Source: Pseudidiomarina aquimaris (lineage in GTDB: Bacteria > Pseudomonadota > Gammaproteobacteria > Enterobacterales > Alteromonadaceae). From it: a stretch of DNA of 64,000 nt. Below are positions 1-64,000 of the stretch, piece by piece. The translations under genes and the position numbers were made by a program. Every line of letters starts with the position of its first letter. Within the stretch, counting starts at the first letter, position 1. Under the pieces are notes generated by a model. It ran no database searches and was not told where the DNA came from. It saw only the letters and a program-made list of their open reading frames with translations. The stretch spans positions 1 through 64,000 of the forward strand of contig NZ_PIPT01000001.1 of assembly GCF_003987395.1 (NCBI RefSeq), given 5' to 3'.

Positions 1-53
1 TCATGCTCTTTGATAGCCTTGATGATTTGTTCTTCGCTGTAACGTTTTTTCAT
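1..53 (-). CDS. IS3-family transposase OrfA, N-terminal fragment (runs off the window)
   Basis: The minus strand from 53 to 1 encodes MKKRYSEEQIIKAIKEH, the standard opening of the OrfA helix-turn-helix protein of many IS3-family elements, which binds the terminal inverted repeats. Only 17 complete codons are visible. A purine-rich AGTGGAGATCTCAAA leader precedes the ATG. Whether the element is intact cannot be judged from this window. Confidence 0.75.
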   Translation of the reverse strand, partial: MKKRYSEEQIIKAIKEH

Positions 54-127
54 TTTGAGATCTCCACTTGACCCATTTTAATGGAAATCTCATCGATGTC
101 ATGGTTCTATTCTTGGGGGAGACGTCA
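1..127 (-). mobile_element. Left end of an IS3-family insertion sequence
   Basis: The start of a transposase OrfA reads leftwards out of the window, and its upstream leader runs to about position 127. There the minus strand begins TGACGTCTCCCCC, a 5'-TG terminus as usual for IS3-family elements. The exact boundary is inferred, because the right end lies outside the window. The element has cut into a toxin gene whose last codons follow it. Confidence 0.6.
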
Positions 128-199
128 AGTCCAAAACGTTCGATATATGACGACGCAGGAAAATGGGGCAATGACTTTCTTAAAGGAGTGGGCTTTTAG
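128..199 (+). pseudogene. C-terminal remnant of a polymorphic toxin cut by the IS3-type element
   Basis: The plus-strand frame ending at TAG 197-199 reads YDDAGKWGNDFLKGVGF before the stop. The next base begins the ATG of the Imm26-like gene. A stop codon directly abutting an immunity-gene start is the usual toxin/immunity arrangement, so I read this as the tail of the toxin once neutralised by the Imm26 protein. Everything upstream was removed or displaced by the IS element. The AAAGGAG that probably serves the immunity gene lies inside the tail. The toxin family cannot be named from about 23 codons. Confidence 0.55.
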
Positions 200-670
200 A
201 TGACAAATATGAAAGTTTTGAAGAAAACTAAACAAAAGCCGTTACCGGGAGATATCTTTTCATTTCAAATCCTTGACGGGAAATACCATTGGGGGCGAGT
301 GGTAAGTGTAACGGCAAGCGTTGGCGGCTTCGATGATTGTGTACTCATTTATCTATATAAAACACAAACTGAGGGAAATGATGAAGTTCCCTCATTAACA
401 ACTTCAGATTTATTGCTCCCCCCAATTACAACTAATGAACTACCGTGGAAAAAAGGGTATTTCAAATTGATTGAAAACAGAGGCGGAATAGGTCCAGACC
501 TATTACCAGTACATTGTTTCTATGATCCTTTATTCAAGAGATATTGCAATGAACATGGCGAGGTATTGAGTCAAAAGGTTGAGCCTTGTGGAGTCTATGG
601 CTTAGATAGCTACAGAACTATAGATGATAAAGTTAGTGAAGCCTTAGGGTTGGAACTTGCTCCAGATTGA
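200..670 (+). CDS. Imm26-family immunity protein (orphan)
   Basis: The protein has 156 residues with no signal peptide or membrane segment. Near the N-terminus it reads PGDIFSFQILDGKYHWGRV, which closely fits the opening of Imm26 immunity proteins (basic-PGDIF-x-DGKYGxGRV). Imm26 proteins neutralise the C-terminal toxin domain of neighbouring polymorphic toxins such as Rhs or contact-dependent inhibition proteins, and are cytoplasmic. The gene starts directly after a truncated toxin tail, and its own toxin is gone. The low GC of the gene contrasts with the GC-rich Rhs core that follows. Family assignment is from the N-terminal motif; the C-terminal half is less distinctive. Confidence 0.7.
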   Translation: MTNMKVLKKTKQKPLPGDIFSFQILDGKYHWGRVVSVTASVGGFDDCVLIYLYKTQTEGNDEVPSLTTSDLLLPPITTNELPWKKGYFKLIENRGGIGPDLLPVHCFYDPLFKRYCNEHGEVLSQKVEPCGVYGLDSYRTIDDKVSEALGLELAPD

Positions 671-683
671 GCGGTGGGCTTAA

Positions 684-1310
684 TATTGTATCCATTACAC
701 AATAGACGGTAGTGACTACGCCGCCAATTGCGACCGCCTTGGCTCGGTGGTGACACTCACCGACGCGTTAAACCAGGTGCAGGAGCACCGCAGCTTTGAT
801 GCCTTTGGCAAACCGCGCTATGGTGGCATGGTGGAGGCCAGCGGCACGCTCACAAGCCTAACGCAGGGCGCACCCTTTACGCCGCGCGGCTTTACCGGGC
901 ATGAGCACATCGATAGCGCCAAGCTCATCCATATGAATGGCCGCGGCTATGACTATCAGCTGGGCCGCTTTTTAAGCGTGGACCCGTTTATTCAAGCGCC
1001 GGCGAACAGCCAAAGCCACAACCCGTACAGCTACATCATGAACAATCCGCTGGCGGGCACCGACCCGAGCGGGTATCTTTGGTGTGGTACTGGGTCGTTG
1101 GGTAAAGCGGAGTGTGGAGATTCGTTTGTTGACGGCCCACTCAACTACAAGAACTGCCCATTCTGCGTCTCCACCGCAGGCACCGCTGACAGCAACGGCG
1201 CGCTGGACACGCCGAGTAGCACAAGCGAAGGTGAAGTCGAAAGGGCTGCGATTGGTGGGCCTGGGGAGGGTGGTAGTGCTTACAGACATCTTTTAGTGAT
1301 AAGCAACTAG
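684..1310 (+). pseudogene. Orphan Rhs core module B, frameshifted before its toxin tip
   Basis: The frame is open from 684 with no convincing start codon; GTG at 747 is the first formal one. From about 729 it encodes the conserved Rhs-associated core: DRLGSVVTLTDALNQVQEH, then GFTGHEHIDSAKLIHMNGRG, RFLSVDPF and NPLAGTDPSGYLW. This is nearly identical to module C at 3698-4086. Beyond GYLW it diverges into a hypervariable stretch and then AIGGPGEGGS, the glycine linker that precedes the toxin tip in module C. Here the frame hits TAG at 1308-1310, while the toxin domain continues in another frame. The YD-repeat shell needed for export is missing, so the module is probably silent and acts as a recombination donor. 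Confidence 0.75.
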
Positions 1311-1915
1311 ATAATATTGCCGGCTTTTTCAAAGATGAAAACTATGCAGGCGCCTACAGCTATATTCTTGCCGAGATTCAGGAACTAAATGGTGTTGATT
1401 CGGACACAAAGTATTGGTTTGAAAAGGCAATTGAGATAAATCTCAATCAAGATACACCTGCGAACACTTGGATAAGGGCTTTTACCACTAAAGGGTTATC
1501 AATAGATGGAATTTCAGCAACGCCTGAGATGTTACAAGGAATTTCGAATTCAATAGCCCAGAATGTTATTTCAGATGTGCTTAGAAGTGGTGGTATCCCA
1601 GAGTTCAATCAATTGGTTGTAGCTGATATTAGAGTTGCCTTGAGTAATGGTGGGCAGACAATTGGCGGCTGGGGTGGAGCATCCTATTTCTGGAATTTAA
1701 CTTACGGACCTAACAATGAAACCGTAGGGGAACTGATAAAAGGTAATCCATACGAACTGAACAAGTTCCGGAAAAGCTACAGTCATGCTGTAAAAACAAC
1801 AATAGGAAGACATTGGTCAGACCTTAGTTTGTATAAAGAAGGCCCAAGGGCTTTTGGAAGTATAGGAGCTGTCCAAGCTGATTGGGCGTGCGGAGCCTGT
1901 TTGATTGAATTTTAG
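1277..1915 (+). pseudogene. Toxin tip of Rhs module B, out of frame with its core
   Basis: A second frame, open from 1277 to the stop at 1913-1915, encodes about 212 residues. It starts near LQTSFSDKQLDNIAGFF and ends WACGACLIEF; the first ATG is at 1529. It lies immediately after the Rhs glycine linker, in the position of the variable toxin domain, and is followed after 9 bases by a lipoprotein gene, the expected immunity partner. I do not recognise the toxin family. The frame relation to the core means a one-base shift between about 1274 and 1308 has broken the fusion. Expression from the internal ATG would give a 128-residue piece of unknown activity. Confidence 0.55.
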
Positions 1916-1924
1916 GAGAGCAAT

Positions 1925-2587
1925 ATGAATAATTTTGCTGATATTGGCTACCCTTCCAAAATTAGATTAGTGCTAATATTATCAATTCTTACCATTATTC
2001 TTAGTTGCAGTTATGCAGGAGAGGAAGCCAGAATGACTGGACAGAGAATTACGACGGTACACATGGGCGATGAAATTTTTGAAATTCCTAAAAACTATCT
2101 CTCACCAAACGTAGAGTTACCTAATAAAATCGAAAAAGAAAATATGATCGAAATTAGCTTCTTTTTTCCAGATTTTTCAGGATTCGCTGAGGGAGACAGC
2201 ATAGCAACAGTTGGACCATACAACTCAAATCAAGTTACGGCATTCTGGACGATAGTTAATGCTGGTGGTCGTCTAGACGCGAATAATAGCCTCAAAAATG
2301 CATTAAGATTCGGATTATTAGAAAGAAATAAAAAATTAGATATTGATGGGTTGACAGCCTACGAAAATTTAAACGGTAATGGAGTGACATATCACGCCCA
2401 GAACAACCAAGGTGATGATGTCCTAATCCACTGTACTGAAGGCCCAGTTAATAGTACGTGTAAACTTGAATATCTAGATAGAGCGTCTAACAGGGGAGTA
2501 TTTGCATCATTTGATATGAAATATTTACCAAGATGGTTAGAGATAAATGACAAGTTGTTGTACTTAATTAAGGAGTGGAAAGCTTAA
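1925..2587 (+). CDS. Lipoprotein, probable immunity protein for Rhs toxin B
   Basis: The protein has 220 residues. Its N-terminus has a basic segment, a hydrophobic stretch (LVLILSILTIIL) and the lipobox LSC at about residues 27-29, so it should be exported and lipidated. The gene follows the toxin frame by 9 bases with GGAGAG as ribosome site, an operon-like spacing. Its low GC matches the toxin domain rather than the Rhs core. A lipoprotein immunity partner implies that the toxin acts in the periplasm; that is inference from position. The mature sequence matches no family I can name. The next Rhs frame restarts five bases after its stop. Confidence 0.55.
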   Translation: MNNFADIGYPSKIRLVLILSILTIILSCSYAGEEARMTGQRITTVHMGDEIFEIPKNYLSPNVELPNKIEKENMIEISFFFPDFSGFAEGDSIATVGPYNSNQVTAFWTIVNAGGRLDANNSLKNALRFGLLERNKKLDIDGLTAYENLNGNGVTYHAQNNQGDDVLIHCTEGPVNSTCKLEYLDRASNRGVFASFDMKYLPRWLEINDKLLYLIKEWKA

Positions 2588-2624
2588 CAAAGACACACAG
2601 GAACTTGGCCGCGTCACCCGCGAG

Positions 2625-4865
2625 ATGTCATCAACGGAAGGTTCGGCTACGTTCACGTACGACACACAACCTAACGGTATAGGCTTGCCGTCTCAGCAAT
2701 CCCGGGCGGGCCATGAAGTGGTGTTCCATTACGATACCTATGGTCGCGAGGTTGGTAAAACCATCACCATAGACGGTGATGTCTACCAAGTGGCAACTGA
2801 GTACGATAGTCGACTCGGGCGGGTGAAAGCGCGCATGTTGGCCAGTGGTATTAAGTTGGCTTATGCGAATGACAGCCGTGGGTACCTTTTGCACTTGCGC
2901 AATGCGCAATCGGACTTTAGCTATCAAGACGTAGAAAGCCATGATGCGCTTGGCAATATCACGTTGCAGCGCTATAACAGTGGCACATTGACGGCAAGCG
3001 CAAGCTACAGCGCAAGCGGCCAAATGCAATCGATAGTCGCCAGCAGTGCGTTAGCAGGCGCGGTGCACGAGCTGAACTATAGCTATGGTGATTTTGATAA
3101 TCTAAGTCAGCAACAAGTGGTGTACGCCTATGGTATGAAACAAAGCACCGAGAGCTATAGTTACGACAGCTTACAGCGCTTGGTGAGTGCGACGCGGGTG
3201 TTCAGTAACGAGCCGGTGCCAGATACCACCGTGAACTATGCTTATGATGCGGCGGGGAACCTGTTGGAGAAGAGCGACTACGCCACTGCGCTATACTACG
3301 GCACCAGCAACGGCGGTGCGGCGAACAGTAATGCGGGGCCGCATGCGGTGTCGCGGGCGGTGTTGCTCGATGGTAGCACGCGCACCTATAACTACGATGC
3401 TGCCGGGCAGCGAATTAGTGGTAATGGGGTGACGCTGAGCTACACGGCCTCGGGTAAACCTAAACGTATCAGCACTGGCAGTGGTGTGGTGGAGTTCTTC
3501 TACGCTGCCAATGGCGAGCGTTACAAGAAGGTGAGTACGACCGGCGGTAGCACGCGCACCACGCATTACGTCGATGGTGACGTGGAAGTCGAACTGACGA
3601 GCACGGGCACCGTCACACGCACAGATATTGCCGGTGTGGCACTCGTCCGGCGCAGTGAGACCGCCAACACCAGCAGCCATAGCTTACGCTACGTGCTGCG
3701 CGACCGCCTCGGCTCGGTGGTGACACTCACCGACGCGTTGAACCAAGTGCAGGAGCATCGCAGCTTTGATGCCTTTGGCAAACCGCGCTATGGTGGCATG
3801 GTGGAGGGCAATGGCACGCTCACGAGCCTGACGCAGGGCGCACCGTTTACGCCGCGCGGCTTTACCGGGCATGAGCACATCGATAGCGCCAAGCTCATCC
3901 ATATGAATGGCCGCGGCTATGACTATCAGCTGGGCCGCTTTTTAAGCGTGGACCCGTTTATTCAAGCGCCGGCGAACAGCCAAAGCCACAATCCGTATAG
4001 CTACATCATGAACAATCCGCTGGCGGGCACCGACCCGAGTGGGTATCTTTGGTGTGGTACTGGGGCGCTGGGCAAAGCGGAGTGCAATGACGAGCGGAAG
4101 CATAAACGCCGCGACTTCGGGAGTGTTGGATTTAGAGCCGTTGAAACCTACTGGGTACACCGCGGTTCAGCGGCTAGCAACGGCGCCCGGCATAGCCCTC
4201 GAAGCGCTGCCACCGGTGAGCGCGAGCGTGGGGCGATTGGTGGGCCTGGGGAGGGCGGTTCCAGTGGAGGTGGGACATCTTCAGGTTGCCAAACTTCGAT
4301 AGACTGCCAAGGAAATGGGAATGGGTACGACAAAAGTGATACTTACTATCACGAATACACTATGTTCCATAATATCTGCTCAACCGATGTTTCCAGTTGC
4401 ACTGTAGAAAATGTTTATAACTCGTTAACCAAAAACGCTGCGCCGGGAGCGGACGGAACAAACGCCGTTTCGGCGGATAAGGTGACTGAAATTCAGATGG
4501 CTGGAGTGTCTGGTGGGCATGTTAGCCATATCGCTGACGTTGATAATTATCGAGTTGTTAATATCACGCATGATGACCATATATTTTACAATGGCATTGT
4601 TATTAGGTCTGTAGTACAGAATGACGGAGTAATTTCGATAAGGAGTTACGGTGAAGGCGTGAACAGAACAAACTGGACATACATGCCTGATAGGGTGTCA
4701 TGGGCGGCAAATTATATTTTAGCTAAGCCCGGCTTCAAACAGCAAGATAACAATATAAGACGACAGGTTTTATCGCTTAGCAGTGATGGAAGAGGTGTTC
4801 TTCGTCGTGAAGCTCAATTTAGGCAACAATTGAGAAGTGACTTAATGAAAGGACCCAAGTACTAA
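2625..4865 (+). CDS. Rhs-family polymorphic toxin, 5'-truncated, with intact core and C-terminal toxin tip (module C)
   Basis: The frame is open from about 2592 and its first residues DTQELGRVTRE are already a YD-repeat, so the N-terminal half of the usual 1,400-residue-plus Rhs protein is missing. ATG 2625 is only the first formal start (746 residues). YD-repeats fill about residues 1-350. The conserved core runs from RDRLGSV (about 358) to DPSGYLW (about 475), then a hypervariable stretch and a glycine linker AIGGPGEGGSSGGG (about 538-552). The last 190 residues are the toxin tip, with an H-x-F-x-x-G-x-x-x-R-x-V and SYGEG pattern seen at the ends of other Rhs proteins; I cannot assign its activity. 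A lipoprotein gene overlaps the stop codon. Without the N-terminus, export by a type VI or related system is doubtful. Confidence 0.8.
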   Translation: MSSTEGSATFTYDTQPNGIGLPSQQSRAGHEVVFHYDTYGREVGKTITIDGDVYQVATEYDSRLGRVKARMLASGIKLAYANDSRGYLLHLRNAQSDFSYQDVESHDALGNITLQRYNSGTLTASASYSASGQMQSIVASSALAGAVHELNYSYGDFDNLSQQQVVYAYGMKQSTESYSYDSLQRLVSATRVFSNEPVPDTTVNYAYDAAGNLLEKSDYATALYYGTSNGGAANSNAGPHAVSRAVLLDGSTRTYNYDAAGQRISGNGVTLSYTASGKPKRISTGSGVVEFFYAANGERYKKVSTTGGSTRTTHYVDGDVEVELTSTGTVTRTDIAGVALVRRSETANTSSHSLRYVLRDRLGSVVTLTDALNQVQEHRSFDAFGKPRYGGMVEGNGTLTSLTQGAPFTPRGFTGHEHIDSAKLIHMNGRGYDYQLGRFLSVDPFIQAPANSQSHNPYSYIMNNPLAGTDPSGYLWCGTGALGKAECNDERKHKRRDFGSVGFRAVETYWVHRGSAASNGARHSPRSAATGERERGAIGGPGEGGSSGGGTSSGCQTSIDCQGNGNGYDKSDTYYHEYTMFHNICSTDVSSCTVENVYNSLTKNAAPGADGTNAVSADKVTEIQMAGVSGGHVSHIADVDNYRVVNITHDDHIFYNGIVIRSVVQNDGVISIRSYGEGVNRTNWTYMPDRVSWAANYILAKPGFKQQDNNIRRQVLSLSSDGRGVLRREAQFRQQLRSDLMKGPKY
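3698..4086 (+). repeat. Rhs core repeat, one of three direct copies (729-1110, 3698-4086, 5459-5708)
   Basis: The DNA encoding DRLGSV through DPSGYLW and the first residues beyond is present three times in the same orientation, differing at scattered, mostly synonymous positions. Copy 3 starts only at the GHEHIDS codons. Such long direct repeats are the substrate by which Rhs loci swap toxin tips through homologous recombination. Confidence 0.85.
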
Positions 4866-5278
4866 TGAAATTTAAAATAGTGATGGTAGCAATTATGGCG
4901 TTGATAACTGGGTGCTCCCAAACCACTTACTCGCCACAAGCGGCGGTTAGCTTGGCTGTGGCAGAGTCGAAGATGGCTCCGCTCGTCAGCACAAAAGTTG
5001 AGGAACTGTCTAAAAATCTTGGTTTTACCTTGAAATCATCTGCTGGTAATGCAGAGCACTTTGCAATAACAAATCAATTTCAAACAACCTTTCATGCAGA
5101 TGGTGGGAAGTCCTTCATCATGATAGGGAACTTGATAAGTGCAAGTTGTGTTCGGTTGGCGGTGTATTCTGAACAAGGCAAAGAGGATGCAGACCGAATC
5201 ATAAAAAAGCTTACCAAGGCGCTTCAGAATCTAAAAAATATCTCTATGGAAGTTATCGAAGGGCCTGACTGCAAATAG
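4865..5278 (+). CDS. Lipoprotein, probable immunity protein for Rhs toxin C
   Basis: The protein has 137 residues with a lipobox LITGC at residues 13-17 after a short hydrophobic segment. Its ATG overlaps the Rhs stop codon by one base (TAATG), indicating translational coupling with the toxin. The mature part has a Cys pair (C99 region and C136) that could form a disulphide, consistent with the periplasm. No family is recognised. By position it should protect against the tip of Rhs module C, implying a toxin that acts outside the cytoplasm. This is inferred from gene order, not from similarity. Confidence 0.6.
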   Translation: MKFKIVMVAIMALITGCSQTTYSPQAAVSLAVAESKMAPLVSTKVEELSKNLGFTLKSSAGNAEHFAITNQFQTTFHADGGKSFIMIGNLISASCVRLAVYSEQGKEDADRIIKKLTKALQNLKNISMEVIEGPDCK

Positions 5279-5315
5279 GAAAGCATTCAAAATGCTCAAA
5301 ATACCAGGTTGGTAG

Positions 5316-5458
5316 TTTTCAGAATTCTGTGTCATTTCGCTAAACTAAGCAAAAACGAGATGACACATGGCCAAACCAAACTTCGATATCGACGCCGCCT
5401 TAAAGCAATTGCGTGAAGACGAAGGCCTTACTGGTAAAGGCGGCATCCTAACACCGGG
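5316..5458 (+). mobile_element. IS256-family element fragment: left end and first 31 transposase codons
   Basis: From ATG 5367 the DNA encodes MAKPNFDIDAALKQLREDE and then GLTGKGGILTPG, the characteristic opening of IS256-family (Mutator-like) transposases. At about 5453-5458 it switches within ACCGGG into Rhs core DNA. Upstream, TGTGTCATTTCG (5330-5341) and CGAGATGACACA (5357-5368) form an imperfect inverted repeat within the presumed left end. The rest of the transposase is absent, so the fragment cannot move by itself. Confidence 0.7.
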
Positions 5459-5758
5459 TATGAGCACATCGATAGCGCCAAGCTTATCCACATGAATGGC
5501 CGTGGCTATGACTATCAACTGGGCCGCTTTTTAAGTGTGGACCCGTTTATTCAAGCGCCGGCAAACAGCCAAAGCCACAACCCGTATAGCTACATCATGA
5601 ACAATCCGCTGGCGGGCACCGACCCGAGCGGGTATCTTTGGTGCGGTACTGGGGCGCTGGAGAAAGCGGAGTGCAATGACGAACAGAAGCATAAACGCCG
5701 CGACTCTGGTAGTGTTGGGTCTAGGGTTTTGTCGACCACTAAAGTGTGCTTTATATGA
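5459..5758 (+). pseudogene. Third Rhs core fragment (module D), without a toxin tip
   Basis: The sequence resumes in mid-core (EHIDSAKLIHMNGRGYDY) and runs through DPSGYLWCGTGALEKAECND, matching module C almost residue for residue up to GSVGSR. It then stops after about a dozen unrelated residues at 5756-5758. ATG 5492 is the first formal start. There is no glycine linker and no toxin domain. The fragment is fused to an IS256-type remnant at its 5' side and followed by a small membrane-protein gene that may be a surviving immunity gene. Confidence 0.75.
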
Positions 5759-5766
5759 GGTTACAA

Positions 5767-6018
5767 ATGAGTTTATTTGGGAAAGTGTTCTTGAATGGGT
5801 TTTTGCGTTGGTTTTTAATCAGCCTTTTCATCTTCGGTATAATTTTTCTCTTTAAGGTCATTTATGATCCGGCAGCATTAAACGCAAACTGGCAGGAATT
5901 TGCGCTTCAAGGATTGCGTTTTGCGCTGTTATTTTCGTTGGTTTGCGGCATCGCGGATGTTGCGATTCACCATATCAAGTCGCTAAAACGAAATGAGTCG
6001 AAATTTGATGAGCGCTAA
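5767..6018 (+). CDS. Small two-span membrane protein, possible orphan immunity protein
   Basis: The protein has 83 residues from ATG 5767, chosen because GAGGTTACAA sits just upstream; an in-frame ATG at 5746 lies inside the Rhs remnant. Two hydrophobic segments (about residues 14-33 and 50-70) predict an inner-membrane hairpin, and the C-terminus is charged. No family is recognised. It sits where an immunity gene would follow an Rhs toxin tip, and membrane proteins of this size are common immunity proteins against membrane-active toxins, but its toxin is missing. It could equally be an unrelated small membrane protein. Confidence 0.5.
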   Translation: MSLFGKVFLNGFLRWFLISLFIFGIIFLFKVIYDPAALNANWQEFALQGLRFALLFSLVCGIADVAIHHIKSLKRNESKFDER

Positions 6019-6493
6019 CTTGCCTTTTGTAAGCAAGTTCAGCATAACGTTATTAGCGCTCTACGCTTTTGCCGGTAATTCGGTGTTGTGCCGTTGGGCG
6101 CTGGCGGAATTTGCGATGAATCCGGCGCAATTTACCTTGCTGCGGCTCGTTTCTGGTGCCGGGGCGTTAGCGGTTATCGTGTGGATTACGCAACAAAAAG
6201 CGCCGCTCAGCGATACGAAAACGCACTTTTTGCGTGCGAGTTTGCTCAGTTCGCCGTTGCTGCTGATGGGGATTCTCTACAGTAACCTGCATTGGCAACC
6301 CGTGCTGCTGGCGTTGCCGTCGGGTGTAGTGACATCGGCCATCGGTTATGCGTTATGGTTCAAGGTATTGCCGCACTTGCGGGTGACCAGCGCGGCTGTG
6401 GGGCAGCTTTCGGTACCATTGATAGCAGCACTGGGCGGTTTTTTATTCGTCGGAGAGGCACTGTCACTGCGAAACAATAATAAAACATCTTAA
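6008..6493 (+). pseudogene. EamA/DMT-family transporter, internally deleted
   Basis: The 161-residue frame begins like an EamA (drug/metabolite) transporter (LLALYAFAGNSVLCRWAL, then FTLLRLVSGAGAL). After about residue 87 it jumps to the second EamA repeat near its end (GVVTSAIGYALWFKVLP, then VTSAAVGQLSVPLIAALGGF). Intact members have ten membrane spans and about 290 residues; here roughly four middle spans are missing. The C-terminus ends abruptly in RNNNKTS. The frame itself is open, so the loss was an in-frame internal deletion plus a truncated end. It overlaps the preceding small gene by 11 bases and is unlikely to transport anything. Confidence 0.7.
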
Positions 6494-6592
6494 TAAACTA
6501 ACCTTCATGCTTTTACTATTTTTGATAATAAGCTAGTCTAATTCCTGAGCAGTGACACACCACACTAAAGCTGTCGCGACGGGGACACATCA

Positions 6593-6904
6593 ATGAAAAA
6601 GTGGATTTTGCTGGCCATTTTGGCGCTTGCCGCATGGAATTATCATTTAAATAAACAAGCGGAAGAGCGAGGCGAAGAGCGCGGCCTTATTAAAGAAATT
6701 GTGCAAGGTGTGCAGGGGGCAGTATTCAAGCGCGACCCACAATTTCGCTGTGATGGACGGCGTTTCTGTCATGAAATGCGCTCGGCAGAAGAAGCTCGTT
6801 TTTTTCTGACAAATTGCCCTGAAACACAGTTAGATGATGATGCGAATGGCATCCCCTGCGAAGAAGACTTCCCACCCGAGACATCTCCTGCTACACAAAA
6901 CTAA
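6593..6904 (+). CDS. Excalibur calcium-binding domain protein
   Basis: The protein has 103 residues. A hydrophobic N-terminal segment (WILLAILALAAW) acts as a signal anchor, followed by a charged, probably helical linker. The C-terminal half fits the excalibur domain: paired cysteines (FRCDGRRFCHEM) and the ending LDDDANGIPCE, a DxDxNGxPCE calcium-loop motif. Excalibur domains are extracytoplasmic and often attached to nucleases or surface proteins; here the domain stands alone. Its role is unknown. No operon partner is obvious, as the next gene begins 71 bases on. Confidence 0.75.
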   Translation: MKKWILLAILALAAWNYHLNKQAEERGEERGLIKEIVQGVQGAVFKRDPQFRCDGRRFCHEMRSAEEARFFLTNCPETQLDDDANGIPCEEDFPPETSPATQN

Positions 6905-6975
6905 CCTCAGCGTTTGCCCATTAGCAGAAAACAGTTGTATGCTTGCCTTATCGAGTCGTAATACAGGTGTGGGTC

Positions 6976-8277
6976 ATGCATAAAAAGTTAGTACTGTTGG
7001 TATTATTGGCTTGCGCAATTGGTATTTGGTTTGCAGCTGAGTGGCTGCGCGAAAATTCGCGTACCGAAGTGCAAGTGCAAATGAGCAAAACCCAGCAAGA
7101 CGAATGGTTTGTTGCCTACACCTTTGATGAAAGCGTAACCCAAGCGACGTTTGTGCGTAATCCGGATCATACCCGCATTGAGCGCTGGCGGCCTATTGAC
7201 AGCGACTACTACATTGGCGTGGATGCTGAGAGTAATCATGAGTATATTGCCCGCGTCGATGGTCAAGCGTTCAACAGCGTTGCCTTTGAACTCGAGCCCA
7301 CCTATGTAAGCCTGCGCAAAGACTACGCGCCGTTTTCACCCTTCAGCGATGGAGGGATGTCGTGGTATTCAGGTCGCTTCAAAGTTTGTCCACAAAGCTG
7401 CAGTAGCGCGTTGTGGTTTGATTACGCCTTTAGCATGGAAGCGCCGCTGAGTGACTTTGTCCGTCTACCTGAGCGCAGTAAACGTGGTGAATTGAATTGG
7501 CGCGAGTCGGCAAGTGACGGACAGGTCGTGTATGTAGGCCCGCAACAACCGGGCGAGCCCGCAGAACACGGGTTTGAAACTATTATTGATCCTATTTTGC
7601 CGACTTCATTAAAACAGCGCTTGCTGCGTGATGTACCGCCGCTTACCGAGTACTTTAACCAACGCATGCCACATTTGGCTGAGCGCCCCATGCTATTAGC
7701 CTCGTTTAGTCCCACCGATAATGGTCGCTATGGTTATCAAGGCGGCGTAATTGGTAATCAAATGGTGTTGCATTGGTATGGTCATAGCATGGCTGAGCGT
7801 ATTACTGCGCCGTATTTCGTTGAAGACACGCTATGGTTTGTGGCCCACGAGTTTGCCCATCTCTATCAGGCAGGGCAGTTTAGTAACGATTCTGCGTGGA
7901 TCCATGAGGGCGCTGCTGAGTACATGGCGCTGGAATATTTGCGCTCGATTCGTGCCAATTCGGTTTACCTAAACCACCGGGTAAGCAAAGCGAGTGAGCA
8001 ATGCCTCGCCAGTAACGATAGGTTTGAATTGCATTATGCCTGTGGGTTGCTTTGGGCGGCCGAAATCGATCAGAAGATCAAGCAAGAGTATCCGCACGGG
8101 TTGTTCTTCTTATGGTACATGTACGTGCAGGAGCTCAACGATAAGCCGCGCAGCGACCCATTAGAGCTCTATTTTGAACTGATGGCACAGCTTACCGGTG
8201 AAGAATTTGCTCAGCAGTTACGCAACCAGGTGGCGCAACGTTTTGCTCAGCTTGCCGCACAACAGACTGCACCCTAA
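6976..8277 (+). CDS. Membrane-anchored gluzincin-type zinc metallopeptidase
   Basis: The protein has 433 residues from ATG 6976, preceded by AGGTGTGGG; a TTG start at 6943 is possible but less likely. An N-terminal hydrophobic segment (about residues 4-22) anchors it with the rest in the periplasm. Residues 291-295 are HEFAH, and WIHEGAAEYM follows at about 308-317, giving HExxH plus a downstream Glu (E311), as in M1/M61-like gluzincins. The spacing between the second His and that Glu is 15 residues, shorter than the 18 of classical M1 aminopeptidases. The N-terminal domain is beta-rich, as in M61-type peptidases. Substrate unknown. Confidence 0.7.
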   Translation: MHKKLVLLVLLACAIGIWFAAEWLRENSRTEVQVQMSKTQQDEWFVAYTFDESVTQATFVRNPDHTRIERWRPIDSDYYIGVDAESNHEYIARVDGQAFNSVAFELEPTYVSLRKDYAPFSPFSDGGMSWYSGRFKVCPQSCSSALWFDYAFSMEAPLSDFVRLPERSKRGELNWRESASDGQVVYVGPQQPGEPAEHGFETIIDPILPTSLKQRLLRDVPPLTEYFNQRMPHLAERPMLLASFSPTDNGRYGYQGGVIGNQMVLHWYGHSMAERITAPYFVEDTLWFVAHEFAHLYQAGQFSNDSAWIHEGAAEYMALEYLRSIRANSVYLNHRVSKASEQCLASNDRFELHYACGLLWAAEIDQKIKQEYPHGLFFLWYMYVQELNDKPRSDPLELYFELMAQLTGEEFAQQLRNQVAQRFAQLAAQQTAP

Positions 8278-8348
8278 GCAAAAAATTGAACTTTTTGCCG
8301 CAAACTGCCATACCTATCAAGGTCTTTTTGCTTTGTTAGGAGCATTCT

Positions 8349-9260
8349 ATGAAGTTAATTCAAAATAGTTTACTGGCGGTTATGGCCGCCAGCGGATTAG
8401 CGGTTGCAACGCAAGCCATCGCTGACGACCATCAATTAAGCCAAGCACCTGGTTTTTACCGTATGAACGTTGGCGACTTTGTCGTTACGGCGTTAAACGA
8501 TGGCACCAGTGATATGGCGGCGCATAAGTTATTGCATTGGAACGAAGATAAAATTCGAGCAGCGCTGGCTGAGCACTTTATGGACTCGCCTGTCGAGGGC
8601 TCGATCAATGGCTTCTTGGTCGACACCGGTGCACAACAAATCCTGATTGATACCGGCATGGGGAAAGGGGTAAGTCCTAGTTTGGGTAAACTTACCACGC
8701 ATCTTGCCGCGGCAGGGTACACCCTTGAAGACATCGATGCGGTCTACATCACGCACTTTCATGGCGACCATGTTAGCGGTTTGGTCAACAACGGTGAGCG
8801 TGTCTTCCCTAACGCCAAAGTCTATGTACACGAGCGTGACGCTGACGCAGAGAGTGCGCAAGCCAAATACGCGCCTTACAGAGCAGCCGATGCGTTTGTG
8901 ACGTTTGCTGATGGCGAAAGTCCGCATGCGGGGATTAAAGTGAATCCAACGCCGGGGCATACACCAGGCCACAGTGTTTATCATGTTGAAAGCGGCGGAC
9001 AGACCATGGTGGTATGGGGCGATACTTTGCATGTCGCCGGTGTGCAGTTTGCGCACCCAGAGGTGACTATTCAGTATGATAGTGACCCAGATAAAGCGCG
9101 TGCACAGCGCTTGCAGTTATTTGAAATGATTGCGGAGAATGAGTACTGGGTGGCCGGTGCGCATATTGCCTTTCCGGGTATTGGCCGTCTGAAAAAAGAA
9201 AATGACGGATACCGTTGGGTACCCGCCAATTATACGACGCGTATTGAACAGCCTAAGTAA
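8349..9260 (+). CDS. Secreted MBL-fold metallo-hydrolase
   Basis: The protein has 303 residues with a signal peptide ending near ATQAIA (residue 25), so it should be periplasmic. The metal-binding motif HFHGDH is at residues 136-141, followed by a TPGHTPGHS segment and GDTLH, which supply the remaining metal ligands of the lactonase-like MBL group. Periplasmic relatives are annotated as MBL-fold hydrolases, some with lactonase activity; the substrate here is not evident. TTAGGAG precedes the ATG. It converges with azoR, whose stop lies six bases away, and may be transcribed alone. Confidence 0.85.
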   Translation: MKLIQNSLLAVMAASGLAVATQAIADDHQLSQAPGFYRMNVGDFVVTALNDGTSDMAAHKLLHWNEDKIRAALAEHFMDSPVEGSINGFLVDTGAQQILIDTGMGKGVSPSLGKLTTHLAAAGYTLEDIDAVYITHFHGDHVSGLVNNGERVFPNAKVYVHERDADAESAQAKYAPYRAADAFVTFADGESPHAGIKVNPTPGHTPGHSVYHVESGGQTMVVWGDTLHVAGVQFAHPEVTIQYDSDPDKARAQRLQLFEMIAENEYWVAGAHIAFPGIGRLKKENDGYRWVPANYTTRIEQPK

Positions 9261-9265
9261 AGAGC

Positions 9266-9826
9266 TTAAGCGAGTTCAGCAATGGCTTCGTCAGCAGCTT
9301 TCAAGGCCTGCTGGCGAGGCTCTTCACCAAGGTTAACACCTTCCGCACGAATGACCGTCACGTCAGTGATACCAATAAAGCCTAGGGCATTACGCAAGTA
9401 GCTTTCTTGATGGTCCATTGCCGCCGCAGCGCCTTCGCTGTAGATGCCGCCACGACCTGAGGCGATGTACACTTTCTTGCCGTTGAGCAAACCTTCAGCG
9501 CCTTGCTCGGTGTACTTAAAGGTCACGCCTGCTTTCAAAACGCGGTCAAACCAAGCTTTCAGTTGCGTTGGAATGGTGAAATTGTACATTGGTGCGCCAA
9601 TCACGATGGTATCGGCGGCGAACAATTCAGCCAGTAGCTCTTCAGTCAGTTCATTCTTTTCAGCTAACAACGCCTCGGCATCGAGGTGAGGTACTGGATT
9701 CGTGACCAAGTCACGGTACACCACAGTATCGTTCTCGCCTTGTACGCGTTCAACGATTTGCTTGCTGAGCTTGCGGCTGACCGATTGGTCGACAAAAAGT
9801 CCTGAATCTAAATGTAAAATCGTCAT
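9266..9826 (-). CDS. azoR: FMN-dependent NADH-azoreductase
   Basis: The protein has 186 residues of flavodoxin-like fold. The N-terminus (LHLDSGLFVDQSVSRKL) forms the FMN phosphate loop. GAPMYNFTIPTQLKAWFD and the GRGGIYSEG segment are typical AzoR flavin-contact motifs. The enzyme reduces quinones and azo compounds with NADH in the cytoplasm and protects against thiol and quinone stress. It is transcribed away from a LysR-family gene across a 143-base gap with two related inverted repeats, the usual layout of an azoR-type gene and its own regulator. Confidence 0.9.
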   Translation of the reverse strand: MTILHLDSGLFVDQSVSRKLSKQIVERVQGENDTVVYRDLVTNPVPHLDAEALLAEKNELTEELLAELFAADTIVIGAPMYNFTIPTQLKAWFDRVLKAGVTFKYTEQGAEGLLNGKKVYIASGRGGIYSEGAAAAMDHQESYLRNALGFIGITDVTVIRAEGVNLGEEPRQQALKAADEAIAELA

Positions 9827-9881
9827 AAAAAGTTCTCCGAATACATGTGCGCTGTAAATTAAGTTGCGTTTAGTCTAACAA

Positions 9882-9937
9882 GTTCCAAAAATGGTTGTAG
9901 ATGGCTATACTGGAAACATTCGTTCCATAAATGGAAC
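9882..9937. promoter_or_regulatory. Paired inverted repeats, probable LysR-type operator
   Basis: GTTCCATAAATGGAAC at 9922-9937 is a perfect 7-2-7 inverted repeat. A partial copy, GTTCCAAAAATGGT, lies at 9882-9895, 40 bases upstream and so about four helical turns away on the same face. LysR-type regulators bind such paired sites between divergent genes. Which gene is controlled is inferred from position. Confidence 0.55.
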
Positions 9938-9969
9938 ATCAATAAGGCTACTTCAAGGATAACGGCGTC

Positions 9970-10893
9970 ATGTCACTTCCGGATCTCACCAATTACCTCA
10001 TTTTTGCGCGGGTTGTGCAGGCCGGTAGCATCAGTGCGGGTGCCCGCGACTTAGGCATGCCGAAGTCGACGGTCAGTCGCCGTTTAACCGAACTCGAGGA
10101 AGAACAGGGGATTCGCTTGGTGCATCGCACACGACGCGGCCTTAAGCTGACCGACGTCGGGCAAGCGTTTTTGATACATTGTGAGGCGCTGGTGAGTGCG
10201 GCGGAAGCGGCGCAACAGGTGACCCAGCTGGTGCGCGAAACACCGCGAGGTACTGTGCACCTGAGTTCGCCTTATGCATTAAGCCAGAGTCTTTTGACCG
10301 AACTGCTGCCGCCATTTATGCAGGCTTACCCTGAGGTGGATGTGCACCTGATGGTCACCAATCGCCCAGTGAACTTGATTGACGAGGGCATTGATGTGGC
10401 GCTGCGGGTGCGTTCGAGTATTGAAGATTCGTCGTTGATTGCGCGGCCGCTCGCCGATTCACCGCTAACGTTGTATGGCGCGCCAAAACTTTTGCAAAGT
10501 CGCGGTGTACCGAAACATCCCTTAGATTTAATCGATTTTCCGCATCTTTCGCTGCACTACACCAGCGGGCGTTATGTCTACCAACTGAGTTCTGATGATG
10601 GCGATCAATTATCGATTACCTTCCAACCGCGTTTAGTCACCGACGACATGATTGTGTTGCGCGAAGCGGCCATTCAAGGCGAGGGCATTGTGGCGTTGCC
10701 GAACTATCTTTGCGCCGATGCGGTTGCGGCCGGCCAATTACAGCAAGTCTTGCCACAGTGGCAGTTGCCGGTAGGGGTCATGCACTTGGTCTATCCGCAT
10801 CGTCGCGGCTTATTGCCGGCAGTGCGGGTGCTGATTGATTACTTGGTCGAACATATTCCTGCGATCGCGCAACGTTCGTTATTGATCGGATAG
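9970..10893 (+). CDS. LysR-family transcriptional regulator, divergent from azoR
   Basis: The protein has 307 residues. The winged helix-turn-helix is at about residues 8-66 (GSISAGARDLGMPKSTVSR, then LVHRTRRGLKLTDVG), followed by the periplasmic-binding-like effector domain. The first residues (LPDLTNYLIFARVVQAGS) place it in the large AaeR/DmlR-like subgroup that often regulates a divergently transcribed oxidoreductase. The likely target is azoR, through the inverted repeats between them, and LysR regulators usually also repress themselves. The effector cannot be told from sequence. Confidence 0.85.
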   Translation: MSLPDLTNYLIFARVVQAGSISAGARDLGMPKSTVSRRLTELEEEQGIRLVHRTRRGLKLTDVGQAFLIHCEALVSAAEAAQQVTQLVRETPRGTVHLSSPYALSQSLLTELLPPFMQAYPEVDVHLMVTNRPVNLIDEGIDVALRVRSSIEDSSLIARPLADSPLTLYGAPKLLQSRGVPKHPLDLIDFPHLSLHYTSGRYVYQLSSDDGDQLSITFQPRLVTDDMIVLREAAIQGEGIVALPNYLCADAVAAGQLQQVLPQWQLPVGVMHLVYPHRRGLLPAVRVLIDYLVEHIPAIAQRSLLIG

Positions 10894-10946
10894 CCGATGC
10901 TCTCTACAATCATTTAAACAATCGTTTGAAAAAGAGCAGAACAACA

Positions 10947-12173
10947 ATGGATTTTCAACCCAGTGCCAAGACCTTAGATTATCGCAAACGACTGATTCAA
11001 TTTATAAAAGAAAACATCGAACCGATTGAATCGAATTATCATAAAGAGTGCCGCAGACTCAATCCTGACGCCGACTGGCGCAGTTGGGAAGTACCACCGG
11101 TGGTGGCAGAACTGAAAGCTAAAGCGCGCGAGGCAGGGTTATGGAATCTGTTTTTGCCTGATGCGGAGTTAGGGGCTGGCTTAAGCACTCTCGAATATGC
11201 GCCTCTGGCCGAAGTGATGGGCCATAGTTTACTCGCTCCGGAAATCTTTAACTGCAACGCACCCGATACAGGCAATATGGAAGTGCTTTACCATTTTGGT
11301 TCTGATCAGCAAAAACAGCAATGGCTGACGCCGCTGCTCAAGGGTGAGATCCGCTCGGTGTTCTGTATGACTGAACCCGACGTGGCGTCATCGGATGCCA
11401 CCAATATGCAAACCTCAATTGTGGCCGATGGTGACGAGGTTGTGATTAGTGGCCGTAAATGGTGGTCGACGGGCTTAGGCCATCCGGATGCGAAGTTCGC
11501 TATTGTGATGGGGTTAACCGACCCAGATGCGCCAAAACATCAGCGCCACTCGATGGTGTTAGTACCGCTCGACACCCCAGGGGTGACTATCGAGCGTATG
11601 TTGCCTGCCTTTGGTGAATATGACGCCCCCTATGGGCATGGCGAGGTTCTCTTTGAGCAGGTGCGCGTGCCGAAAGAGAACGTGATTGGTGGTTTGGGCG
11701 ATGGCTTCAAGATTGCCCAAGGGCGCCTTGGCCCTGGCCGTATCCATCATTGCATGCGTGCTTTAGGTGCAGCCGAGAAAGCCTTGCAACTGTTTATGAA
11801 GCGTGGCCAAGACCGCATCGCTTTTGGCAAGCCGCTGTTGCAACTGGGCGGTAATCTCGAACGTGTTGCCGACATGCGCATCGCCATTGACCAAGCGCGC
11901 TTACTGACCTTTTTCGCCGCATGGAAAATTGACGAAGTGGGCGCCATGAAAGCGCTCGCTGAAATTTCCGCGATTAAAGTTGTCGCCCCTAACGTGTTGC
12001 AGCAGGTGGTGGATGAGGCGATTCAGCTTTATGGCGGCGCTGGGGTGAGCCATGACGTGCCGTTGACGCAACTGTTTGCCGTTGCGCGGGCCTTGCGTAT
12101 CGCTGACGGTCCTGATGCCGTGCATCGTGCGACCATCGCAAAAGTTGAGTTAGCTAAGTACCGGGAGCGTTAA
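10947..12173 (+). CDS. Acyl-CoA dehydrogenase of the ACAD10/11 type
   Basis: The protein has 408 residues from ATG 10947; an upstream in-frame TTG adds seven residues and seems less likely. The three-domain fold is visible: an N-terminal helical domain, the FAD-binding middle segment (FCMTEPDVASSDATNMQTS, then ISGRKWWSTG) and the C-terminal helical domain with IQLYGGAGVSHDVPLTQLF. It starts a three-gene operon with an aminoglycoside-kinase-like phosphotransferase and a short-chain dehydrogenase. The phosphotransferase/ACAD pair is fused in animal ACAD10 and ACAD11, which act on 4-hydroxyacyl-CoAs through a phosphorylated intermediate. The same chemistry here is inference from that pairing. 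Confidence 0.85.
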   Translation: MDFQPSAKTLDYRKRLIQFIKENIEPIESNYHKECRRLNPDADWRSWEVPPVVAELKAKAREAGLWNLFLPDAELGAGLSTLEYAPLAEVMGHSLLAPEIFNCNAPDTGNMEVLYHFGSDQQKQQWLTPLLKGEIRSVFCMTEPDVASSDATNMQTSIVADGDEVVISGRKWWSTGLGHPDAKFAIVMGLTDPDAPKHQRHSMVLVPLDTPGVTIERMLPAFGEYDAPYGHGEVLFEQVRVPKENVIGGLGDGFKIAQGRLGPGRIHHCMRALGAAEKALQLFMKRGQDRIAFGKPLLQLGGNLERVADMRIAIDQARLLTFFAAWKIDEVGAMKALAEISAIKVVAPNVLQQVVDEAIQLYGGAGVSHDVPLTQLFAVARALRIADGPDAVHRATIAKVELAKYRER

Positions 12174-12174
12174 C

Positions 12175-13266
12175 ATGAGCCAGCATGAACTCGAAGATCG
12201 TGCTGGCAGAGTGCGCGAGGGTGAGGAAATTCATCGCGAGCGCTTAGCCGAGTACCTGAAACAGCAATTCCCACACCTTGAGGGTGATTTACGTATTACC
12301 CAATACAGTGGCGGTGCGTCGAACTGGACCTATCGCCTACAGTTTGCCAACGCCGACTGGATTTTGCGGCGTCCGCCAGCTGGCACCAAGGCCAAGTCGG
12401 CGCACGATATGGGCCGTGAGTACCGTTTACAAAAGGCGCTGGAGCCGGTGTTCCGCTACGTGCCGAAAATGCTGCACTACACCGATGATGAGAGCATTAT
12501 TGGTGCTGAGTTTTACGTTATGGAACGCGTCGCTGGAATCATTCCGCGTAAGAACTTGCCGCGTGGTCTTGAGCTCAGTGAAGCACAAACGCGTAAGCTC
12601 TGTGAAAATGCACTCGATTGTCTCATTGAACTGCACAGCATTGACATTAAAGCGCATGGCCTTGACCAACTAGCCAAGGGCGAGGGCTACACTGAGCGCC
12701 AAGTGCTCGGTTGGAATAAGCGCTATCGCCTCGCGAAAACGTGGAATGTACCGAAAAGCGAAAAAATCATGAATTGGCTCGAGCACAACATGCCGCAAAA
12801 CGAGCGACTGTGCATGACGCATAATGATTTTCGCTTTGACAATCTGGTTCTCGATGTTGATGACCCAACGCACATTATTGGCGTATTGGATTGGGAGCTG
12901 GCAACCATTGGTAATCCACTTATGGATGTCGGTAATAGTCTTGCTTATTGGATCCAAGCCGACGATGACGCCATTGCGCGTTCGACGCGACGTCAGCCCA
13001 CACATCTGAAGGGGATGCTCAGTCGCGACGAGGTCATTCGCTATTACTGCGAGCGTATGAACGTTGATGTCGCCGACTTTAGTTTCTACGAAGTCTTTGG
13101 TCTATTCCGTTTGAGTGTCATCGCTCAGCAAATCTATTACCGCTATCATCATAAGCAAACACGCAACAAAGCCTTCAAGAACTTTTGGTTCTTAGTGCAC
13201 TACTTGCACTGGCGTTGCCGCAAGATCATGCGCCAAGCCAATAAAAATAAAAAGGAAAAGTCATGA
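12175..13266 (+). CDS. APH-family phosphotransferase (ACAD10/11 kinase-like)
   Basis: The protein has 363 residues with a protein-kinase-like fold. It has a nucleotide loop (QYSGGASNWTYRL), the catalytic loop HNDFRFDNLVLD at about residues 217-228 and the metal-binding GVLDWELATIGNPLMDVG, all standard for the aminoglycoside phosphotransferase superfamily. In this genomic context members phosphorylate the 4-hydroxy group of acyl-CoAs so that an ACAD partner can eliminate phosphate; that assignment is by context. Its ATG follows the dehydrogenase stop by one base and its end overlaps the SDR start by four bases (ATGA), so the three genes form one translationally coupled operon. Confidence 0.85.
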   Translation: MSQHELEDRAGRVREGEEIHRERLAEYLKQQFPHLEGDLRITQYSGGASNWTYRLQFANADWILRRPPAGTKAKSAHDMGREYRLQKALEPVFRYVPKMLHYTDDESIIGAEFYVMERVAGIIPRKNLPRGLELSEAQTRKLCENALDCLIELHSIDIKAHGLDQLAKGEGYTERQVLGWNKRYRLAKTWNVPKSEKIMNWLEHNMPQNERLCMTHNDFRFDNLVLDVDDPTHIIGVLDWELATIGNPLMDVGNSLAYWIQADDDAIARSTRRQPTHLKGMLSRDEVIRYYCERMNVDVADFSFYEVFGLFRLSVIAQQIYYRYHHKQTRNKAFKNFWFLVHYLHWRCRKIMRQANKNKKEKS

Positions 13267-14027
13267 CGCATTCGCTAAGAAAAACCATTCTAATCACCGG
13301 CGCAAGCTCAGGTTTGGGCGAGGGCATGGCACGTGAATTTGCCGCCAAGGGGCGCAATCTAGCACTTTGCGCGCGGCGCACAGATCGCTTGGAACAACTT
13401 AAAAGCGAACTCGAAAGTAAGCACCCTGACTGTCGTATTCGTATCAAGGCACTCGACGTTAACAACCACGACCAAGTCTTCGAGGTGTTTAAGGCATTCA
13501 AAGCTGAGTTTGGGACAATCGATCGGGTGATCGTGAACGCCGGTATGGGCAAAGGTGCGTCATTGGGTACCGGTTACTTTTATGCCAATGTGCAAACTGC
13601 GCAAACCAACTTTGTGGCCGCGGTGGCGCAATGCGAAGCGGCACTCGAAATCTTCCGCGAGCAGAACGACGGGCATCTTGTCACCATCAGTTCGATTAGC
13701 GCATTACGCGGCATGCCGCGGGCGATGACGGTTTATGCAGCCACTAAAGCAGGTTTGTCTGCGCTGACGGAAGGCATTCGTGCTGACTTGATCAAGTCGC
13801 GCTCGCCGATTAAAACCAGTTGCATTATGCCCGGTTATATCCGTTCTGAAATTAACGAAAAAGTGAAGAACACGCCGTTTATGATCGACAACGAAAGCGG
13901 TTGTCGTTTGTTGGTGAAGGCTATCGAGAAAGAGCCAGTGAAAGCCTATGTACCGAGCTGGCCGTGGGCGCTTATCGGCTTTTTGATGAAGCGCCTCCCC
14001 TTAAAAATGGTGATGAAGCTCGGTTAA
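13263..14027 (+). CDS. Short-chain dehydrogenase/reductase (SDR)
   Basis: The protein has 254 residues. It has the Rossmann motif TGASSGLGEG near residue 13, NAGMGKG for adenine-ring stabilisation, and the catalytic Ser (SSIS) with YAATK. The residues after the Gly-rich loop (CARRTDRL) favour NADP. The C-terminus carries a hydrophobic stretch (PSWPWALIGFLMKRLP) typical of membrane-associated SDRs. As the third gene of the ACAD/phosphotransferase operon it probably oxidises or reduces a hydroxyacyl intermediate of the same pathway. Its stop overlaps the convergent downstream gene by four bases. Confidence 0.85.
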   Translation: MTHSLRKTILITGASSGLGEGMAREFAAKGRNLALCARRTDRLEQLKSELESKHPDCRIRIKALDVNNHDQVFEVFKAFKAEFGTIDRVIVNAGMGKGASLGTGYFYANVQTAQTNFVAAVAQCEAALEIFREQNDGHLVTISSISALRGMPRAMTVYAATKAGLSALTEGIRADLIKSRSPIKTSCIMPGYIRSEINEKVKNTPFMIDNESGCRLLVKAIEKEPVKAYVPSWPWALIGFLMKRLPLKMVMKLG

Positions 14028-14482
14028 TTTTCTAGCTTTTCGGTCCCACAATCATTGACCCGCTCAGTGGCTACGCTGAGCGTGGTCGCTGCACCCTCTG
14101 GCAACTCATAAACGAAGGAACTTGCCGCGACACTGAGGTCACCGCGCGATGCCTCATGTAAAATCACCAGACGACGATCTTCGAGAACAATGTCGATACA
14201 ACCCGCTGCCATTGGCGAAGTCGCCAAGCGTTGCCATTCTTGATTCACGAGTTTTTGTGCCCAGACTTCATAACCTTCCCATTTCGGATTAGCGCCACGC
14301 TGACATTGATAAACATAGATCTGCGCGGCGCTGTCGGCGGTCACCAAAGTTTCAATGGACTGGCAGTTCGCTACGGTCGGTGGATCGGGCTCGTAAACCG
14401 TCCACTGGTAAAACAGCACCGCAACAAACAGCACTGCGCAGGTGATAATGGCGGCTAAAAACCATAAACCGATGCGTTTCAT
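14024..14482 (-). CDS. Membrane-anchored hypothetical protein
   Basis: The protein has 152 residues with an N-terminal hydrophobic segment (about residues 5-27) and a periplasmic remainder. It contains four cysteines after the anchor (in NCQS, YQCQR, GCID and NDCG), suggesting two disulphides. No family is recognised. It lies downstream of the pirin gene on the same strand with an 11-base gap, so the two are probably cotranscribed. Nothing in the sequence tells its role. Confidence 0.6.
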   Translation of the reverse strand: MKRIGLWFLAAIITCAVLFVAVLFYQWTVYEPDPPTVANCQSIETLVTADSAAQIYVYQCQRGANPKWEGYEVWAQKLVNQEWQRLATSPMAAGCIDIVLEDRRLVILHEASRGDLSVAASSFVYELPEGAATTLSVATERVNDCGTEKLEN

Positions 14483-14493
14483 GGTGAGTCGTC

Positions 14494-15462
14494 CTATTCG
14501 TTTTTGAGTTTGGTGCCGGCTGGCAGCTCTGGCGCTAACAACCGTTCGCCCTTATAGCGCTGCACGTTGCCGAAACGTTCGTGGCCAGCATTCCATTGTT
14601 CTTGCGCTTGGCGAATTTGCGCAGCGTCGGCGCTGACGAAATTCCACCACATGAGCACCGGCTGTTCGAAGGCTTCGCCACCCAGCACCAGCACCACCGT
14701 ATCCGCTGCAAGTTCGAGGGTCACCTCACTGCGGCCCGCCCCGAGAAACAGCAGTTCATGCCGTTCCACAGTTTGATTCAAGGTGTCGAGGCGGCCTTCG
14801 ACGACATACAAACCATATTCATGTTCGGCGTTTAGCTGCAGTTCACCGACCGCAACCCGTGGCGATTTCAATTGCATGGCAAAAATCGGATGAAATTGAC
14901 GCGCGGGCGAAACCTGTCGGCGTTGACCGGCTTGATATTCCCCCATGATAAGGATTGCTTGGCATTCCCCCACGGCGAACGAGGGGAGGTTTTTATAATG
15001 GTCAAAGCAGGCTTCCGTGGTTTCTGCCGCCGGTGGCAGCGCCGCCCACAACTGCAGACCATGGAGTGGGTCGGTAACATGCTGTGCGGCAACTTCGGCA
15101 TGCGAGATACCCTTACCTGCAGTCATTAGATTAAGCTCGTTGGCGCGCAACGCTTGCTCATAGCCAAGGCTGTCTTGATGCAGCAGCTGACCGGAGAGTA
15201 ACCAGGTGATGGTTTGTAAGCCAATATGCGGATGCGGCGGCACATCAAACTGTTGGTAATCGGCCGGAGCGACAGGACCAAAATGATCGAGAAAGCACCA
15301 CGGGCCAATCATGCGCAAGTCGCGTTGGGGAATGCTGCGGAACACCCGCATTTTGGGCGTGAGCTGCCGTGTTAGAGCAGGCAGCACCTTCGCCTCACGG
15401 CGTGTGTGCGTAGATTCGCAGGGAGTAGGCTGGCTTTCACTGTCTGCTGGCGTACGTGTCAT
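14494..15462 (-). CDS. Pirin-family protein
   Basis: The protein has 322 residues. The N-terminal cupin carries the pirin signature (PHPHIGLQTITWLLSGQLLH, then SLGYEQALRANELNLMTAGKGISHAE), including the His and Glu residues that bind iron in characterised pirins. A second cupin domain fills the C-terminal half. Some bacterial pirins have quercetinase activity or regulate metabolic enzymes; the role here is not fixed by sequence. The first about 30 residues are polar and non-conserved, so the true start may be internal. Confidence 0.85.
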   Translation of the reverse strand: MTRTPADSESQPTPCESTHTRREAKVLPALTRQLTPKMRVFRSIPQRDLRMIGPWCFLDHFGPVAPADYQQFDVPPHPHIGLQTITWLLSGQLLHQDSLGYEQALRANELNLMTAGKGISHAEVAAQHVTDPLHGLQLWAALPPAAETTEACFDHYKNLPSFAVGECQAILIMGEYQAGQRRQVSPARQFHPIFAMQLKSPRVAVGELQLNAEHEYGLYVVEGRLDTLNQTVERHELLFLGAGRSEVTLELAADTVVLVLGGEAFEQPVLMWWNFVSADAAQIRQAQEQWNAGHERFGNVQRYKGERLLAPELPAGTKLKNE

Positions 15463-15594
15463 AGCGTTGCTTCCTGTTGCAAAACCTTCAGCGCAGTATG
15501 CCAGCGTTGCGGCGAAAGATCGATATTCGACTATACGCTGACTTTCTTCTTCGACTAAGATTGGTTAAGGTGAATCAATAACCTAGGAGCCACC

Positions 15595-15774
15595 ATGATC
15601 TATGCATTGATTTTAATTGTCATTGGTATAGCAGTAGCGCTGAGCGGTGTATGGGAACAGAACTTATTTACCATTATGCTCGGTGCTTTGTTAGAGGTAA
15701 TCGGTTGGGTTTGGTTTTTTATAAAATGGCGATCCGCTAAAAAAGAGGGGCAACTCGATAACAATGAAAAGTAG
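15595..15774 (+). CDS. Small two-span membrane protein
   Basis: This 59-residue frame starts at ATG 15595 after the strong ribosome site TAGGAG. It has two hydrophobic segments (about residues 3-19 and 27-44) and a charged C-terminus (SAKKEGQLDNNEK). It overlaps the next gene by 11 bases, which supports translation as the first gene of a short operon running into pxpABC. No family is recognised. Confidence 0.6.
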   Translation: MIYALILIVIGIAVALSGVWEQNLFTIMLGALLEVIGWVWFFIKWRSAKKEGQLDNNEK

Positions 15775-16054
15775 TATCGTAAAACGAATTCTCGCCATCG
15801 CGCTCATTGTAGCCGGTGTAGTGACCGCCGTTCTGGCCTCCAAAGACGCCGGTAGTGTGCGTTGGATGGGCTTGTTTTTGCTGGTTTCAGGGATTTATTT
15901 TCTGGTTAGCCAAAAAGCCAGTCCTGAGCAACGTGAGCAAGCAGCGCAACAACGCACCAGCACACCACCGATTAAATGGTATCAATCGCCCATCGTTTGG
16001 GTTCCTGTGGCAGCCTTAATTATTGCGGTGGTTTCTTTTTATGTCGCTAACTAA
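15764..16054 (+). CDS. Small membrane protein, pxp operon leader region
   Basis: The protein has 96 residues with two hydrophobic segments near the N-terminus (RILAIALIVAGVVTAVLA and WMGLFLLVSGIYFLV), a polar Gln-rich loop (about residues 55-70) and a third span at the C-terminus (VWVPVAALIIAVVSFYV). It overlaps the upstream 59-residue gene by 11 bases and the downstream gene by 14 bases. Its function is unknown. Its coupling to pxpABC suggests, but does not show, a link with oxoproline uptake. Confidence 0.6.
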   Translation: MKSSIVKRILAIALIVAGVVTAVLASKDAGSVRWMGLFLLVSGIYFLVSQKASPEQREQAAQQRTSTPPIKWYQSPIVWVPVAALIIAVVSFYVAN

Positions 16055-16448
16055 ACGCTTGGTTATTCTGGCCGGCTTAGTCGGTCTAATGTTCTACAAC
16101 GCCACCGCAGAGCAGTTATGGGCCACCATCGTTGACTATCAGCTAAGCTGGTACAAGTTAGGTGTGCCATTAGCGTGGGGGCTTATTCTTGGCGCTTTGG
16201 TGAACTTGATTGGCCTGACAAGCCTGCAAAAATGGCTTGAGCCGCTGACCTTTATTAGTGCATCGTTGACCACGCTCGGGCTGACAGGCGCTGCGGCGAT
16301 TTATGCTGCGCACCAACAAGCAGGCTTGCTATTGCCCGCATTGATGATTAGTGCGGTGGGGATTGGCTTGTACTTATTTGTCTATAGTTTCGCGCGCTTC
16401 TCAGCACACAAGAAATCAGCCGCTGAGGGCAACGACAGCGAGTCATAA
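16041..16448 (+). CDS. Four-span membrane protein upstream of pxpA
   Basis: The protein has 135 residues from ATG 16041. An upstream TTG at 16023 would add six residues but overlaps the previous gene more. Four hydrophobic segments are visible, with a basic, Ser-rich tail (FSAHKKSAAEGNDSES). The stop is one base before the pxpA start, so the two are coupled. No family is recognised; larger permeases often accompany pxp genes, and this protein seems too small to be a complete one. Confidence 0.6.
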   Translation: MSLTKRLVILAGLVGLMFYNATAEQLWATIVDYQLSWYKLGVPLAWGLILGALVNLIGLTSLQKWLEPLTFISASLTTLGLTGAAAIYAAHQQAGLLLPALMISAVGIGLYLFVYSFARFSAHKKSAAEGNDSES

Positions 16449-16449
16449 C

Positions 16450-17190
16450 ATGGATTTGAACTGTGATTTAGGTGAAGGCTACGGCGTTTGGCGCATGGGC
16501 GACGATGCGGCAGTGATGCCGTTTATTGACCGCGCCAATATTGCTTGTGGTTTTCACGCTGGTGACTTTGCGATCATGCAAAGCACCGTGCGCCTTGCCA
16601 AAGAACATGGTGTCAAAGTCGGCGCCCACCCGAGTTATCCAGATCGTCACGGTTTCGGGCGTCGTTCAATGAACTTTAGTGCCGATGACATCCGTGCCCA
16701 GTTGCTTTATCAAATCGGCGCACTGCAAGCCGTGTGCCATGCCGAGCAGATCCCGTTGCACTATGTCAAACCACACGGCGCACTCTACAACGATATGCAA
16801 AATGATGTGGCGTTGTTTACCCAAGTGGTACAAACGCTTGGTGAACTGAATCGTGGCCGTGCGCAGCCGTTGCAGCTGATGACACTTGCCAAGTTACAGC
16901 GTGAGCGCGAACAAGAGATTGCCGCCAAATATAATGTCGAGCTGCTGTTTGAAGCTTTTGCGGATCGCTGTTATGAAAGTAACGGGCATCTCCGTGCGCG
17001 TAGTTTCGAAGGTGCGGTACTGCACGACCAGGACGCTATTGTGGCGCAAGCGCTCGCTTTTGCGCGGGGCAACTCCATTATGACCCATGACGGCAGCGAA
17101 TTGTTGCTGCAGGCAGACACACTGTGCGTGCATGGGGACAACCCTAAAGCCCTCGCGGTAGTGAAAGCGATCCGCGCAGAAATCCTATGA
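16450..17190 (+). CDS. pxpA: 5-oxoprolinase subunit A (LamB/YcsF family)
   Basis: The protein has 246 residues from ATG 16450, where MDLNCDLGEGYGVWRMGDD is the conserved LamB/YcsF start. ANIACGFHAGD and the VKPHGALYNDM segment are further family hallmarks. PxpA cleaves phosphorylated 5-oxoproline to glutamate as part of the PxpABC ATP-dependent 5-oxoprolinase, which removes the damage product pyroglutamate in the cytoplasm. It overlaps pxpB by four bases. Longer frames upstream of 16450 overlap the previous gene and are not credible. Confidence 0.92.
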   Translation: MDLNCDLGEGYGVWRMGDDAAVMPFIDRANIACGFHAGDFAIMQSTVRLAKEHGVKVGAHPSYPDRHGFGRRSMNFSADDIRAQLLYQIGALQAVCHAEQIPLHYVKPHGALYNDMQNDVALFTQVVQTLGELNRGRAQPLQLMTLAKLQREREQEIAAKYNVELLFEAFADRCYESNGHLRARSFEGAVLHDQDAIVAQALAFARGNSIMTHDGSELLLQADTLCVHGDNPKALAVVKAIRAEIL

Positions 17191-17891
17191 AGTGGCAGTT
17201 TCAAACGGCAGCGCCTGATGCGCTGATGATCGCGCTCGAGGAACGTATCGATTTAAGTGTCAATCGCAAAGTGCAGCGCCTTACGCACGAATTAGCAAGC
17301 CATGACGCGGTGCTCGAGGTAGTGCCGAGCTATCATACCTTGCTGGTTTACTACGACGTTCTTGAGTACAACGAGAAGCAACTGCGACACCTGCTTGAGC
17401 CCATTATTAAAAGCCTATTAGACGAACCTGATGAGGCGGAAACCTTTGCGGGGCAGCACCATACCATTGAGGTTTGCTACCATTCTGAACTTGCAGCCGA
17501 TCTCGCTGCGGTAGCCAAGCAAACCCAGTTGTCCGAACAAGAGGTTGCGCAACTGCACAGCGGTGTCACCTACCATGTGTACGCACTTGGATTCGCGCCC
17601 GGTTTTGCTTATCTCGGTGATGTCCTCGAACCATTGCGTCTGCCACGTCATGACACGCCGCGGCAGAAGGTCCCCAAAGGCAGTGTCGCGATTGCTGAGC
17701 AACAAACCGCAATTTATCCGCGCACCTCACCAGGTGGCTGGCAGTTGATTGGTCGAGCGTTGCATTGGCCAGAGTTACAGGCGGGGGATCAGGTTACTTT
17801 CAAGCCTATTTCGTTAGCCGACTTCCTTGCGCACGAGCAGCTTGCGCAAGAGCAGGGCCAAGAGCGGTCTGAGGATGACGCGCATGGCTGA
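17187..17891 (+). CDS. pxpB: 5-oxoprolinase subunit B (KipI / allophanate hydrolase subunit 1 family)
   Basis: The protein has 234 residues. The family signature is the stretch GFAPGFAYLGDV, then PRHDTPRQKVPKGSVAIAEQ and IYPRTSPGGWQLIGR. PxpB and PxpC form the ATP-dependent complex that phosphorylates 5-oxoproline for PxpA. It starts within the end of pxpA (ATGA overlap) and itself overlaps pxpC by eight bases, so the three are translated together. Confidence 0.92.
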   Translation: MKWQFQTAAPDALMIALEERIDLSVNRKVQRLTHELASHDAVLEVVPSYHTLLVYYDVLEYNEKQLRHLLEPIIKSLLDEPDEAETFAGQHHTIEVCYHSELAADLAAVAKQTQLSEQEVAQLHSGVTYHVYALGFAPGFAYLGDVLEPLRLPRHDTPRQKVPKGSVAIAEQQTAIYPRTSPGGWQLIGRALHWPELQAGDQVTFKPISLADFLAHEQLAQEQGQERSEDDAHG

Positions 17892-18828
17892 TCCGGTATT
17901 ACGCATTCAACAACCGGGGTTGCTCGCGACCTTGCAAGACTATGGACGTTTCGGGCAAATGGCGCAGGGCATTACCCAAGGCGGTCCCATGGATGAACGC
18001 GCCTTCTTGTGGGCCAATCGGCTGCTCGGCAATTCATTTAACGCAGCGCAAATTGAAGTGACCTTAGGTCAATTTAAAGCGCAGTTTTGTCGCGATTGCT
18101 TATTCGCGGTCACGGGCGCTGAATTTCCGTTGCAACTCAATGGGCGCCCGGTGAAGACCTGGCGAGTGCTGCAGGCGCGTGCGGGCGAAACCTTGACCAT
18201 TGGCGTCAATGAGCGCGGCTTACGCTGTTATTTAGCCGTAGCTGGCGGGTTTGCGGCGAAAACCGTGTACGGCAGTGTGGCGACCGTAACCCGTGATGGC
18301 CTTGGCGGTTTACGCCAAGATGGCACGCCCTTGCTGCAAGGGGATGAGCTTGGGGCTCGTACACCGCAACAAAAGACGCTGGAAAGTCGTCGGCCAAGTA
18401 GCAAGCTCAATTTAACGTTGCCGCAGCAGCCGTTGCTGAGTGTGGTACCGACCGCGCAATGGCAAAAATTTAGCCGTGACGCGCGCGAGCAATTGGTGCA
18501 ACAACGTTATGAAGTGACGCCGCAACAGGACCGCATGGGCGTGCGTCTGAAAGGCGAGCAGGGCCTTTCAGACATTCCGCAGTCAATGATTTCCGAGCCG
18601 CTACCTTTAGGGAGCATTCAGGTGCCGGCCGACGGCCAACCCATCGTGATGATGAACGATCATCAGACCCTTGGCGGCTACCCGAAAATAGGCGTACTTA
18701 CCTGGACCGCACGCAGTGTTTTGGCGCAACTCCCCGCCGGTCGCAAAGTGCAATTTCGCTGGCTGGAGCTGGACGAAGCACAACGCGAATTACGGCAAGT
18801 TTATCGGGTTTTTAATATCCGCCGCTGA
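17884..18828 (+). CDS. pxpC: 5-oxoprolinase subunit C (KipA / biotin-dependent carboxyltransferase family)
   Basis: The protein has 314 residues from ATG 17884 (MADPVLRIQQPGLLATLQD). The opening QDYGRFGQMAQGITQGGPMD and the later DGQPIVMMNDHQTLGGYPKIG are typical of the KipA/allophanate hydrolase subunit 2 family. It is the partner of PxpB in ATP-dependent 5-oxoproline phosphorylation. It is the last gene of the operon, and glnS starts 71 bases later. Confidence 0.92.
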   Translation: MADPVLRIQQPGLLATLQDYGRFGQMAQGITQGGPMDERAFLWANRLLGNSFNAAQIEVTLGQFKAQFCRDCLFAVTGAEFPLQLNGRPVKTWRVLQARAGETLTIGVNERGLRCYLAVAGGFAAKTVYGSVATVTRDGLGGLRQDGTPLLQGDELGARTPQQKTLESRRPSSKLNLTLPQQPLLSVVPTAQWQKFSRDAREQLVQQRYEVTPQQDRMGVRLKGEQGLSDIPQSMISEPLPLGSIQVPADGQPIVMMNDHQTLGGYPKIGVLTWTARSVLAQLPAGRKVQFRWLELDEAQRELRQVYRVFNIRR

Positions 18829-18899
18829 GCCTTGCCAGCAAGCCAATAAACTGCGATCATAACGCTCTTTTTTAGAACGAGAGTGGAGTAGTAACGTCC

Positions 18900-20561
18900 A
18901 TGGCAGCAGATGCGCCTCGCAGTAACTTTATTCGTCAGATCATCGACAAAGATCTTGCCAGCGGCAAGCATTCGTCGGTGCATACCCGGTTCCCACCTGA
19001 GCCGAATGGCTTCTTGCACATTGGTCATGCCAAATCAATTGTGCTGAACTTCGGTATCGCTGAAGATTACCAGGGCCAATGCAACCTGCGCTTTGATGAC
19101 ACCAACCCACTGAAAGAAAAAGTCGATTACGTTAACTCAATTCAAGAAGACGTAAAATGGCTTGGTTATGAGTGGGAAGGAAAGCCTCGTTACTCGTCAA
19201 ACTATTTCGATCAGCTCCATGCATACGCTGTAGAGCTTATCGAGAAAGGACTGGCGTACGTCGACTTCTCGAGCCAAGACGAAATGCGTGAAATGCGCGG
19301 TACGCTGAAAGAGCCGGGTACCAATAGCCCCTATCGTGATACCTCGGTGGAAGAAAATCTTAAGCACTTTGCCGATATGACAGCGGGTAAGTACGAAGAA
19401 GGTAAAGCCGCGCTGCGGGCGAAAATCGACATGAGCTCGCCATTTATGGTGCTGCGTGACCCAGTGATCTACCGTGTACGTTTCGCTCACCATCACCAAA
19501 CCGGTGACAAATGGTGCGTGTACCCAATGTACGACTTCACGCACTGTATTTCGGACGCCTTGGAAGGCATCACGCACTCACTGTGTACGCTTGAGTTCCA
19601 AGACAACCGTCGCTTGTATGACTGGGTTTTGGATAACATCAGTATTGACTGTCACCCACAGCAGATCGAATTCTCACGCCTAAACCTACAGTACACCGTA
19701 ATGAGTAAGCGCAAGCTCAACTTGTTAGTGGAAGAGGGCAAAGTCAGCGGTTGGGACGACCCACGCATGCCAACGATTGCTGGTATGCGCCGTCGTGGCT
19801 ATACGCCAAGCTCAGTGCGTGAATTCTGTCACCGTATCGGCGTGACAAAAATGGATAATCAGGTTGAGATGAGCATGCTCGAAGCCTGTATTCGTGATGA
19901 GCTCAACCACGGTGCACCGCGTGCCATGGCTGTCATCGATCCAGTACGCTTGGTGATCGAGAACTACCCAGAGGGTGAAGTAGAGCAACTGCAAGCGCCA
20001 AATCATCCGAACGATGAGAGTATGGGCAGTCGTGAAGTACCGTTTGCGCGCGAAATCTTTATTGAGCGTGAAGACTTCCGCGAATCAGCGAATAAAAAGT
20101 ACAAGCGTTTGGTGCTCGATAAAGAAGTGCGCCTGCGTAATGCCTATGTGATCAAGGCTGAACGTGTTGAGAAAGACGCTGACGGAAACATCACCACGAT
20201 TTACTGTACTTATGATGCTGACACTTTAGGTAAAGATCCTGCCGATGGCCGTAAAGTGAAAGGCGTGATTCATTGGGTGGCGGCCGAGCATGCCAAGCCA
20301 GCGGAATTCCGCTTGTACGACCGTTTGTTCCAAGTGCCTAATCCAGCGGCTGAAGAAGATTTCTTCAGTACCTTGAATCCAGATTCTTTGGTGATTAAGC
20401 AAGGGTACGTAGAGCCAAGCATGGCTGCAGCTGAAGCGGAAAAACCGTTCCAGTTTGAACGTATCGGTTATTTCTGTGCTGACAGTAAGGACAGCTCAGC
20501 GGAGCATTTGGTCTTTAATCAGACCGTAGGGTTGCGTGATACCTGGAATGATGAGGCTTAA
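18900..20561 (+). CDS. glnS: Glutaminyl-tRNA synthetase
   Basis: The protein has 553 residues, the usual bacterial length. It has the class I motifs HIGH at residues 40-43 ([16 protein letters not shown]) and the KMSKS-type VMSKR at 267-271, plus the C-terminal beta-barrel anticodon domain. It charges tRNA-Gln with glutamine in the cytoplasm. The ribosome site GGAGTAG lies about ten bases before the ATG. It converges with the next gene across a short inverted repeat. Confidence 0.97.
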
Positions 20562-20576
20562 GCAAACGCTTAAGCC
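20555..20576. terminator. Hairpin between convergent glnS and the 20591 gene
   Basis: GGCTTAAGC (20555-20563), loop AAAC, GCTTAAGCC (20568-20576) form a perfect 9-bp stem across the glnS stop codon. There is no clean T-run on either side, so it may be a weak or bidirectional terminator. Confidence 0.5.
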
Positions 20577-20590
20577 CCGTTTCGTGCTTC

Positions 20591-21400
20591 TTAATTAAGC
20601 GTCGCTAGCTCAATGCGAGCGGCGGCGCCATATAACTCACTTGAGTCACCTTCAACCGTACCTGCAGGGGTAATGGTTGGCCATAACTCAGGTAAGCCAG
20701 CCAGAATTTCTTCTACTTCAGCCAGCGCCGCGGCGTTGGCGTCTTTTTGCACCTCAGTGAGTTCACCGATACGCGCTTTGGCAATGGTTGTGAAACCATA
20801 AGCATCCTGAAATTCATGCACGTTCACCACTTCGCCCGACTTAACGCCGATATCGTATTCCGCGGCGGCTGTGAGTAGCATGGTGCTAAGGCTCATGAGG
20901 ACGTCTTTCACGGCTTTCTCTTGGACTTGTTCAGTGGCGGCAATAGCCACTAGCAGGTCGTCATAAGCAGCATTGACCGCGTCATCACCTTGCTCATTGT
21001 TGACGGCATCTGCGAGCGCACTTAATTGCGTGCCGAAGCCTTCAACGCCTCGGGCACTAAAGGCCGGTACCAGCGCTGCATAGAGCTCGTCTTCTGGGTG
21101 CTTCATATGCGTTTTGGCCATGGCTAGGTGACCTTGATCATAGAGCTTTTTGCCGACATATAAATGACCCCGGATCAGCCCCAAACGGGCAAGGTAAGCA
21201 CTGTCATTGACGCGCAGATCAACCACGCCAGAACCTTCTCCCTCACCTTCGCCTTCGCCTTCACCGGCGCCGGCAAAGGGTGCCACGATGGTCATGTTTT
21301 GCTGCTGCAGCGGTTCTAGGTCAGCTTGGGCTGCTTGTGCCGCAGTCGTGCCAAGTACAGCGGCGCCGACGGCCAACCAAACTTTACGTTTCTCGTACAT
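20591..21400 (-). CDS. Periplasmic protein of unknown function behind a Fur box
   Basis: The protein has 269 residues with a signal peptide (about residues 1-25, cleavage near AQAAQA). Mature residues include a low-complexity GEGEGEGEGEG linker (about 47-57) and then a mostly helical, alanine-rich domain. The stretch GHLAMAKTHMKHPEDELY holds clustered His, Met and acidic residues that could bind metal; that is only a suggestion. No family is recognised. The gene is transcribed away from the piuC-type gene with a near-consensus Fur box between them, so iron repression is likely. It converges with glnS. Confidence 0.6.
   Translation of the reverse strand: MYEKRKVWLAVGAAVLGTTAAQAAQADLEPLQQQNMTIVAPFAGAGEGEGEGEGEGSGVVDLRVNDSAYLARLGLIRGHLYVGKKLYDQGHLAMAKTHMKHPEDELYAALVPAFSARGVEGFGTQLSALADAVNNEQGDDAVNAAYDDLLVAIAATEQVQEKAVKDVLMSLSTMLLTAAAEYDIGVKSGEVVNVHEFQDAYGFTTIAKARIGELTEVQKDANAAALAEVEEILAGLPELWPTITPAGTVEGDSSELYGAAARIELATLN
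21232..21270 (-). repeat. Degenerate 6-bp tandem repeat encoding Gly-Glu pairs
   Basis: Six-base units of the type CCTTCG/CCCTCA repeat here and encode alternating Gly-Glu on the minus strand. Slippage by one unit would change the linker by two residues without shifting the frame. The repeat sits just after the signal peptide of the 20591-21400 gene. Confidence 0.6.
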
Positions 21401-21460
21401 TCTTTACCCCTTTAGTTGCGTGTCTCTGACGGGATTCGTTATACTGCTTATAATTTCACA

Positions 21461-21479
21461 AATGAGAGTCATTCTCAAT
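21461..21479. promoter_or_regulatory. Fur box between divergent genes
   Basis: AATGAGAGTCATTCTCAAT matches the 19-bp gammaproteobacterial Fur consensus AATGAGAATNATTCTCATT at all but two defined positions. It lies 11 bases before the piuC-type start and 61 bases before the divergent gene, so it could repress both when iron is plentiful. The fur gene itself is about 1 kb away. Confidence 0.75.
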
Positions 21480-21489
21480 AGCAGCCCCT

Positions 21490-22140
21490 ATGATCCTACA
21501 TATTGAAAACGTTATCGACCGCGGCACTTTGTCAGTGATTCGTGACAAATTAGCCCAAGAGCAGTTCACGAGCGGTCTCGAAAGCGCTGGCTGGGCCGCC
21601 AAGCAAGTCAAAAACAACCAACAGATTCGTGCACCGCACCCACTGATTGAGTTACTCCATAAACGCTTAGAACAACATGAGCTGGTAAAAGTTGCGGCGC
21701 GACCGCAGCAGTTCGTCAATGTCATGCTGAATCGCTATGACGCAGGGCAGGCTTATGGGACCCACATGGACGATGCGCTTATGGGCGGCACACGTACCGA
21801 TATGTCCTTTACCCTGGGTCTGACGCCACTTGCTGAGTATGAGGGCGGCGAGTTAGTTATTGAAGATAGCTCGGGCGAGCGGGCCTGGCGCTTGAACGAG
21901 GGGGATGTGTTACTTTACCCGACACAGTTTTTGCATCGGGTGAATGCGGTCACACGAGGTTCACGCATCGCGATGGTAGGCTGGATTGAAAGTCTGTTGC
22001 GCGAGCCGCAGCAGCGCGAAATGAGCTTTGATCTCTACACCGCGATGCGTCACGAATTTGAACAGCATGGGAAGAGTGAGCAGTTCGATCGGCTCAGCAA
22101 AACTTATAACAATTTGTTGCGCCGTTGGGCGAAGCGCTAA
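21490..22140 (+). CDS. piuC: Fe(II)/2-oxoglutarate-dependent PKHD-type hydroxylase (PiuC family)
   Basis: The protein has 216 residues, slightly shorter than the usual about 225. It has the iron ligands in THMDDALMG (HxD) and FLHRVNAVTRGSRIAM (distal His and 2-oxoglutarate Arg). The family is found beside siderophore receptors and is iron-repressed in many proteobacteria; its substrate is not firmly known. Here no TonB receptor is adjacent, but a Fur box lies just upstream, agreeing with iron control. The next gene begins eight bases after its stop. Confidence 0.88.
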   Translation: MILHIENVIDRGTLSVIRDKLAQEQFTSGLESAGWAAKQVKNNQQIRAPHPLIELLHKRLEQHELVKVAARPQQFVNVMLNRYDAGQAYGTHMDDALMGGTRTDMSFTLGLTPLAEYEGGELVIEDSSGERAWRLNEGDVLLYPTQFLHRVNAVTRGSRIAMVGWIESLLREPQQREMSFDLYTAMRHEFEQHGKSEQFDRLSKTYNNLLRRWAKR

Positions 22141-22148
22141 GGACAGTT

Positions 22149-22400
22149 ATGCAGTGTGTATTTCAAGCCGATAACGTGGTCGAAGCGGAGCTGGTAAAAG
22201 GCTTATTCGAAGCCCACGGCATTGCCTGCCACAGTGGCGGTTTTTATTTGCAAGGGGCGGTAGGTGACTTGGCTGCAAGTGGTTTTGCAAAATTATGGGT
22301 TGCGGATGAGGACGCTGGGAAAGCGCTCGCTTTGGTTGAGGAATACGAGCGCGGAGCATTTCAAATTGCCGATGATGAACCGGCAGACGACGCTGATTAA
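22149..22400 (+). CDS. DUF2007 family protein
   Basis: The protein has 83 residues from ATG 22149. It fits the DUF2007 pattern: VFQADNVVEAELVKGLFEAHGI near the start (quoted in two parts: VFQADNVVEAE and LVKGLFEAHGI), then LWVADEDAGKALALVEEYE, a small ferredoxin-like fold related to PII signalling domains. It is cotranscribed with the piuC-type gene and so probably under the same Fur box. Its last codons lie on a palindrome shared with the convergent fur gene. Function unknown. Confidence 0.8.
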   Translation: MQCVFQADNVVEAELVKGLFEAHGIACHSGGFYLQGAVGDLAASGFAKLWVADEDAGKALALVEEYERGAFQIADDEPADDAD

Positions 22401-22409
22401 TCAGCGTCG
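22388..22409. terminator. Perfect 22-bp palindrome across the fur and DUF2007 stop codons
   Basis: The DNA from 22388 to 22409 is a perfect palindrome with arms CGACGCTGATT and AATCAGCGTCG. It holds the last codons of both convergent genes and encodes Asp-Ala-Asp-stop-type endings in both directions. It may act as a bidirectional transcription barrier. The flanking T-run is weak (CTTGGTTATTTTC on the plus side). Confidence 0.5.
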
Positions 22410-22843
22410 GCTTGGTTATTTTCGCAGGTATCTGGCGTTTTACACTCGCCGTAAAGGTACAAGCTATGATTGGTGAGCTTGATATTGTTGGCTTGTGCTA
22501 CTTGTAATTGACGGTCTTCAATCACGTCATCTTCAAATTCAAACACGTGGCCACAGGTAAGACAGACTAAATGGTCATGATGGTCTTTAGCGCTAAGCTC
22601 AAACACTGAACGACCACCCTCGAAGTGATGACGAGTGACAATGCCGGCATCATCAAACTGATTCAGTACACGATAAACAGTCGCTAAACCAATCTCTTCG
22701 TTATTCTCTAGCAGAATTTTATAGACATCTTCCGCGCTAATGTGCTGATTGTCCGGATTCTTCAAAATCTCAAGGATCTTGACGCGAGGAGAGGTGACTT
22801 TCAGCCCTGCTTTTTTAAGTTGTTGTTCGCCGTTGCTGCTCAT
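22397..22843 (-). CDS. fur: Ferric uptake regulator Fur
   Basis: The protein has 148 residues. The N-terminal winged helix (KKAGLKVTSPRVKILEIL, then ENNEEIGLATVYRVLNQF) is followed by the metal and dimerisation domain with HHDHLVCLTCGHVFEF and the C-terminal cysteine motif CKTPDTCENN. It represses iron-acquisition genes when loaded with Fe(II). It is followed upstream on the same strand by fldA with a 69-base gap, a conserved neighbourhood in gammaproteobacteria. One near-consensus Fur box is visible at 21461-21479; none is obvious directly before fur. Confidence 0.96.
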   Translation of the reverse strand: MSSNGEQQLKKAGLKVTSPRVKILEILKNPDNQHISAEDVYKILLENNEEIGLATVYRVLNQFDDAGIVTRHHFEGGRSVFELSAKDHHDHLVCLTCGHVFEFEDDVIEDRQLQVAQANNIKLTNHSLYLYGECKTPDTCENNQADAD

Positions 22844-22912
22844 CTATCTTCACTTAGTTTGTCAGTGGTGTCGCCATTATAGGCAAAGTTTCACAAGAAA
22901 GGGAATGACCCT

Positions 22913-23437
22913 TTAACCTAATTGGTCAAGGGCCATTTCTTCGCGTAATTGATCACACCATTGCTTCACGCGATCTTTCGTAAGCTCTGGTTGACGGTCT
23001 TCGTCAATACCGAGGCCAACAAAGTGGTTGTCGTCGGCCATCGCGCGAGAGGCTTCGAAGTGATAGCCTTCAGTTGGCCAGTGACCAATGATGATACCGC
23101 CACGGGCTTCAACGATGTCACGAATCGTGCCCATCGCGTCAAGGAAATATTCCGCGTAATCTTCTTGGTCACCACAACCAAAAATCGCGATGAGCTTGTT
23201 GTTGAAGTCGATTTCTTCGAGTTCTGGGAAGAAGTCATCCCAGTCGCATTGCGCTTCGCCATAATACCAAGTCGGAATGCCGAACATGAGCAAATCGTAG
23301 CTAGCGATATCTTCCTTACTCGATTTTGCGATATCGAATACGTCGATAAGTTGCTTGCCTAATTCTTTTTGGATCATTTGTGCGACAGCTTCGGTGTTAC
23401 CGGTATCACTGCCGAAGAAAATTCCAACACTTGCCAT
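22913..23437 (-). CDS. fldA: Flavodoxin
   Basis: The protein has 174 residues, a long-chain flavodoxin. The FMN phosphate loop GIFFGSDTGNTEAVA begins at residue 5, and GIPTWYYGEAQCDWDDFF and FGCGDQEDYAEYFLDAMG supply the flavin-stacking residues. It carries electrons to enzymes such as pyruvate-formate lyase activase, biotin synthase and IspG/H, and substitutes for ferredoxin under iron limitation. It lies upstream of fur on the same strand, and cotranscription is plausible. A small AAAGGG/CCCTTT inverted repeat (22898-22914) overlaps its stop codon. Confidence 0.95.
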   Translation of the reverse strand: MASVGIFFGSDTGNTEAVAQMIQKELGKQLIDVFDIAKSSKEDIASYDLLMFGIPTWYYGEAQCDWDDFFPELEEIDFNNKLIAIFGCGDQEDYAEYFLDAMGTIRDIVEARGGIIIGHWPTEGYHFEASRAMADDNHFVGLGIDEDRQPELTKDRVKQWCDQLREEMALDQLG

Positions 23438-23478
23438 AGTCGTGTTACTACCTTAACGAAATGATGAATGGCGCTAGC

Positions 23479-23694
23479 TTATAAGCCAGCCTCCCAGATA
23501 ACTTGGATGATGCCCTTAGCGATAAAACCTGCACAGCCAAGAAACAACACTAACCAGACGAACCAGCGGCCAAACTTCGGCACGTCGCCTTTCTTTAATA
23601 CGTCTTGAATCGCCAAACCGATGAGTACAAATAGAATTGCAATGGCAAAGTTTGTACCTAGAATCTCAATGGTTTCAAAATGCTCTGACAACAT
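23479..23694 (-). CDS. DUF2788 family membrane protein
   Basis: The protein has 71 residues with two membrane spans (NFAIAILFVLIGLAIQ and WFVWLVLFLGCAGFIAKG). The sequence IQDVLKKGDVPKFGR between them is typical of DUF2788, a small family next to fldA in many Alteromonadales and Vibrionales. No function is known. It sits between the hydrolase and fldA on the same strand with short gaps, so the four genes from 24540 down to 22397 may form one transcription unit. Confidence 0.8.
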   Translation of the reverse strand: MLSEHFETIEILGTNFAIAILFVLIGLAIQDVLKKGDVPKFGRWFVWLVLFLGCAGFIAKGIIQVIWEAGL

Positions 23695-23748
23695 AACAGC
23701 GCTACCAGTTCGACTAAAAATGTGGGCCGATTATAACACGCAAGGCCG

Positions 23749-24540
23749 CTAGGTGCGAGAATGTTGCTCGAGAAAGCTACGAGCCAGACGGTTAAAAATC
23801 CTTGGCTTTTCGGCATGCAACCAATGTCCAGTACCTTCGATGATTTTGATATCGACATCACTGAAGCGCGAGCTCACCGCGTCACGATGCTCCTCGGTGA
23901 GATAGTTGGAGTCACCGCCCTTGATAAAGAGCACGGGGCCGTCGTAACTACCTTCGCGCACGCCGCCCGAGATTTCTTCATAGCAGCTATCAATTACCGG
24001 TAGGTTTAACCGCCATTGATACTGTTCGTCTTCGCGCTTGAGGTTTTTTAATAGGAACTGGCGCACGCCACGTTCATCGATGGCTTTGGCTAATTGCTTA
24101 TCGGCATCCTGTCGCGTCTTTACTTGACTCAAGTCAATATTCTCAAGGGCATCGAGAATATGGCGATGGCGAGCATCGTAAGCTGCAGGTGCCACGTCGG
24201 CGACAATCAGTGTTTGCACCCGGTTTGGGTGGGTCAGGGCAAACTCCATGGCTAACTTGCCGCCCATCGAATGACCGACAATACTGACTTTATCGACTTC
24301 AAGATGATCCAGCAGTGCCTCGACATCGGCGGCCATTGCGGCATAGTTCATACGCTCGCTATGGAATGAATCACCGTGATTACGGCAATCCATGACGATG
24401 ACTTTATGATCTTCTTCAAGATCGCGTCCGAGGCGCTTGAGATTATCAAGATCGCCGAAGAGCCCGTGAATAAGCAGCACGGCGGGGCCTTTCTCGCCCA
24501 TAATTTCGTAATTTACGATGTTTTCTTGCTGATCAGTCAT
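23749..24540 (-). CDS. Alpha/beta-hydrolase, YbfF-like esterase
   Basis: The protein has 263 residues. It has the oxyanion-hole LLIHGLFGDLDN, the nucleophile elbow GHSMGGKLA (Ser at about residue 100), a late Asp and the catalytic His in GTGHWLHAEKP. In Escherichia coli the homologue ybfF lies beside seqA and fldA, and the same neighbourhood is kept here (seqA diverges from it). YbfF hydrolyses short acyl esters and acyl-CoAs in vitro; the natural substrate is unknown. Confidence 0.88.
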   Translation of the reverse strand: MTDQQENIVNYEIMGEKGPAVLLIHGLFGDLDNLKRLGRDLEEDHKVIVMDCRNHGDSFHSERMNYAAMAADVEALLDHLEVDKVSIVGHSMGGKLAMEFALTHPNRVQTLIVADVAPAAYDARHRHILDALENIDLSQVKTRQDADKQLAKAIDERGVRQFLLKNLKREDEQYQWRLNLPVIDSCYEEISGGVREGSYDGPVLFIKGGDSNYLTEEHRDAVSSRFSDVDIKIIEGTGHWLHAEKPRIFNRLARSFLEQHSRT

Positions 24541-24572
24541 TGTGAATTCCTGTACCCTCGAGGTCGGTTGAG

Positions 24573-24578
24573 TATAAT
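24573..24578 (+). promoter_or_regulatory. Probable -10 element for seqA
   Basis: TATAAT lies 46 bases before the seqA ATG in the gap between ybfF-like and seqA. The expected -35 region is poor (around CTGTAC), so this is a weak prediction. Confidence 0.35.
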
Positions 24579-24623
24579 AGCGTGCATATTGCTAGCTATA
24601 AACCTAAAAAGAAGTGAAGGCGC

Positions 24624-25124
24624 ATGAGCAAACGAATTGAAATTGATGACGACATCTACCGCTATCTGGTAAGTCACACCGAAAACATCGGCGAGAGTGC
24701 ATCGTCGATCCTCCGTCGCTTATTGGGGCTCGAAGGCACCGCGACGAGTGCTGAGGTTGAACCGCCAGTGGCCGAACAAGCCCATGGCCGAACCATTTTC
24801 GACAGCATGACCAGTGCCGACTTGGCCGGTCAACGCAGTGTGGTGGCGCGCTTTTTGTATATTTTAAGCATGCTGCACAAATGCCACCCGCAAACTTTTG
24901 CCAAAGTGCTGCAAATCAGCGGCCGTGATCGACAGTATTTTTCGCGTAGTTCTGCTGAGCTCGAAGCCAGTGGTACCAGCACGAATCCGAAACAGATCCC
25001 TGACTCCGAATTTTATGTGGTGACGAATAACAACACTACGCGGAAAAAGTCGATGTTGACGCAGGTGGCGCTCGAGTTAGGTTACGATCAAACTCAAGCT
25101 GAACAGATAAGGGACTTTCTCTGA
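24624..25124 (+). CDS. seqA: Negative modulator of replication initiation SeqA
   Basis: The protein has 166 residues (Escherichia coli SeqA has 181). The N-terminal oligomerisation segment (MSKRIEIDDDIYRYLVSHT, then GESASSILRRLLGL) and the C-terminal DNA-binding domain with FYVVTNNNTTRKKSML and the FLYILSMLHKCHP helix are conserved. SeqA binds hemimethylated GATC sites behind the fork and sequesters oriC. This implies a Dam methylase in the genome. Its stop shares one base with the pgm start (TGATGG), as in related species where seqA-pgm is an operon. Confidence 0.96.
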   Translation: MSKRIEIDDDIYRYLVSHTENIGESASSILRRLLGLEGTATSAEVEPPVAEQAHGRTIFDSMTSADLAGQRSVVARFLYILSMLHKCHPQTFAKVLQISGRDRQYFSRSSAELEASGTSTNPKQIPDSEFYVVTNNNTTRKKSMLTQVALELGYDQTQAEQIRDFL

Positions 25125-26767
25125 TGGCCTTGCATGAACGCGCTGGACAGCCAGCTTTACCGGAAGATTTGACTAATATTGCTAAGTTAGTCAGTGCCTA
25201 TTTTGTTAACGAAGTTGACCCACGCCAGCGTGCGCAACAGGTGCAGTTTGGTACCTCTGGACACCGTGGTTGTGCGTTCGATAGCTCATTTAACGAAGCG
25301 CATATATTGGCCATCAGTCAAGCTCTCGTGGCGTATCGGGAAGAGCAGGGCATTACTGGGCCGCTCATGCTTGGGCGCGACACTCATGCGCTCTCTGAAG
25401 CAGCCTATATGACAGCGTTGGAAGTGTTTATCGGCAACGGCATTGAAGTGCATGTGCAAGCAGGCGACGAATATACGCCGACACCGGTGATCAGTCACGC
25501 GATTTTGCGCTATAACAAAGGCCGCACCTCTGGCTTGGCCGACGGTGTGGTGATCACGCCGTCGCATAATCCACCCAGCGATGGCGGCTTTAAGTACAAT
25601 CCGCCGCATGGCGGACCGGCTGATAGCGACGCGACCAAAGTCATTGAAAAATATGCCAATGCGTTGTTGTCGTCTGAACTTATGGGCGTGAATGCCGTAG
25701 GTTATGCTGAGGCACGTGCAAGTAAGCTGCTAAAAGAAGTCGATTGGCGCGCGAACTATATCAATGAGTTAGAGCAAGTGATTGATATGGCGGCTATCCG
25801 CAAAGCGAATCTGCGCATCGGTGTTGATGCCATGGGTGGTGCGGGTGCCAGTTATTGGCGTTTGATTGCCGAGCAGTATGGTCTTGATATCGATGTTTAC
25901 CACGACGAAGTCGATGCCAGCTTCCGCTTTATGCCGTTAGATAAAGACGGCAAGATCCGCATGGATTGTTCCTCCCCCTATGCTATGGCATCGCTGTTGC
26001 ACATGCGGGGTGAGTATGATGTGGCGGTGGGGAACGATCCAGACTATGACCGTCATGGTATTGTTAGCCCGACCCACGGGCTACTGAATCCGAATCACTA
26101 CCTCGCAATTGCCATTGATTATCTCTGCAAACACCGCAACTGGCCGGCAACCGCCGCCATTGGCAAAACGCTCGTGTCGAGCGCCTTGATTGATCGTGTG
26201 GTAGCGGCACATGAGCGTGAACTAAAAGAGATGCCGGTGGGCTTCAAGTGGTTCGCACAGGCCTTACACGACGGCAGCATAGCCTTTGCCGGTGAAGAAA
26301 GCGCAGGTGCGACCTTCCTCGATAAGGAAGGAAAGGCTTGGAGTACTGACAAAGACGGTATCATCTTGGCATTGTTAGCGGCTGAGATTGTCGCGGTGAC
26401 AGGGCAGGATCTGGGTGACTATTACGAGCATCTTTGCAATCAACATGGCACCAGTTTTTACCGTCGTGTTGATGCGCCTTCGAGTCCTGAACAAAATAAA
26501 GCATTTGGCGCAATTCGTGCTTATAAGCTGAAGCTGACGGAACTAGCGGGTGATGCAGTGACCGACATCATGACCAAAGCGCCTGGCAATGACGCGCTCA
26601 TAGGGGGCGTTAAAGTGACCACGGCGAACGGTTGGTTTGCCGCACGGCCATCGGGTACGGAACCCATTTACAAGATCTACTGTGAAAGCTTTGTCAGTGA
26701 AGCGCATTTAGATGTGCTTGCCGACGAAGCGCAAGCGCTGGTAACAAGCTGGTTGCAGGCGAAGTAG
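25124..26767 (+). CDS. pgm: Phosphoglucomutase (alpha-D-glucose phosphate-specific)
   Basis: The protein has 547 residues, the family length. It has the phosphoserine loop VITPSHNPPSDGGFKYNPP, the metal loop GNDPDYDRHG, the sugar loop FAGEESAGATF and the phosphate-binding RPSGTEPIYKIY. It interconverts glucose 1- and 6-phosphate for glycogen, UDP-glucose and envelope sugar synthesis in the cytoplasm. It is coupled to seqA by an overlapping stop/start. A T-tailed hairpin follows. Confidence 0.96.
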   Translation: MALHERAGQPALPEDLTNIAKLVSAYFVNEVDPRQRAQQVQFGTSGHRGCAFDSSFNEAHILAISQALVAYREEQGITGPLMLGRDTHALSEAAYMTALEVFIGNGIEVHVQAGDEYTPTPVISHAILRYNKGRTSGLADGVVITPSHNPPSDGGFKYNPPHGGPADSDATKVIEKYANALLSSELMGVNAVGYAEARASKLLKEVDWRANYINELEQVIDMAAIRKANLRIGVDAMGGAGASYWRLIAEQYGLDIDVYHDEVDASFRFMPLDKDGKIRMDCSSPYAMASLLHMRGEYDVAVGNDPDYDRHGIVSPTHGLLNPNHYLAIAIDYLCKHRNWPATAAIGKTLVSSALIDRVVAAHERELKEMPVGFKWFAQALHDGSIAFAGEESAGATFLDKEGKAWSTDKDGIILALLAAEIVAVTGQDLGDYYEHLCNQHGTSFYRRVDAPSSPEQNKAFGAIRAYKLKLTELAGDAVTDIMTKAPGNDALIGGVKVTTANGWFAARPSGTEPIYKIYCESFVSEAHLDVLADEAQALVTSWLQAK

Positions 26768-26781
26768 GTTATTGATTGTAG

Positions 26782-26818
26782 AGAGCGCTTAATTAAGTTT
26801 ATGAGCGCTCTTTTATTT
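26782..26818. terminator. Hairpin terminator after pgm, shared with the convergent MFS gene
   Basis: AGAGCGCT (26782-26789) pairs with AGCGCTCT (26804-26811), followed by TTTATTT on the plus strand. The right arm lies within the last codons of the convergent MFS gene (stop at 26799-26801). It probably ends pgm transcription, and possibly also the opposite transcript. Confidence 0.65.
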
Positions 26819-28124
26819 CGTCTGCGGCTTCTTTTTCATCGTCTTCATCGCCTTCTTCTTCGGCTTCGCGTTCCGCTAACTCAACCTGATACTCATGTTC
26901 ATCGACCAAGGTGGTCAATAGCTCGTCAGAGGTTTGTGATGGACCGAGCATTGCATAGCTGCTGGTGAGCTGCTCGTCGGCTTTTGCGCGGCGCGTCACA
27001 CGATACAGCGAGTACAAACAAACCACGGCGGTCAGCGCCATGATCAGCAAGAAGAAAAAGTCGACGGCACCGAATTGCATGAGTGCGGCAACGGCGGGCG
27101 CACCGATAATTGAGCCGACCCCACCAATTTTGATGATTGCCCCAGTGGCACCCACCATTTGGTCTTTCTCGAGGTAGTCGTTGGTGTGCGCCATGCCGAG
27201 CGAGTAGAGCGGCAATACGCAGGCGCCGAACAGACCTACACACAAGTAGATGAGCCAAGCGACGGACGCACCAAGTTGGGCAAGCACGAGCGCCATCACG
27301 GAACCTAAGCCGGCACAAACGGCCATGATGATACGGCGGTCAAAGCGATCTGAAAGTAAACCAATAGGGGCTTGGGCTAACATACCGCCAAGAATAAACG
27401 ATGCCATGAAGAGTGAGACTTGGGCGACACTCAGGCCTATGTAGGTCGCATACATTGGGCCGATACCATAAAACATGGCGTAGCACGCCTGCATAATAAA
27501 GGCATTCACGATCCCAAGCGGCACGAGTTTGAAGAGGCTGCGGATCGGTACCTTCTTCGATTCATGCGTAGTGGGCTCGACGGTGACGCTAATCAAGATT
27601 GGAATCAACGCCAAGTTAATGAGCAAGGCAACAATGGCAAAGGCCATAAAGCCTGCAGGGTCGGCAACACCAAGAATCAACTGACCCGCGACCAGGCCAC
27701 CGTAAATAAGCACTAAGTAAACAGAGAGTAAAGTGCCTCGGTTTTTGTTGTCAGCCATGGTATTCAACCAACTTTCGACGATCACAAAGATCGCGGAAAT
27801 GGCGAAGCCGGTGAGAAAGCGCATGACGAACCATACGGTGGGGTCGATCCATATCGCTTGAATGAGGATCGAGGCCGCAGCCAGAGCGGCCAGTCCGCCA
27901 AAGGCGCGAATATAGCCCACCCGCCGAATATCTTTCGGGGCTCGTGTGGTGCCAAATAGAAAGCCAATGAAATAGGCGGACATGATGACACCCGTGGTCA
28001 GGGTACCAAAGTTTTCAATCGTCGCCCGTAAACTCAGCAAGGTACTGGTCATGCCTACGCAAATGCCGATCATGGTGATACTGGTCAGTAATGAACTAAT
28101 GGCGCGTAGTTGTTGTTTGAGCAT
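26799..28124 (-). CDS. Major facilitator superfamily transporter, YcaD-like
   Basis: The protein has 441 residues with twelve predicted spans. The first segment (SITMIGICVGMTSTLLSL), the loop FVIVESWLNTMADNKNRG and GMLAQAPIGLLSDRFDRR are typical of the YcaD group of MFS carriers. The C-terminal tail (about 60 residues) is cytoplasmic and strikingly acidic (EEEGDEDDEKEAADE), which the group usually lacks. Substrate unknown. It is transcribed alone, away from the DUF2066-hda operon. Confidence 0.8.
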   Translation of the reverse strand: MLKQQLRAISSLLTSITMIGICVGMTSTLLSLRATIENFGTLTTGVIMSAYFIGFLFGTTRAPKDIRRVGYIRAFGGLAALAAASILIQAIWIDPTVWFVMRFLTGFAISAIFVIVESWLNTMADNKNRGTLLSVYLVLIYGGLVAGQLILGVADPAGFMAFAIVALLINLALIPILISVTVEPTTHESKKVPIRSLFKLVPLGIVNAFIMQACYAMFYGIGPMYATYIGLSVAQVSLFMASFILGGMLAQAPIGLLSDRFDRRIIMAVCAGLGSVMALVLAQLGASVAWLIYLCVGLFGACVLPLYSLGMAHTNDYLEKDQMVGATGAIIKIGGVGSIIGAPAVAALMQFGAVDFFFLLIMALTAVVCLYSLYRVTRRAKADEQLTSSYAMLGPSQTSDELLTTLVDEHEYQVELAEREAEEEGDEDDEKEAADEIKERS

Positions 28125-28213
28125 GCCAACAGATCCTTGCGATAACTTGAGCGAGAGGGCGAAAAATCAAGGAAAGTGTAACACGGAAGATATTTTTCGG
28201 AAACGTCAAGAGG

Positions 28214-28222
28214 TTATCCACA
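28214..28222 (+). promoter_or_regulatory. Consensus DnaA box upstream of the DUF2066-hda operon
   Basis: TTATCCACA at 28214-28222 is an exact match to the strict DnaA-box consensus. It lies 67 bases before the DUF2066 start and 1.15 kb before hda, whose product inactivates DnaA-ATP. A single site could let DnaA control its own inactivator; a chance nine-base match cannot be excluded. Confidence 0.5.
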
Positions 28223-28288
28223 GCTTGTTACTTGCTCGCGGGTTAGCGGCTGTTTATGATGTGCAAAGTAGAGGTGAATAGGATACGT

Positions 28289-29377
28289 ATGCGACAGATC
28301 ATTTTGCTCGTTTGGTTAGCGTTCGTTGGGGTGGTTGGATCGATCGCGATCACGCCAAGCGTGAGCCACGCCGCGGTAGAGTTAAAAGAGCTTTACCAAT
28401 TCCGCGTGCAGGTCAACAGCCAAGCGCCGCGCGAACGCCAGCAGGCTTTGCAGGAGGCGCTGCAAGCAACCTTGCTGAAACTCTCTGGCGACAGCCAATT
28501 AGAAGGTCATCCGTTGGTCGAACAGGCGCTGCGCAACGTGCGTGATTTTGTTGTGCAATACGGCTATCAGCAAGACGAACAGCTTTGGTTGTGGGTGCAG
28601 TTCGATCAGACCCAAGTCGATCGCTTGATCCAACAAGCTGGCTCAGGTATCTGGAGCAACCTGCGACCGCAATTGTTGGTGTGGCTGGTCGCGGAAGACG
28701 ATGACTTGCGCCGCCAGCTATTAGGTGCGGACAGCGAAGCGATTGTGGTGCAACAACTGCGTAATGCTGCGAATCGCCGCGGTTTGCCGATCCAATTGCC
28801 ACTCCTTGATTTAAACGACAGCATGACGGTGTCGGTGATCGATGTGTGGGCACGTTTTATGGACACGATTAATTTTGCTAGTGCGCGTTACAGCCCCGAT
28901 GGCATTGTCGTTGCACGTTTTTATCGCACGGACCCGAGCATGATCACCGAACAGCAACCACAGCGCTGGTCGGGCGATTGGACCCTGCACATTGGCGAGT
29001 TACGTTGGAGCGGCACCGTCCGTGCCATGGATCGCAGCGAATTAGGTGCTTTGGTGATTCGCGATGTGACCGATCAACTGGCTGCGCGTTACCGCATCGG
29101 CAGCGCGAGTGAAACGCTGCAAGAATGGACGGTCACGATTGACCAACTCCTGCGCCTGGAGGCAACCATTGCCGCAGAACAGCTATTAAGCTCTATGCCT
29201 GCCGTCATGGACGCGCAACTGGTAAGCTACAATGGCCGTACAGCGCAATACAAATTGCGTTTACAAGCGGATCCCGCCCGCATTCGCCAGGCCATGGACT
29301 TGAGTAAACAACTGCAAGCAGTGACCGATGAAACGGAAGATGGCGATGCGGTCTTCAGGTGGGTCGAGCAACCATGA
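28289..29377 (+). CDS. DUF2066 domain-containing periplasmic protein
   Basis: The protein has 362 residues from ATG 28289, with a signal peptide (LVWLAFVGVVGSIAIT, cleavage near SHA). The DUF2066 domain is recognised by LYQFRVQVNSQAPRERQQAL and the WLVAEDDDLRRQLL segment. The family is of unknown function and is regularly found directly before hda in marine gammaproteobacteria, as here. Its stop overlaps the hda ATG (ATGA at 29374), indicating coupled translation. Export of this protein contrasts with the cytoplasmic role of Hda, so the coupling probably reflects shared promoters rather than joint function. Confidence 0.85.
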   Translation: MRQIILLVWLAFVGVVGSIAITPSVSHAAVELKELYQFRVQVNSQAPRERQQALQEALQATLLKLSGDSQLEGHPLVEQALRNVRDFVVQYGYQQDEQLWLWVQFDQTQVDRLIQQAGSGIWSNLRPQLLVWLVAEDDDLRRQLLGADSEAIVVQQLRNAANRRGLPIQLPLLDLNDSMTVSVIDVWARFMDTINFASARYSPDGIVVARFYRTDPSMITEQQPQRWSGDWTLHIGELRWSGTVRAMDRSELGALVIRDVTDQLAARYRIGSASETLQEWTVTIDQLLRLEATIAAEQLLSSMPAVMDAQLVSYNGRTAQYKLRLQADPARIRQAMDLSKQLQAVTDETEDGDAVFRWVEQP

Positions 29378-30054
29378 CCTTGCAACAACTGCCGCTAAAT
29401 GTGCAGCTGCCAAGTAATCAAACCTTTGCCACTCTGGTCGCCGGACCGAATACCGAGGCGTTTACTTTGGTGCGCGAAGGGCACGATACTTTGGTGTACC
29501 TGTGGGGCGGTGCGGGCGTCGGCAAGAGTCATTTGCTGCATGCCGTTTGCAGTGAGCAGTCCGATCAGGTGATTTATCTGCCCCTTGGCGAGTTAAAGCA
29601 GACCATGCAAGCGGGGGTCCTGCGTGGACTTGAAAGTTACGCATTGATTTGTCTCGATGATATCGATGCAGTGCTGACCGACGAAGCGTGGTGTTTTGAA
29701 GTCTTCGCGCTGCTCAACCGCGTGCGCGACGAAGGTCGTTCACGCTTGCTGGTGACCGCCAGTACCTCACCCGCACAGTTGCAGTCTGCCTATCCTGATG
29801 TGCAGTCACGCTTGAGTTGGGGGGTGGTTTTGCAGTTACAGCGCCTGACTGACGACGAGAAGGTTCAAGCCCTACAGCAGCGTGCCCACGCGATGGGACT
29901 GGAACTTCGCAGTGACACGGCCCAATTTATGGTGCAACGCTTAGGCCGTGATCTGGAAGATTTAATGCAACGCTTGGAACGCCTCGACAAGGCATCGATT
30001 GCTGCGCAGCGTAAATTGACGATTCCCTTCGTCAAAGCGGTGTTGGGTATTTAA
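29374..30054 (+). CDS. hda: DnaA inactivator Hda
   Basis: The protein has 226 residues from ATG 29374. The extreme N-terminus holds the beta-clamp-binding motif QLPLNV (residues 5-10). The AAA+ module has Walker A GGAGVGKSH, Walker B LICLDDIDAV and the sensor region of DnaA-like ATPases, while the DNA-binding domain of DnaA is absent. Bound to the sliding clamp, Hda stimulates hydrolysis of ATP on DnaA after initiation. It is coupled to the DUF2066 gene and converges with a DUF2069 gene with a four-base overlap. See the DnaA box upstream of the operon. Confidence 0.94.
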   Translation: MTLQQLPLNVQLPSNQTFATLVAGPNTEAFTLVREGHDTLVYLWGGAGVGKSHLLHAVCSEQSDQVIYLPLGELKQTMQAGVLRGLESYALICLDDIDAVLTDEAWCFEVFALLNRVRDEGRSRLLVTASTSPAQLQSAYPDVQSRLSWGVVLQLQRLTDDEKVQALQQRAHAMGLELRSDTAQFMVQRLGRDLEDLMQRLERLDKASIAAQRKLTIPFVKAVLGI

Positions 30055-30440
30055 CCCTCTTGCTCATCTTTAAGTTTTTTCAGGCCTAATCCTAAAGCGC
30101 GACCTTGGTTGCGGGCGAACAATGTACAGCCAGCAAAAGCCAGCGTCGTCAGCAGTAGTTCGATAGCCGCCCACCAGCGTTGCTCTGGCGCGATATAGAG
30201 CATGGTAAGACTGTGCAGAAAGTACCACATCAAAATGAAGTTAGCCCAAGCATGAGTGTAGGGCTTACCGCGCACGATGCCCAGCAATGGAAAGAGCAGG
30301 GGCAAGACATAGACGAGTACCTTAAATAGTACCGACTGTGTGCTGAAATCCGTGGCGAATTGCCAAATCAGCACCCACAGCAATAGGCCGAGGTAACTTG
30401 TCAGAGCCAACCAACGATAGCGGGCAATTGTAGGACTCAT
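30051..30440 (-). CDS. DUF2069 family membrane protein
   Basis: The protein has 129 residues with four membrane spans. The pattern RYRWLALTSYLGLLLWVLIW, then GIVRGKPYTHAWANFILMWYF, is typical of DUF2069 (quoted in part here). The family lies beside wrbA and hda in many gammaproteobacteria; no function is known. It is the third gene of a minus-strand unit with the arsC-like gene and wrbA, and its end overlaps hda by four bases. Confidence 0.83.
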   Translation of the reverse strand: MSPTIARYRWLALTSYLGLLLWVLIWQFATDFSTQSVLFKVLVYVLPLLFPLLGIVRGKPYTHAWANFILMWYFLHSLTMLYIAPEQRWWAAIELLLTTLAFAGCTLFARNQGRALGLGLKKLKDEQEG

Positions 30441-30475
30441 AGGTCGTTTCCTTTACTTCTCATTACTGAAATTGA

Positions 30476-31045
30476 TTACGTTAACTTAAGTGCCGCCTTG
30501 GCAACGCGTTCACCGAGTTGCTCAGCAAGTCGACTTTCATACTGATTCAATTTGCTACCCGCGGCATGCTCGACATGTGAGGCACCGTAAGGCGAACCTC
30601 CCGCATCGGTTTGTTGCAACTCAGGCGCTGTGTATGGAATCCCCATCAACAACATGCCGTGATGCAATAAGGGCACCCCCATGGCCAGTAGCGTGCTTTC
30701 TTGACCACCGTGCATCGAACTGCTGGAAGTAAAAACCGCTGCCGGCTTATCGACCAACGCACCCTTTAACCAATCGCGCGAAGTTTGCTCCCAGAATTTT
30801 TGTAGGCCGCTGTACATGTGACCAAAACGCGTAGGACTGCCCATGATCAGACCTGCGCAGTCTGCCAGTTCATCGGTTTCAATCAGCAAATCACGTTGAC
30901 ACGCGGCGTCACCGTCGCAGGCAACGGTGCGCAACACTGGCTCCGCACCCGCTTTACTCACGCCATTCGCAATTGCATCGGCTAATTGCTGCGTAGCGCC
31001 ATTACGACTGTAATAGAGAATGATAATGCGTGGCACATCACTCAT
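30476..31045 (-). CDS. wrbA: NAD(P)H:quinone oxidoreductase, WrbA type
   Basis: The protein has 189 residues with a flavodoxin-like fold. It shows the FMN loop LYYSRNGATQQLA, the GSPTRFGHM segment and FTSSSSMHGGQESTLL, all standard for WrbA. These tetrameric enzymes reduce quinones by two electrons and limit redox cycling. The gene starts directly at the end of the arsC-like gene on the same strand, so the two are cotranscribed. Confidence 0.88.
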   Translation of the reverse strand: MSDVPRIIILYYSRNGATQQLADAIANGVSKAGAEPVLRTVACDGDAACQRDLLIETDELADCAGLIMGSPTRFGHMYSGLQKFWEQTSRDWLKGALVDKPAAVFTSSSSMHGGQESTLLAMGVPLLHHGMLLMGIPYTAPELQQTDAGGSPYGASHVEHAAGSKLNQYESRLAEQLGERVAKAALKLT

Positions 31046-31396
31046 TTATAGGATCTCCAACACAGCCTCAGGCGGGCGGCCTAAGCGTGCTTGTTCGCCT
31101 TTTACCACAATCGGACGCTCAATGAGTTTTGGATGCGCGGCCATTGCTGCGACTAATTTGTCTTCGTCACTTTCGTTTTTTAGTTCAAGCTCTTTGAACA
31201 CGTCTTCTTTTGAACGCATCAATTCGCGCGCCGAAACGAAGCCAAGTTTGCTGAGCAATTCTTTGATTTCGTCTTCACTTGGTGTGTCTTTAAGGTATTC
31301 AATAACGGTAGGTTCGATGCCTTGTTCTTGTAATAGGGCCAGGGTTTGGCGACTTTTAGAGCATCGTGGGTTGTGATAAATCGAAACTTGAGACAT
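31046..31396 (-). CDS. arsC: Arsenate reductase (glutaredoxin-type), ArsC/YfgD
   Basis: The protein has 116 residues with the thioredoxin-like ArsC fold. It has the active-site Cys in HNPRCSKSRQTL (Cys12) and the distal RPIVVKGEQARLGRPPE that lines the anion pocket. Glutaredoxin-type ArsC reduces arsenate using glutathione. However, the chromosomal YfgD branch sits beside hda/perM/bepA, as here, with no ars operon genes, and may have another substrate. It leads a unit with wrbA and the DUF2069 gene. Confidence 0.88.
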   Translation of the reverse strand: MSQVSIYHNPRCSKSRQTLALLQEQGIEPTVIEYLKDTPSEDEIKELLSKLGFVSARELMRSKEDVFKELELKNESDEDKLVAAMAAHPKLIERPIVVKGEQARLGRPPEAVLEIL

Positions 31397-31414
31397 GCTA
31401 CCCCCTAAAAGAAA

Positions 31415-31515
31415 AAGCGTTGTTTGCTATTTGCTGTTCGCACGCTCACTGTGTTCGCTTTTTGTTTAGAAAAATGGTTTAAACAAACAACGAACAGCGA
31501 ATAGCAAACAGCGCT
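31415..31515. repeat. Dispersed palindromic repeat, copy 1 (full length)
   Basis: Two 24-base arms (31418-31441 and 31491-31514) are inverted copies with two mismatches, one arm reading CGAACAGCGAATAGCAAACA. Inner bases TTCGCTTTTTGTTTA also pair with TAAACAAACAACGAA. The region can fold into a long hairpin between the arsC-like start and the thioredoxin-like gene. Its reverse complement resembles the repeats at 55326-55360 and 57656-57839. Confidence 0.7.
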
Positions 31516-31545
31516 GTTAATTAGTTGAAGCTTACGGGATTTGCT

Positions 31546-32007
31546 ATGTGTTGTCGATTACTACGCCTGTTACAACTGACTTTCATCCTCGGTTTGCTCA
31601 GTGCTTGCGCACCGGCTGCCGACTTTCACACCAACCAAGGTAACCAACTCACTTGGGACAGCCTCAAAGGCGATTATGTGATTGTGAATTATTTTGCCGA
31701 GTGGTGCGCGCCTTGTTTGCGTGAGCTGCCCGAGCTAAATGAGTTTTATCATGCACATAGTGACAAGGCTAAGCTATTCGGGGTCAGTTTTGATGGCCTC
31801 AATAACGAGCAGCTCGCGGCATTGCAGGCCGAACATGGCATTGAGTTTCCGTTGATTTTAAATGAGCCGTTGGCGCACCTCCCGTTTCCAACACCGAAAA
31901 TGTTGCCGGCGACTTATGTGATAACGCCTGAGGGTGAGGTAAAGGGACCGTTGCTGGGTGAACAAACAGAGGCGACGCTCCTGCAGGCGATTAACGCTGC
32001 TCCTTAA
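31546..32007 (+). CDS. TlpA-like thioredoxin-fold lipoprotein
   Basis: The protein has 153 residues from ATG 31546; an upstream TTG would add seven residues before the signal peptide. The lipobox LLSAC follows a hydrophobic segment at about residues 8-20, so the protein is a periplasm-facing lipoprotein. The thioredoxin-like domain has the redox motif WCAPC in YFAEWCAPCLRELPEL and a cis-Pro region near MLPATYVI. Relatives reduce cytochrome c maturation or other periplasmic disulphides. It converges with bepA, a periplasmic protease and chaperone, ten bases away. Confidence 0.85.
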   Translation: MCCRLLRLLQLTFILGLLSACAPAADFHTNQGNQLTWDSLKGDYVIVNYFAEWCAPCLRELPELNEFYHAHSDKAKLFGVSFDGLNNEQLAALQAEHGIEFPLILNEPLAHLPFPTPKMLPATYVITPEGEVKGPLLGEQTEATLLQAINAAP

Positions 32008-32016
32008 TGTTCGCAA

Positions 32017-33471
32017 TCAACGCATCGCTTCGACTTCGCGCTTTTTCGCCATAAGTTGTTCGATGCGTGCTTGAATACGACGCTGCTCGAGACGGTTGTC
32101 ATTGTGGGTATGAGCGTTATGCAGATGATCGATAGCGCGGTCGAACTGTCCGTACAGCGCCATTAATTCAGCGTTGGCTTCGTGCATGCCGCTGGTGTTG
32201 CCCAAGCCACGCTGGGCTTCGATCATTAATGAGTAGGCGAGGGTGCTGTCTTTGTTGCGCACGAGGTAGTCGCGTAATAACTGAATCGCTAACTTAGGTT
32301 GTCCTGCTTTAACCGCTGCATTGGCATAGTTCAGCGTTACGGTTTGCTCGTTCGGCATCCGTTTATACGCAAACTCCAGCATACTGAGCACTTCATCATA
32401 GCGCTTTTGCGCCAACAAAATGTCTGTTTGTACATCGAGATAGAAGGTATTCAATGGTTCGCGTTGATACAGCGGCGCGAGGGTGCGTTCGGCGGCGTCC
32501 GCCTGATCACTATCAAGTAGCGCGATGGCTAGGCCATAGCGTGCAGCATTCGCAATTGCCGGATTATTGCTCGTCATGTCACGTCGCGCGGCTTCTGCGT
32601 TGTAGTTACGCAGGTGACGAACTTGTACGCGATATTTGGCCAGCCAAAAGGCGCTTTCATCACGATTCAAATTTACGTTCTGACGTAATTGCTCGGCGCG
32701 TAGGCGGGTATCGGCGATCCGCGATTCGCTTAAGGGGTGGGTGAGCAGCATTTCCGGTGGTTTGCTCACGTAGCGATATTTTTCGGCGAGACGGCCAAAA
32801 AAGTCAGGCGCCCCCATCGGGTCAAAGCCGGTGTTGACCAAAATCGATAGGCCAATCCGGTCGGCTTCTTGTTCAAATAAGCGCGTGTAATTGATACTGC
32901 GTTGCTGCATGCCCGCAACACTGGCTTGGGCGGCGGCAATCCCCGCTTCAGGATTTGCGATCCCCACCAGAATGGCGCCGAGCAGGCTAATAATGGAGAG
33001 CGAGCTACTGCGTTCCATGGCTTCCATATTGCGCACAATGTGGCGTTGTGAAACGTGCGCAATTTCGTGGGCGATGACCGAAGCTAACTCAGATTCGTTG
33101 CGGGTTTCGGCAAGCAATCCGGTGTTGATGCCAATATGCCCACCAAAAAAGGCGAAAGCGTTGATTTGGTCTTGGTTGACCCAGAAGAACTTGAACGGAA
33201 AGCGTACATCGTTGGCATTACGCACCAAGCGCGTGCCAACATCATGCAGGTAGGCTTCAAGCACAGGGTCGCCAACAATCGGTGCTGAAGCGCGAATTTG
33301 CCGCATGTACATGTCACCAACGGCTTGCTCGCGTTCGATAGACATAACGCTACCACCAGCGGTCCCGATCTCGGGTAAGCGCGTTTGCTGCGCATTGGCA
33401 CCTGTGCTGCCAAAGGCGAGCAGGAGAGCGAGACTTACGGGCGCTAGACGCGCCTTGATGGTGTACAACAT
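32017..33471 (-). CDS. bepA: Outer-membrane assembly protease/chaperone BepA (M48)
   Basis: The protein has 484 residues from ATG at 33471, chosen because the signal peptide (LALLLAFGSTGANA) follows immediately; a longer frame to 33615 has no signal. The M48 zinc motif HEIAH is at residues 135-139 and the third ligand lies in EQEADRIG. Four or more TPR repeats fill the C-terminal half. BepA matures or degrades LptD and BamA substrates in the periplasm. It sits between the perM-like gene and the thioredoxin-like lipoprotein gene, the order seen in enteric bacteria. Confidence 0.92.
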   Translation of the reverse strand: MLYTIKARLAPVSLALLLAFGSTGANAQQTRLPEIGTAGGSVMSIEREQAVGDMYMRQIRASAPIVGDPVLEAYLHDVGTRLVRNANDVRFPFKFFWVNQDQINAFAFFGGHIGINTGLLAETRNESELASVIAHEIAHVSQRHIVRNMEAMERSSSLSIISLLGAILVGIANPEAGIAAAQASVAGMQQRSINYTRLFEQEADRIGLSILVNTGFDPMGAPDFFGRLAEKYRYVSKPPEMLLTHPLSESRIADTRLRAEQLRQNVNLNRDESAFWLAKYRVQVRHLRNYNAEAARRDMTSNNPAIANAARYGLAIALLDSDQADAAERTLAPLYQREPLNTFYLDVQTDILLAQKRYDEVLSMLEFAYKRMPNEQTVTLNYANAAVKAGQPKLAIQLLRDYLVRNKDSTLAYSLMIEAQRGLGNTSGMHEANAELMALYGQFDRAIDHLHNAHTHNDNRLEQRRIQARIEQLMAKKREVEAMR

Positions 33472-33620
33472 ATCGTTTCTGAAACCTACTGAGTACGGCG
33501 TTGTTATAGAGTCCACTATAGGGAAAAGGTTCCCATTTTTGAATAGTTTAAACTGTATAAAATCCGCAAACAGAGCTATCATGGGCGACAGCACTGCCCA
33601 ATTCAGGAGACGCACGCGCT

Positions 33621-34703
33621 ATGTGGGATTACTTAAAAGCTTGGTATCAACGGAAATTCTCTGATCCAGACGCTATCACGCTGTTCCTACTGCTAGCAGT
33701 GCTCTTTTTACTGATTATTTTCTTCGGTAACCTGTTAGCACCTATTTTGGTGGCGATTGCCTTAGCTTACTTACTCGATTGGCCTATCCAGCGCCTGCAA
33801 GTTATCGGCGCCAGTCGTCTTGCCGCTGTGTTGGTGGTTTTCTCCTTGTTTATTACACTCAATGTCCTCTTGATCCTGTTTTTCGTGCCGGTCATTTGGC
33901 AACAGAGCATCACCTTAGTGAGTGAACTACCGCAGATGTTTACCGAGTTGAAAAACTTGCTGAATCGCTTACCTGAAATGTTCCCTGGCTACGTTAGTGA
34001 AACCTATATTCATAATTTTATTGAGAATATAAACCAGCGCGTGTTGTCGATCGGTGAGCTGATTATTAGTCAGTCGCTGAGTCGTATTGTTGGTTTTATG
34101 GCCTTGTTGATTTACCTGATCGTGGTGCCACTGTTGGTGTTCTTTATGCTCAAGGACAAGCGTGAGTTGCTGGGTCACATTAACCGCACGTTACCGGCGA
34201 ATCGGCGTCTGATCTCACAAGTCAGTGATGAAATGAATCTGCAAATCATGAACTATATCCGCGGTAAAGCGATCGAGGTCGTGATTGTTGGTGGCGTAAC
34301 CTATATCTGTTTTGCACTGTTCGATTTACGCTATGCTGCGCTGTTAGGCGTGTTGGTCGGCCTGTCGGTACTGATCCCGTATATCGGCGCGGCGGTGGTG
34401 ACTTTACCCGTAGCGTTGGTGGCGCTGTTCCAATTTGGTTGGACGCCGATGTTCGCGTATGTAATGGTCGCCTACCTGATTATTCAGGCACTTGACGGTA
34501 ACTTACTGGTGCCGCTCCTGTTCTCAGAAGCCGTCAGCTTGAATCCGGTCTACATTATCGCAGCAGTGCTGATATTTGGCGGTTTGTGGGGATTCTGGGG
34601 CGTGTTCTTTGCGATTCCATTGGCGAGCTTAGTCAAAGCCGTTATTACCGCGCTGTCGAGTGACGTGCCAATTCCTGCAACTGAAGAATCGGCACGTAAG
34701 TAA
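33621..34703 (+). CDS. perM: AI-2E family transporter, PerM-like
   Basis: The protein has 360 residues with about eight membrane spans. Typical family features are the first span pair (LLLAVLFLLIIFFGNLLAPI), a long periplasmic segment, and the C-terminal GVLVGLSVLIPYIGAAVVTLP and LDGNLLVPLLFSEAVSLNP. Members export AI-2, act as Na/H antiporters or are uncharacterised; PerM beside bepA and the arsC-like gene in enterics is the last kind. It is divergent from bepA with a 149-base gap. Confidence 0.85.
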   Translation: MWDYLKAWYQRKFSDPDAITLFLLLAVLFLLIIFFGNLLAPILVAIALAYLLDWPIQRLQVIGASRLAAVLVVFSLFITLNVLLILFFVPVIWQQSITLVSELPQMFTELKNLLNRLPEMFPGYVSETYIHNFIENINQRVLSIGELIISQSLSRIVGFMALLIYLIVVPLLVFFMLKDKRELLGHINRTLPANRRLISQVSDEMNLQIMNYIRGKAIEVVIVGGVTYICFALFDLRYAALLGVLVGLSVLIPYIGAAVVTLPVALVALFQFGWTPMFAYVMVAYLIIQALDGNLLVPLLFSEAVSLNPVYIIAAVLIFGGLWGFWGVFFAIPLASLVKAVITALSSDVPIPATEESARK

Positions 34704-34714
34704 GACCTAGCTAT

Positions 34715-35182
34715 TTACGCGTCGAGTGCGTCGAGTACAACTTGGTGATGGTCTTTGGTTTTGAACTTATCAAAGACCTGCGCCACTTTGCCGTTCTGGC
34801 CAATGAGAAAGCTGATACGGTGGATGCCATCGTATTCCTTGCCCATAAACTTCTTCGGTCCCCACACCCCAAAAGCTTCCGCAATCGCGTGATCTTCGTC
34901 GCTGAGCAGCGTGAAGTTGAGCTCATCGCGTTCGGTGAATTTAGCTAAGCGCTTCGGCGCGTCAGGGCTAATGCCAACGGTAATGACGTTGCGTTTGGCC
35001 AATTCAGCTTGATGGTCACGTAACTGCTGGGCTTGCACTGTGCAGCCTGGCGTCATAGCTTTCGGATAAAAATAAACCAAAACTTTGCCATCTTTTAGCA
35101 AATCATTGAGGGCAACTTGCTGTTCATTGGCGTCGAGTAGGGTAAACTCAGGTGCTTTATCACCCGCTTGTAAAGTCTTCAT
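34715..35182 (-). CDS. bcp: Thioredoxin-dependent thiol peroxidase Bcp, apparent 1-Cys form
   Basis: The protein has 155 residues with a peroxiredoxin fold. The peroxidatic Cys47 is in YFYPKAMTPGCTVQAQQLRD. In Escherichia coli Bcp a resolving Cys lies five residues later (C45-x4-C50); here that position is Gln52 and no other Cys is present, so it should act as a 1-Cys enzyme using an external thiol. It reduces lipid and organic hydroperoxides. It converges with perM and diverges from dapA. Confidence 0.92.
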   Translation of the reverse strand: MKTLQAGDKAPEFTLLDANEQQVALNDLLKDGKVLVYFYPKAMTPGCTVQAQQLRDHQAELAKRNVITVGISPDAPKRLAKFTERDELNFTLLSDEDHAIAEAFGVWGPKKFMGKEYDGIHRISFLIGQNGKVAQVFDKFKTKDHHQVVLDALDA

Positions 35183-35339
35183 AACTCTCCTTACACTTTG
35201 CTACAGAGTTGGGTTGGTTAAAATCGTTAGAGTCGGTGCTTATGATAGGCAAAGGCATGCACGAACGCAAAGCGACAACCCTTGTGTTTGCCACCATTCG
35301 AAAGTACCATTGTCGCCTTAAAAAAGATCAGGAGCAGTA

Positions 35340-36227
35340 ATGTTAACAGGTAGTATCGTCGCCCTAGTGACGCCTTTTACAGAGCAAGGTAATGTCGATT
35401 ATGCGGCGTTGGAAGACTTGATTAATTGGCATGTCGAGCAAGGCAGTGACGGTCTTGTTATCATGGGCACCACAGGCGAATCCGCGACCATGAGTCATGA
35501 TGAGCATGTACTGGTTGTGAGCGCCGCCTGCGAACTTGCTGACGGACGCATCAACATTATTGCGGGCAACGGTTCCAACGCTACTTCTGAGGCTGTGCAC
35601 TTAACCGAGCGCATGGCACATCTGCCACTCGCAGGCTTCCTAAACGTTAACCCTTACTACAATAAACCGTCGCAACGTGGCTTAATTGAACATTATCGTG
35701 CTTGTTGCGCGGCGAGTGATTTACCACAGTTGCTTTATAATGTGCCGGGACGCACTGGCGCCGATGTATTACCAGAGCAAGTCGCTGAACTTGCCGAAAT
35801 CCAAAATATTGTCGGTATCAAAGAGGCGACGGGCGACGTAGCACGCGTAGAACAGCTACGTAAGCTTTGTGGTAGTAACTTTATTTTGCTCAGTGGTGAC
35901 GACCCCACGGGCTGTGATTTTATTTTGCAAGGCGGTGATGGCGTGATTAGCGTGACAGCCAACGTGGTACCGCAGCAAATGAAAGCGATGGTCGACGCAG
36001 CGTTGCGTGGTAATGCCGACGAAGCGCATCGTCTTGACGAAAAAATGCAAGCCGTCCATGCCGCGATGTTCGTGCAAGCGAACCCAATTCCAGTAAAATG
36101 GGCGCTGGCGTGTATGGAAAAATTAGCACCGAATTACCGGTTACCGATGACGGAGCCGGAACTTCCGCAACAACAACATATCGAACAAACATTAAAACAA
36201 GCCGGAATTATAAGCGCGGAGTCCTAA
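35340..36227 (+). CDS. dapA: 4-hydroxy-tetrahydrodipicolinate synthase
   Basis: The protein has 295 residues. Hallmarks are VIMGTTGESATMSHDEH, the Tyr in YYNKPSQRG, YNVPGRTG and the Schiff-base Lys in VGIKEATGD. It condenses pyruvate with aspartate semialdehyde, the first step of the lysine/meso-diaminopimelate branch. The AAGATCAGGAG leader precedes the ATG. Its stop overlaps the bamC start by one base, a classic dapA-bamC operon. Another step of the pathway, dapE, lies about 3 kb downstream on the other strand. Confidence 0.96.
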   Translation: MLTGSIVALVTPFTEQGNVDYAALEDLINWHVEQGSDGLVIMGTTGESATMSHDEHVLVVSAACELADGRINIIAGNGSNATSEAVHLTERMAHLPLAGFLNVNPYYNKPSQRGLIEHYRACCAASDLPQLLYNVPGRTGADVLPEQVAELAEIQNIVGIKEATGDVARVEQLRKLCGSNFILLSGDDPTGCDFILQGGDGVISVTANVVPQQMKAMVDAALRGNADEAHRLDEKMQAVHAAMFVQANPIPVKWALACMEKLAPNYRLPMTEPELPQQQHIEQTLKQAGIISAES

Positions 36228-37288
36228 TGAAAGTTTCTTCAATTGCAATGATTTGCCTCTCAAGCCTAGCCGTTAGCGCTTGCAGCTTCACACCGCGGGA
36301 GCAGGCTGAGGGTGGTTTTGACTATACCAATACGCAATCGGTGCAGGCACTTGAGCCGGCACCAGGTAAACAGCTTCCAGAGCGTTCACGGCGCTACGAA
36401 ATTCCACCAGTTGATGGTACGGGAGCCGTGGGTGCGAACATGAATGTGCTACCACCAGTATTGGTGCGCGGCACTGCAGCTGGCAGCCGTGCCAGTGAGA
36501 ATGTAGACGTTACCGCGGTTGATTTCTCTGAGCTGGATGGCATGGAAGACTTACCTAATTTTACTTGGGAAGGTATCAAAGCAGCATTGCAACGTGAAAA
36601 TCTAACGATTGTCGCGGAAACTCCTGAGCAATCGTTGACTACCGGCTGGCAACAAGAACAATTGGAAGTCGGTGAAGATGAGCTAGCGGCAACCGTGCAG
36701 CGTCAGTATCAAGTGACCATGCAAGTGCCTGATCATCGCCGTACCGCCACAGTTACGGTCGACATGGTCGACAAAAAAGTAAGCGGCCCAGGTGCCAGTG
36801 AAGTGCCTGGCGGTGTGAGCGACACCAATGCCGAAGCGAATTTATTAAACGCGATGATCAATGAAATCGCTGTGCGTCAGCAGGGCGTTTTCGAAGCTGC
36901 TGAGGCGGCTGCTACGGTGACCGTTCAGCCAAGCTTTAATGACGCCGGCTTCCCAGCCTATCAACTCGATATTGGTTTCGATGTGGCCTGGCCACTGATG
37001 GCCGACGTCCTTGAAGGACTTGGCTTTGAAATCGACGACTTGAATCAAAGCGCTGGTATGTACTATTTAGAGTACATGCGCGACCCTGGTTTCAGTCTGG
37101 CGTTCTGGAATGACCAACGTGAAGGTAAACTGGATCTTGCCGACGGCTCTTATCAATTGAACGTCAAAGGTGATGATTCAACGACCACGCTGACCTTCTA
37201 TCGTGGTGATACCCCATTAACTGCTGCCGACATTGATCGTCTTTACGGTCCGATTGCGGCAGAAATTCGTCAGCGCAGCGCGCTGTAA
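36227..37288 (+). CDS. bamC: Outer-membrane assembly lipoprotein BamC
   Basis: The protein has 353 residues from ATG 36227 (MKVSSIAMICLSSLAVSAC), with the lipobox LAVSAC at about 14-19; longer frames upstream lie inside dapA. The unstructured N-terminal segment contacts BamD in Escherichia coli, and two helix-grip domains follow. BamC is an accessory subunit of the BAM complex that inserts outer-membrane proteins. The operon order dapA-bamC followed by purC is conserved in gammaproteobacteria. Low overall conservation is normal for BamC. Confidence 0.92.
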   Translation: MKVSSIAMICLSSLAVSACSFTPREQAEGGFDYTNTQSVQALEPAPGKQLPERSRRYEIPPVDGTGAVGANMNVLPPVLVRGTAAGSRASENVDVTAVDFSELDGMEDLPNFTWEGIKAALQRENLTIVAETPEQSLTTGWQQEQLEVGEDELAATVQRQYQVTMQVPDHRRTATVTVDMVDKKVSGPGASEVPGGVSDTNAEANLLNAMINEIAVRQQGVFEAAEAAATVTVQPSFNDAGFPAYQLDIGFDVAWPLMADVLEGLGFEIDDLNQSAGMYYLEYMRDPGFSLAFWNDQREGKLDLADGSYQLNVKGDDSTTTLTFYRGDTPLTAADIDRLYGPIAAEIRQRSAL

Positions 37289-37318
37289 CTTGTGATTTAG
37301 CTGGAGAACCTGCTGCTC

Positions 37319-38032
37319 ATGGAAAAACGTACTGAACTTTATCGTGGTAAAGCCAAAACGGTTTTTACAACCGATGATCCGGAGCGTTTGGTCTTGCACT
37401 TTCGTAACGATACCTCGGCTTTTGATGGCGAAAAAGTTGAGCAACTCGAACGTAAGGGCATGATCAATAATAAGTTTAATAACTTTATTATGGCCAAGCT
37501 AGAAGCAGCAGGCATTCCAACGCAAATCGACAAAGTGCTGAGTGATACCGACACGCTGGTTAAGCGTCTCGATATGATTCCAGTCGAGTGTGTGGTGCGT
37601 AATTACGCAGCGGGCAGCCTCGTACGTCGTTTAGGAGTCGAAGAGGGGCAAGCGCTTTCGCCAGCTACTTTCGAACTGTTCTTGAAGAACGATGCGCTGC
37701 ACGACCCGATGATCAACGAGAGCCATGCCGCGGCGTTTGGTTGGGCAACGGAAGCACAATTGGCCAAAATGAAAGAACTCACCTTCAAGGTCAATGAAGT
37801 GTTGAGCAAACTTTTTGCCGATGCCGGCATGCTGTTGGTAGATTTCAAACTTGAATTCGGTGTGGATGCTGACGGCACCATCGTTTTGGGTGATGAATTC
37901 AGTCCTGACGGTTGCCGTTTGTGGGACAGTGAAACCCGCAAAAAGCTCGATAAAGACCGTTTCCGCCAAGGCTTAGGTGGTGTGGTTGAAGCCTATGAGG
38001 AAGTCGCACAACGTTTAGGTGTTGAGCTTTAA
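37319..38032 (+). CDS. purC: Phosphoribosylaminoimidazole-succinocarboxamide synthase
   Basis: The protein has 237 residues. Signatures include [38 protein letters not shown] and the acceptor [11 protein letters not shown]-type segment ([11 protein letters not shown] here). It joins CAIR and aspartate in purine synthesis (SAICAR synthetase). It follows bamC by 30 bases with GCTGGAGAA as ribosome site and converges with the DUF2897 gene with a four-base overlap. Confidence 0.96.
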
Positions 38033-38190
38033 GTAGCATCGTCTTCGTCATCCCAACTGTCGTTGGCTTTATCGTCTTCAGAATGCCGTTGCTTGCGCGA
38101 CGGCATTTTCATATGTGCGGTATGCTTCAGTAGCATAATATTGCCAATCACCACCGCAAATACCACCAGTAAAATCAGCCAAAAAGCCAT
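38029..38190 (-). CDS. DUF2897 family small membrane protein
   Basis: The protein has 53 residues from ATG at 38190, preceded by AGGAGAGG; an upstream in-frame ATG at 38223 lies inside the previous gene without such a site. A single span ([19 protein letters not shown]) is followed by KHTAHMKMP and a polar, acidic tail, the DUF2897 pattern. Function unknown. It is the last gene of the minus-strand unit yffB-dapE-M15-DUF2897 and overlaps the M15 gene by 16 bases. Confidence 0.72.
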
Positions 38191-38897
38191 CCATCCTCTC
38201 CTGCATTGGTTGTCGGTGGGCAAACATTATCGATAAAACGTTCCTTCAGCTCCGTCAGACGGCTGAGTACGTAGTCTTTGCCAGCCACGTCATGTTGTGC
38301 AAGCGCATTACTTAGCACCGCCGTGGTTAATTGTTGCTGGGCCTGCTGTGCTTGCGTGTAATGGCTTAAATGCCATGGCTCAGCAGCAACGCCGCCGCGG
38401 TACTGGCGATAAGGAAAGTAAAAGCCAAAGTCAGCGGCATGTTGGTAAAGCCATAGCGCGAGCTCATGGCAGGGGCCACCCTCGTCATACTCTTCGGGTA
38501 ATAATTGCAGACTGAGATCGCCACTACTGAAAGGGCGTGGATCAAAGACATCAAGGTCAGTACCCCAATGGTGGCGACTGGCACCGGGTAGCGCAGACCA
38601 GGTCATAATCGCTTCGACCTTTTCGCCGACAGCCAGCTGTGCCGGGTCCAGTCGTGCACCTTCGCTGTCGTACAGCGGTGCAGCACCACTAAATTTACGA
38701 TTCCAAATACTTTGTTGGCGGGCAAAATCACGAAAGCCGGAGGCAATATCAAGCGCTAGACCAGCCTCTTGGGCGGCTGTTTGCATCGCTTTAAATGCGG
38801 CGAAAACGCTGGCTTGCAGTCGCACCGTCGGGCGGCAGCATGGGTCGCTAATGACATGGCTGTCGACTTGGCCGGTAAGCTCTTCTGCGCTTAGCAT
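38175..38897 (-). CDS. M15-family D,D-/L,D-carboxypeptidase (VanY-like)
   Basis: The protein has 240 residues from ATG at 38897, overlapping the dapE end by seven bases. The M15 zinc site is visible as [13 protein letters not shown] (HxxxxxxD) and AEPWHLSHY (distal His), with [17 protein letters not shown] earlier. No signal peptide is visible, so it may act on cytoplasmic muropeptides like LdcA or be exported another way. Its place after dapE, in the diaminopimelate pathway, fits cell-wall recycling; substrate specificity is inferred from the family. Confidence 0.85.
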
Positions 38898-40042
38898 AAC
38901 AATTGCTCCATTAAGCTTTCGTAGATGTCCGCCAACTGAATGAGATCGTTCATGCTGACACATTCATCAACTTTGTGAATCGTCGCATTCACCGGACCCA
39001 GCTCAATGACTTCGGCACCTGTCGGGGCAATAAAACGGCCGTCTGAGGTGCCACCCGCAGTCGATAGATGCGGGGCGCTGCCACAATGATGACGCACCGC
39101 AGCAACGGTGGCTTGCACCAACTCACCTTCAGCAGTCAGAAAGGGCTCGCCATTGAGCTTCCAATCAATGGCATAATCCAGTTCATGCGCATCAAGTATG
39201 GCACACACGCGCTGTTTCAGATCGTCCGCGCTGGTCTCGGTGCTGTAGCGAAAATTAAAGCTCACATGAAATTCGCCGGGAATCACATTGCCAGCGCCAG
39301 TTCCGGCCTGCACATTGGAGATTTGGAAACTGGTCGGCGGAAAGAAATCATTGCCGTGGTCCCACAGGGTGTCAGCAAGTACCGCGAGCGCTGGAGCTGC
39401 TTGATGGACGGGATTCTTTGCCAAGTGTGGATAGGCGACATGACCTTGGATACCAAACACCCGCAGTTCACCTGAGAGGGAACCGCGGCGACCATTTTTT
39501 ACCACGTCGCCCACATGGGTGGTGCTGGAGGGCTCGCCAACTACACACCAAGTAATTTTCTCATTACGCGCTTCGAGTGTCTCAACGACCTTCGGAGTGC
39601 CATTGATGAATGGGCCTTCTTCGTCGCTGGTGATCAAAAATGCGATACTGCCACGGTGCTGTGGAAAGCGTTCTACAAAGCGTTCGGTGGCGACGATCAT
39701 GGCAGCCAGGCTGCCTTTCATATCGGCGGCTCCGCGTCCATACAGCATGCCTTCATGCAGCGTTGGAGTAAAAGGCGGGAAGCGCCAGGCATGTTCTGAA
39801 CCTGCGGGGACCACGTCGGTGTGTCCGGCAAAACAAAATACTGGACCGTGGTCGCCACGCCGCGCCCACAAATTGGTGGTATCGGCGAACACCATACTTT
39901 CGCAGGTGAAGCCAAGCGCACGCAAGCGTTCGCTTAGTACTTGTTGACAGCCGGCATCTTCAGGCGTTACTGACATGCGACTGATTAACTCTTGTGCCAG
40001 TGCAATGACCGCGTGTTCGGCGACTTTTGGATCCATGCTCAT
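38891..40042 (-). CDS. dapE: Succinyl-diaminopimelate desuccinylase
   Basis: The protein has 383 residues. The di-zinc site is marked by [25 protein letters not shown] and [34 protein letters not shown] near the end is also diagnostic of DapE. It removes succinate from N-succinyl-LL-diaminopimelate in lysine and peptidoglycan synthesis. It follows the yffB-type gene by six bases, a conserved pair. Confidence 0.95.
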
Positions 40043-40048
40043 AGGTGC

Positions 40049-40399
40049 TTAAACCTCAAGCACTTGTTGCCATTGCGCCTCTTTAAAGCCAACCAGAAGT
40101 TGCTCTTGGTAAGCGAGAACTGGGCGTTTCATAAGCGTTGGGTAACGTTGTAACAGCTCAATGGCGACGCCGTCATCAGCGAGTTGTTGTTCATCGGCGC
40201 TCAGTTGACGCCAACTGGTGCTGCGTTTGTTGATAAGCGTATCGCGATCAACCTGTTGCAACCAGCGGGTGAGGGTTTCGGCATGCAATGGTTGCTCACG
40301 CACATCATGAAAGTCATAATCAACACCGTGTTTGTCTAGGAATTTACGTGCTTTGCGGACGGTGTCGCAATTAGGAATACCATAAATAGTTGCAGTCAT
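40049..40399 (-). CDS. yffB: ArsC-family protein YffB
   Basis: The protein has 116 residues with the ArsC/Spx thioredoxin-like fold. It has IYGIPNCDTVRKARKFLDKH with the single Cys11, and a TSWRQL segment before the conserved MKRPVL. YffB proteins precede dapE in many gammaproteobacteria. They bind glutathione but arsenate reductase activity has not been established for them. Divergent from yfbV across a gap with DnaA-box-like sites. Confidence 0.87.
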   Translation of the reverse strand: MTATIYGIPNCDTVRKARKFLDKHGVDYDFHDVREQPLHAETLTRWLQQVDRDTLINKRSTSWRQLSADEQQLADDGVAIELLQRYPTLMKRPVLAYQEQLLVGFKEAQWQQVLEV

Positions 40400-40454
40400 T
40401 GTCTACTCTTTGATTAGGCTTTGAAGGACATGGCAAGCATTGTGACAAAAGCCA

Positions 40455-40483
40455 TGTGGATTCTCCACAATTTGTGTGGATAA
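40455..40483. promoter_or_regulatory. Cluster of three DnaA-box-like sites upstream of yfbV
   Basis: TGTGGATAA (40475-40483) is the exact complement of the DnaA box TTATCCACA. Just before it, TGTGGATTC (40455-40463) and TTCTCCACA (40461-40469) are one- to two-mismatch copies that together form the inverted repeat TGTGGATTCTCCACA. Three sites in 29 bases lie in the 192-base gap between yffB and yfbV. Confidence 0.5.
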
Positions 40484-40591
40484 GTCTGTGAGTTAGCTGC
40501 TGTGAACTAGCTAAGCTATTGTTTTTAATGTCTATATTGATATGGTCAATGCTTGACCACATCGATCAAAAAGCGCGAGTATCGAGCAAAA

Positions 40592-41005
40592 ATGAACCAT
40601 TCGATTTGGCAAGTGTTTAAAAGCGGTCAAGAGTACGCAGCGATTTGGCCGCACCATGCGGTGGTGGCCGCAATGACCGAAACGCGGGTGGTGCCCGGGG
40701 TGAAGTTTGCCGCCAAATGGATGCCGGCAGCCGCGGTGATAAGCCTGTGGGTTCAATATCAGTGGTTGGGCAGTGAGATCTTGCCGCAAGCGATGGTCAG
40801 CTCACTGTTTCTATTGTCATTACCGGTGCAAGGTTGGTATTGGTTGGGGCGACGTGCGTTAAGTCAGCTCGATCCACGGTTGAAGCATTGGTATTTAGAG
40901 TTAGCGCAGAAACTGCAAGTGCAGCCGCGCACCAAACCCATTCGTATGGACTTGGCGCGCTTGCTGAATAAGGCGTTACGGGAATTACCGCCGGATGAAC
41001 ATTAA
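40592..41005 (+). CDS. yfbV: Terminus macrodomain insulation protein YfbV (UPF0208)
   Basis: The protein has 137 residues from ATG 40592. An upstream in-frame ATG at 40553 gives a basic leader unlike the family. Conserved UPF0208 features are QVFKSGQEYAAIWP, the two adjacent membrane spans (AAAVISLWVQYQWLG and VSSLFLLSLPVQGWYWLGRR) and CYR-free QLDPRLKHWYLELAQKL. In Escherichia coli it limits MatP/Ter-macrodomain effects beyond the terminus. It converges with xthA. The gap before it holds DnaA-box-like sites. Confidence 0.88.
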   Translation: MNHSIWQVFKSGQEYAAIWPHHAVVAAMTETRVVPGVKFAAKWMPAAAVISLWVQYQWLGSEILPQAMVSSLFLLSLPVQGWYWLGRRALSQLDPRLKHWYLELAQKLQVQPRTKPIRMDLARLLNKALRELPPDEH

Positions 41006-41013
41006 GGCTTCGA

Positions 41014-41823
41014 TTAGAGTTTGAATTCACTCCAAATCGGCGCATGGTCGGAAGGCTTTTCAATGCCGCGTAGCTCGTAATCGATACCGGTGTCCACCAG
41101 TTTATCGGCTAAGCCTTGGGTGGCTAAGATCAAGTCGATACGCAGACCACGATTATCATCGAAGCCGCGTGAGCGATAATCAAACCAGCTAAATTGATCG
41201 GTCACGTCTTGATGTTGCAAGCGATAGGTATCAACTAAGCCCCAATCGAGGAGGGTGTTCAACCATTCACGCTCTTCTGGTAAGAAGCTACATTTGCCCG
41301 TACGCAACCAACGTTTAGCGTTATCGTCGCCGATACCAATGTCGCAATCTTGATGCGAAATATTCATATCACCCATCACCACCACCGGTTGTGATGCATC
41401 GAGTTGGTTATTCAAGTAATCCATTAAGTCAGCATAGAACTTTTCTTTGGCTGGAAACTTCAATGGATGGTCACGACTCTCGCCCTGCGGGAAGTAACCG
41501 TTGAGAATGCGTACGCGGGTACCATCGGCTTGCACAAAGTCACCCATGATCATCCGACGCTGGGCGTCTTCGCCATCGTTAGGGAAGCCAAGTTGTGGGT
41601 TTTCTAGCGGCTGCTTACTCAACAGCGCGACGCCGTAATGCCCTTTTTGACCATGAAAGAGGACGTGATAGCCCAAAGCTTCAACATCGGCCAACGGAAA
41701 CTGGTCGTTATGAACCTTGGTTTCTTGCAGGCCAATGACGTCAGGTTGGTGTTTCTCAATCAGCGCCTGCAATTGATGTAAGCGGGCGCGAATGCCATTG
41801 ATATTAAACGAAATCACTTTCAT
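41014..41823 (-). CDS. xthA: Exodeoxyribonuclease III
   Basis: The protein has 269 residues of the EEP fold. Conserved segments are [40 protein letters not shown] and the final [13 protein letters not shown] with the catalytic His. It is the main apurinic/apyrimidinic endonuclease and 3'-5' exonuclease in base excision repair. Transcribed alone, opposite to the patatin-like gene. Confidence 0.95.
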
Positions 41824-41994
41824 AGAAGTTTACTTCCATTGCTCAAGTTTGAGGTGAAATGCTGCTGCATAGTGAATGCGATTCAGGATACCAGAAGCGT
41901 TGGCTTGGTGCGACCTCAAGGCTGTCGCTGCGGCAAAATTTGGGTATACTGGCGGCAGAACGATAACAGCAAAAATGTAAGCGGAGAGAGCAAC

Positions 41995-43062
41995 ATGGCA
42001 ACCCAGTGGTTGCAGTTACGTGCGGGGAAAAGTGCGTGGTTGCAGATTAAGGAACAGGGGCTATCAGAACGGGACATTCAATTACTGGTGGGAGCCTCTG
42101 GCGGACCCAAGTGGTTTGTCTTGCAAGGTCTTGATCGCTATTTGTTTGGCGAGTTTTTTGCCCAGCGCGAGGGCCATTTAGATTTGTTGGGCACGTCGGC
42201 GGGCGCTTGGCGCTTTGCGGCGCTGGGCCAGCGTGATCCGGTCGCCGCCAGTGAGTTGTTTGCGCGTCTCTATAGCACGCAAACATACAGCGAGAAGCCC
42301 GACGTGCGTGAAATCACCGATGAAGCACGAAAATTACTGGCCGAATATATCCCTGACCATGCAGTCGAGGACATTCTCAGCCAAGATCGCTTTCGTCATC
42401 ATTGGATAGTGGTGCGTTGTCGCGGTTTGACGGCAGCCGAAGGCAAACGGCAAATGGTCGGCCTCTTGGCGTCAGCGGCGGCAAATACGGTCAAACGCAA
42501 ATGGTTGGGCAAATTCTATGAACGGGTGATATTTCATCATCCAGCGTCTGCGGCGACCTTCACCGAACACTGGCAGGACCTACCCACGCGCTTTGCAGCT
42601 TTAAGCCGCGATAACTTTAAACAGGCGCTGCTGGCAACCGGCTCGATACCCATGGTACTCGAGGGGGTACGTGATATCCCGGGGGCTCCGGCCGGGGTGT
42701 ACCGTGATGGTGGTGTCACCGATTATCATTTCGACCTCGATTTTAGCGGGGTGAATGGTTTGGTGCTGTACCCACACTTTCATCAAGAAGTGATCCCTGG
42801 ATGGTTTGATAAAGGCTTAAAGAAGCGCCGTACCACCGGGGCTTTGTGGCCCAATGTGATCCTTTTAACGCCAACACAAGAATTCATTGACGCACTGCCG
42901 TATCAAAAGATCCCTGACCGCAACGATTTTGCCAATATGGCTGCCGACGATCGTATTAAGTATTGGCAGCAAGCGGTCGATCAAGGCCGGCGGATGGCCG
43001 ATCAATTGCATGAATGGATTGCTACCGACCGCATTCGTGACCACATTGAGCTCTGGAGCTAA
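41995..43062 (+). CDS. Patatin-like phospholipase family protein
   Basis: The protein has 355 residues from ATG 41995, with GCGGAGAGAG upstream; the longer frame to 41839 lacks such a site. The patatin lipase elements are visible: GASGGPKWFVLQG as the anion loop, GTSAGAWRFAA as the GxSxG nucleophile elbow (Ser at about residue 66) and DGGVTDYHFD with the catalytic Asp. It probably hydrolyses lipid acyl esters; the substrate is unknown. No signal peptide, so cytoplasmic or membrane-peripheral. hemH follows by 31 bases. Confidence 0.82.
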   Translation: MATQWLQLRAGKSAWLQIKEQGLSERDIQLLVGASGGPKWFVLQGLDRYLFGEFFAQREGHLDLLGTSAGAWRFAALGQRDPVAASELFARLYSTQTYSEKPDVREITDEARKLLAEYIPDHAVEDILSQDRFRHHWIVVRCRGLTAAEGKRQMVGLLASAAANTVKRKWLGKFYERVIFHHPASAATFTEHWQDLPTRFAALSRDNFKQALLATGSIPMVLEGVRDIPGAPAGVYRDGGVTDYHFDLDFSGVNGLVLYPHFHQEVIPGWFDKGLKKRRTTGALWPNVILLTPTQEFIDALPYQKIPDRNDFANMAADDRIKYWQQAVDQGRRMADQLHEWIATDRIRDHIELWS

Positions 43063-43093
43063 GCTAGCTCTCGACCGAAACAGAGGTAAAAAA

Positions 43094-44182
43094 ATGGATT
43101 ATCGTGGATACCCCAATTTCGCCCATGGGCAAGCTGACAAGATAGGTGTGTTGGTCACCAACCTTGGCACGCCCGATGCCCCAGACACGCCATCGTTGCG
43201 TCGTTACCTGAAGGAGTTTCTATCTGACCCGCGGGTGGTTGAAGTGCCACGCGCACTGTGGTGGTTGATTCTCAATGGCGTTATCTTACGTATCCGTCCG
43301 AAGCGTTCGGCCGAGGCTTACCGCACCGTGTGGACCGAACGTGGCTCACCGTTGTTATTCCATACCGCAGATCAAGCAGAGCAATTACAGGCGCGCCTGG
43401 CCGAACAATACGGCGACCAAGTGGTGGTGCGCTACGCCATGCGTTATGGCTCACCCAGTATGTCGCAAGTTATCGACGAGATGCTTGCGAGCGGTGTGCG
43501 TAAACTGGTGTTGTTTCCGCTATACCCGCAATATTCTGCCGCGACCAATGGTTCGACTTTTGATGCCTTAGCAAAAGAGTTTATGCAGCGGCGTTGGTTG
43601 CCTGATTTTCGCTTTATCAGCCACTACCATGACGATGACGGTTATATCCAAGCCTGTGCGGCACAAATTAGGGAGTACTGGGCGGAACACGGACAAGCAG
43701 AGAAGCTGATTTTCTCCTATCACGGTGTGCCGTTGAAATACCTGAAAAAAGGTGACCCGTATCATTGTGAATGCCACAAAACCTCGCGTTTAATTGCTGA
43801 GGCGCTAGGCTTAAGTGAGGAAGAGTATTTGACTACCTTCCAATCGCGCTTTGGCCGCGAAGAGTGGCTTAAGCCTTATACCGATGCGACGCTCAAAGCA
43901 TTACCTGGGCTTGGCATTAAAAATGTCCAAGTTTTTTGTCCTGGCTTTAGCGCGGATTGCTTAGAAACCATTGAAGAAATTGGCGAAGAAAATCGCGAGT
44001 ATTTCCTTGAAGCTGGCGGCGAAGCTTACGCCTATATTCCAGCACTGAATGCCAATGCCGCGCATATTGATGCCTTGCAAGCGATTATCGAGCGTGAATT
44101 GCACGGTTGGAGCTTAACGCGTGATACCAAGCTGACGGAGAAGCTTGCTAAACAGCGTGAGGAGCATTACGGTACACTTTAG
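43094..44182 (+). CDS. hemH: Ferrochelatase
   Basis: The protein has 362 residues from ATG 43094 after CAGAGGTAAA; frames upstream overlap the patatin gene. Conserved parts are GVLVTNLGTPDAPD, FPLYPQYSAATNGS, the active-site His in FSYHGVPLKYLKKGDPY and CPGFSADCLETIEEI with its Glu. It inserts Fe(II) into protoporphyrin IX in the last step of heme synthesis. A conserved pair of cysteines (HCECHKTS) is present. Confidence 0.95.
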   Translation: MDYRGYPNFAHGQADKIGVLVTNLGTPDAPDTPSLRRYLKEFLSDPRVVEVPRALWWLILNGVILRIRPKRSAEAYRTVWTERGSPLLFHTADQAEQLQARLAEQYGDQVVVRYAMRYGSPSMSQVIDEMLASGVRKLVLFPLYPQYSAATNGSTFDALAKEFMQRRWLPDFRFISHYHDDDGYIQACAAQIREYWAEHGQAEKLIFSYHGVPLKYLKKGDPYHCECHKTSRLIAEALGLSEEEYLTTFQSRFGREEWLKPYTDATLKALPGLGIKNVQVFCPGFSADCLETIEEIGEENREYFLEAGGEAYAYIPALNANAAHIDALQAIIERELHGWSLTRDTKLTEKLAKQREEHYGTL

Positions 44183-44194
44183 TGAACAGGAGGA

Positions 44195-45676
44195 GTGCTG
44201 TTTAGGGTGGTAACGCAAACGGAACAAGAGCAAAGTCTCGGCGCTGCGATTTCACCGCTGCTGCAAGAGCATGCCGGCGAAAGCGGCGTTATCCCTCTGG
44301 TTGATGCGCGTGAAGCCTTTGCCGCAAGGGTATTACTCGCGCGTCGCGCGCAGCACAAGCTCGACGTGCAGTACTACATCTGGCGTCATGACATCACCGG
44401 TACACTGTTATTTGAAGCCTTGCATGAGGCTGCCGAGCGTGGTGTTAAAGTGCGCTTGCTGTTGGATGACTATAATACCGTAGGCCTCGACGCCACCCTC
44501 AAAGGCCTTCATCAGCATTCTAACATTGAAGTTCGCCTGTTCAACCCACTGAAGCTGCGCCGCCCACGCTTTCTCAACTACCTGTTCGAAATGCGTCGAC
44601 TGAATCGTCGTATGCACAACAAAGCCTTTATTGTTGACGGGCAAGTGGTCATTAGCGGCGGTCGTAATATCGGTGATGAGTATTTTGGTGCCACCAGTGA
44701 CATTCTTTTTGCCGACCTCGATGCTTTGCTTATTGGTGAAGTCGTCGATGCGGTCCAGCAGGACTTCGAGCGTTATTGGACGAGCGAGCCGGCGGTACCG
44801 TTAGACCAGCTGTATAGTTTTACTAAACCACAAAGTGTTTCCACACTCCACAAAATAGCCAAACGCTACGAGCAGGATCCGCGTGCGCAAGCCTATGTGA
44901 AGGCGATTGAGGAGTTGCCGTTCATCGATAAATTACGTCATCAAGATATCGATATCTATTGGGCGAAAACGCATTTGGTGAGTGATTTGCCAGCGAAAGC
45001 ACTAGGCCGCGCTCAGCCGCAACAAATGCTGCCACATCAGTTGCAAGAAGCGATTGGTGAACCGCAGTCGCACATCACCTTGGTGTCGCCATACTTTGTG
45101 CCGACGCGCACCGGTGTTAATGAACTCATTGCCATGGCCAAACGCGGCGTGCAAATCATTATCTTGACTAACTCGTTAGAGGCAACGGATGTTGCGGTGG
45201 TGCATGCTGGCTATGCGAAATGGCGACGAAAATTATTGCGTCACGGCATTCAGCTATTTGAAATGCAGCGTTTGAGTCCTTTGGCGCGGCGGGAGCAGCG
45301 TAAAGAACGACGGCAGCGCTTAAAAGGTAAGGAGCGTTTCGGTTCCTCGGCTTCAAGCCTGCACGCGAAAACTTTTATGGTCGATATGGCACGGGTATTT
45401 ATTGGCTCGTTAAACTTCGATCCTCGTTCGGCAGCGATTAATACCGAACTTGGCTTTGTGATGCACAGTCAAGCGCTCGCCAGTCGCCTCGAGCAAGCGA
45501 TTATTAGCACCTTGCCGAACTATGCGTATCAACTACGCTTAATTAAGAATAAAGTGGTTTGGGTGGAGCGTTTGGGCCAACATCGGTCATGGTATTACTC
45601 AGAACCGAACGCTTCGATTTGGCGACGTGTCGCCGTGCGTATACTTGAGCGCTTGCCTATCGAGCGTTTTCTTTAA
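44195..45676 (+). CDS. Phospholipase D-family protein (cardiolipin synthase ClsC-like)
   Basis: The protein has about 493 residues. Two HKD motifs are intact: MHNKAFIVDGQVVISGGRN and LHAKTFMVDMARVFIGSLNFD. The length, the linker and DEYFGATSDILFADLDALL fit the ClsC/YmdC group, which makes cardiolipin. The start is uncertain: GTG 44195 lies only one base after AGGAGG and GTG 44207 lies 13 bases after it; the protein is unchanged beyond. It shares a strand with hemH and the next hydrolase gene, with short gaps. Confidence 0.85.
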   Translation: MLFRVVTQTEQEQSLGAAISPLLQEHAGESGVIPLVDAREAFAARVLLARRAQHKLDVQYYIWRHDITGTLLFEALHEAAERGVKVRLLLDDYNTVGLDATLKGLHQHSNIEVRLFNPLKLRRPRFLNYLFEMRRLNRRMHNKAFIVDGQVVISGGRNIGDEYFGATSDILFADLDALLIGEVVDAVQQDFERYWTSEPAVPLDQLYSFTKPQSVSTLHKIAKRYEQDPRAQAYVKAIEELPFIDKLRHQDIDIYWAKTHLVSDLPAKALGRAQPQQMLPHQLQEAIGEPQSHITLVSPYFVPTRTGVNELIAMAKRGVQIIILTNSLEATDVAVVHAGYAKWRRKLLRHGIQLFEMQRLSPLARREQRKERRQRLKGKERFGSSASSLHAKTFMVDMARVFIGSLNFDPRSAAINTELGFVMHSQALASRLEQAIISTLPNYAYQLRLIKNKVVWVERLGQHRSWYYSEPNASIWRRVAVRILERLPIERFL

Positions 45677-45687
45677 GGAGTGCATCC

Positions 45688-47052
45688 ATGCGGTTAACCT
45701 TTCTTGGCGCTAGTGAAACGGTTACAGGCTCGAAATACTTATTAGAAACAGAAACCACCCGCGTACTCATCGATTGCGGCTTGTTCCAAGGTTACAAGTG
45801 GCTGCGTGAGCGCAATTGGCAGCCGTTGCCTTTGGGCATCAACGAGGTGGATGCGGTCGTTCTTACCCACGCACACTTAGACCATTCAGGCTTTGTACCG
45901 GTTCTGTATGAGCACGGTTTTCGCGGGCCAGTGTATACGCATTACGGCACCGTCGGCTTGTGCCAGATCTTGTGGCCTGACAGCGGCCGCATTCAAGAAG
46001 AAGACGCGAAGTTTTTAATCAAGCATAAATTAAGTAAGCACAAAAACCCGCGCCCCTTGTATGACGAAGCAACCGCTGAAGCAGCGTTGAAGCTGCTGCA
46101 CGGCATCGGTTTTGATAAGCCGTTCCGCATTGGTGATATCGACTTCACCTTACAGCCGGCAGGACACATTCTCGGTGCCGCGAGCGTTATTGCCGAACAC
46201 GAGGGGGTGCGCATCGGCTTTAGTGGCGATGTGGGACGTCCTGACGATATTCTGATGAAGCCACCGCGGCCACTGCCAGCAGTCGACTATCTGTTGTTAG
46301 AGTCTACCTATGGCGACCGCCGTCACCCTGAAACCGACCCATGGGCTGAATTCGCCGAGGTGGTCAACGAAACCGCCGCGGCTGGCGGCGTGTTGATGAT
46401 CCCGAGCTTTGCTGTGGGTCGCGCGCAATTGTTGCAACACATGCTAGTGACCATGATGGCGGATGGGCGTATTCCGCGCTTACCGATTTTCTTGGATAGC
46501 CCCATGGCTATTAGTGTGTCGGATGTCTACAGCGAGCAACATGAATACCACCGGTTAACCCAAGCACAATGTGATGCGGCCGAGCGTGCGGTCATCTACA
46601 CCCATAGCGTGGATGAATCAAAAGCTATCGCGCATCAGGGCGCGCCGCATATAATCATTGCCGGCAGCGGTATGGCGACCGGTGGACGGATCTTGCATCA
46701 CTTTAAACATTGGCTTACTGATCATCGCAGCACCGTACTTTTCAGTGGCCACCAAGCGGGTGGCACGCGTGGGGCGAAAATGGTGCAGGGCAACGAACGT
46801 ATTAAGTTGCATGGTGAATGGTTGCCGGTCAAAGCTAAGATCCGCCAGTTGGAAGGCCTGTCAGGGCACGCAGACTATACGGAAATCGGTGATTGGTTAA
46901 AGCAGTCAGCACTGCCAAGTAATACCAAGGTATTTCTTGTGCATGGTGAGCCCGATTCACTTGAAGCCATGTCGGATTACCTTAAGCAAACCACCAGCTA
47001 TGACGTCCATGTCGCGGCGTATCGACAGGTGCTGCATTTTAACCAAGGTTAA
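45688..47052 (+). CDS. Beta-CASP metallo-beta-lactamase RNA hydrolase
   Basis: The protein has 454 residues. MBL motif LTHAHLDHSGFVP is followed by the beta-CASP insertion (GVLMIPSFAVGRAQLLQHM), motif GSGMATGGRILHHF and the C-terminal GLSGHADYTEI and FLVHGEPDSLEAM. This is the full complement of the CPSF73-like YSH1/RNase group, acting on RNA ends in relatives. In gammaproteobacteria the natural substrates are unknown. AAGGAG is eight bases before the ATG. Confidence 0.88.
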   Translation: MRLTFLGASETVTGSKYLLETETTRVLIDCGLFQGYKWLRERNWQPLPLGINEVDAVVLTHAHLDHSGFVPVLYEHGFRGPVYTHYGTVGLCQILWPDSGRIQEEDAKFLIKHKLSKHKNPRPLYDEATAEAALKLLHGIGFDKPFRIGDIDFTLQPAGHILGAASVIAEHEGVRIGFSGDVGRPDDILMKPPRPLPAVDYLLLESTYGDRRHPETDPWAEFAEVVNETAAAGGVLMIPSFAVGRAQLLQHMLVTMMADGRIPRLPIFLDSPMAISVSDVYSEQHEYHRLTQAQCDAAERAVIYTHSVDESKAIAHQGAPHIIIAGSGMATGGRILHHFKHWLTDHRSTVLFSGHQAGGTRGAKMVQGNERIKLHGEWLPVKAKIRQLEGLSGHADYTEIGDWLKQSALPSNTKVFLVHGEPDSLEAMSDYLKQTTSYDVHVAAYRQVLHFNQG

Positions 47053-47060
47053 GCTTCGGA

Positions 47061-48431
47061 CTAAGCCACAAAGAGCATGACAATGGCGGTAGTCACCACC
47101 GCCAGCAGCACGTTCAGCACCACACCTTCACGTGCCATTTCGCGCACCGTTAAGCGCTCGGAAGAAAACACGATGGAGTTTGGCGGCGTTGCGACTGGCA
47201 TGCAAAAGGCCGTGCTGCAGGCAATGGTCGCTGGAATCATGAGTAACGCAGGTGGCAGCTCGAGCGCCACGGCAGCGGCGGCCATGATCGGCATGAGCAG
47301 TGTTGCCGTGGCGGTATTTGAGGTGACCTCGGTCAAAAACGACACGCTCAGGGTCAGACAAAAAACCAGTAGCCAAATCGGTAGGACCCCAAGCCCGGTG
47401 AGAGCATCACCGATACGCAGACTCAAACCGCTACTGATAAAGCCTTGCGCCAGGGCAATACCACCGGCAAATAGTAACAAAATCCCCCACGGAATCGACA
47501 CCGCGGCGTTCCAAGTGAGCAGCGGTTCGCCCTCGCGGTCGCGCCAGATGAACATAGCTAATACACCCGCAATGGCAACGGTCGCGTCGCCCACGTAGTT
47601 AAGTCCAGTTAAGGCGGTCCAACCGCCAAATGGGGTGGTGCGGGTGACCCACAACAGAACCACTAAGCCAAAAACGATAAGCACGCGCTTTTCAGCGGAG
47701 CGCATTGCGCCAGGTGCTTCGATGTGAAGTTCAATGTGGTCGTTAACGCGGCGGCCTAACCACCACGCCATGAGCGGAATCGCTACAATAACAAAGGGGA
47801 CGCCGATAGCCATCCAGTCGGTAAAGCTAAAGGCTTGGCCGGTACTTGTTTCATACACCGAAGCAAAAATTAAGTTAGGAGGGGTACCCACTAAGGTAGC
47901 GATACCGCCCACCGATGCCGAATAGGCTAAGCCGAGCAGTAACGCTCGTTGAAATGGGGCGTCGTCGCAGGCGTCAGCTAGGGCCAGAGCAACGGGTAGG
48001 AGCGCTAATACGGCAGCGGTGTTCGAGATCCACATCGACAAGAGCGCCGTAGCCAACATGAAGGCAAACAGCATGCGCTTGCCATGGCCATTACCGATGG
48101 TGTGCACTAAACCGAGTGCCAGACGGCGATGAACACCACTCAGCTCCACCGCCTTGGCGAGCATAAATGCAGCCATGAAAAGCCAAATAATAGGGTTGCC
48201 TAGCGCCGCGGAAACTTCGTTAAGCGGGGTGATGCCACCCAACGGCAGTAGTAAAAAGGGTAACAGTGAGGTGACTGGCAACGGTAGTGCTTCACTTATC
48301 CACCACCATGCAATCCACACCGTCGCTGCTAAGGTCCAAGCGGCGGGGTGGGCAAAGGCAAAAAGCCATTGGCTAAGAACATAAACGCTTATTGCGGCGA
48401 GCGGTGCCGCAATCAATTGCCATCTTTGCAT
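47061..48431 (-). CDS. SLC13/DASS-family sodium:anion symporter
   Basis: The protein has 456 residues with about eleven membrane spans. The two sodium-binding signatures appear as WISNTAAVLALLPVALAL and TEVTSNTATATLLMPIM, with GTPPNLIFA and VATPPNSIVFSSE as the clamp loops. Members import dicarboxylates such as succinate, or citrate or sulfate. Dicarboxylate import would fit the propionate and amino-acid catabolism genes here, but that is inference. Divergent from the BCCT gene. Confidence 0.85.
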   Translation of the reverse strand: MQRWQLIAAPLAAISVYVLSQWLFAFAHPAAWTLAATVWIAWWWISEALPLPVTSLLPFLLLPLGGITPLNEVSAALGNPIIWLFMAAFMLAKAVELSGVHRRLALGLVHTIGNGHGKRMLFAFMLATALLSMWISNTAAVLALLPVALALADACDDAPFQRALLLGLAYSASVGGIATLVGTPPNLIFASVYETSTGQAFSFTDWMAIGVPFVIVAIPLMAWWLGRRVNDHIELHIEAPGAMRSAEKRVLIVFGLVVLLWVTRTTPFGGWTALTGLNYVGDATVAIAGVLAMFIWRDREGEPLLTWNAAVSIPWGILLLFAGGIALAQGFISSGLSLRIGDALTGLGVLPIWLLVFCLTLSVSFLTEVTSNTATATLLMPIMAAAAVALELPPALLMIPATIACSTAFCMPVATPPNSIVFSSERLTVREMAREGVVLNVLLAVVTTAIVMLFVA

Positions 48432-48502
48432 GTGACTGTCTTATTTGAAATTTAGTTCTATACAACATAGGGTAAAACAAGAATAAACAAAAGGAGTAGG
48501 TT

Positions 48503-50524
48503 ATGACAGAACCCAGGAAGTGGAATTCCGCCATTCTGGTGCCGGTGTTTTTTCCAGCCGTTGCCGTTATCGCGCTACTGGTTATCGGTACTTTAGCCAG
48601 TCCTGAACTCGCCGGGGAAGTTTTTAGTGACGTCCTGGCGTGGATCACCGCTGACTTTGGTTGGTTTTATATGCTGGCGGTGGCGATCTTCTTAGTTTTC
48701 ATCGTCGGCGTCGCAGTGTCGAAATGGGGGCGGATCAAATTAGGCCCCGACCATGCGGAGCCGGAGTACAGCTTTCCGGCGTGGTTTGCGATGTTGTTCT
48801 CGGCCGGTTACGGTATCGCTCTATTGTTCTTCGGTGTCGCCGAGCCGGTGCTGCATTACTCAAGCCCACCCGTAGGAGCAGCAGAAACCGTGGACTCGGC
48901 CAAGCAGGCGATGCAGATTGCCTACTTCCATTGGGGCTTTCACATTTGGGCCATCTACGGACTCGTCGGCCTGGTTTTAGCTTACTTTTCATTTCGCCAT
49001 GGCTTGCCACTGTCCATGCGCTCGACGCTCTATCCAATTATTGGTGAGAAAATTCATGGCCCCGCAGGCCACGCGGTCGATACCTTTGCCATCTTAGGCA
49101 CCATGTTCGGTATCGCCACCACCTTGGGGCTCTCGGTGATTCAAATCAACGCCGGCTTGAATTATTTGTGGCCAGAGATCCCGGTGGGTACGACGGTGCA
49201 AATTATTGCTATCGCAGTGATTACGGTCTTTGCCATTATGTCGGTGGTGGCCGGTTTGGATAAAGGCATCAAGCGCCTATCGTATGTCAATATGATACTG
49301 GTGCTGTTTATCTTGCTGTTTGTTTTCTTTGCCGGTCCGACCGTGCATATCCTCGAAACCTACCTGCAGAACACGGGTGCTTACTTAAATAATATTGTTG
49401 AGCGTACCTTCAACCTGCAAGCCTATTCGCGCAGTGATTGGATTGGTAACTGGACCTTATTTATCTTTGGCTGGACCATTGCTTGGGCGCCATTCGTTGG
49501 TCTGTTCATAGCGAAAATCAGCCGTGGTCGCACCATTCGACAGTTTGTGTTCGGGGTAATGTTTGTACCGACGCTGTTCACTTTCTTTTGGTTTAGCGTG
49601 TTCGGTGATACGGCGCTAAATTTGATCATGAATGAGGGCTACACCACCTTGATCAGTGAGGTACAAAACGATGAGGCGATTGCCTTGTTCAAGCTCTATG
49701 AGCGGCTACCGCTGACCAGCATTCTGAGTTTTGCTACGGTGGTACTGATTGTGACCTTCTTCGTTACCTCGTCAGACTCAGGCTCCCTCGTGATTGATTC
49801 ATTGGCTTCTGGTGGCCGCACCGACACGCCAGTATGGCAGCGTATTTTCTGGGCGAGCTCAGAAGGTATTGTTGCGGGTGTGCTGTTGCTTGCCGGTGGT
49901 CTCGGGGCACTGCAAACTGCGTCCATTACCAGTGCCTTGCCATTTGCGGTGATTATTCTGATTTCCGCCTTTGGTATGTGGCGTGCGCTGGTGATTGAAG
50001 GCCACCAATATGCGAGTCTGAAAAGTGCCATGCGCACCCACCGTCGCGGTGTCCACGCCGGACCCAGCTACTGGAAGAAACGTCTCGCCGGTGTGGTTGA
50101 GTTTCCACAGCAACAAGAAGTACGGGAGTTCATCGAGCATACCGTTATCGACTGCTTGAATGACGTCGCGAAAGAGCTACGCGAACACGATTGGGAAACC
50201 GAAACCAACTTCGATAGTGAACACCTTCGTTCCATCTTAACGGTGCGCAAAGAGGGCGAAGTGGAGTTTAACTACGAAGTACGTCTACGGGCCTATCAAC
50301 GTCCTGACTTCGCGATGGTGAATGCCAAAAACGCAGATAAGCAATATTATCGTGCGGAGGTATTCTTGCGCCAAGGCGGTCAAGCGTATGACCTGTATGG
50401 TTACGAGCCGGGGGATATTATTAACGATGTCATCAACCAGTTCGAAAATTACCTGCAGTTTATGCACATTTCGCCGGGTAGTTTACCGTGGGATCTTGAG
50501 AAGCACGACGACGACCTCAATTAG
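48503..50524 (+). CDS. BCCT-family transporter, BetT-like
   Basis: The protein has 673 residues: twelve spans to about residue 515, then a 155-residue cytoplasmic tail. The BCCT signature is in the region of FGWTIAWAPFVGLFIAKISR and FVTSSDSGSLVIDSLASGG. The length and long C-terminal domain resemble BetT-type choline carriers, where the tail tunes osmotic activation. So choline or glycine betaine is the likely substrate, but sequence alone does not settle it. AAGGAGTAGG precedes the ATG. A hairpin overlaps the stop codon. Confidence 0.87.
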   Translation: MTEPRKWNSAILVPVFFPAVAVIALLVIGTLASPELAGEVFSDVLAWITADFGWFYMLAVAIFLVFIVGVAVSKWGRIKLGPDHAEPEYSFPAWFAMLFSAGYGIALLFFGVAEPVLHYSSPPVGAAETVDSAKQAMQIAYFHWGFHIWAIYGLVGLVLAYFSFRHGLPLSMRSTLYPIIGEKIHGPAGHAVDTFAILGTMFGIATTLGLSVIQINAGLNYLWPEIPVGTTVQIIAIAVITVFAIMSVVAGLDKGIKRLSYVNMILVLFILLFVFFAGPTVHILETYLQNTGAYLNNIVERTFNLQAYSRSDWIGNWTLFIFGWTIAWAPFVGLFIAKISRGRTIRQFVFGVMFVPTLFTFFWFSVFGDTALNLIMNEGYTTLISEVQNDEAIALFKLYERLPLTSILSFATVVLIVTFFVTSSDSGSLVIDSLASGGRTDTPVWQRIFWASSEGIVAGVLLLAGGLGALQTASITSALPFAVIILISAFGMWRALVIEGHQYASLKSAMRTHRRGVHAGPSYWKKRLAGVVEFPQQQEVREFIEHTVIDCLNDVAKELREHDWETETNFDSEHLRSILTVRKEGEVEFNYEVRLRAYQRPDFAMVNAKNADKQYYRAEVFLRQGGQAYDLYGYEPGDIINDVINQFENYLQFMHISPGSLPWDLEKHDDDLN

Positions 50525-50534
50525 TTGAGGTCGT
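50511..50534. terminator. Hairpin across the BCCT stop codon, shared with the convergent gene
   Basis: ACGACCTCAA (50511-50520), loop TTAG, TTGAGGTCGT (50525-50534) form a perfect 10-bp stem. The loop holds the BCCT stop codon TAG (50522-50524), and the last base belongs to the stop of the convergent 50534 gene. There is no strong T-run; it could act as a bidirectional barrier. Confidence 0.5.
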
Positions 50535-53500
50535 TATTCAAGGTCTTTTAAAATCTCTGCGAGCGGTTTGGGCTTGGCAAAATAATAGCCTTGCCCAAAA
50601 CCGCAACCTAATTCCGTTAAACGAATCGCTTGTTCAGCGGTCTCAATTCCTTCCGCGACAACCTCGATATCGAGCTGGCGTGCCATCGCTAAAATACCGC
50701 GAACAATGGCTTCATCACTGCTTTTACCGACGATATCCTGAATAAACGCACGGTCAATCTTCAGTCGGTTGACCGGGAGCTTCTTCAGATAGCTTAGACT
50801 CGAAAAGCCGGTGCCAAAATCATCAATCGAGGTAGCAATGCCCGCATTACGGAAGCGCTCAATCAGCTTGATAGCATGATCGCTGTCGTCCATTAAGATA
50901 CTCTCGGTAAGCTCTAGCTCAATACGGTTGTTGGCTAAACCATGGGCTTCAATGGTAGTGATGATTTGCTCAAAAAAGTTGGCGCGACTGAACTGCAGTA
51001 CCGACAAATTAACTGAAACGCATAGTTGCTCGCGCTTCTCCAGCATCTGCTTCAAATCGACACAGGCTTGTTCCATCGCCCATTCACTCGCAGGTATGAT
51101 CTGGCCGGTGGCTTCAGCCATTGGAATAAAGGTATCCGGCGGCACAAAGCTGCCGTCCTCTAATTGCCAGCGCATGAGTGCTTCGACCCCGACCATCTCG
51201 CCCGATTGCAAAGCGATGATTGGCTGATAATGCAACGCCAACTTTTCTTCATCAATCGCTTGCTGGAAGCGGTTGCGCAGATGGATATCCACTCGCTTAC
51301 TGTGCTCTTCGGCCCGCTTAAAGAAATGCAAATGGTTACGACCCTGTCGCTTCGCGAAGGTCATCGCGGTATCTGCTTGCTGGATCAAGTCGACCGCAGA
51401 CTGACCCTTGGCACATTTACAGGCCACACCGATGCTCGCAGTTAGATAAAGCTTTTGCTTACGAACTTGGTAGGGCTCAGCAAGTTGGGCAAGGAACGCT
51501 TCGCCTTTGTCGGCAATCGATTGTAACGAGTTGTCACAAAGCGCAACGACAAATTCGTCACCACCAAAGCGGGCGACAAAACTCGGTTCATCGAGGCCTT
51601 GCTGTAAACGCTGGGCGACCTGGGTAAGCACTTCGTCACCAGCGGCTAGGCCCATGGATTCGTTGATCGGTTTAAAGCCGTCGAGGTCGATAAAAAGTAC
51701 CGCCCACTGGCAGTTGGGCTCTTTGCGCTCGCTTGCCTGCAAGACCGCGGCAAAGCGTTTTTCGAAAGCATGGCGATTGTAAAGTTGCGTGAGTGCATCA
51801 TGCTCAGCTTGAAAGGCGAGTTGCTGCTTGTGCTCCATACGTTCGGTTATATCTTGGTGAATACCGATAAAGTGCGTCACCTTGCCCTCGGCGTCAGCGA
51901 CAGGTGCTAATTGCAGTTCGTCCCAGAAGGCGGTGCCGTCTTTACGGTAATGCATCACTTCGACAGTACATTCGCGTCGTTCTTTGAGCGCCGTACGAAC
52001 CTGTTCGATACTCTCGGGTGCAGTGTTAGGCCCAACTAAGAAGTCACATGACTTGCCAACGATCTCGTCGGCACTGTAGCCCGACATCGCTTGAAATGCG
52101 TCGTTGGTGTAGATAATCGGGCTGGTGTCGTCGCCAGCATCCGAAATGACGATGCCATTGGTGCTGACGTTAATGCTGCGTTCGAGAATATGTAGTTGTT
52201 CGTCTTTGGCGCGGGATTTGGTGACGTCTTTAGCTATACCAAACACCCCTGTTATTTCGCCCTCGATCATGATCGGCAAATTCGTAACATGAATGAACAT
52301 CAATTGGGCATGGCGATTGAATACGGTAAGCGGATATTCGCAGGTTTCACCTGCTAGCGTGCGTTGGAAATTATCTTCCGCTTTGGCGCGCTCGGCAGGG
52401 TGGATGAAGGCACTAAAGTGGGTCCCGATGACGCTATCAAGATCGACATCGAGTATTTTCAGTACGGCGTCATTAGCAGTGGTAACCAAGCCATCTGTAT
52501 CGAGGGAATAAACCGCATCGGGATGATAAGCAAATAGCGAACGGTACTGTTGTTCATTCAGTTGCATCTGCCATTGCTGGTCGTGCAAGCGTTGCTGCGT
52601 TGTGCGTAAGCGGTCGCTGTGTTTACGCAAAATTCGGTTTTGTTGCGCGAGAGCCAGAAAAGCAATGCAAAACATAAAGCCAAGCAAGGCTAAAACCATG
52701 CGCAGGTTGGACGCACTAATTAACTCGTCAAATGAATACATACTCACCGACAGCGTCAGTGGAGCACCGTTGGGGATCGCGAGCTGTGCTTCGGCGATTG
52801 AAAGTTCATTGCGGTTGAATGGCTTGTCTGCTTCAAAACTTAGGACGCGCTCATCACTCAGTGCGGCATAGATTTTCAAATGTTCGGGTAATAAGCGGGT
52901 TTCTGGGCTAACCAAGCGCATTAAATCGAACACCACAAGTAAATAAAACTGTTGCTCAGCCGTTTGTTCCACGGGCATTAATAAGAGTCCGAGGGGTTGC
53001 CGGTTCAGTTTAAATTCATCTTCTGGAATCGACATGGTGATGGTATCGGGATCAGACGCAAGCCAGGCTTGCACTGCAGGATGGCTAATGTGCGCCATGT
53101 AGGCTTGATCGCCATCACGGTGCTGTTGCCACTGCGGAACACCACGTGAATCGATTAAATGAATGCCAAGGTAATGCGGAATATCGCGTAAGTAGGCAGC
53201 AGCATCAAAGCGGGCGAAGTCTGAGGTTGCCGAAACCCCTAGCTGTTGCCAACGCTCACGCAAACGATTCAAAATTTGTAGGTTCACTTGAATGGTCTGC
53301 TGGCGAACTTTGGTAACTTTTTCGATAGTGTCGATAGCTTCTGCGCGAATGCTTTTAATTTGGTTAAAGCTCAACTGAAACCAAATAGAACAAATCGCAA
53401 TAACGAACGCGAAAGTGAGCCAAGCGGCTGGATTACGGTTTAAATCAAAAAGCAAAACACGGTGATTGCTGGCCAGCAATAATGACACACCGATGAGCAC

Positions 53501-54037
53501 CATGGTCAGGGCCGCAAGACTCGTCACCGGCGGATGAGGCCCGAGTAGGGCAAAACCGTCATCGAAAAAATGCACGCCAATAGCGATGGTGGCCAGCACA
53601 ATTAAAAAGCCTGCAGACGCGCGCATCCAGCGTCGTTGAACTTTCTGCCGAGGATTCAATAGTAAGGCCACGCCCAGTAAAATAAAGGTCAAGGCGACCG
53701 GCGGATAGAAGTAGGCGTCGATCGAATCAAGGAATTCAAGGTAGAGAATCGAGGTCAGCGATAAATTGACTAACAGGCTATGCAGTGCCGCTAAGATGAC
53801 AATAACCGCAAAGGTTACTTGGATCTTGCGTTTTTTTGCGGCGAGTCCGAATAATGCGAAGGCCACCGCAATTGCGACTATGCCAGAGGTATTAGAAATC
53901 ACGCGCTCGAATGCGCTCGCGGGATTTGCATAACTGTTAAGAAGTAGCCCCAATAGGCCAAACATGAACGTGGCACTAATAGTGACGAACAACGTAACGT
54001 TTACCAGCGATAACGCGAGACTACGACGATAGACCAT
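50534..54037 (-). CDS. Membrane-bound PAS-PAS-GGDEF-EAL protein with a degenerate LOV-like domain
   Basis: The protein has 1167 residues. The N-terminal half holds about seven to eight membrane spans, then a periplasmic sensor (about residues 235-440) and a further span (about 446-466). PAS1 covers about 496-608. PAS2 (621-733) reads like a LOV domain, with GKSCDFLVG at 661-669 where LOV proteins have GxNCRFLQ. The Cys is kept, but the Asn, Arg and Gln that hold FMN are Ser, Asp and Val. GGDEF (825-829) in RFGGDEFV and EAL (952-954) with DDFGTGFSS and AEGIET look intact, so it may both make and degrade cyclic-di-GMP. Transcribed alone. Confidence 0.88.
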   Translation of the reverse strand: MVYRRSLALSLVNVTLFVTISATFMFGLLGLLLNSYANPASAFERVISNTSGIVAIAVAFALFGLAAKKRKIQVTFAVIVILAALHSLLVNLSLTSILYLEFLDSIDAYFYPPVALTFILLGVALLLNPRQKVQRRWMRASAGFLIVLATIAIGVHFFDDGFALLGPHPPVTSLAALTMVLIGVSLLLASNHRVLLFDLNRNPAAWLTFAFVIAICSIWFQLSFNQIKSIRAEAIDTIEKVTKVRQQTIQVNLQILNRLRERWQQLGVSATSDFARFDAAAYLRDIPHYLGIHLIDSRGVPQWQQHRDGDQAYMAHISHPAVQAWLASDPDTITMSIPEDEFKLNRQPLGLLLMPVEQTAEQQFYLLVVFDLMRLVSPETRLLPEHLKIYAALSDERVLSFEADKPFNRNELSIAEAQLAIPNGAPLTLSVSMYSFDELISASNLRMVLALLGFMFCIAFLALAQQNRILRKHSDRLRTTQQRLHDQQWQMQLNEQQYRSLFAYHPDAVYSLDTDGLVTTANDAVLKILDVDLDSVIGTHFSAFIHPAERAKAEDNFQRTLAGETCEYPLTVFNRHAQLMFIHVTNLPIMIEGEITGVFGIAKDVTKSRAKDEQLHILERSINVSTNGIVISDAGDDTSPIIYTNDAFQAMSGYSADEIVGKSCDFLVGPNTAPESIEQVRTALKERRECTVEVMHYRKDGTAFWDELQLAPVADAEGKVTHFIGIHQDITERMEHKQQLAFQAEHDALTQLYNRHAFEKRFAAVLQASERKEPNCQWAVLFIDLDGFKPINESMGLAAGDEVLTQVAQRLQQGLDEPSFVARFGGDEFVVALCDNSLQSIADKGEAFLAQLAEPYQVRKQKLYLTASIGVACKCAKGQSAVDLIQQADTAMTFAKRQGRNHLHFFKRAEEHSKRVDIHLRNRFQQAIDEEKLALHYQPIIALQSGEMVGVEALMRWQLEDGSFVPPDTFIPMAEATGQIIPASEWAMEQACVDLKQMLEKREQLCVSVNLSVLQFSRANFFEQIITTIEAHGLANNRIELELTESILMDDSDHAIKLIERFRNAGIATSIDDFGTGFSSLSYLKKLPVNRLKIDRAFIQDIVGKSSDEAIVRGILAMARQLDIEVVAEGIETAEQAIRLTELGCGFGQGYYFAKPKPLAEILKDLE

Positions 54038-54105
54038 GTGTTTTGTTATTTTTTTTATATTGCATGAGAAGCTTTACTGCAATATGAGCTAAATCAACGC
54101 TTAGG

Positions 54106-54591
54106 TCAATCCTTGGCTGGAGCATCATAACGCATCACATGACGGTCTTCGCCAATGCCTAAATAGTCTTTTTCTGTGGACTGTATGACAAAGCCGCAGG
54201 CCTGATAGAGCTTGATTGCTGCTTCGTTGGCTGGTGCCACACTCAGCCAGATAGAACGATAGCCGCGTTGTGTTACATGTTGTAACCAATGTTGCAGCAA
54301 GCGTTTGCCTAGGCCCATGCCGCGTTGAGTTTGATCCACCAGCAGTGACATTAACCACAATTGCTGGGGCTCTTGACCCGGTGCGCCCAAACAATAACCG
54401 GCCAGTAAGCTAGATGGGTCGGATTCTACCCGCGCTACCTGAAGCAAATCAGGCCATTGATGCAAGGCTTGATAAAAAAGCGGGGCAGGGTAGCCGTCGT
54501 CATGATAGTAGCTCGCCTCTAAACGAGAAAGCGCGGCAACATCGTCGAGTGTTGCCGCGCCCAAAGTCAGTTCAGTTATTTTAGATGTCAC
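54106..54591 (-). CDS. GNAT-family N-acetyltransferase
   Basis: The protein has 161 residues. The acetyl-CoA motif A is visible as LLVDQTQRGMGLGKRLLQHW (QRGMGLG is the Q/RxxGxG/A loop), then NEAAIKLYQACGF, which is motif B. The substrate is not indicated. The gene overlaps the upstream yceI-like gene by 11 bases, so the two are probably cotranscribed, although no functional link is evident. Confidence 0.82.
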   Translation of the reverse strand: MTSKITELTLGAATLDDVAALSRLEASYYHDDGYPAPLFYQALHQWPDLLQVARVESDPSSLLAGYCLGAPGQEPQQLWLMSLLVDQTQRGMGLGKRLLQHWLQHVTQRGYRSIWLSVAPANEAAIKLYQACGFVIQSTEKDYLGIGEDRHVMRYDAPAKD

Positions 54592-55165
54592 GGTTGAACT
54601 GCACCGTAAAGGTCACTGGGATCACATGGTCAATCGCTTGCAAACCAGCAATCTCTTGCAGCTTGTTAATACCTTTAACCAGACCAAACTCTTTTGCGCT
54701 AATTAATACCGGTTGCGAGGTTGTCGCAACAACGTGGTCCGCATCAAGTTTGGTGACTTGCAAGGCGGCATCAACTTCGACGGCTTCGCCGGCAATAAAT
54801 ACCTTGATAGGCACTACGACCGGTAGTGTGCCAGTGGCGGTTTCTAAATCATAAATTTCTGTTGGAATCGATGCTGTCGCAGTTACGTTCGCATACTCCT
54901 CGGCATTAAATAAATGCTCGAGCATACGTTCATTGCGAATCGGAATCGCTGTATCAAGACTTGCGACTGGAATCGTCACCTTGAGCTCGCCGTCATTCAT
55001 TTCACCCGTGAGTTCAGTGAAGCGATGAATTTCGGCAACGTTGTCATTTTTCACTGAAACAAAGTGCAGCGTTGAACGCTCGCTATCGAGGGTCCAATCG
55101 TCGGCGTGCGCACCAGCGCTCAGCACTAATGCCGCTGCTGTTGCAGTAAGGAGTGACTTCAACAT
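54581..55165 (-). CDS. YceI-family periplasmic protein
   Basis: The protein has 194 residues with a signal peptide (ATAAALVLSAGAHA, cleavage before DDWTLD). The YceI/lipocalin-like fold is recognised by WTLDSERSTLHFVSVKND at the mature start and IPIRNERMLEHLFNAEEYA. Such proteins bind polyisoprenoids or amphiphiles in the periplasm; the ligand is unknown here. The first gene of a pair with the GNAT gene. Confidence 0.87.
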   Translation of the reverse strand: MLKSLLTATAAALVLSAGAHADDWTLDSERSTLHFVSVKNDNVAEIHRFTELTGEMNDGELKVTIPVASLDTAIPIRNERMLEHLFNAEEYANVTATASIPTEIYDLETATGTLPVVVPIKVFIAGEAVEVDAALQVTKLDADHVVATTSQPVLISAKEFGLVKGINKLQEIAGLQAIDHVIPVTFTVQFNRDI

Positions 55166-55325
55166 ATAACCTCCAAGGCTGAAAATGTAATTAGTAATAC
55201 TAGCATATCCCTTTGATTGATCACTCGTATTTATCTGCTCGCACCGCCTTTACATAAAATTATCGTATAAAAATTAATCCTTTTTCGAACACGCCAACGT
55301 ACAACCCCACGACGCCAAATAATTT

Positions 55326-55360
55326 CAAACAGCGAACAGCGATTAGCAAACAACGCTTTT
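55326..55360. repeat. Dispersed palindromic repeat, copy 2 (one arm only)
   Basis: The stretch starts CAAACAGCGAACAGCGATTA and ends AGCAAACAACGCTTTT. It matches one arm of the repeat at 31415-31515. It lies in the 224-base gap between the yceI-like gene and the fasciclin gene, just before the fasciclin ribosome site. The rest of this gap is AT-rich, with nothing else recognisable. Confidence 0.6.
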
Positions 55361-55389
55361 CGATATTTTCATTAGCAAGGAGTATTACC

Positions 55390-55902
55390 ATGTTAAATCT
55401 AGCATCAACAATGAAATGGTTAGCAGGTGCACTGCTCATCGCCGCAGTATCAACTACAGCAGCAGCACATAATCACGGCAACAAAAAAGATATCGTCGAC
55501 ATCGCCGCCAGCGATGGTCAATTCTCTACTTTAGTTACTGCAGTAAAGGCGGCAGGCTTGGTAGACACCTTAAAAGGTGACGGTCCATTTACCGTTTTTG
55601 CACCGACCAACGATGCCTTCGCAGCGTTACCAGAAGGTACGGTCGAGAATCTTTTGAAGCCAGAAAACAAAGACCAATTGGTTGCTGTATTGACCTACCA
55701 CGTGTTGGGCGACAAAGTTCCTAGCTCTGCGATCGCAGGTAAAGAATTGTCGACAGCCACCGTGCAAGGTGAAGAAGTCGCTATCGACGCTACCGACGGT
55801 GTGCAAGTGGGCGGCGCTAATGTCGTGAAAGCCGACATTATGGCAAGCAACGGCGTGATCCACGTGATCGACGCGGTGATTCTGCCACCGTCAATGCGTT
55901 AA
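55390..55902 (+). CDS. Fasciclin-domain secreted protein
   Basis: The protein has 170 residues with a signal peptide ([12 protein letters not shown]) and one fasciclin (FAS1) domain. The conserved elements are [29 protein letters not shown] and [15 protein letters not shown]. Bacterial single-FAS1 proteins are periplasmic or secreted, with roles in adhesion or stress; the role here is not shown. AAGGAG precedes the ATG, and a strong T-tailed hairpin follows. Confidence 0.88.
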
Positions 55903-55945
55903 TCCTTGACGGCAAAAGAGTTCTCCCTGAGTAAGTAAGCAGTAG

Positions 55946-55970
55946 GCCCCGCATTGCGGGGCTTTTTTTT
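55946..55970 (+). terminator. Rho-independent terminator after the fasciclin gene
   Basis: GCCCCGC (55946-55952), loop ATT, GCGGGGC (55956-55962) form a perfect 7-bp GC-rich stem followed by eight T residues (55963-55970). This is the cleanest terminator in the window. Confidence 0.9.
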
Positions 55971-55984
55971 GCATAAATGACACT

Positions 55985-56067
55985 TTGTCGACAATCTGTT
56001 GGCTTGGATCATTGAAATGCACATAAAAACCCATTAAAATGCGCTTCTCTTTTGGAAACTGTCGACA
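55985..56067. promoter_or_regulatory. Two GTCGAC operators before the prp regulator gene
   Basis: TTGTCGACAA at 55985-55994 is a perfect 10-bp palindrome, and a second TGTCGACA lies at 56060-56067, about 74 bases apart centre to centre and nine bases before the GntR start. GntR/FCD regulators bind short palindromes of this type, so the pair probably serves autoregulation and control of the prp operon. Confidence 0.55.
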
Positions 56068-56075
56068 TATTAAAT

Positions 56076-56777
56076 ATGACCGAACATCCAAGTTTACTAC
56101 GCCAAGCGATCACCGCCTCCGACCGTGTGCTATACGAGATCCAACGTGCCATTGTCGAAGGTGCCATTCCCGCAGGCAGCAAGATCAGTGAACCCGAGTT
56201 AGCACGCCGCTTCGACGTCAGCCGCGCCCCCTTGCGTGAAGCGCTGGCACGCCTAGAGCGCTGTCACCTCATCGAACGTATCCCGAATGCGGGGGCACGG
56301 GTGGTGACCCTGACGCCAGAAGGCTTGATTGCCCTTTATCAAATCCGCGAAGAGCTCGAAGGACTCGCCTGTCGCCTTGCCGCAGAGCAGATGCCCGCCG
56401 CAGAAATTGATGAACTCGCTGCCTTGCTCGATCAACATCTGAGTACGCAACGTGTGCGTGAAGGCGAAAGCTACTATCAAGAAGCCGGTGACCTCGATTT
56501 TCATTACCGTGTCATTTTAGGCAGCAAGAATCCCTATCTAATTAATATGCTTTGTGACGAGTTGTATTATTTGGTGCGCATGTATCGCGTACAGATGGGG
56601 ATGAATGGACCGCGGGTGTCACGGGCCTTCGACGAACATAAAGCCATATTGAGTGCCATTGCCAATCGCGATGGCGAACTTGCCGATTTATTGATGCGTC
56701 GGCACATCGCGGCGTCGCGCCGCAACATTGAGAAGCAATTAAACGAAATGCAATTAGCAGAGAAGGAACACGCATGA
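56076..56777 (+). CDS. GntR-family (FCD) transcriptional regulator of the 2-methylcitrate operon
   Basis: The protein has 233 residues from ATG 56076; a TTG start at 56052 would add eight residues across the second GTCGAC site. The N-terminal winged helix ([20 protein letters not shown]) and C-terminal FCD helical domain with metal-ligand His/Asp (DLDFHYRVI, then the late RHIAASRRN) are clear. It overlaps prpB by four bases and heads the operon, so it is probably a local repressor that senses a methylcitrate-cycle intermediate. This is inference from position. Confidence 0.88.
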
Positions 56778-57652
56778 GCCAGGTACACAGTGCAGGCGCA
56801 AAATTGCGCCAAGCGATTAAAGACGAAAACCCATTGCAAATTGTCGGCACCATTAATGCCTACACCGCAATGATGGCCGAAAAAGTAGGGCACAAAGCAC
56901 TTTATTTGTCAGGTGCGGGCGTTGCCAATGCCTCGTTTGGCCTGCCAGACCTCGGTATGACGTCGTTGAACGATGTGTGTGAAGATATTCGCCGTATCAC
57001 GGGTGCTACGGACGTGCCTTTGTTGGTTGATGCCGACACCGGTTGGGGCGGTGCCTTCAACATTTCGCGTACGGTCAAAGAAATGACCCGCGCTGGCGCA
57101 GCTGGTTTTCACATTGAAGACCAAGTCGCCCAAAAGCGTTGCGGCCATCGTCCAAACAAAGAAATTGTCACTCAAGGTGAGATGGTGGATCGCGTAAAAG
57201 CCGCCGTTGACGCGCGTATCGACGATCAGTTCTTGATCATGGCGCGTACCGATGCTTTACAACAAGAAGGTTTAGAAGCGGCCATCGAACGCGCACAAGC
57301 CTGTGTTGAAGCTGGCGCTGACGCAATTTTTGCCGAAGCTGTACACACTCTTGAACAGTACCAAGCCTTTACCAACGCGCTGAATGTGCCAGTTCTTGCT
57401 AACATTACCGAATTCGGTGCAACACCATTGTTCAACAAACAAGAACTTGCCGATGTTGGTGTCGAGATGGTGCTGTATCCATTGAGCGCGTTCCGTGCCA
57501 TGAACAAAGCCGCACTGAATGTTTATGAAAGCATTCTTGCCAACGGCGATCAAAAAGCGGTGGTCGATGATATGCAAACGCGCGCGGAATTGTATGAGTT
57601 CTTGAACTATCACGCATTCGAGCAAAAGCTCGACGAATTATTTAAAAAATAA
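56774..57652 (+). CDS. prpB: Methylisocitrate lyase
   Basis: The protein has 292 residues of the PEP-mutase/isocitrate-lyase fold. Diagnostic parts are [34 protein letters not shown] (K-R-C-G-H active-site loop) and [12 protein letters not shown]. It splits 2-methylisocitrate to succinate and pyruvate. It is translationally coupled to the GntR gene upstream. A 199-base repeat-filled gap separates it from prpC. Confidence 0.95.
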
Positions 57653-57655
57653 AAA

Positions 57656-57839
57656 GCGATGTTTGCTGTTCGATGTTTATGAAAGGCGATGTTTGCTATT
57701 CGCTGTTTGATGTTTGTTTAGATCTAAACAAAAAGCGAACGTAGTGAGCGTGCGAACAGCGAATATCGAACAACGGTTTTTCGAACAGCGAATATCGAAC
57801 AACGATTTTTCGAACAGCGAATATCGAACAACGATTTTT
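57656..57839. repeat. Dispersed palindromic repeat, copy 3, with three 29-bp tandem units
   Basis: The gap between prpB and prpC holds a variant of the repeat at 31415-31515: TTGCTATTCGCTG, TTTGTTTAGATCTAAACA and AAAAAGCGAACGTAGTGAGC. After this come three direct 29-base units (57753-57781, 57782-57810, 57811-57839), each starting CGAACAGCGAATATCGAACA. Units 2 and 3 are identical, and unit 1 differs by one base. The last ends six bases before the AAGGAG of prpC, so the transcript between prpB and prpC should be strongly folded. Confidence 0.8.
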
Positions 57840-57851
57840 AAGGAGTTTATT

Positions 57852-58976
57852 ATGGTTGATAAGAAATTAGGTGGCGCGGGTTTGCGCGGACAAGTTGCTG
57901 GTGAAACTAAACTATGTACCGTTGGTAAAAGCGGTTCAGGCTTGACCTACTACGGTTATGACATCAAGGAATTGGCAGAAAAAGTAAGCTTCGAAGAAGT
58001 GGCTTATTTGTTGGCGCACGGTGAATTGCCGAAAGCGGACGACTTGGCTGCTTACAAAGGCCGTTTGGCGAAGTTGCGTGGCTTGCCACAGTCACTGAAA
58101 GACGTGCTTGAGCGTATTCCTGCCGACGCGCACCCGATGGACGTGATGCGTACCGGTTGCTCGTTCTTGGGCAACATTGAACCAGAAGATGATTTCACCC
58201 AAGCGGACGACAAAATTGAGCGTCTGTTGGCGGCGTTTCCAAGCATCTTGTTGTACTGGTACCACTTCAGCCACAACAACAAGCGCATCGAAACTGAAAC
58301 TGACGCAGATTCAATCGGCGCGCACTTCTTAGAATTGTTGCACGGTAAGAAGCCGTCACAATTGCATGCTGACGTAATGAACACTTCGTTGATTCTGTAT
58401 GCAGAGCACGAGTTTAACGCGTCGACCTTTACTGCACGTGTTTGTGCTTCGACCTTATCGGACATTTTCTCATGTGTGACTGGTGCGATTGGCTCACTGC
58501 GTGGTCCATTGCATGGTGGTGCCAACGAAGCCGCGATGGAATTGATTGAAGACATGAAAGACGCTGATGATGCTGAGAAAACCTTGATGGGCATGCTCGA
58601 GCGTAAAGAAAAGATCATGGGCTTCGGTCACGCGGTCTACCGTGAGTTCGATCCACGTAACGACATCATCAAAGCATGGTCTGAGAAGCTTGCTGAAGAG
58701 AATGGTGATACGCGTTTGTATGACGTGTCTGTGCGCTGTGAAGAAGTTATGTGGCGCGAGAAGAAGTTGTTCCCGAATGCGGACTTTTTCCATGCTTCTG
58801 CTTATCACTTCATGGGCATTCCAACCAAGTTATTCACGCCAATCTTCGTGATGTCACGCGTAACCGGTTGGACTGCACACGTGAAAGAGCAGCGTGCAAA
58901 TAACCGCATCATCCGTCCAAGTGCGGATTACATTGGTCCAGAGCCACGTCCAGTACCAGCACTGAACGAACGCTAA
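57852..58976 (+). CDS. prpC: 2-methylcitrate synthase
   Basis: The protein has 374 residues from ATG 57852, with AAGGAG eight bases upstream. The frame is open further upstream through the 29-bp repeats, but those residues are repeat-derived and not family-like. It carries citrate-synthase-fold motifs LHGGANEAAMELIEDM and GFGHAVYREFDPRN with the catalytic His and the terminal Asp region. It condenses propionyl-CoA with oxaloacetate. Second enzyme gene of the prp operon; acnD follows by 11 bases. Confidence 0.94.
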   Translation: MVDKKLGGAGLRGQVAGETKLCTVGKSGSGLTYYGYDIKELAEKVSFEEVAYLLAHGELPKADDLAAYKGRLAKLRGLPQSLKDVLERIPADAHPMDVMRTGCSFLGNIEPEDDFTQADDKIERLLAAFPSILLYWYHFSHNNKRIETETDADSIGAHFLELLHGKKPSQLHADVMNTSLILYAEHEFNASTFTARVCASTLSDIFSCVTGAIGSLRGPLHGGANEAAMELIEDMKDADDAEKTLMGMLERKEKIMGFGHAVYREFDPRNDIIKAWSEKLAEENGDTRLYDVSVRCEEVMWREKKLFPNADFFHASAYHFMGIPTKLFTPIFVMSRVTGWTAHVKEQRANNRIIRPSADYIGPEPRPVPALNER

Positions 58977-58987
58977 GGAGCGATTGG

Positions 58988-61588
58988 ATGTTTAACGAAA
59001 ACTACCGGGCGCAGTTGCCCGGTACCTCGCTGATGTACTACGACACGCGCAAAGCGGTCAACGACATCGAGCCAGGTGCCTACGACAAACTGCCCTACAG
59101 CTCACGTATTTTTGCCGAGAACTTGGTGCGTCGTTGTGAGCCGAGTGAGCTCACCGATGCACTTAGCCAATTGATTTATCGTAAGCGCGATTTGGATTTC
59201 CCATGGTTCCCAGCACGCGTCGTGTGTCACGACATTCTAGGCCAAACCGCATTAGTCGACTTGGCTGGTTTACGCGACGCCATCGCTGAAAAAGGCGGTG
59301 ACCCAGCGAAAGTAAATCCAGTCGTGCCAACACAGTTGATCGTTGACCACTCGTTGGCGGTGGAACATGCGGGCTTCGAGAAAGATGCGTTCGAGAAAAA
59401 CCGTGCCATTGAAGATCGTCGTAATGATGACCGTTTCCACTTTATTAACTGGACCAAAACGGCATTCAAAAATGTTGATGTGATCCCACCAGGCAACGGC
59501 ATCATGCACCAAATCAACTTGGAGAAAATGTCTCCGGTGGTACAAGTACGTGACGGTGTGGCGTTTGCGGATACTTGTGTGGGTACGGACAGTCACACGC
59601 CAATGGTTGATGCCTTAGGTGTCATCTCGGTCGGTGTAGGTGGTTTAGAAGCCGAGAGCGTGATGCTAGGCCGTGCTTCTTATATGCGCTTGCCCGACAT
59701 CGTCGGTGTTGAGCTGAAAGGCAAGTTGCGTCCTGGCATCACCGGTACCGACTTGGTATTGGCCCTTACCGAGTTCTTGCGTAAAGAACGCGTGGTGGGT
59801 GCTTATCTTGAGTTTTATGGTGAAGGCGCTGACGCCTTGACCGTGGGTGACCGCGCGACCATCTCTAACATGACACCTGAGTACGGTGCCACAGCCGCGA
59901 TGTTCTACATCGACGATCAAACCATCGACTACTTGAAGCTGACTGGTCGTGACGACGAGCAGGTGAAGTTGGTTGAGACGTTCGCCAAAGAAACCGGCTT
60001 GTGGAGTGACAGCTTAAAAACCGCGGAATACGAGCGCGTGTTAACCTTCGACTTAAGCAAGGTTGAACGAAACCTGGCCGGCCCGTCGAACCCACATGCC
60101 TTATTGCCAGCGAACGAGTTGGCGCAGCGCGGAGTAGCGAAGCACGTTGATGCACCTGAAGATGGCCTGATGCCCGACGGTGCTTGTATTATTGCGGCAA
60201 TCACCAGCTGTACCAATACCAGTAACCCGCGCAACATGATTGCGGCAGGCTTGATTGCGCGAAATGCTAACAAGCTGGGGTTGACCCGTAAGCCTTGGGT
60301 GAAAAGCTCACTGGCACCGGGTTCTAAAACCGTGAAAATGTACCTTGAAGAAGCCAATTTGCTGCCTGAACTTGAACAGCTCGGTTTTGGCGTGGTGGCT
60401 TTTGCGTGTACGACCTGTAATGGTATGAGCGGTGCCTTGGATCCTAAGATCCAGCAAGAAATCATCGACCGTGATCTGTATTCGACGGCGGTACTTTCAG
60501 GGAACCGTAACTTCGACGGGCGTATCCACCCTTATGCGAAGCAAGCATTCTTGGCGTCACCGCCGTTGGTTGTTGCTTATGCGATTGCTGGTACGATTCG
60601 CTTCGATATCGAAAAAGATCCGCTTGGCTTTGATGCCGAAGGTAATCCAATTACCTTGAAAGACATCTGGCCAAGTGACGAAGAAATCGATGCCATCGTG
60701 AAGGCATCGGTGAAGCCAGAGCAGTTCCGTAAAGTCTATGACCCGATGTTTAGCCTTTCTGTTGACTACGGAGAGCAGAACAATCCGTTGTATGACTGGC
60801 GTCCGATGAGTACCTATATTCGCCGCCCACCGTATTGGGAAGGCCAAATGGCTGCGGAGAACAAGCTCACAGGTTTGCGTCCGTTAGCGGTGTTGGGTGA
60901 CAACATCACCACCGACCACTTGTCGCCGTCGAACGCGATTTTGGCCGACAGTGCGGCGGGTGAGTACCTCGCTAAGATGGGTGTACCTGAAGAAGACTTC
61001 AACTCGTACGCGACGCACCGTGGTGACCATTTGACAGCGCAACGCGCGACCTTTGCCAACCCGAAACTGTTTAATGAAATGGTACGGGATGAGAACGGTG
61101 AAGTGATTCAAGGTTCGTTGGCGCGCGTCGAGCCGGAAGGCAAAGTGATGCGTATGTGGGAAGCAATTGAAACCTACATGGAGCGTAAGCAGCCGTTGAT
61201 TATCGTCGCCGGTGCTGACTACGGTCAGGGCTCATCACGTGACTGGGCGGCGAAAGGTGTTCGCCTTGCAGGTGTCGAGTGTATCGTTGCTGAAGGTTTT
61301 GAGCGTATTCACCGTACTAACTTGATTGGTATGGGCGTATTGCCGCTCGAATTCGAAGCGGGCACGACACGCAAAACGTTGAAGCTTGACGGTAGTGAAA
61401 CCTATGACGTGAAAGGCGAAATTGCTCCGGGTGCAACCATGACGTTGATCATTCATCGCGCCGATGGTGAAACGCTTGAAGTGCCAGTGAAATGCCGTTT
61501 GGATACCTTCGAAGAAGTATCGATTTACTCGGCAGGTGGTGTATTACAGCGTTTTGCCCAAGACTTCCTCGAAGCAGAAGCGAGCTAA
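58988..61588 (+). CDS. acnD: Fe/S-dependent 2-methylisocitrate dehydratase AcnD
   Basis: The protein has 866 residues, the AcnD length, shorter than AcnA (about 890). The three Fe/S cysteines lie in ITSCTNTSNPRN and FACTTCNGMSG. The swivel domain has GADYGQGSSRDWAAKGVRL. Together with PrpF it converts 2-methylcitrate to 2-methyl-cis-aconitate, replacing PrpD. The order prpB-prpC-acnD-prpF is the classic AcnD/PrpF variant of the methylcitrate cycle. prpF starts four bases after its stop. Confidence 0.95.
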   Translation: MFNENYRAQLPGTSLMYYDTRKAVNDIEPGAYDKLPYSSRIFAENLVRRCEPSELTDALSQLIYRKRDLDFPWFPARVVCHDILGQTALVDLAGLRDAIAEKGGDPAKVNPVVPTQLIVDHSLAVEHAGFEKDAFEKNRAIEDRRNDDRFHFINWTKTAFKNVDVIPPGNGIMHQINLEKMSPVVQVRDGVAFADTCVGTDSHTPMVDALGVISVGVGGLEAESVMLGRASYMRLPDIVGVELKGKLRPGITGTDLVLALTEFLRKERVVGAYLEFYGEGADALTVGDRATISNMTPEYGATAAMFYIDDQTIDYLKLTGRDDEQVKLVETFAKETGLWSDSLKTAEYERVLTFDLSKVERNLAGPSNPHALLPANELAQRGVAKHVDAPEDGLMPDGACIIAAITSCTNTSNPRNMIAAGLIARNANKLGLTRKPWVKSSLAPGSKTVKMYLEEANLLPELEQLGFGVVAFACTTCNGMSGALDPKIQQEIIDRDLYSTAVLSGNRNFDGRIHPYAKQAFLASPPLVVAYAIAGTIRFDIEKDPLGFDAEGNPITLKDIWPSDEEIDAIVKASVKPEQFRKVYDPMFSLSVDYGEQNNPLYDWRPMSTYIRRPPYWEGQMAAENKLTGLRPLAVLGDNITTDHLSPSNAILADSAAGEYLAKMGVPEEDFNSYATHRGDHLTAQRATFANPKLFNEMVRDENGEVIQGSLARVEPEGKVMRMWEAIETYMERKQPLIIVAGADYGQGSSRDWAAKGVRLAGVECIVAEGFERIHRTNLIGMGVLPLEFEAGTTRKTLKLDGSETYDVKGEIAPGATMTLIIHRADGETLEVPVKCRLDTFEEVSIYSAGGVLQRFAQDFLEAEAS

Positions 61589-61592
61589 GTTT

Positions 61593-62780
61593 ATGAGCGA
61601 TAACGTATTTGCACCGCAAATCAAGATCCCTGCCACGTACATGCGTGGCGGGACGTCAAAAGGCGTGTTTTTCCGTCTTGACGATTTGCCGGAAGCAGCA
61701 CAAGTCCCTGGCGCGGCGCGTGACAACTTATTGTTGCGCGTGATTGGCAGTCCTGATCCTTATGGTAAGCACACCGATGGCATGGGTGGGGCGACTTCAA
61801 GCACCAGTAAAACGGTGATCTTGTCGCGCTCAAAAAGCCCAGATCACGATGTCGATTATCTATTTGGTCAAGTGTCGATTGATAAGCCTTTTATCGATTG
61901 GAGCGGCAACTGCGGTAATTTAACTGCGGCAGTTGGCTCGTTTGCTATCAGTAATGGTCTTATTGACCCCGCCCAAGTACCGGAAAACAGCATTTGCACG
62001 GTGCGTATATGGCAGGCCAATATTGAGAAAACTATTGTTGCGCGGGTCCCCATGACCAACGGTGAAGTTCAGGAGACTGGCGACTTTGAGCTTGACGGTG
62101 TGACGTTCCCAGCAGCCGAAGTGCAGGTCGAGTTTATGGACCCAGCCGCCGGAGAGGGTGCGATGTTCCCGACGGGTAATGTGCTCGATACTTTTGAAGT
62201 TCCAGGTTTGGGCGAGTTGCAAGCAACCTTTATCAACGCCGGTATTCCGACGATTTTCGTCAACGCCGAGGCGATTGGTTACAACGGCACGGAATTGCAA
62301 GGTGCGATCAATGAAGATCCGCAAGCCTTGCAGATGTTCGAAAGCTTGCGTGCCCATGGTGCGGTGAAAATGGGCTTGATTGCTGATGTGGCTGAGGCAG
62401 CCAATCGTCAACACACGCCGAAGATTGCGTTTGTGGCGCCACCGCAGGACTACCTTGCTTCAAGTGGCAAGCAAATTCATGCAACAGAGATTGACGTGCT
62501 CGTGCGGGCCATGTCGATGGGTAAATTGCACCATGCCATGATGGGGACTGCGGCAGTGGCGATTTCGGCGGCTGCAGCTGTACCTGGCACCTTGGTCAAC
62601 TTGGCTGCCGGTGGCGGTGATCGCACTTCGATTCGTTTTGGACATCCCTCAGGTACCTTGCAAGTGGGCGCAGAAGCCAAGCAGGTCGATGGCGAGTGGA
62701 CCGTGAGTAAGGCCATCATGAGCCGCAGTGCGCGTGTGCTGATGGAAGGCTGGGTGCGTGTCCCAGGTGATTGCTTCTAA
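61593..62780 (+). CDS. prpF: 2-methylaconitate cis-trans isomerase PrpF
   Basis: The protein has 395 residues from ATG 61593. It is a diaminopimelate-epimerase-like fold with PATYMRGGTSKGVFFRLDD (the RGGTSKG motif) and WSGNCGNLTAAVGSFA, which carries the catalytic Cys. It isomerises the product of AcnD so that the aconitase can hydrate it. Its stop overlaps the ychJ-type start by one base (TAATGG). Confidence 0.95.
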   Translation: MSDNVFAPQIKIPATYMRGGTSKGVFFRLDDLPEAAQVPGAARDNLLLRVIGSPDPYGKHTDGMGGATSSTSKTVILSRSKSPDHDVDYLFGQVSIDKPFIDWSGNCGNLTAAVGSFAISNGLIDPAQVPENSICTVRIWQANIEKTIVARVPMTNGEVQETGDFELDGVTFPAAEVQVEFMDPAAGEGAMFPTGNVLDTFEVPGLGELQATFINAGIPTIFVNAEAIGYNGTELQGAINEDPQALQMFESLRAHGAVKMGLIADVAEAANRQHTPKIAFVAPPQDYLASSGKQIHATEIDVLVRAMSMGKLHHAMMGTAAVAISAAAAVPGTLVNLAAGGGDRTSIRFGHPSGTLQVGAEAKQVDGEWTVSKAIMSRSARVLMEGWVRVPGDCF

Positions 62781-63181
62781 TGGCTTTTAAAGCACCGAAG
62801 AAGTGTCCGTGCGGTAACGGTCTGTATCGTAAGTGTTGTGGGCGTTTTCATCCGCTTTTCGCGGGTGAAAACGTTGTATTGCCCAAGAATGTCGAACTGC
62901 TGATGCGCTCACGTTACAGCGCTTTTGCACTTGGCATGGCCGACTACTTACTCGACACCTGGCATCCGTCGACCCGCCCCAGCGAACTCGACTTCAGTGA
63001 CAGCCCGCAATGGATGCAGCTCGATATCTATAACGCAGAGCAAAGCGGCGACGAGGGCAGAGTCCACTTTTGTGCTTATTTTCAATTCGACGGCGAAGTC
63101 GGTGAACACGAAGAGCTTTCAGCATTCGTGCGCGAGGGCGGCCGTTGGTATTACCTTAAACCGATTGAAAGCCTAGCTTAA
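62780..63181 (+). CDS. ychJ: YchJ-family SEC-C motif protein
   Basis: The protein has 133 residues from ATG 62780. The N-terminal zinc-binding SEC-C-like motif is KKCPCGNGLYRKCCGRFHPL (C-x-C...C-C). LLMRSRYSAFALGMADYLLDTW is the next conserved block (quoted here as MRSRYSAFALGMADYL), and a nuclear-transport-factor-2-like domain follows. Function unknown; it may aid metal or protein handling. Its overlap with prpF is probably incidental to the operon. It ends by overlapping parE with four bases. Confidence 0.86.
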   Translation: MAFKAPKKCPCGNGLYRKCCGRFHPLFAGENVVLPKNVELLMRSRYSAFALGMADYLLDTWHPSTRPSELDFSDSPQWMQLDIYNAEQSGDEGRVHFCAYFQFDGEVGEHEELSAFVREGGRWYYLKPIESLA

Positions 63182-63465
63182 AGCCATTGTTCGAAATCTT
63201 GTCCACCGAGAATAGCCATGATCTCGACTTTTTGCTCATGCACTCGGAAATAGATACTGTCAACACCATAGACGGCGCGACGGTAGCCCTGTCTGATGTA
63301 ATCGACGCTTGGGTAGCGTAATGGTGTCTCGGCAATCTGAGCAAAGGTCGCAAAGAAACCACGGTAATACTTTTCCGCGGCATGTTCGCCAAAATGACTC
63401 ACACCATATTCATAGATGCGGCGTAAATCTTCTTTCGCTGCGTTGGAAAGTTGATAAACAGCCAA
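63178..63465 (-). CDS. parE: ParE-family toxin
   Basis: The protein has 95 residues of the RelE/ParE fold. It shows YQLSNAAKEDLRRIYEYG at the start, EKYYRGFFATFAQIAETP, and the strand VYGVDSIYFRVHEQKVEI (with the GQDFEQWL end). ParE toxins poison DNA gyrase; RelE-type relatives cleave mRNA, and the ParE assignment rests on its ParD partner. It follows parD by five bases. Stabilising or abortive roles are inferred. Confidence 0.85.
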   Translation of the reverse strand: MAVYQLSNAAKEDLRRIYEYGVSHFGEHAAEKYYRGFFATFAQIAETPLRYPSVDYIRQGYRRAVYGVDSIYFRVHEQKVEIMAILGGQDFEQWL

Positions 63466-63470
63466 TGTAA

Positions 63471-63722
63471 CTAGCTTCTTTTCTTCGCGACATTACGCTT
63501 AAACTCGCGCTTAAATTCCCGCAAAATGTCGTCTTCTGATTGCGAGGTATAACCGCTGAGTTCTGCTTGAGCTAACTTTTCATTAATCATTTCAACCCGA
63601 CGTGCTCGGCGAATCAAATCATTAATCAATTCACTTTTGCTGGCATATTCGCCCGTCGATTCAACATGCTCGCGCAACCATAGGTCGTTCTGTTCAGTGA
63701 GAGTGATACTTTGTCGTGTCAT
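63471..63722 (-). CDS. parD: ParD-family antitoxin
   Basis: The protein has 83 residues. The ribbon-helix-helix DNA-binding domain lies at the N-terminus (RQSITLTEQNDLWLREHV, then ASKSELINDLIRRAR), followed by a charged C-terminal tail (about 45-83) that binds ParE. The gene precedes parE by five bases. Directly upstream is a 26-bp perfect palindrome, the expected autoregulatory operator. Confidence 0.88.
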   Translation of the reverse strand: MTRQSITLTEQNDLWLREHVESTGEYASKSELINDLIRRARRVEMINEKLAQAELSGYTSQSEDDILREFKREFKRNVAKKRS

Positions 63723-63743
63723 TGCATATCAATTGGTTAGGTT

Positions 63744-63769
63744 ACTGTGGTGTAAATTTACACCACAGT
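63744..63769. promoter_or_regulatory. 26-bp perfect palindrome, probable ParD operator
   Basis: Bases 63744-63769 form a perfect palindrome with arms ACTGTGGTGTAAA and TTTACACCACAGT, centred 34 bases before the parD start. ParD-type ribbon-helix-helix proteins bind such sites and repress their own operon. The DUF418 gene ends only 21 bases away on the other side. Confidence 0.75.
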
Positions 63770-63789
63770 TGCAACTTTAGCAAGTTCGG

Positions 63790-64000
63790 TCAACGTTTAA
63801 ACGGTTGGCGCTCGCCGTAGGTGAGCGTCCGCCATAACCATTCGCAAGGACCGAAGCGGTAGCGCTCCAGCCACCAGCGACTCAAAGGTAATTGTAACAA
63901 CCACAAACCAATTGCCAGTGCTGTTGCAGTACTGCGACTGATCTCGCCATACATGCCGAAGCCATACCCGTAAAATAATGTGGTGAATACGATTGAGTGG
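63790..64000 (-). CDS. DUF418-family membrane protein, C-terminal part (runs off the window)
   Basis: The minus strand from 64000 to the stop at 63790-63792 encodes 69 residues. They include two hydrophobic segments (SIVFTTLFYGYGFGMYG and TATALAIGLWLLQLPLS) and end with the DUF418 signature RWWLERYRFGPCEWLWRTLT, YGERQPFKR. DUF418 proteins are multi-span membrane proteins of unknown function, often related to YeiB. The start lies beyond the window. Confidence 0.75.
   Translation of the reverse strand, partial: HSIVFTTLFYGYGFGMYGEISRSTATALAIGLWLLQLPLSRWWLERYRFGPCEWLWRTLTYGERQPFKR

Follow-up and report, generated by a model that had tools for sequence, protein, structure and literature searches.

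A single imperfect palindrome, with arms made up of seven-base units, fills the gap between prpB and prpC in this Pseudidiomarina genome, and it belongs to a family with copies scattered through the same genome. We consider it probable that this is a dispersed non-coding element whose arms were amplified in place, which spreads at the level of the DNA, and which for the most part is simply carried along in the prp transcript. The window, by which we mean the whole stretch of 64,000 nucleotides that was analysed, comes from a Pseudidiomarina host whose nearest named relative by PrpC is P. atlantica (98%). The genome of the window is labelled G000 here; other G-numbers denote genomes compared and L-numbers denote loci.

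Layout, period and dispersal of the element

On the plus strand, the genes run in the order GntR-type regulator gene, prpB, prpC, acnD and prpF. PrpB, PrpC, AcnD and PrpF match NCBIfam models above the curated cut-offs; the regulator upstream of prpB has matches below cut-off only. The gaps in this operon are otherwise short (-4 bp before prpB, 11 bp after prpC), but 199 bp intervene between the end of prpB at 57652 and the start of prpC at 57852, and one element takes up this gap as far as the prpC ribosome site. The features are as follows:

56774..57652, plus strand: prpB, methylisocitrate lyase, the upstream gene (NCBIfam)
57653..57839, plus strand: heptad hairpin element filling the prpB-prpC gap
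57649..57678, plus strand: left-arm unit 1, 30 bp, overlapping the end of prpB by four bases
57679..57708, plus strand: left-arm unit 2, 30 bp
57716..57729, no strand: central palindrome GTTTAGATCTAAAC, read from the sequence, within the inverted-repeat pair
57735..57753, plus strand: off-centre inner segment GCGAACGTAGTGAGCGTGC, which gives the element an orientation and is reversed in G008
57753..57781, plus strand: right-arm unit 1, 29 bp (7+7+7+8)
57782..57810, plus strand: right-arm unit 2, 29 bp
57811..57839, plus strand: right-arm unit 3, 29 bp
57840..57845, plus strand: prpC ribosome site AAGGAG
57852..58976, plus strand: prpC, 2-methylcitrate synthase, the downstream gene (NCBIfam)
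31411..31514, minus strand: another complete family member within the window, units not amplified

A preliminary description of this DNA had noted one copy of a dispersed repeat in the prpB-prpC gap, with three near-identical 29-base units directly before the prpC ribosome site. Both points are borne out, the first by the dispersed imperfect palindrome that fills the gap, and the second by the coordinates and by the tandem array itself, which comprises 3.0 copies of 29 bp at 98% match, with one base difference among the three units. Its TRF score of 167 is the highest among the 25 rows for the window. The left half of the element is likewise duplicated, in two 30-bp units that are 87% alike, and the two halves pair as inverted repeats with 79-88% complementarity. 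As RNA, the 199-nt gap forms a single long nested stem (z -4.93), and none of 200 shuffles was equally stable.

The 29-mer is itself composite, dividing into 7+7+7+8 (CGAACAG, CGAATAT, CGAACAA, CGRTTTTT), and the basic unit is seven bases, not the 29-mer. The left arm is worded GNTRTTN and the right arm as its complement. In 16 orthologous prpB-prpC gaps, identity is 45.5% at lag 7, 39.3% at lag 14 and 32.2% at lag 21, against 24-30% at lags of up to 30 outside the multiples of seven. Lag 7 stands above the gap's own shuffles at z of at least 2.5 in 15 of these 16 gaps; in G015 (z 1.1) the signal is not clear. The RNA fold reaches z of -3 or lower in 14 of the 16, the exceptions being G004 (-1.2) and G019 (-1.5).

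Elsewhere in its own genome, the element is widely represented: 67 BLAST matches merge into 43 places when gaps of up to 100 bp are joined, the best other copy having 87% identity over query positions 34-133. Eighteen scattered copies that were aligned have about 90 bp in common, the off-centre inner segment included. The exact 23-mer core of the array occurs only at prpB-prpC among the loci examined, which cover part of the genome, and the rest of the genome offers no match over the array better than 76%, so that the triplication of the right arm looks local to this site. The arms would have been amplified in place, the left twofold and the right threefold, probably through slippage or through unequal exchange between direct repeats. 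Neighboring genes are co-directional at 22, convergent at 11 and divergent at 4 of the 37 places that were classified (42 places in all, the other five falling within an ORF of a crude ORF finder); selection may mainly exclude the element from genes and promoters.

Rfam gave no gathering-score match anywhere in the window, and no terminator-like or promoter-like site was found inside the element. An intrinsic terminator in the element was considered and rejected, the sole prediction (1.1 are expected by chance) lying within prpB. Two further arrangements of family members were seen. A half element, AAACAGCGAACAGCGATTAGCAAACAACGCTTTT, with the left arm missing, lies at about 55325-55362 of the window, just upstream of an ORF at 55390, and at L144:1201-1655 repeated tRNA-like genes, probably for tRNA-Glu, recur in alternation with copies of the element.

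Distribution and turnover in the genus

The prpB-prpC gap was compared in 23 genomes of the genus, G000 counted. A heptad hairpin is present in 16 of them, in gaps of 93-199 bp, and the remaining seven have gaps of only 14-49 bp; these elementless gaps are short and do not align cleanly. The heptads differ by lineage, being TTTGCTATTCGCTG in the window, GTTAATCGTTATTCG in G013, TATTAGATAATAGATATTAG in G023 and GTTGCTTGTTGCTCG in G005, and the gap of G002 has a 14-base unit in about five copies. Within a genome, the wording of the hairpin is common to the copies. Matches to the window element occur in 14 of 59 genomes searched, with high counts only in G000, G004, G008 and G018, which are relatives. 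The G023 hairpin was found in 12 of 26 genomes; seven from the other clade have 37-83 matches each, and G000, G004, G008 and G018 have none. The G005 hairpin is found nine times in G005, three times in G004, once in G008 and in none of the other 23. The G018 wording was present in all six genomes tested, from both clades.

Between close relatives, the flanks of the junction are conserved, and its hairpin may be a different one or one of the same kind that is flipped. A four-protein tree, with very short branches, grouped G008 with G018, and G017 with G012 and G019. Between G008 and G018, the flanks (300 bases on each side) are 95% identical and the prpB-prpC gap 65% (49% when shuffled); the G000 element has a relative at this gap in G008, where the G018 hairpin has none, and the inner segment lies in opposite orientations in G000 and G008. 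For G017 and G012, the corresponding values are 92-96% for the flanks and 56% for the gap (50% when shuffled). G017 and G019 have the same hairpin, at 85%, with fewer heptads in G019. The window has three right-arm units, and G008 has one spare unit behind its hairpin. Thus, the earlier suggestion that the unit number could vary holds at the level of species (window, G008, and G019 against its sister G017). In the gaps compared, neither an insertion with target duplication nor a near-identical donor was seen, and the best donor for the G018 hairpin within its own genome reaches 84%.

The slpA-ispH and obgE-folA junctions, at which G000 also has the element, behave like prpB-prpC. Of the 24 genomes in which slpA and ispH could both be located, 14 carry a long hairpin between them. 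In G005, G008 and G018, which bear heptads, these two genes leave no gap, so that single sites lose the element too. Between obgE and folA, our own reading gave a heptad hairpin in 13 of 26 genomes, and in two of these the hairpin encloses another palindrome. The family would be spread and replaced at the DNA level; hairpins at fixed intergenic sites may convert one another or transpose, perhaps with the help of an additional factor.

Other palindromes also occur at these junctions. The nested one in the obgE-folA gaps of G008 (L219) and G018 (L220) is GTAGCCCGTGGTTCTACCACGGG, and sequence like it adjoins elements in L154, L157 and L160. At the same junction, G019 (L234) and G012 (L235) have the palindrome CTCGGCGTTTTACGCCGAG where their sister G017 has a heptad hairpin. 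In the slpA-ispH gap of G009 (L196, 267 bp), each arm is a long, pure array of heptads, and the heptads of the two sides differ.

At the scale of whole genomes, the distribution is close to all or none. In 26 genomes of the genus, a generic heptad pattern gave 44-326 matches in 16 (controls 0-2) and none in seven; in G005, G010 and G025 the counts were accompanied by high controls (29 against 32 in G005). The pattern favors some wordings and gives low counts for others, and for this reason a wording-neutral scan was run on a sample of six genomes, 400 kb each (390 kb for G021). It returned four hairpins in G000, nine in G003 and none in G006 and G021, with 0-3 at the control lags; single rows in G005 (a run of N) and G020 (A/T-rich, no heptads) are artefacts and were counted as none. 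Where the prpB-prpC gap was read, it measured at least 93 bp in all 15 heptad-rich genomes and at most 49 bp in all six without matches, with 106 bp in G005 and 21 bp in G010. The species are related and are not independent points, and no p-value is attached to this contrast. The near neighbors G003 and G006 differ by 44 against 0 pattern matches and by nine against no hairpins in 400 kb. Since the heptad-free G006 sits beside G003 in the tree (support 0.63), within a heptad-bearing clade, loss of the hairpins seems likelier than repeated gain. The pair offers a natural contrast for locating a responsible gene.

Outside the genus the pattern is rare: a survey of the class found it in 22 of 369 genomes, counting G000. 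In one genome of 0.4 Mb, 62 matches stand against a control of 28, which is probably a composition effect. A lag-7 scan of 80 named loci passed 15 sequences, six of them with a strong stem (1-5 at six control lags). Those six comprise three from Pseudidiomarina, a heptad array from Pseudoalteromonas, a G/C-rich palindrome and a run of N; one of the three from Pseudidiomarina is labelled as a gammaproteobacterial MAG, and its contig is that of G017. The Pseudoalteromonas array, in strain P1-25 (L072:1885-2021), consists of AGCTAAC/AGCTAAT heptads and lies upstream of prpB, in the 341-bp gap that follows the regulator gene. The idea that prpB-prpC is a special hotspot for repeats across the Gammaproteobacteria was not supported; at the named loci of other genera, the prpB-prpC and prpC-acnD gaps are both widely variable. 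In Marinobacter and Microbulbifer, the prpB-prpC gap may hold several unrelated palindromic repeats (L077, L081, L095, L097, L102, L126, L130).

Role in the transcript and means of spread

Is the hairpin kept for what it does in the transcript? Under that alternative, a stable stem of any sequence would protect the end of the prpB message or separate prpB from prpC, a role that has been suggested for REPs in operons. Several observations would fit: 16 of the 23 genomes have a hairpin at this junction although its letters change, the element begins directly after the prpB stop codon, most of the classified places (22 of 37) are co-directional, and the whole element lowers the predicted access to the prpC ribosome site from 0.85 to 0.34, so that the presence of the element may have an effect. 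In E. coli, REPs near stop codons stall ribosomes, according to the accessible part of one report (PMC12306157). However, selection for pairing in the transcript should leave more G-U than A-C mismatches on the coding strand, and the 60 of 68 co-directional elements whose stems passed the filter have 94 G-U and 96 A-C. By group, the G-U/A-C counts are 31/27 at prpB-prpC (15 of 16 gaps passed), 23/17 at slpA-ispH (14 of 14), 21/18 at obgE-folA (15 of 17, some being other palindromes) and 19/34, the opposite lean, at the other co-directional places of G000 (16 of 21; one-sided p 0.027); convergent places gave 17/16 (8 of 11) and divergent ones 3/1 (2 of 4). The positive control, 37 terminators with 6 G-U and 2 A-C, is underpowered and too small to establish the power of the strand test. 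Covariation in the 18 G000 copies likewise goes against a selected RNA, with a two-sided change in one of 26 predicted pairs, as do the seven genomes that lack the element and the missing slpA-ispH gap in G005, G008 and G018. We hold a selected RNA hairpin to be unlikely. Less likely by far is a switch by repeat number, in which the count of 29-bp units would tune prpC translation or the stability of the transcript, as the preliminary description had proposed. The unit number does differ between species and the array adjoins the ribosome site, but predicted access to that site stays flat at 0.28-0.38 across one to five units, which gives the translational proposal no support in the model. The exact array was found only in G000 among the loci examined, and the sequence features speak equally little for an effect on stability, given the even mismatch counts, an element free of promoter-like and terminator-like sites, and gaps of 14-49 bp in seven of the 23 genomes. 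Because of the mismatch counts, the flat access and the seven genomes without the element, we read it as an element of the DNA rather than an RNA device, and in function it is probably ordinary. A unit count beside a start codon should not by itself be taken for a regulatory switch.

How, then, would such an element spread? Dispersed extragenic palindromes in many copies, here 67 matches in 43 places, are a hallmark of REPs, and G000 has a single RAYT-like Y1_Tnp gene (L170:4010-4859; G000:C21 near 15141), which could have moved the family as a REPIN. We find this barely credible, and rejected it: the gene is flanked by inverted copies of a different palindrome, similar to AGAGGGCAGCCCTCTCT, the 9 kb read around the gene contain no heptad element, and over the genus having the gene is not associated with having the family (Spearman 0.02; the gene occurs in 12 of the 16 heptad-rich genomes and in 6 of the 7 without heptads). 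The REP head GT(A/G)G was also absent at any fixed place when the 18-copy alignment was inspected by eye. At the other extreme, heptamer arrays might have arisen independently at each place by slippage and paired by chance, with no spreading at all. G000 does have pure heptamer arrays, some 12 to 20 units long, and heptamers are described as an abundant class among the longer repeats of bacteria in the accessible parts of two papers (PMC4679880, PMC4692102). This is improbable nevertheless, for the scattered copies have some 90 bp and an off-centre inner segment in common, beyond what slippage alone would give, and wordings are common within clades and rare or absent outside them. A bolder reading would see in the heptad hairpins at fixed landing sites, their lineage-wise heptads, their whole replacement and flipping and their genome-wide loss an unrecognised class of element with a dedicated copying or converting enzyme; we entertain it tentatively and hold it to be unlikely. 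The dispersed palindrome that is amplified in place and carried along in the prp transcript remains our preferred explanation. Weighing against it, no mobilising enzyme was found, and selection for some kind of hairpin could also account for the persistence at one junction in 16 of the 23 genomes.

Comparison with known repeat systems

Cyanobacteria have short tandemly repeated heptamers, and complementary heptads form the stem of their tRNA-Leu intron. These resemble the present element in their seven-base units, but they belong to another phylum, and the intron case concerns one locus and is not dispersed. Heptamers of Calothrix are mentioned in the accessible part of the Xanthomonas study discussed below (PMC4692102), and the same source and a second one, as far as their accessible parts go, regard heptamer repeats as over-represented in bacteria (PMC4692102, PMC4679880). 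Searches of the open-access literature yielded, among the papers listed, nothing on heptad hairpins in Pseudidiomarina or Idiomarina, or on a repeat between prpB and prpC.

The REP and BIME elements are likewise dispersed extragenic palindromes, often within operons. In the available part of Nunvar et al. 2010 (PMC2817692), they are characterised by a GT(A/G)G head and by flanking a RAYT gene, neither of which applies to the Pseudidiomarina element. The marine Beggiatoaceae carry TAACTGA direct repeats, often just before start codons, for which a role in translation was proposed (MacGregor 2015; PMC4679880, accessible part). These too are intergenic heptamer arrays, but as described there they involve one heptamer only.

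The closest likeness is to the GGGAATC heptamer repeats of Xanthomonas (Rehm et al. 2015; PMC4692102), which according to the accessible part of that paper are mostly intergenic and often form inverted pairs, with 70 stem-capable cases in one genome, and are rare between divergent genes. They occupy mostly the same gene pairs in two species, with altered length and sequence, and both species use one G-rich heptad, for which quadruplexes were proposed. The Pseudidiomarina element has in common with them the seven-base period, the inverted arrays, the intergenic location and the small number of copies between divergent genes. On the other hand, and as far as that account extends, its heptads are not G-rich (no GGGANTN), they vary by lineage and site, and hairpins are exchanged as a whole. 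Orthologous junctions at which a hairpin persists under changing letters provide a comparative series for studying the spread, joint rewording and loss of palindromic repeats. The element thus appears to be a variant of the heptamer inverted repeats, its novelty, as far as the literature searches show, lying in lineage-specific wordings and in the replacement of whole hairpins at fixed junctions.
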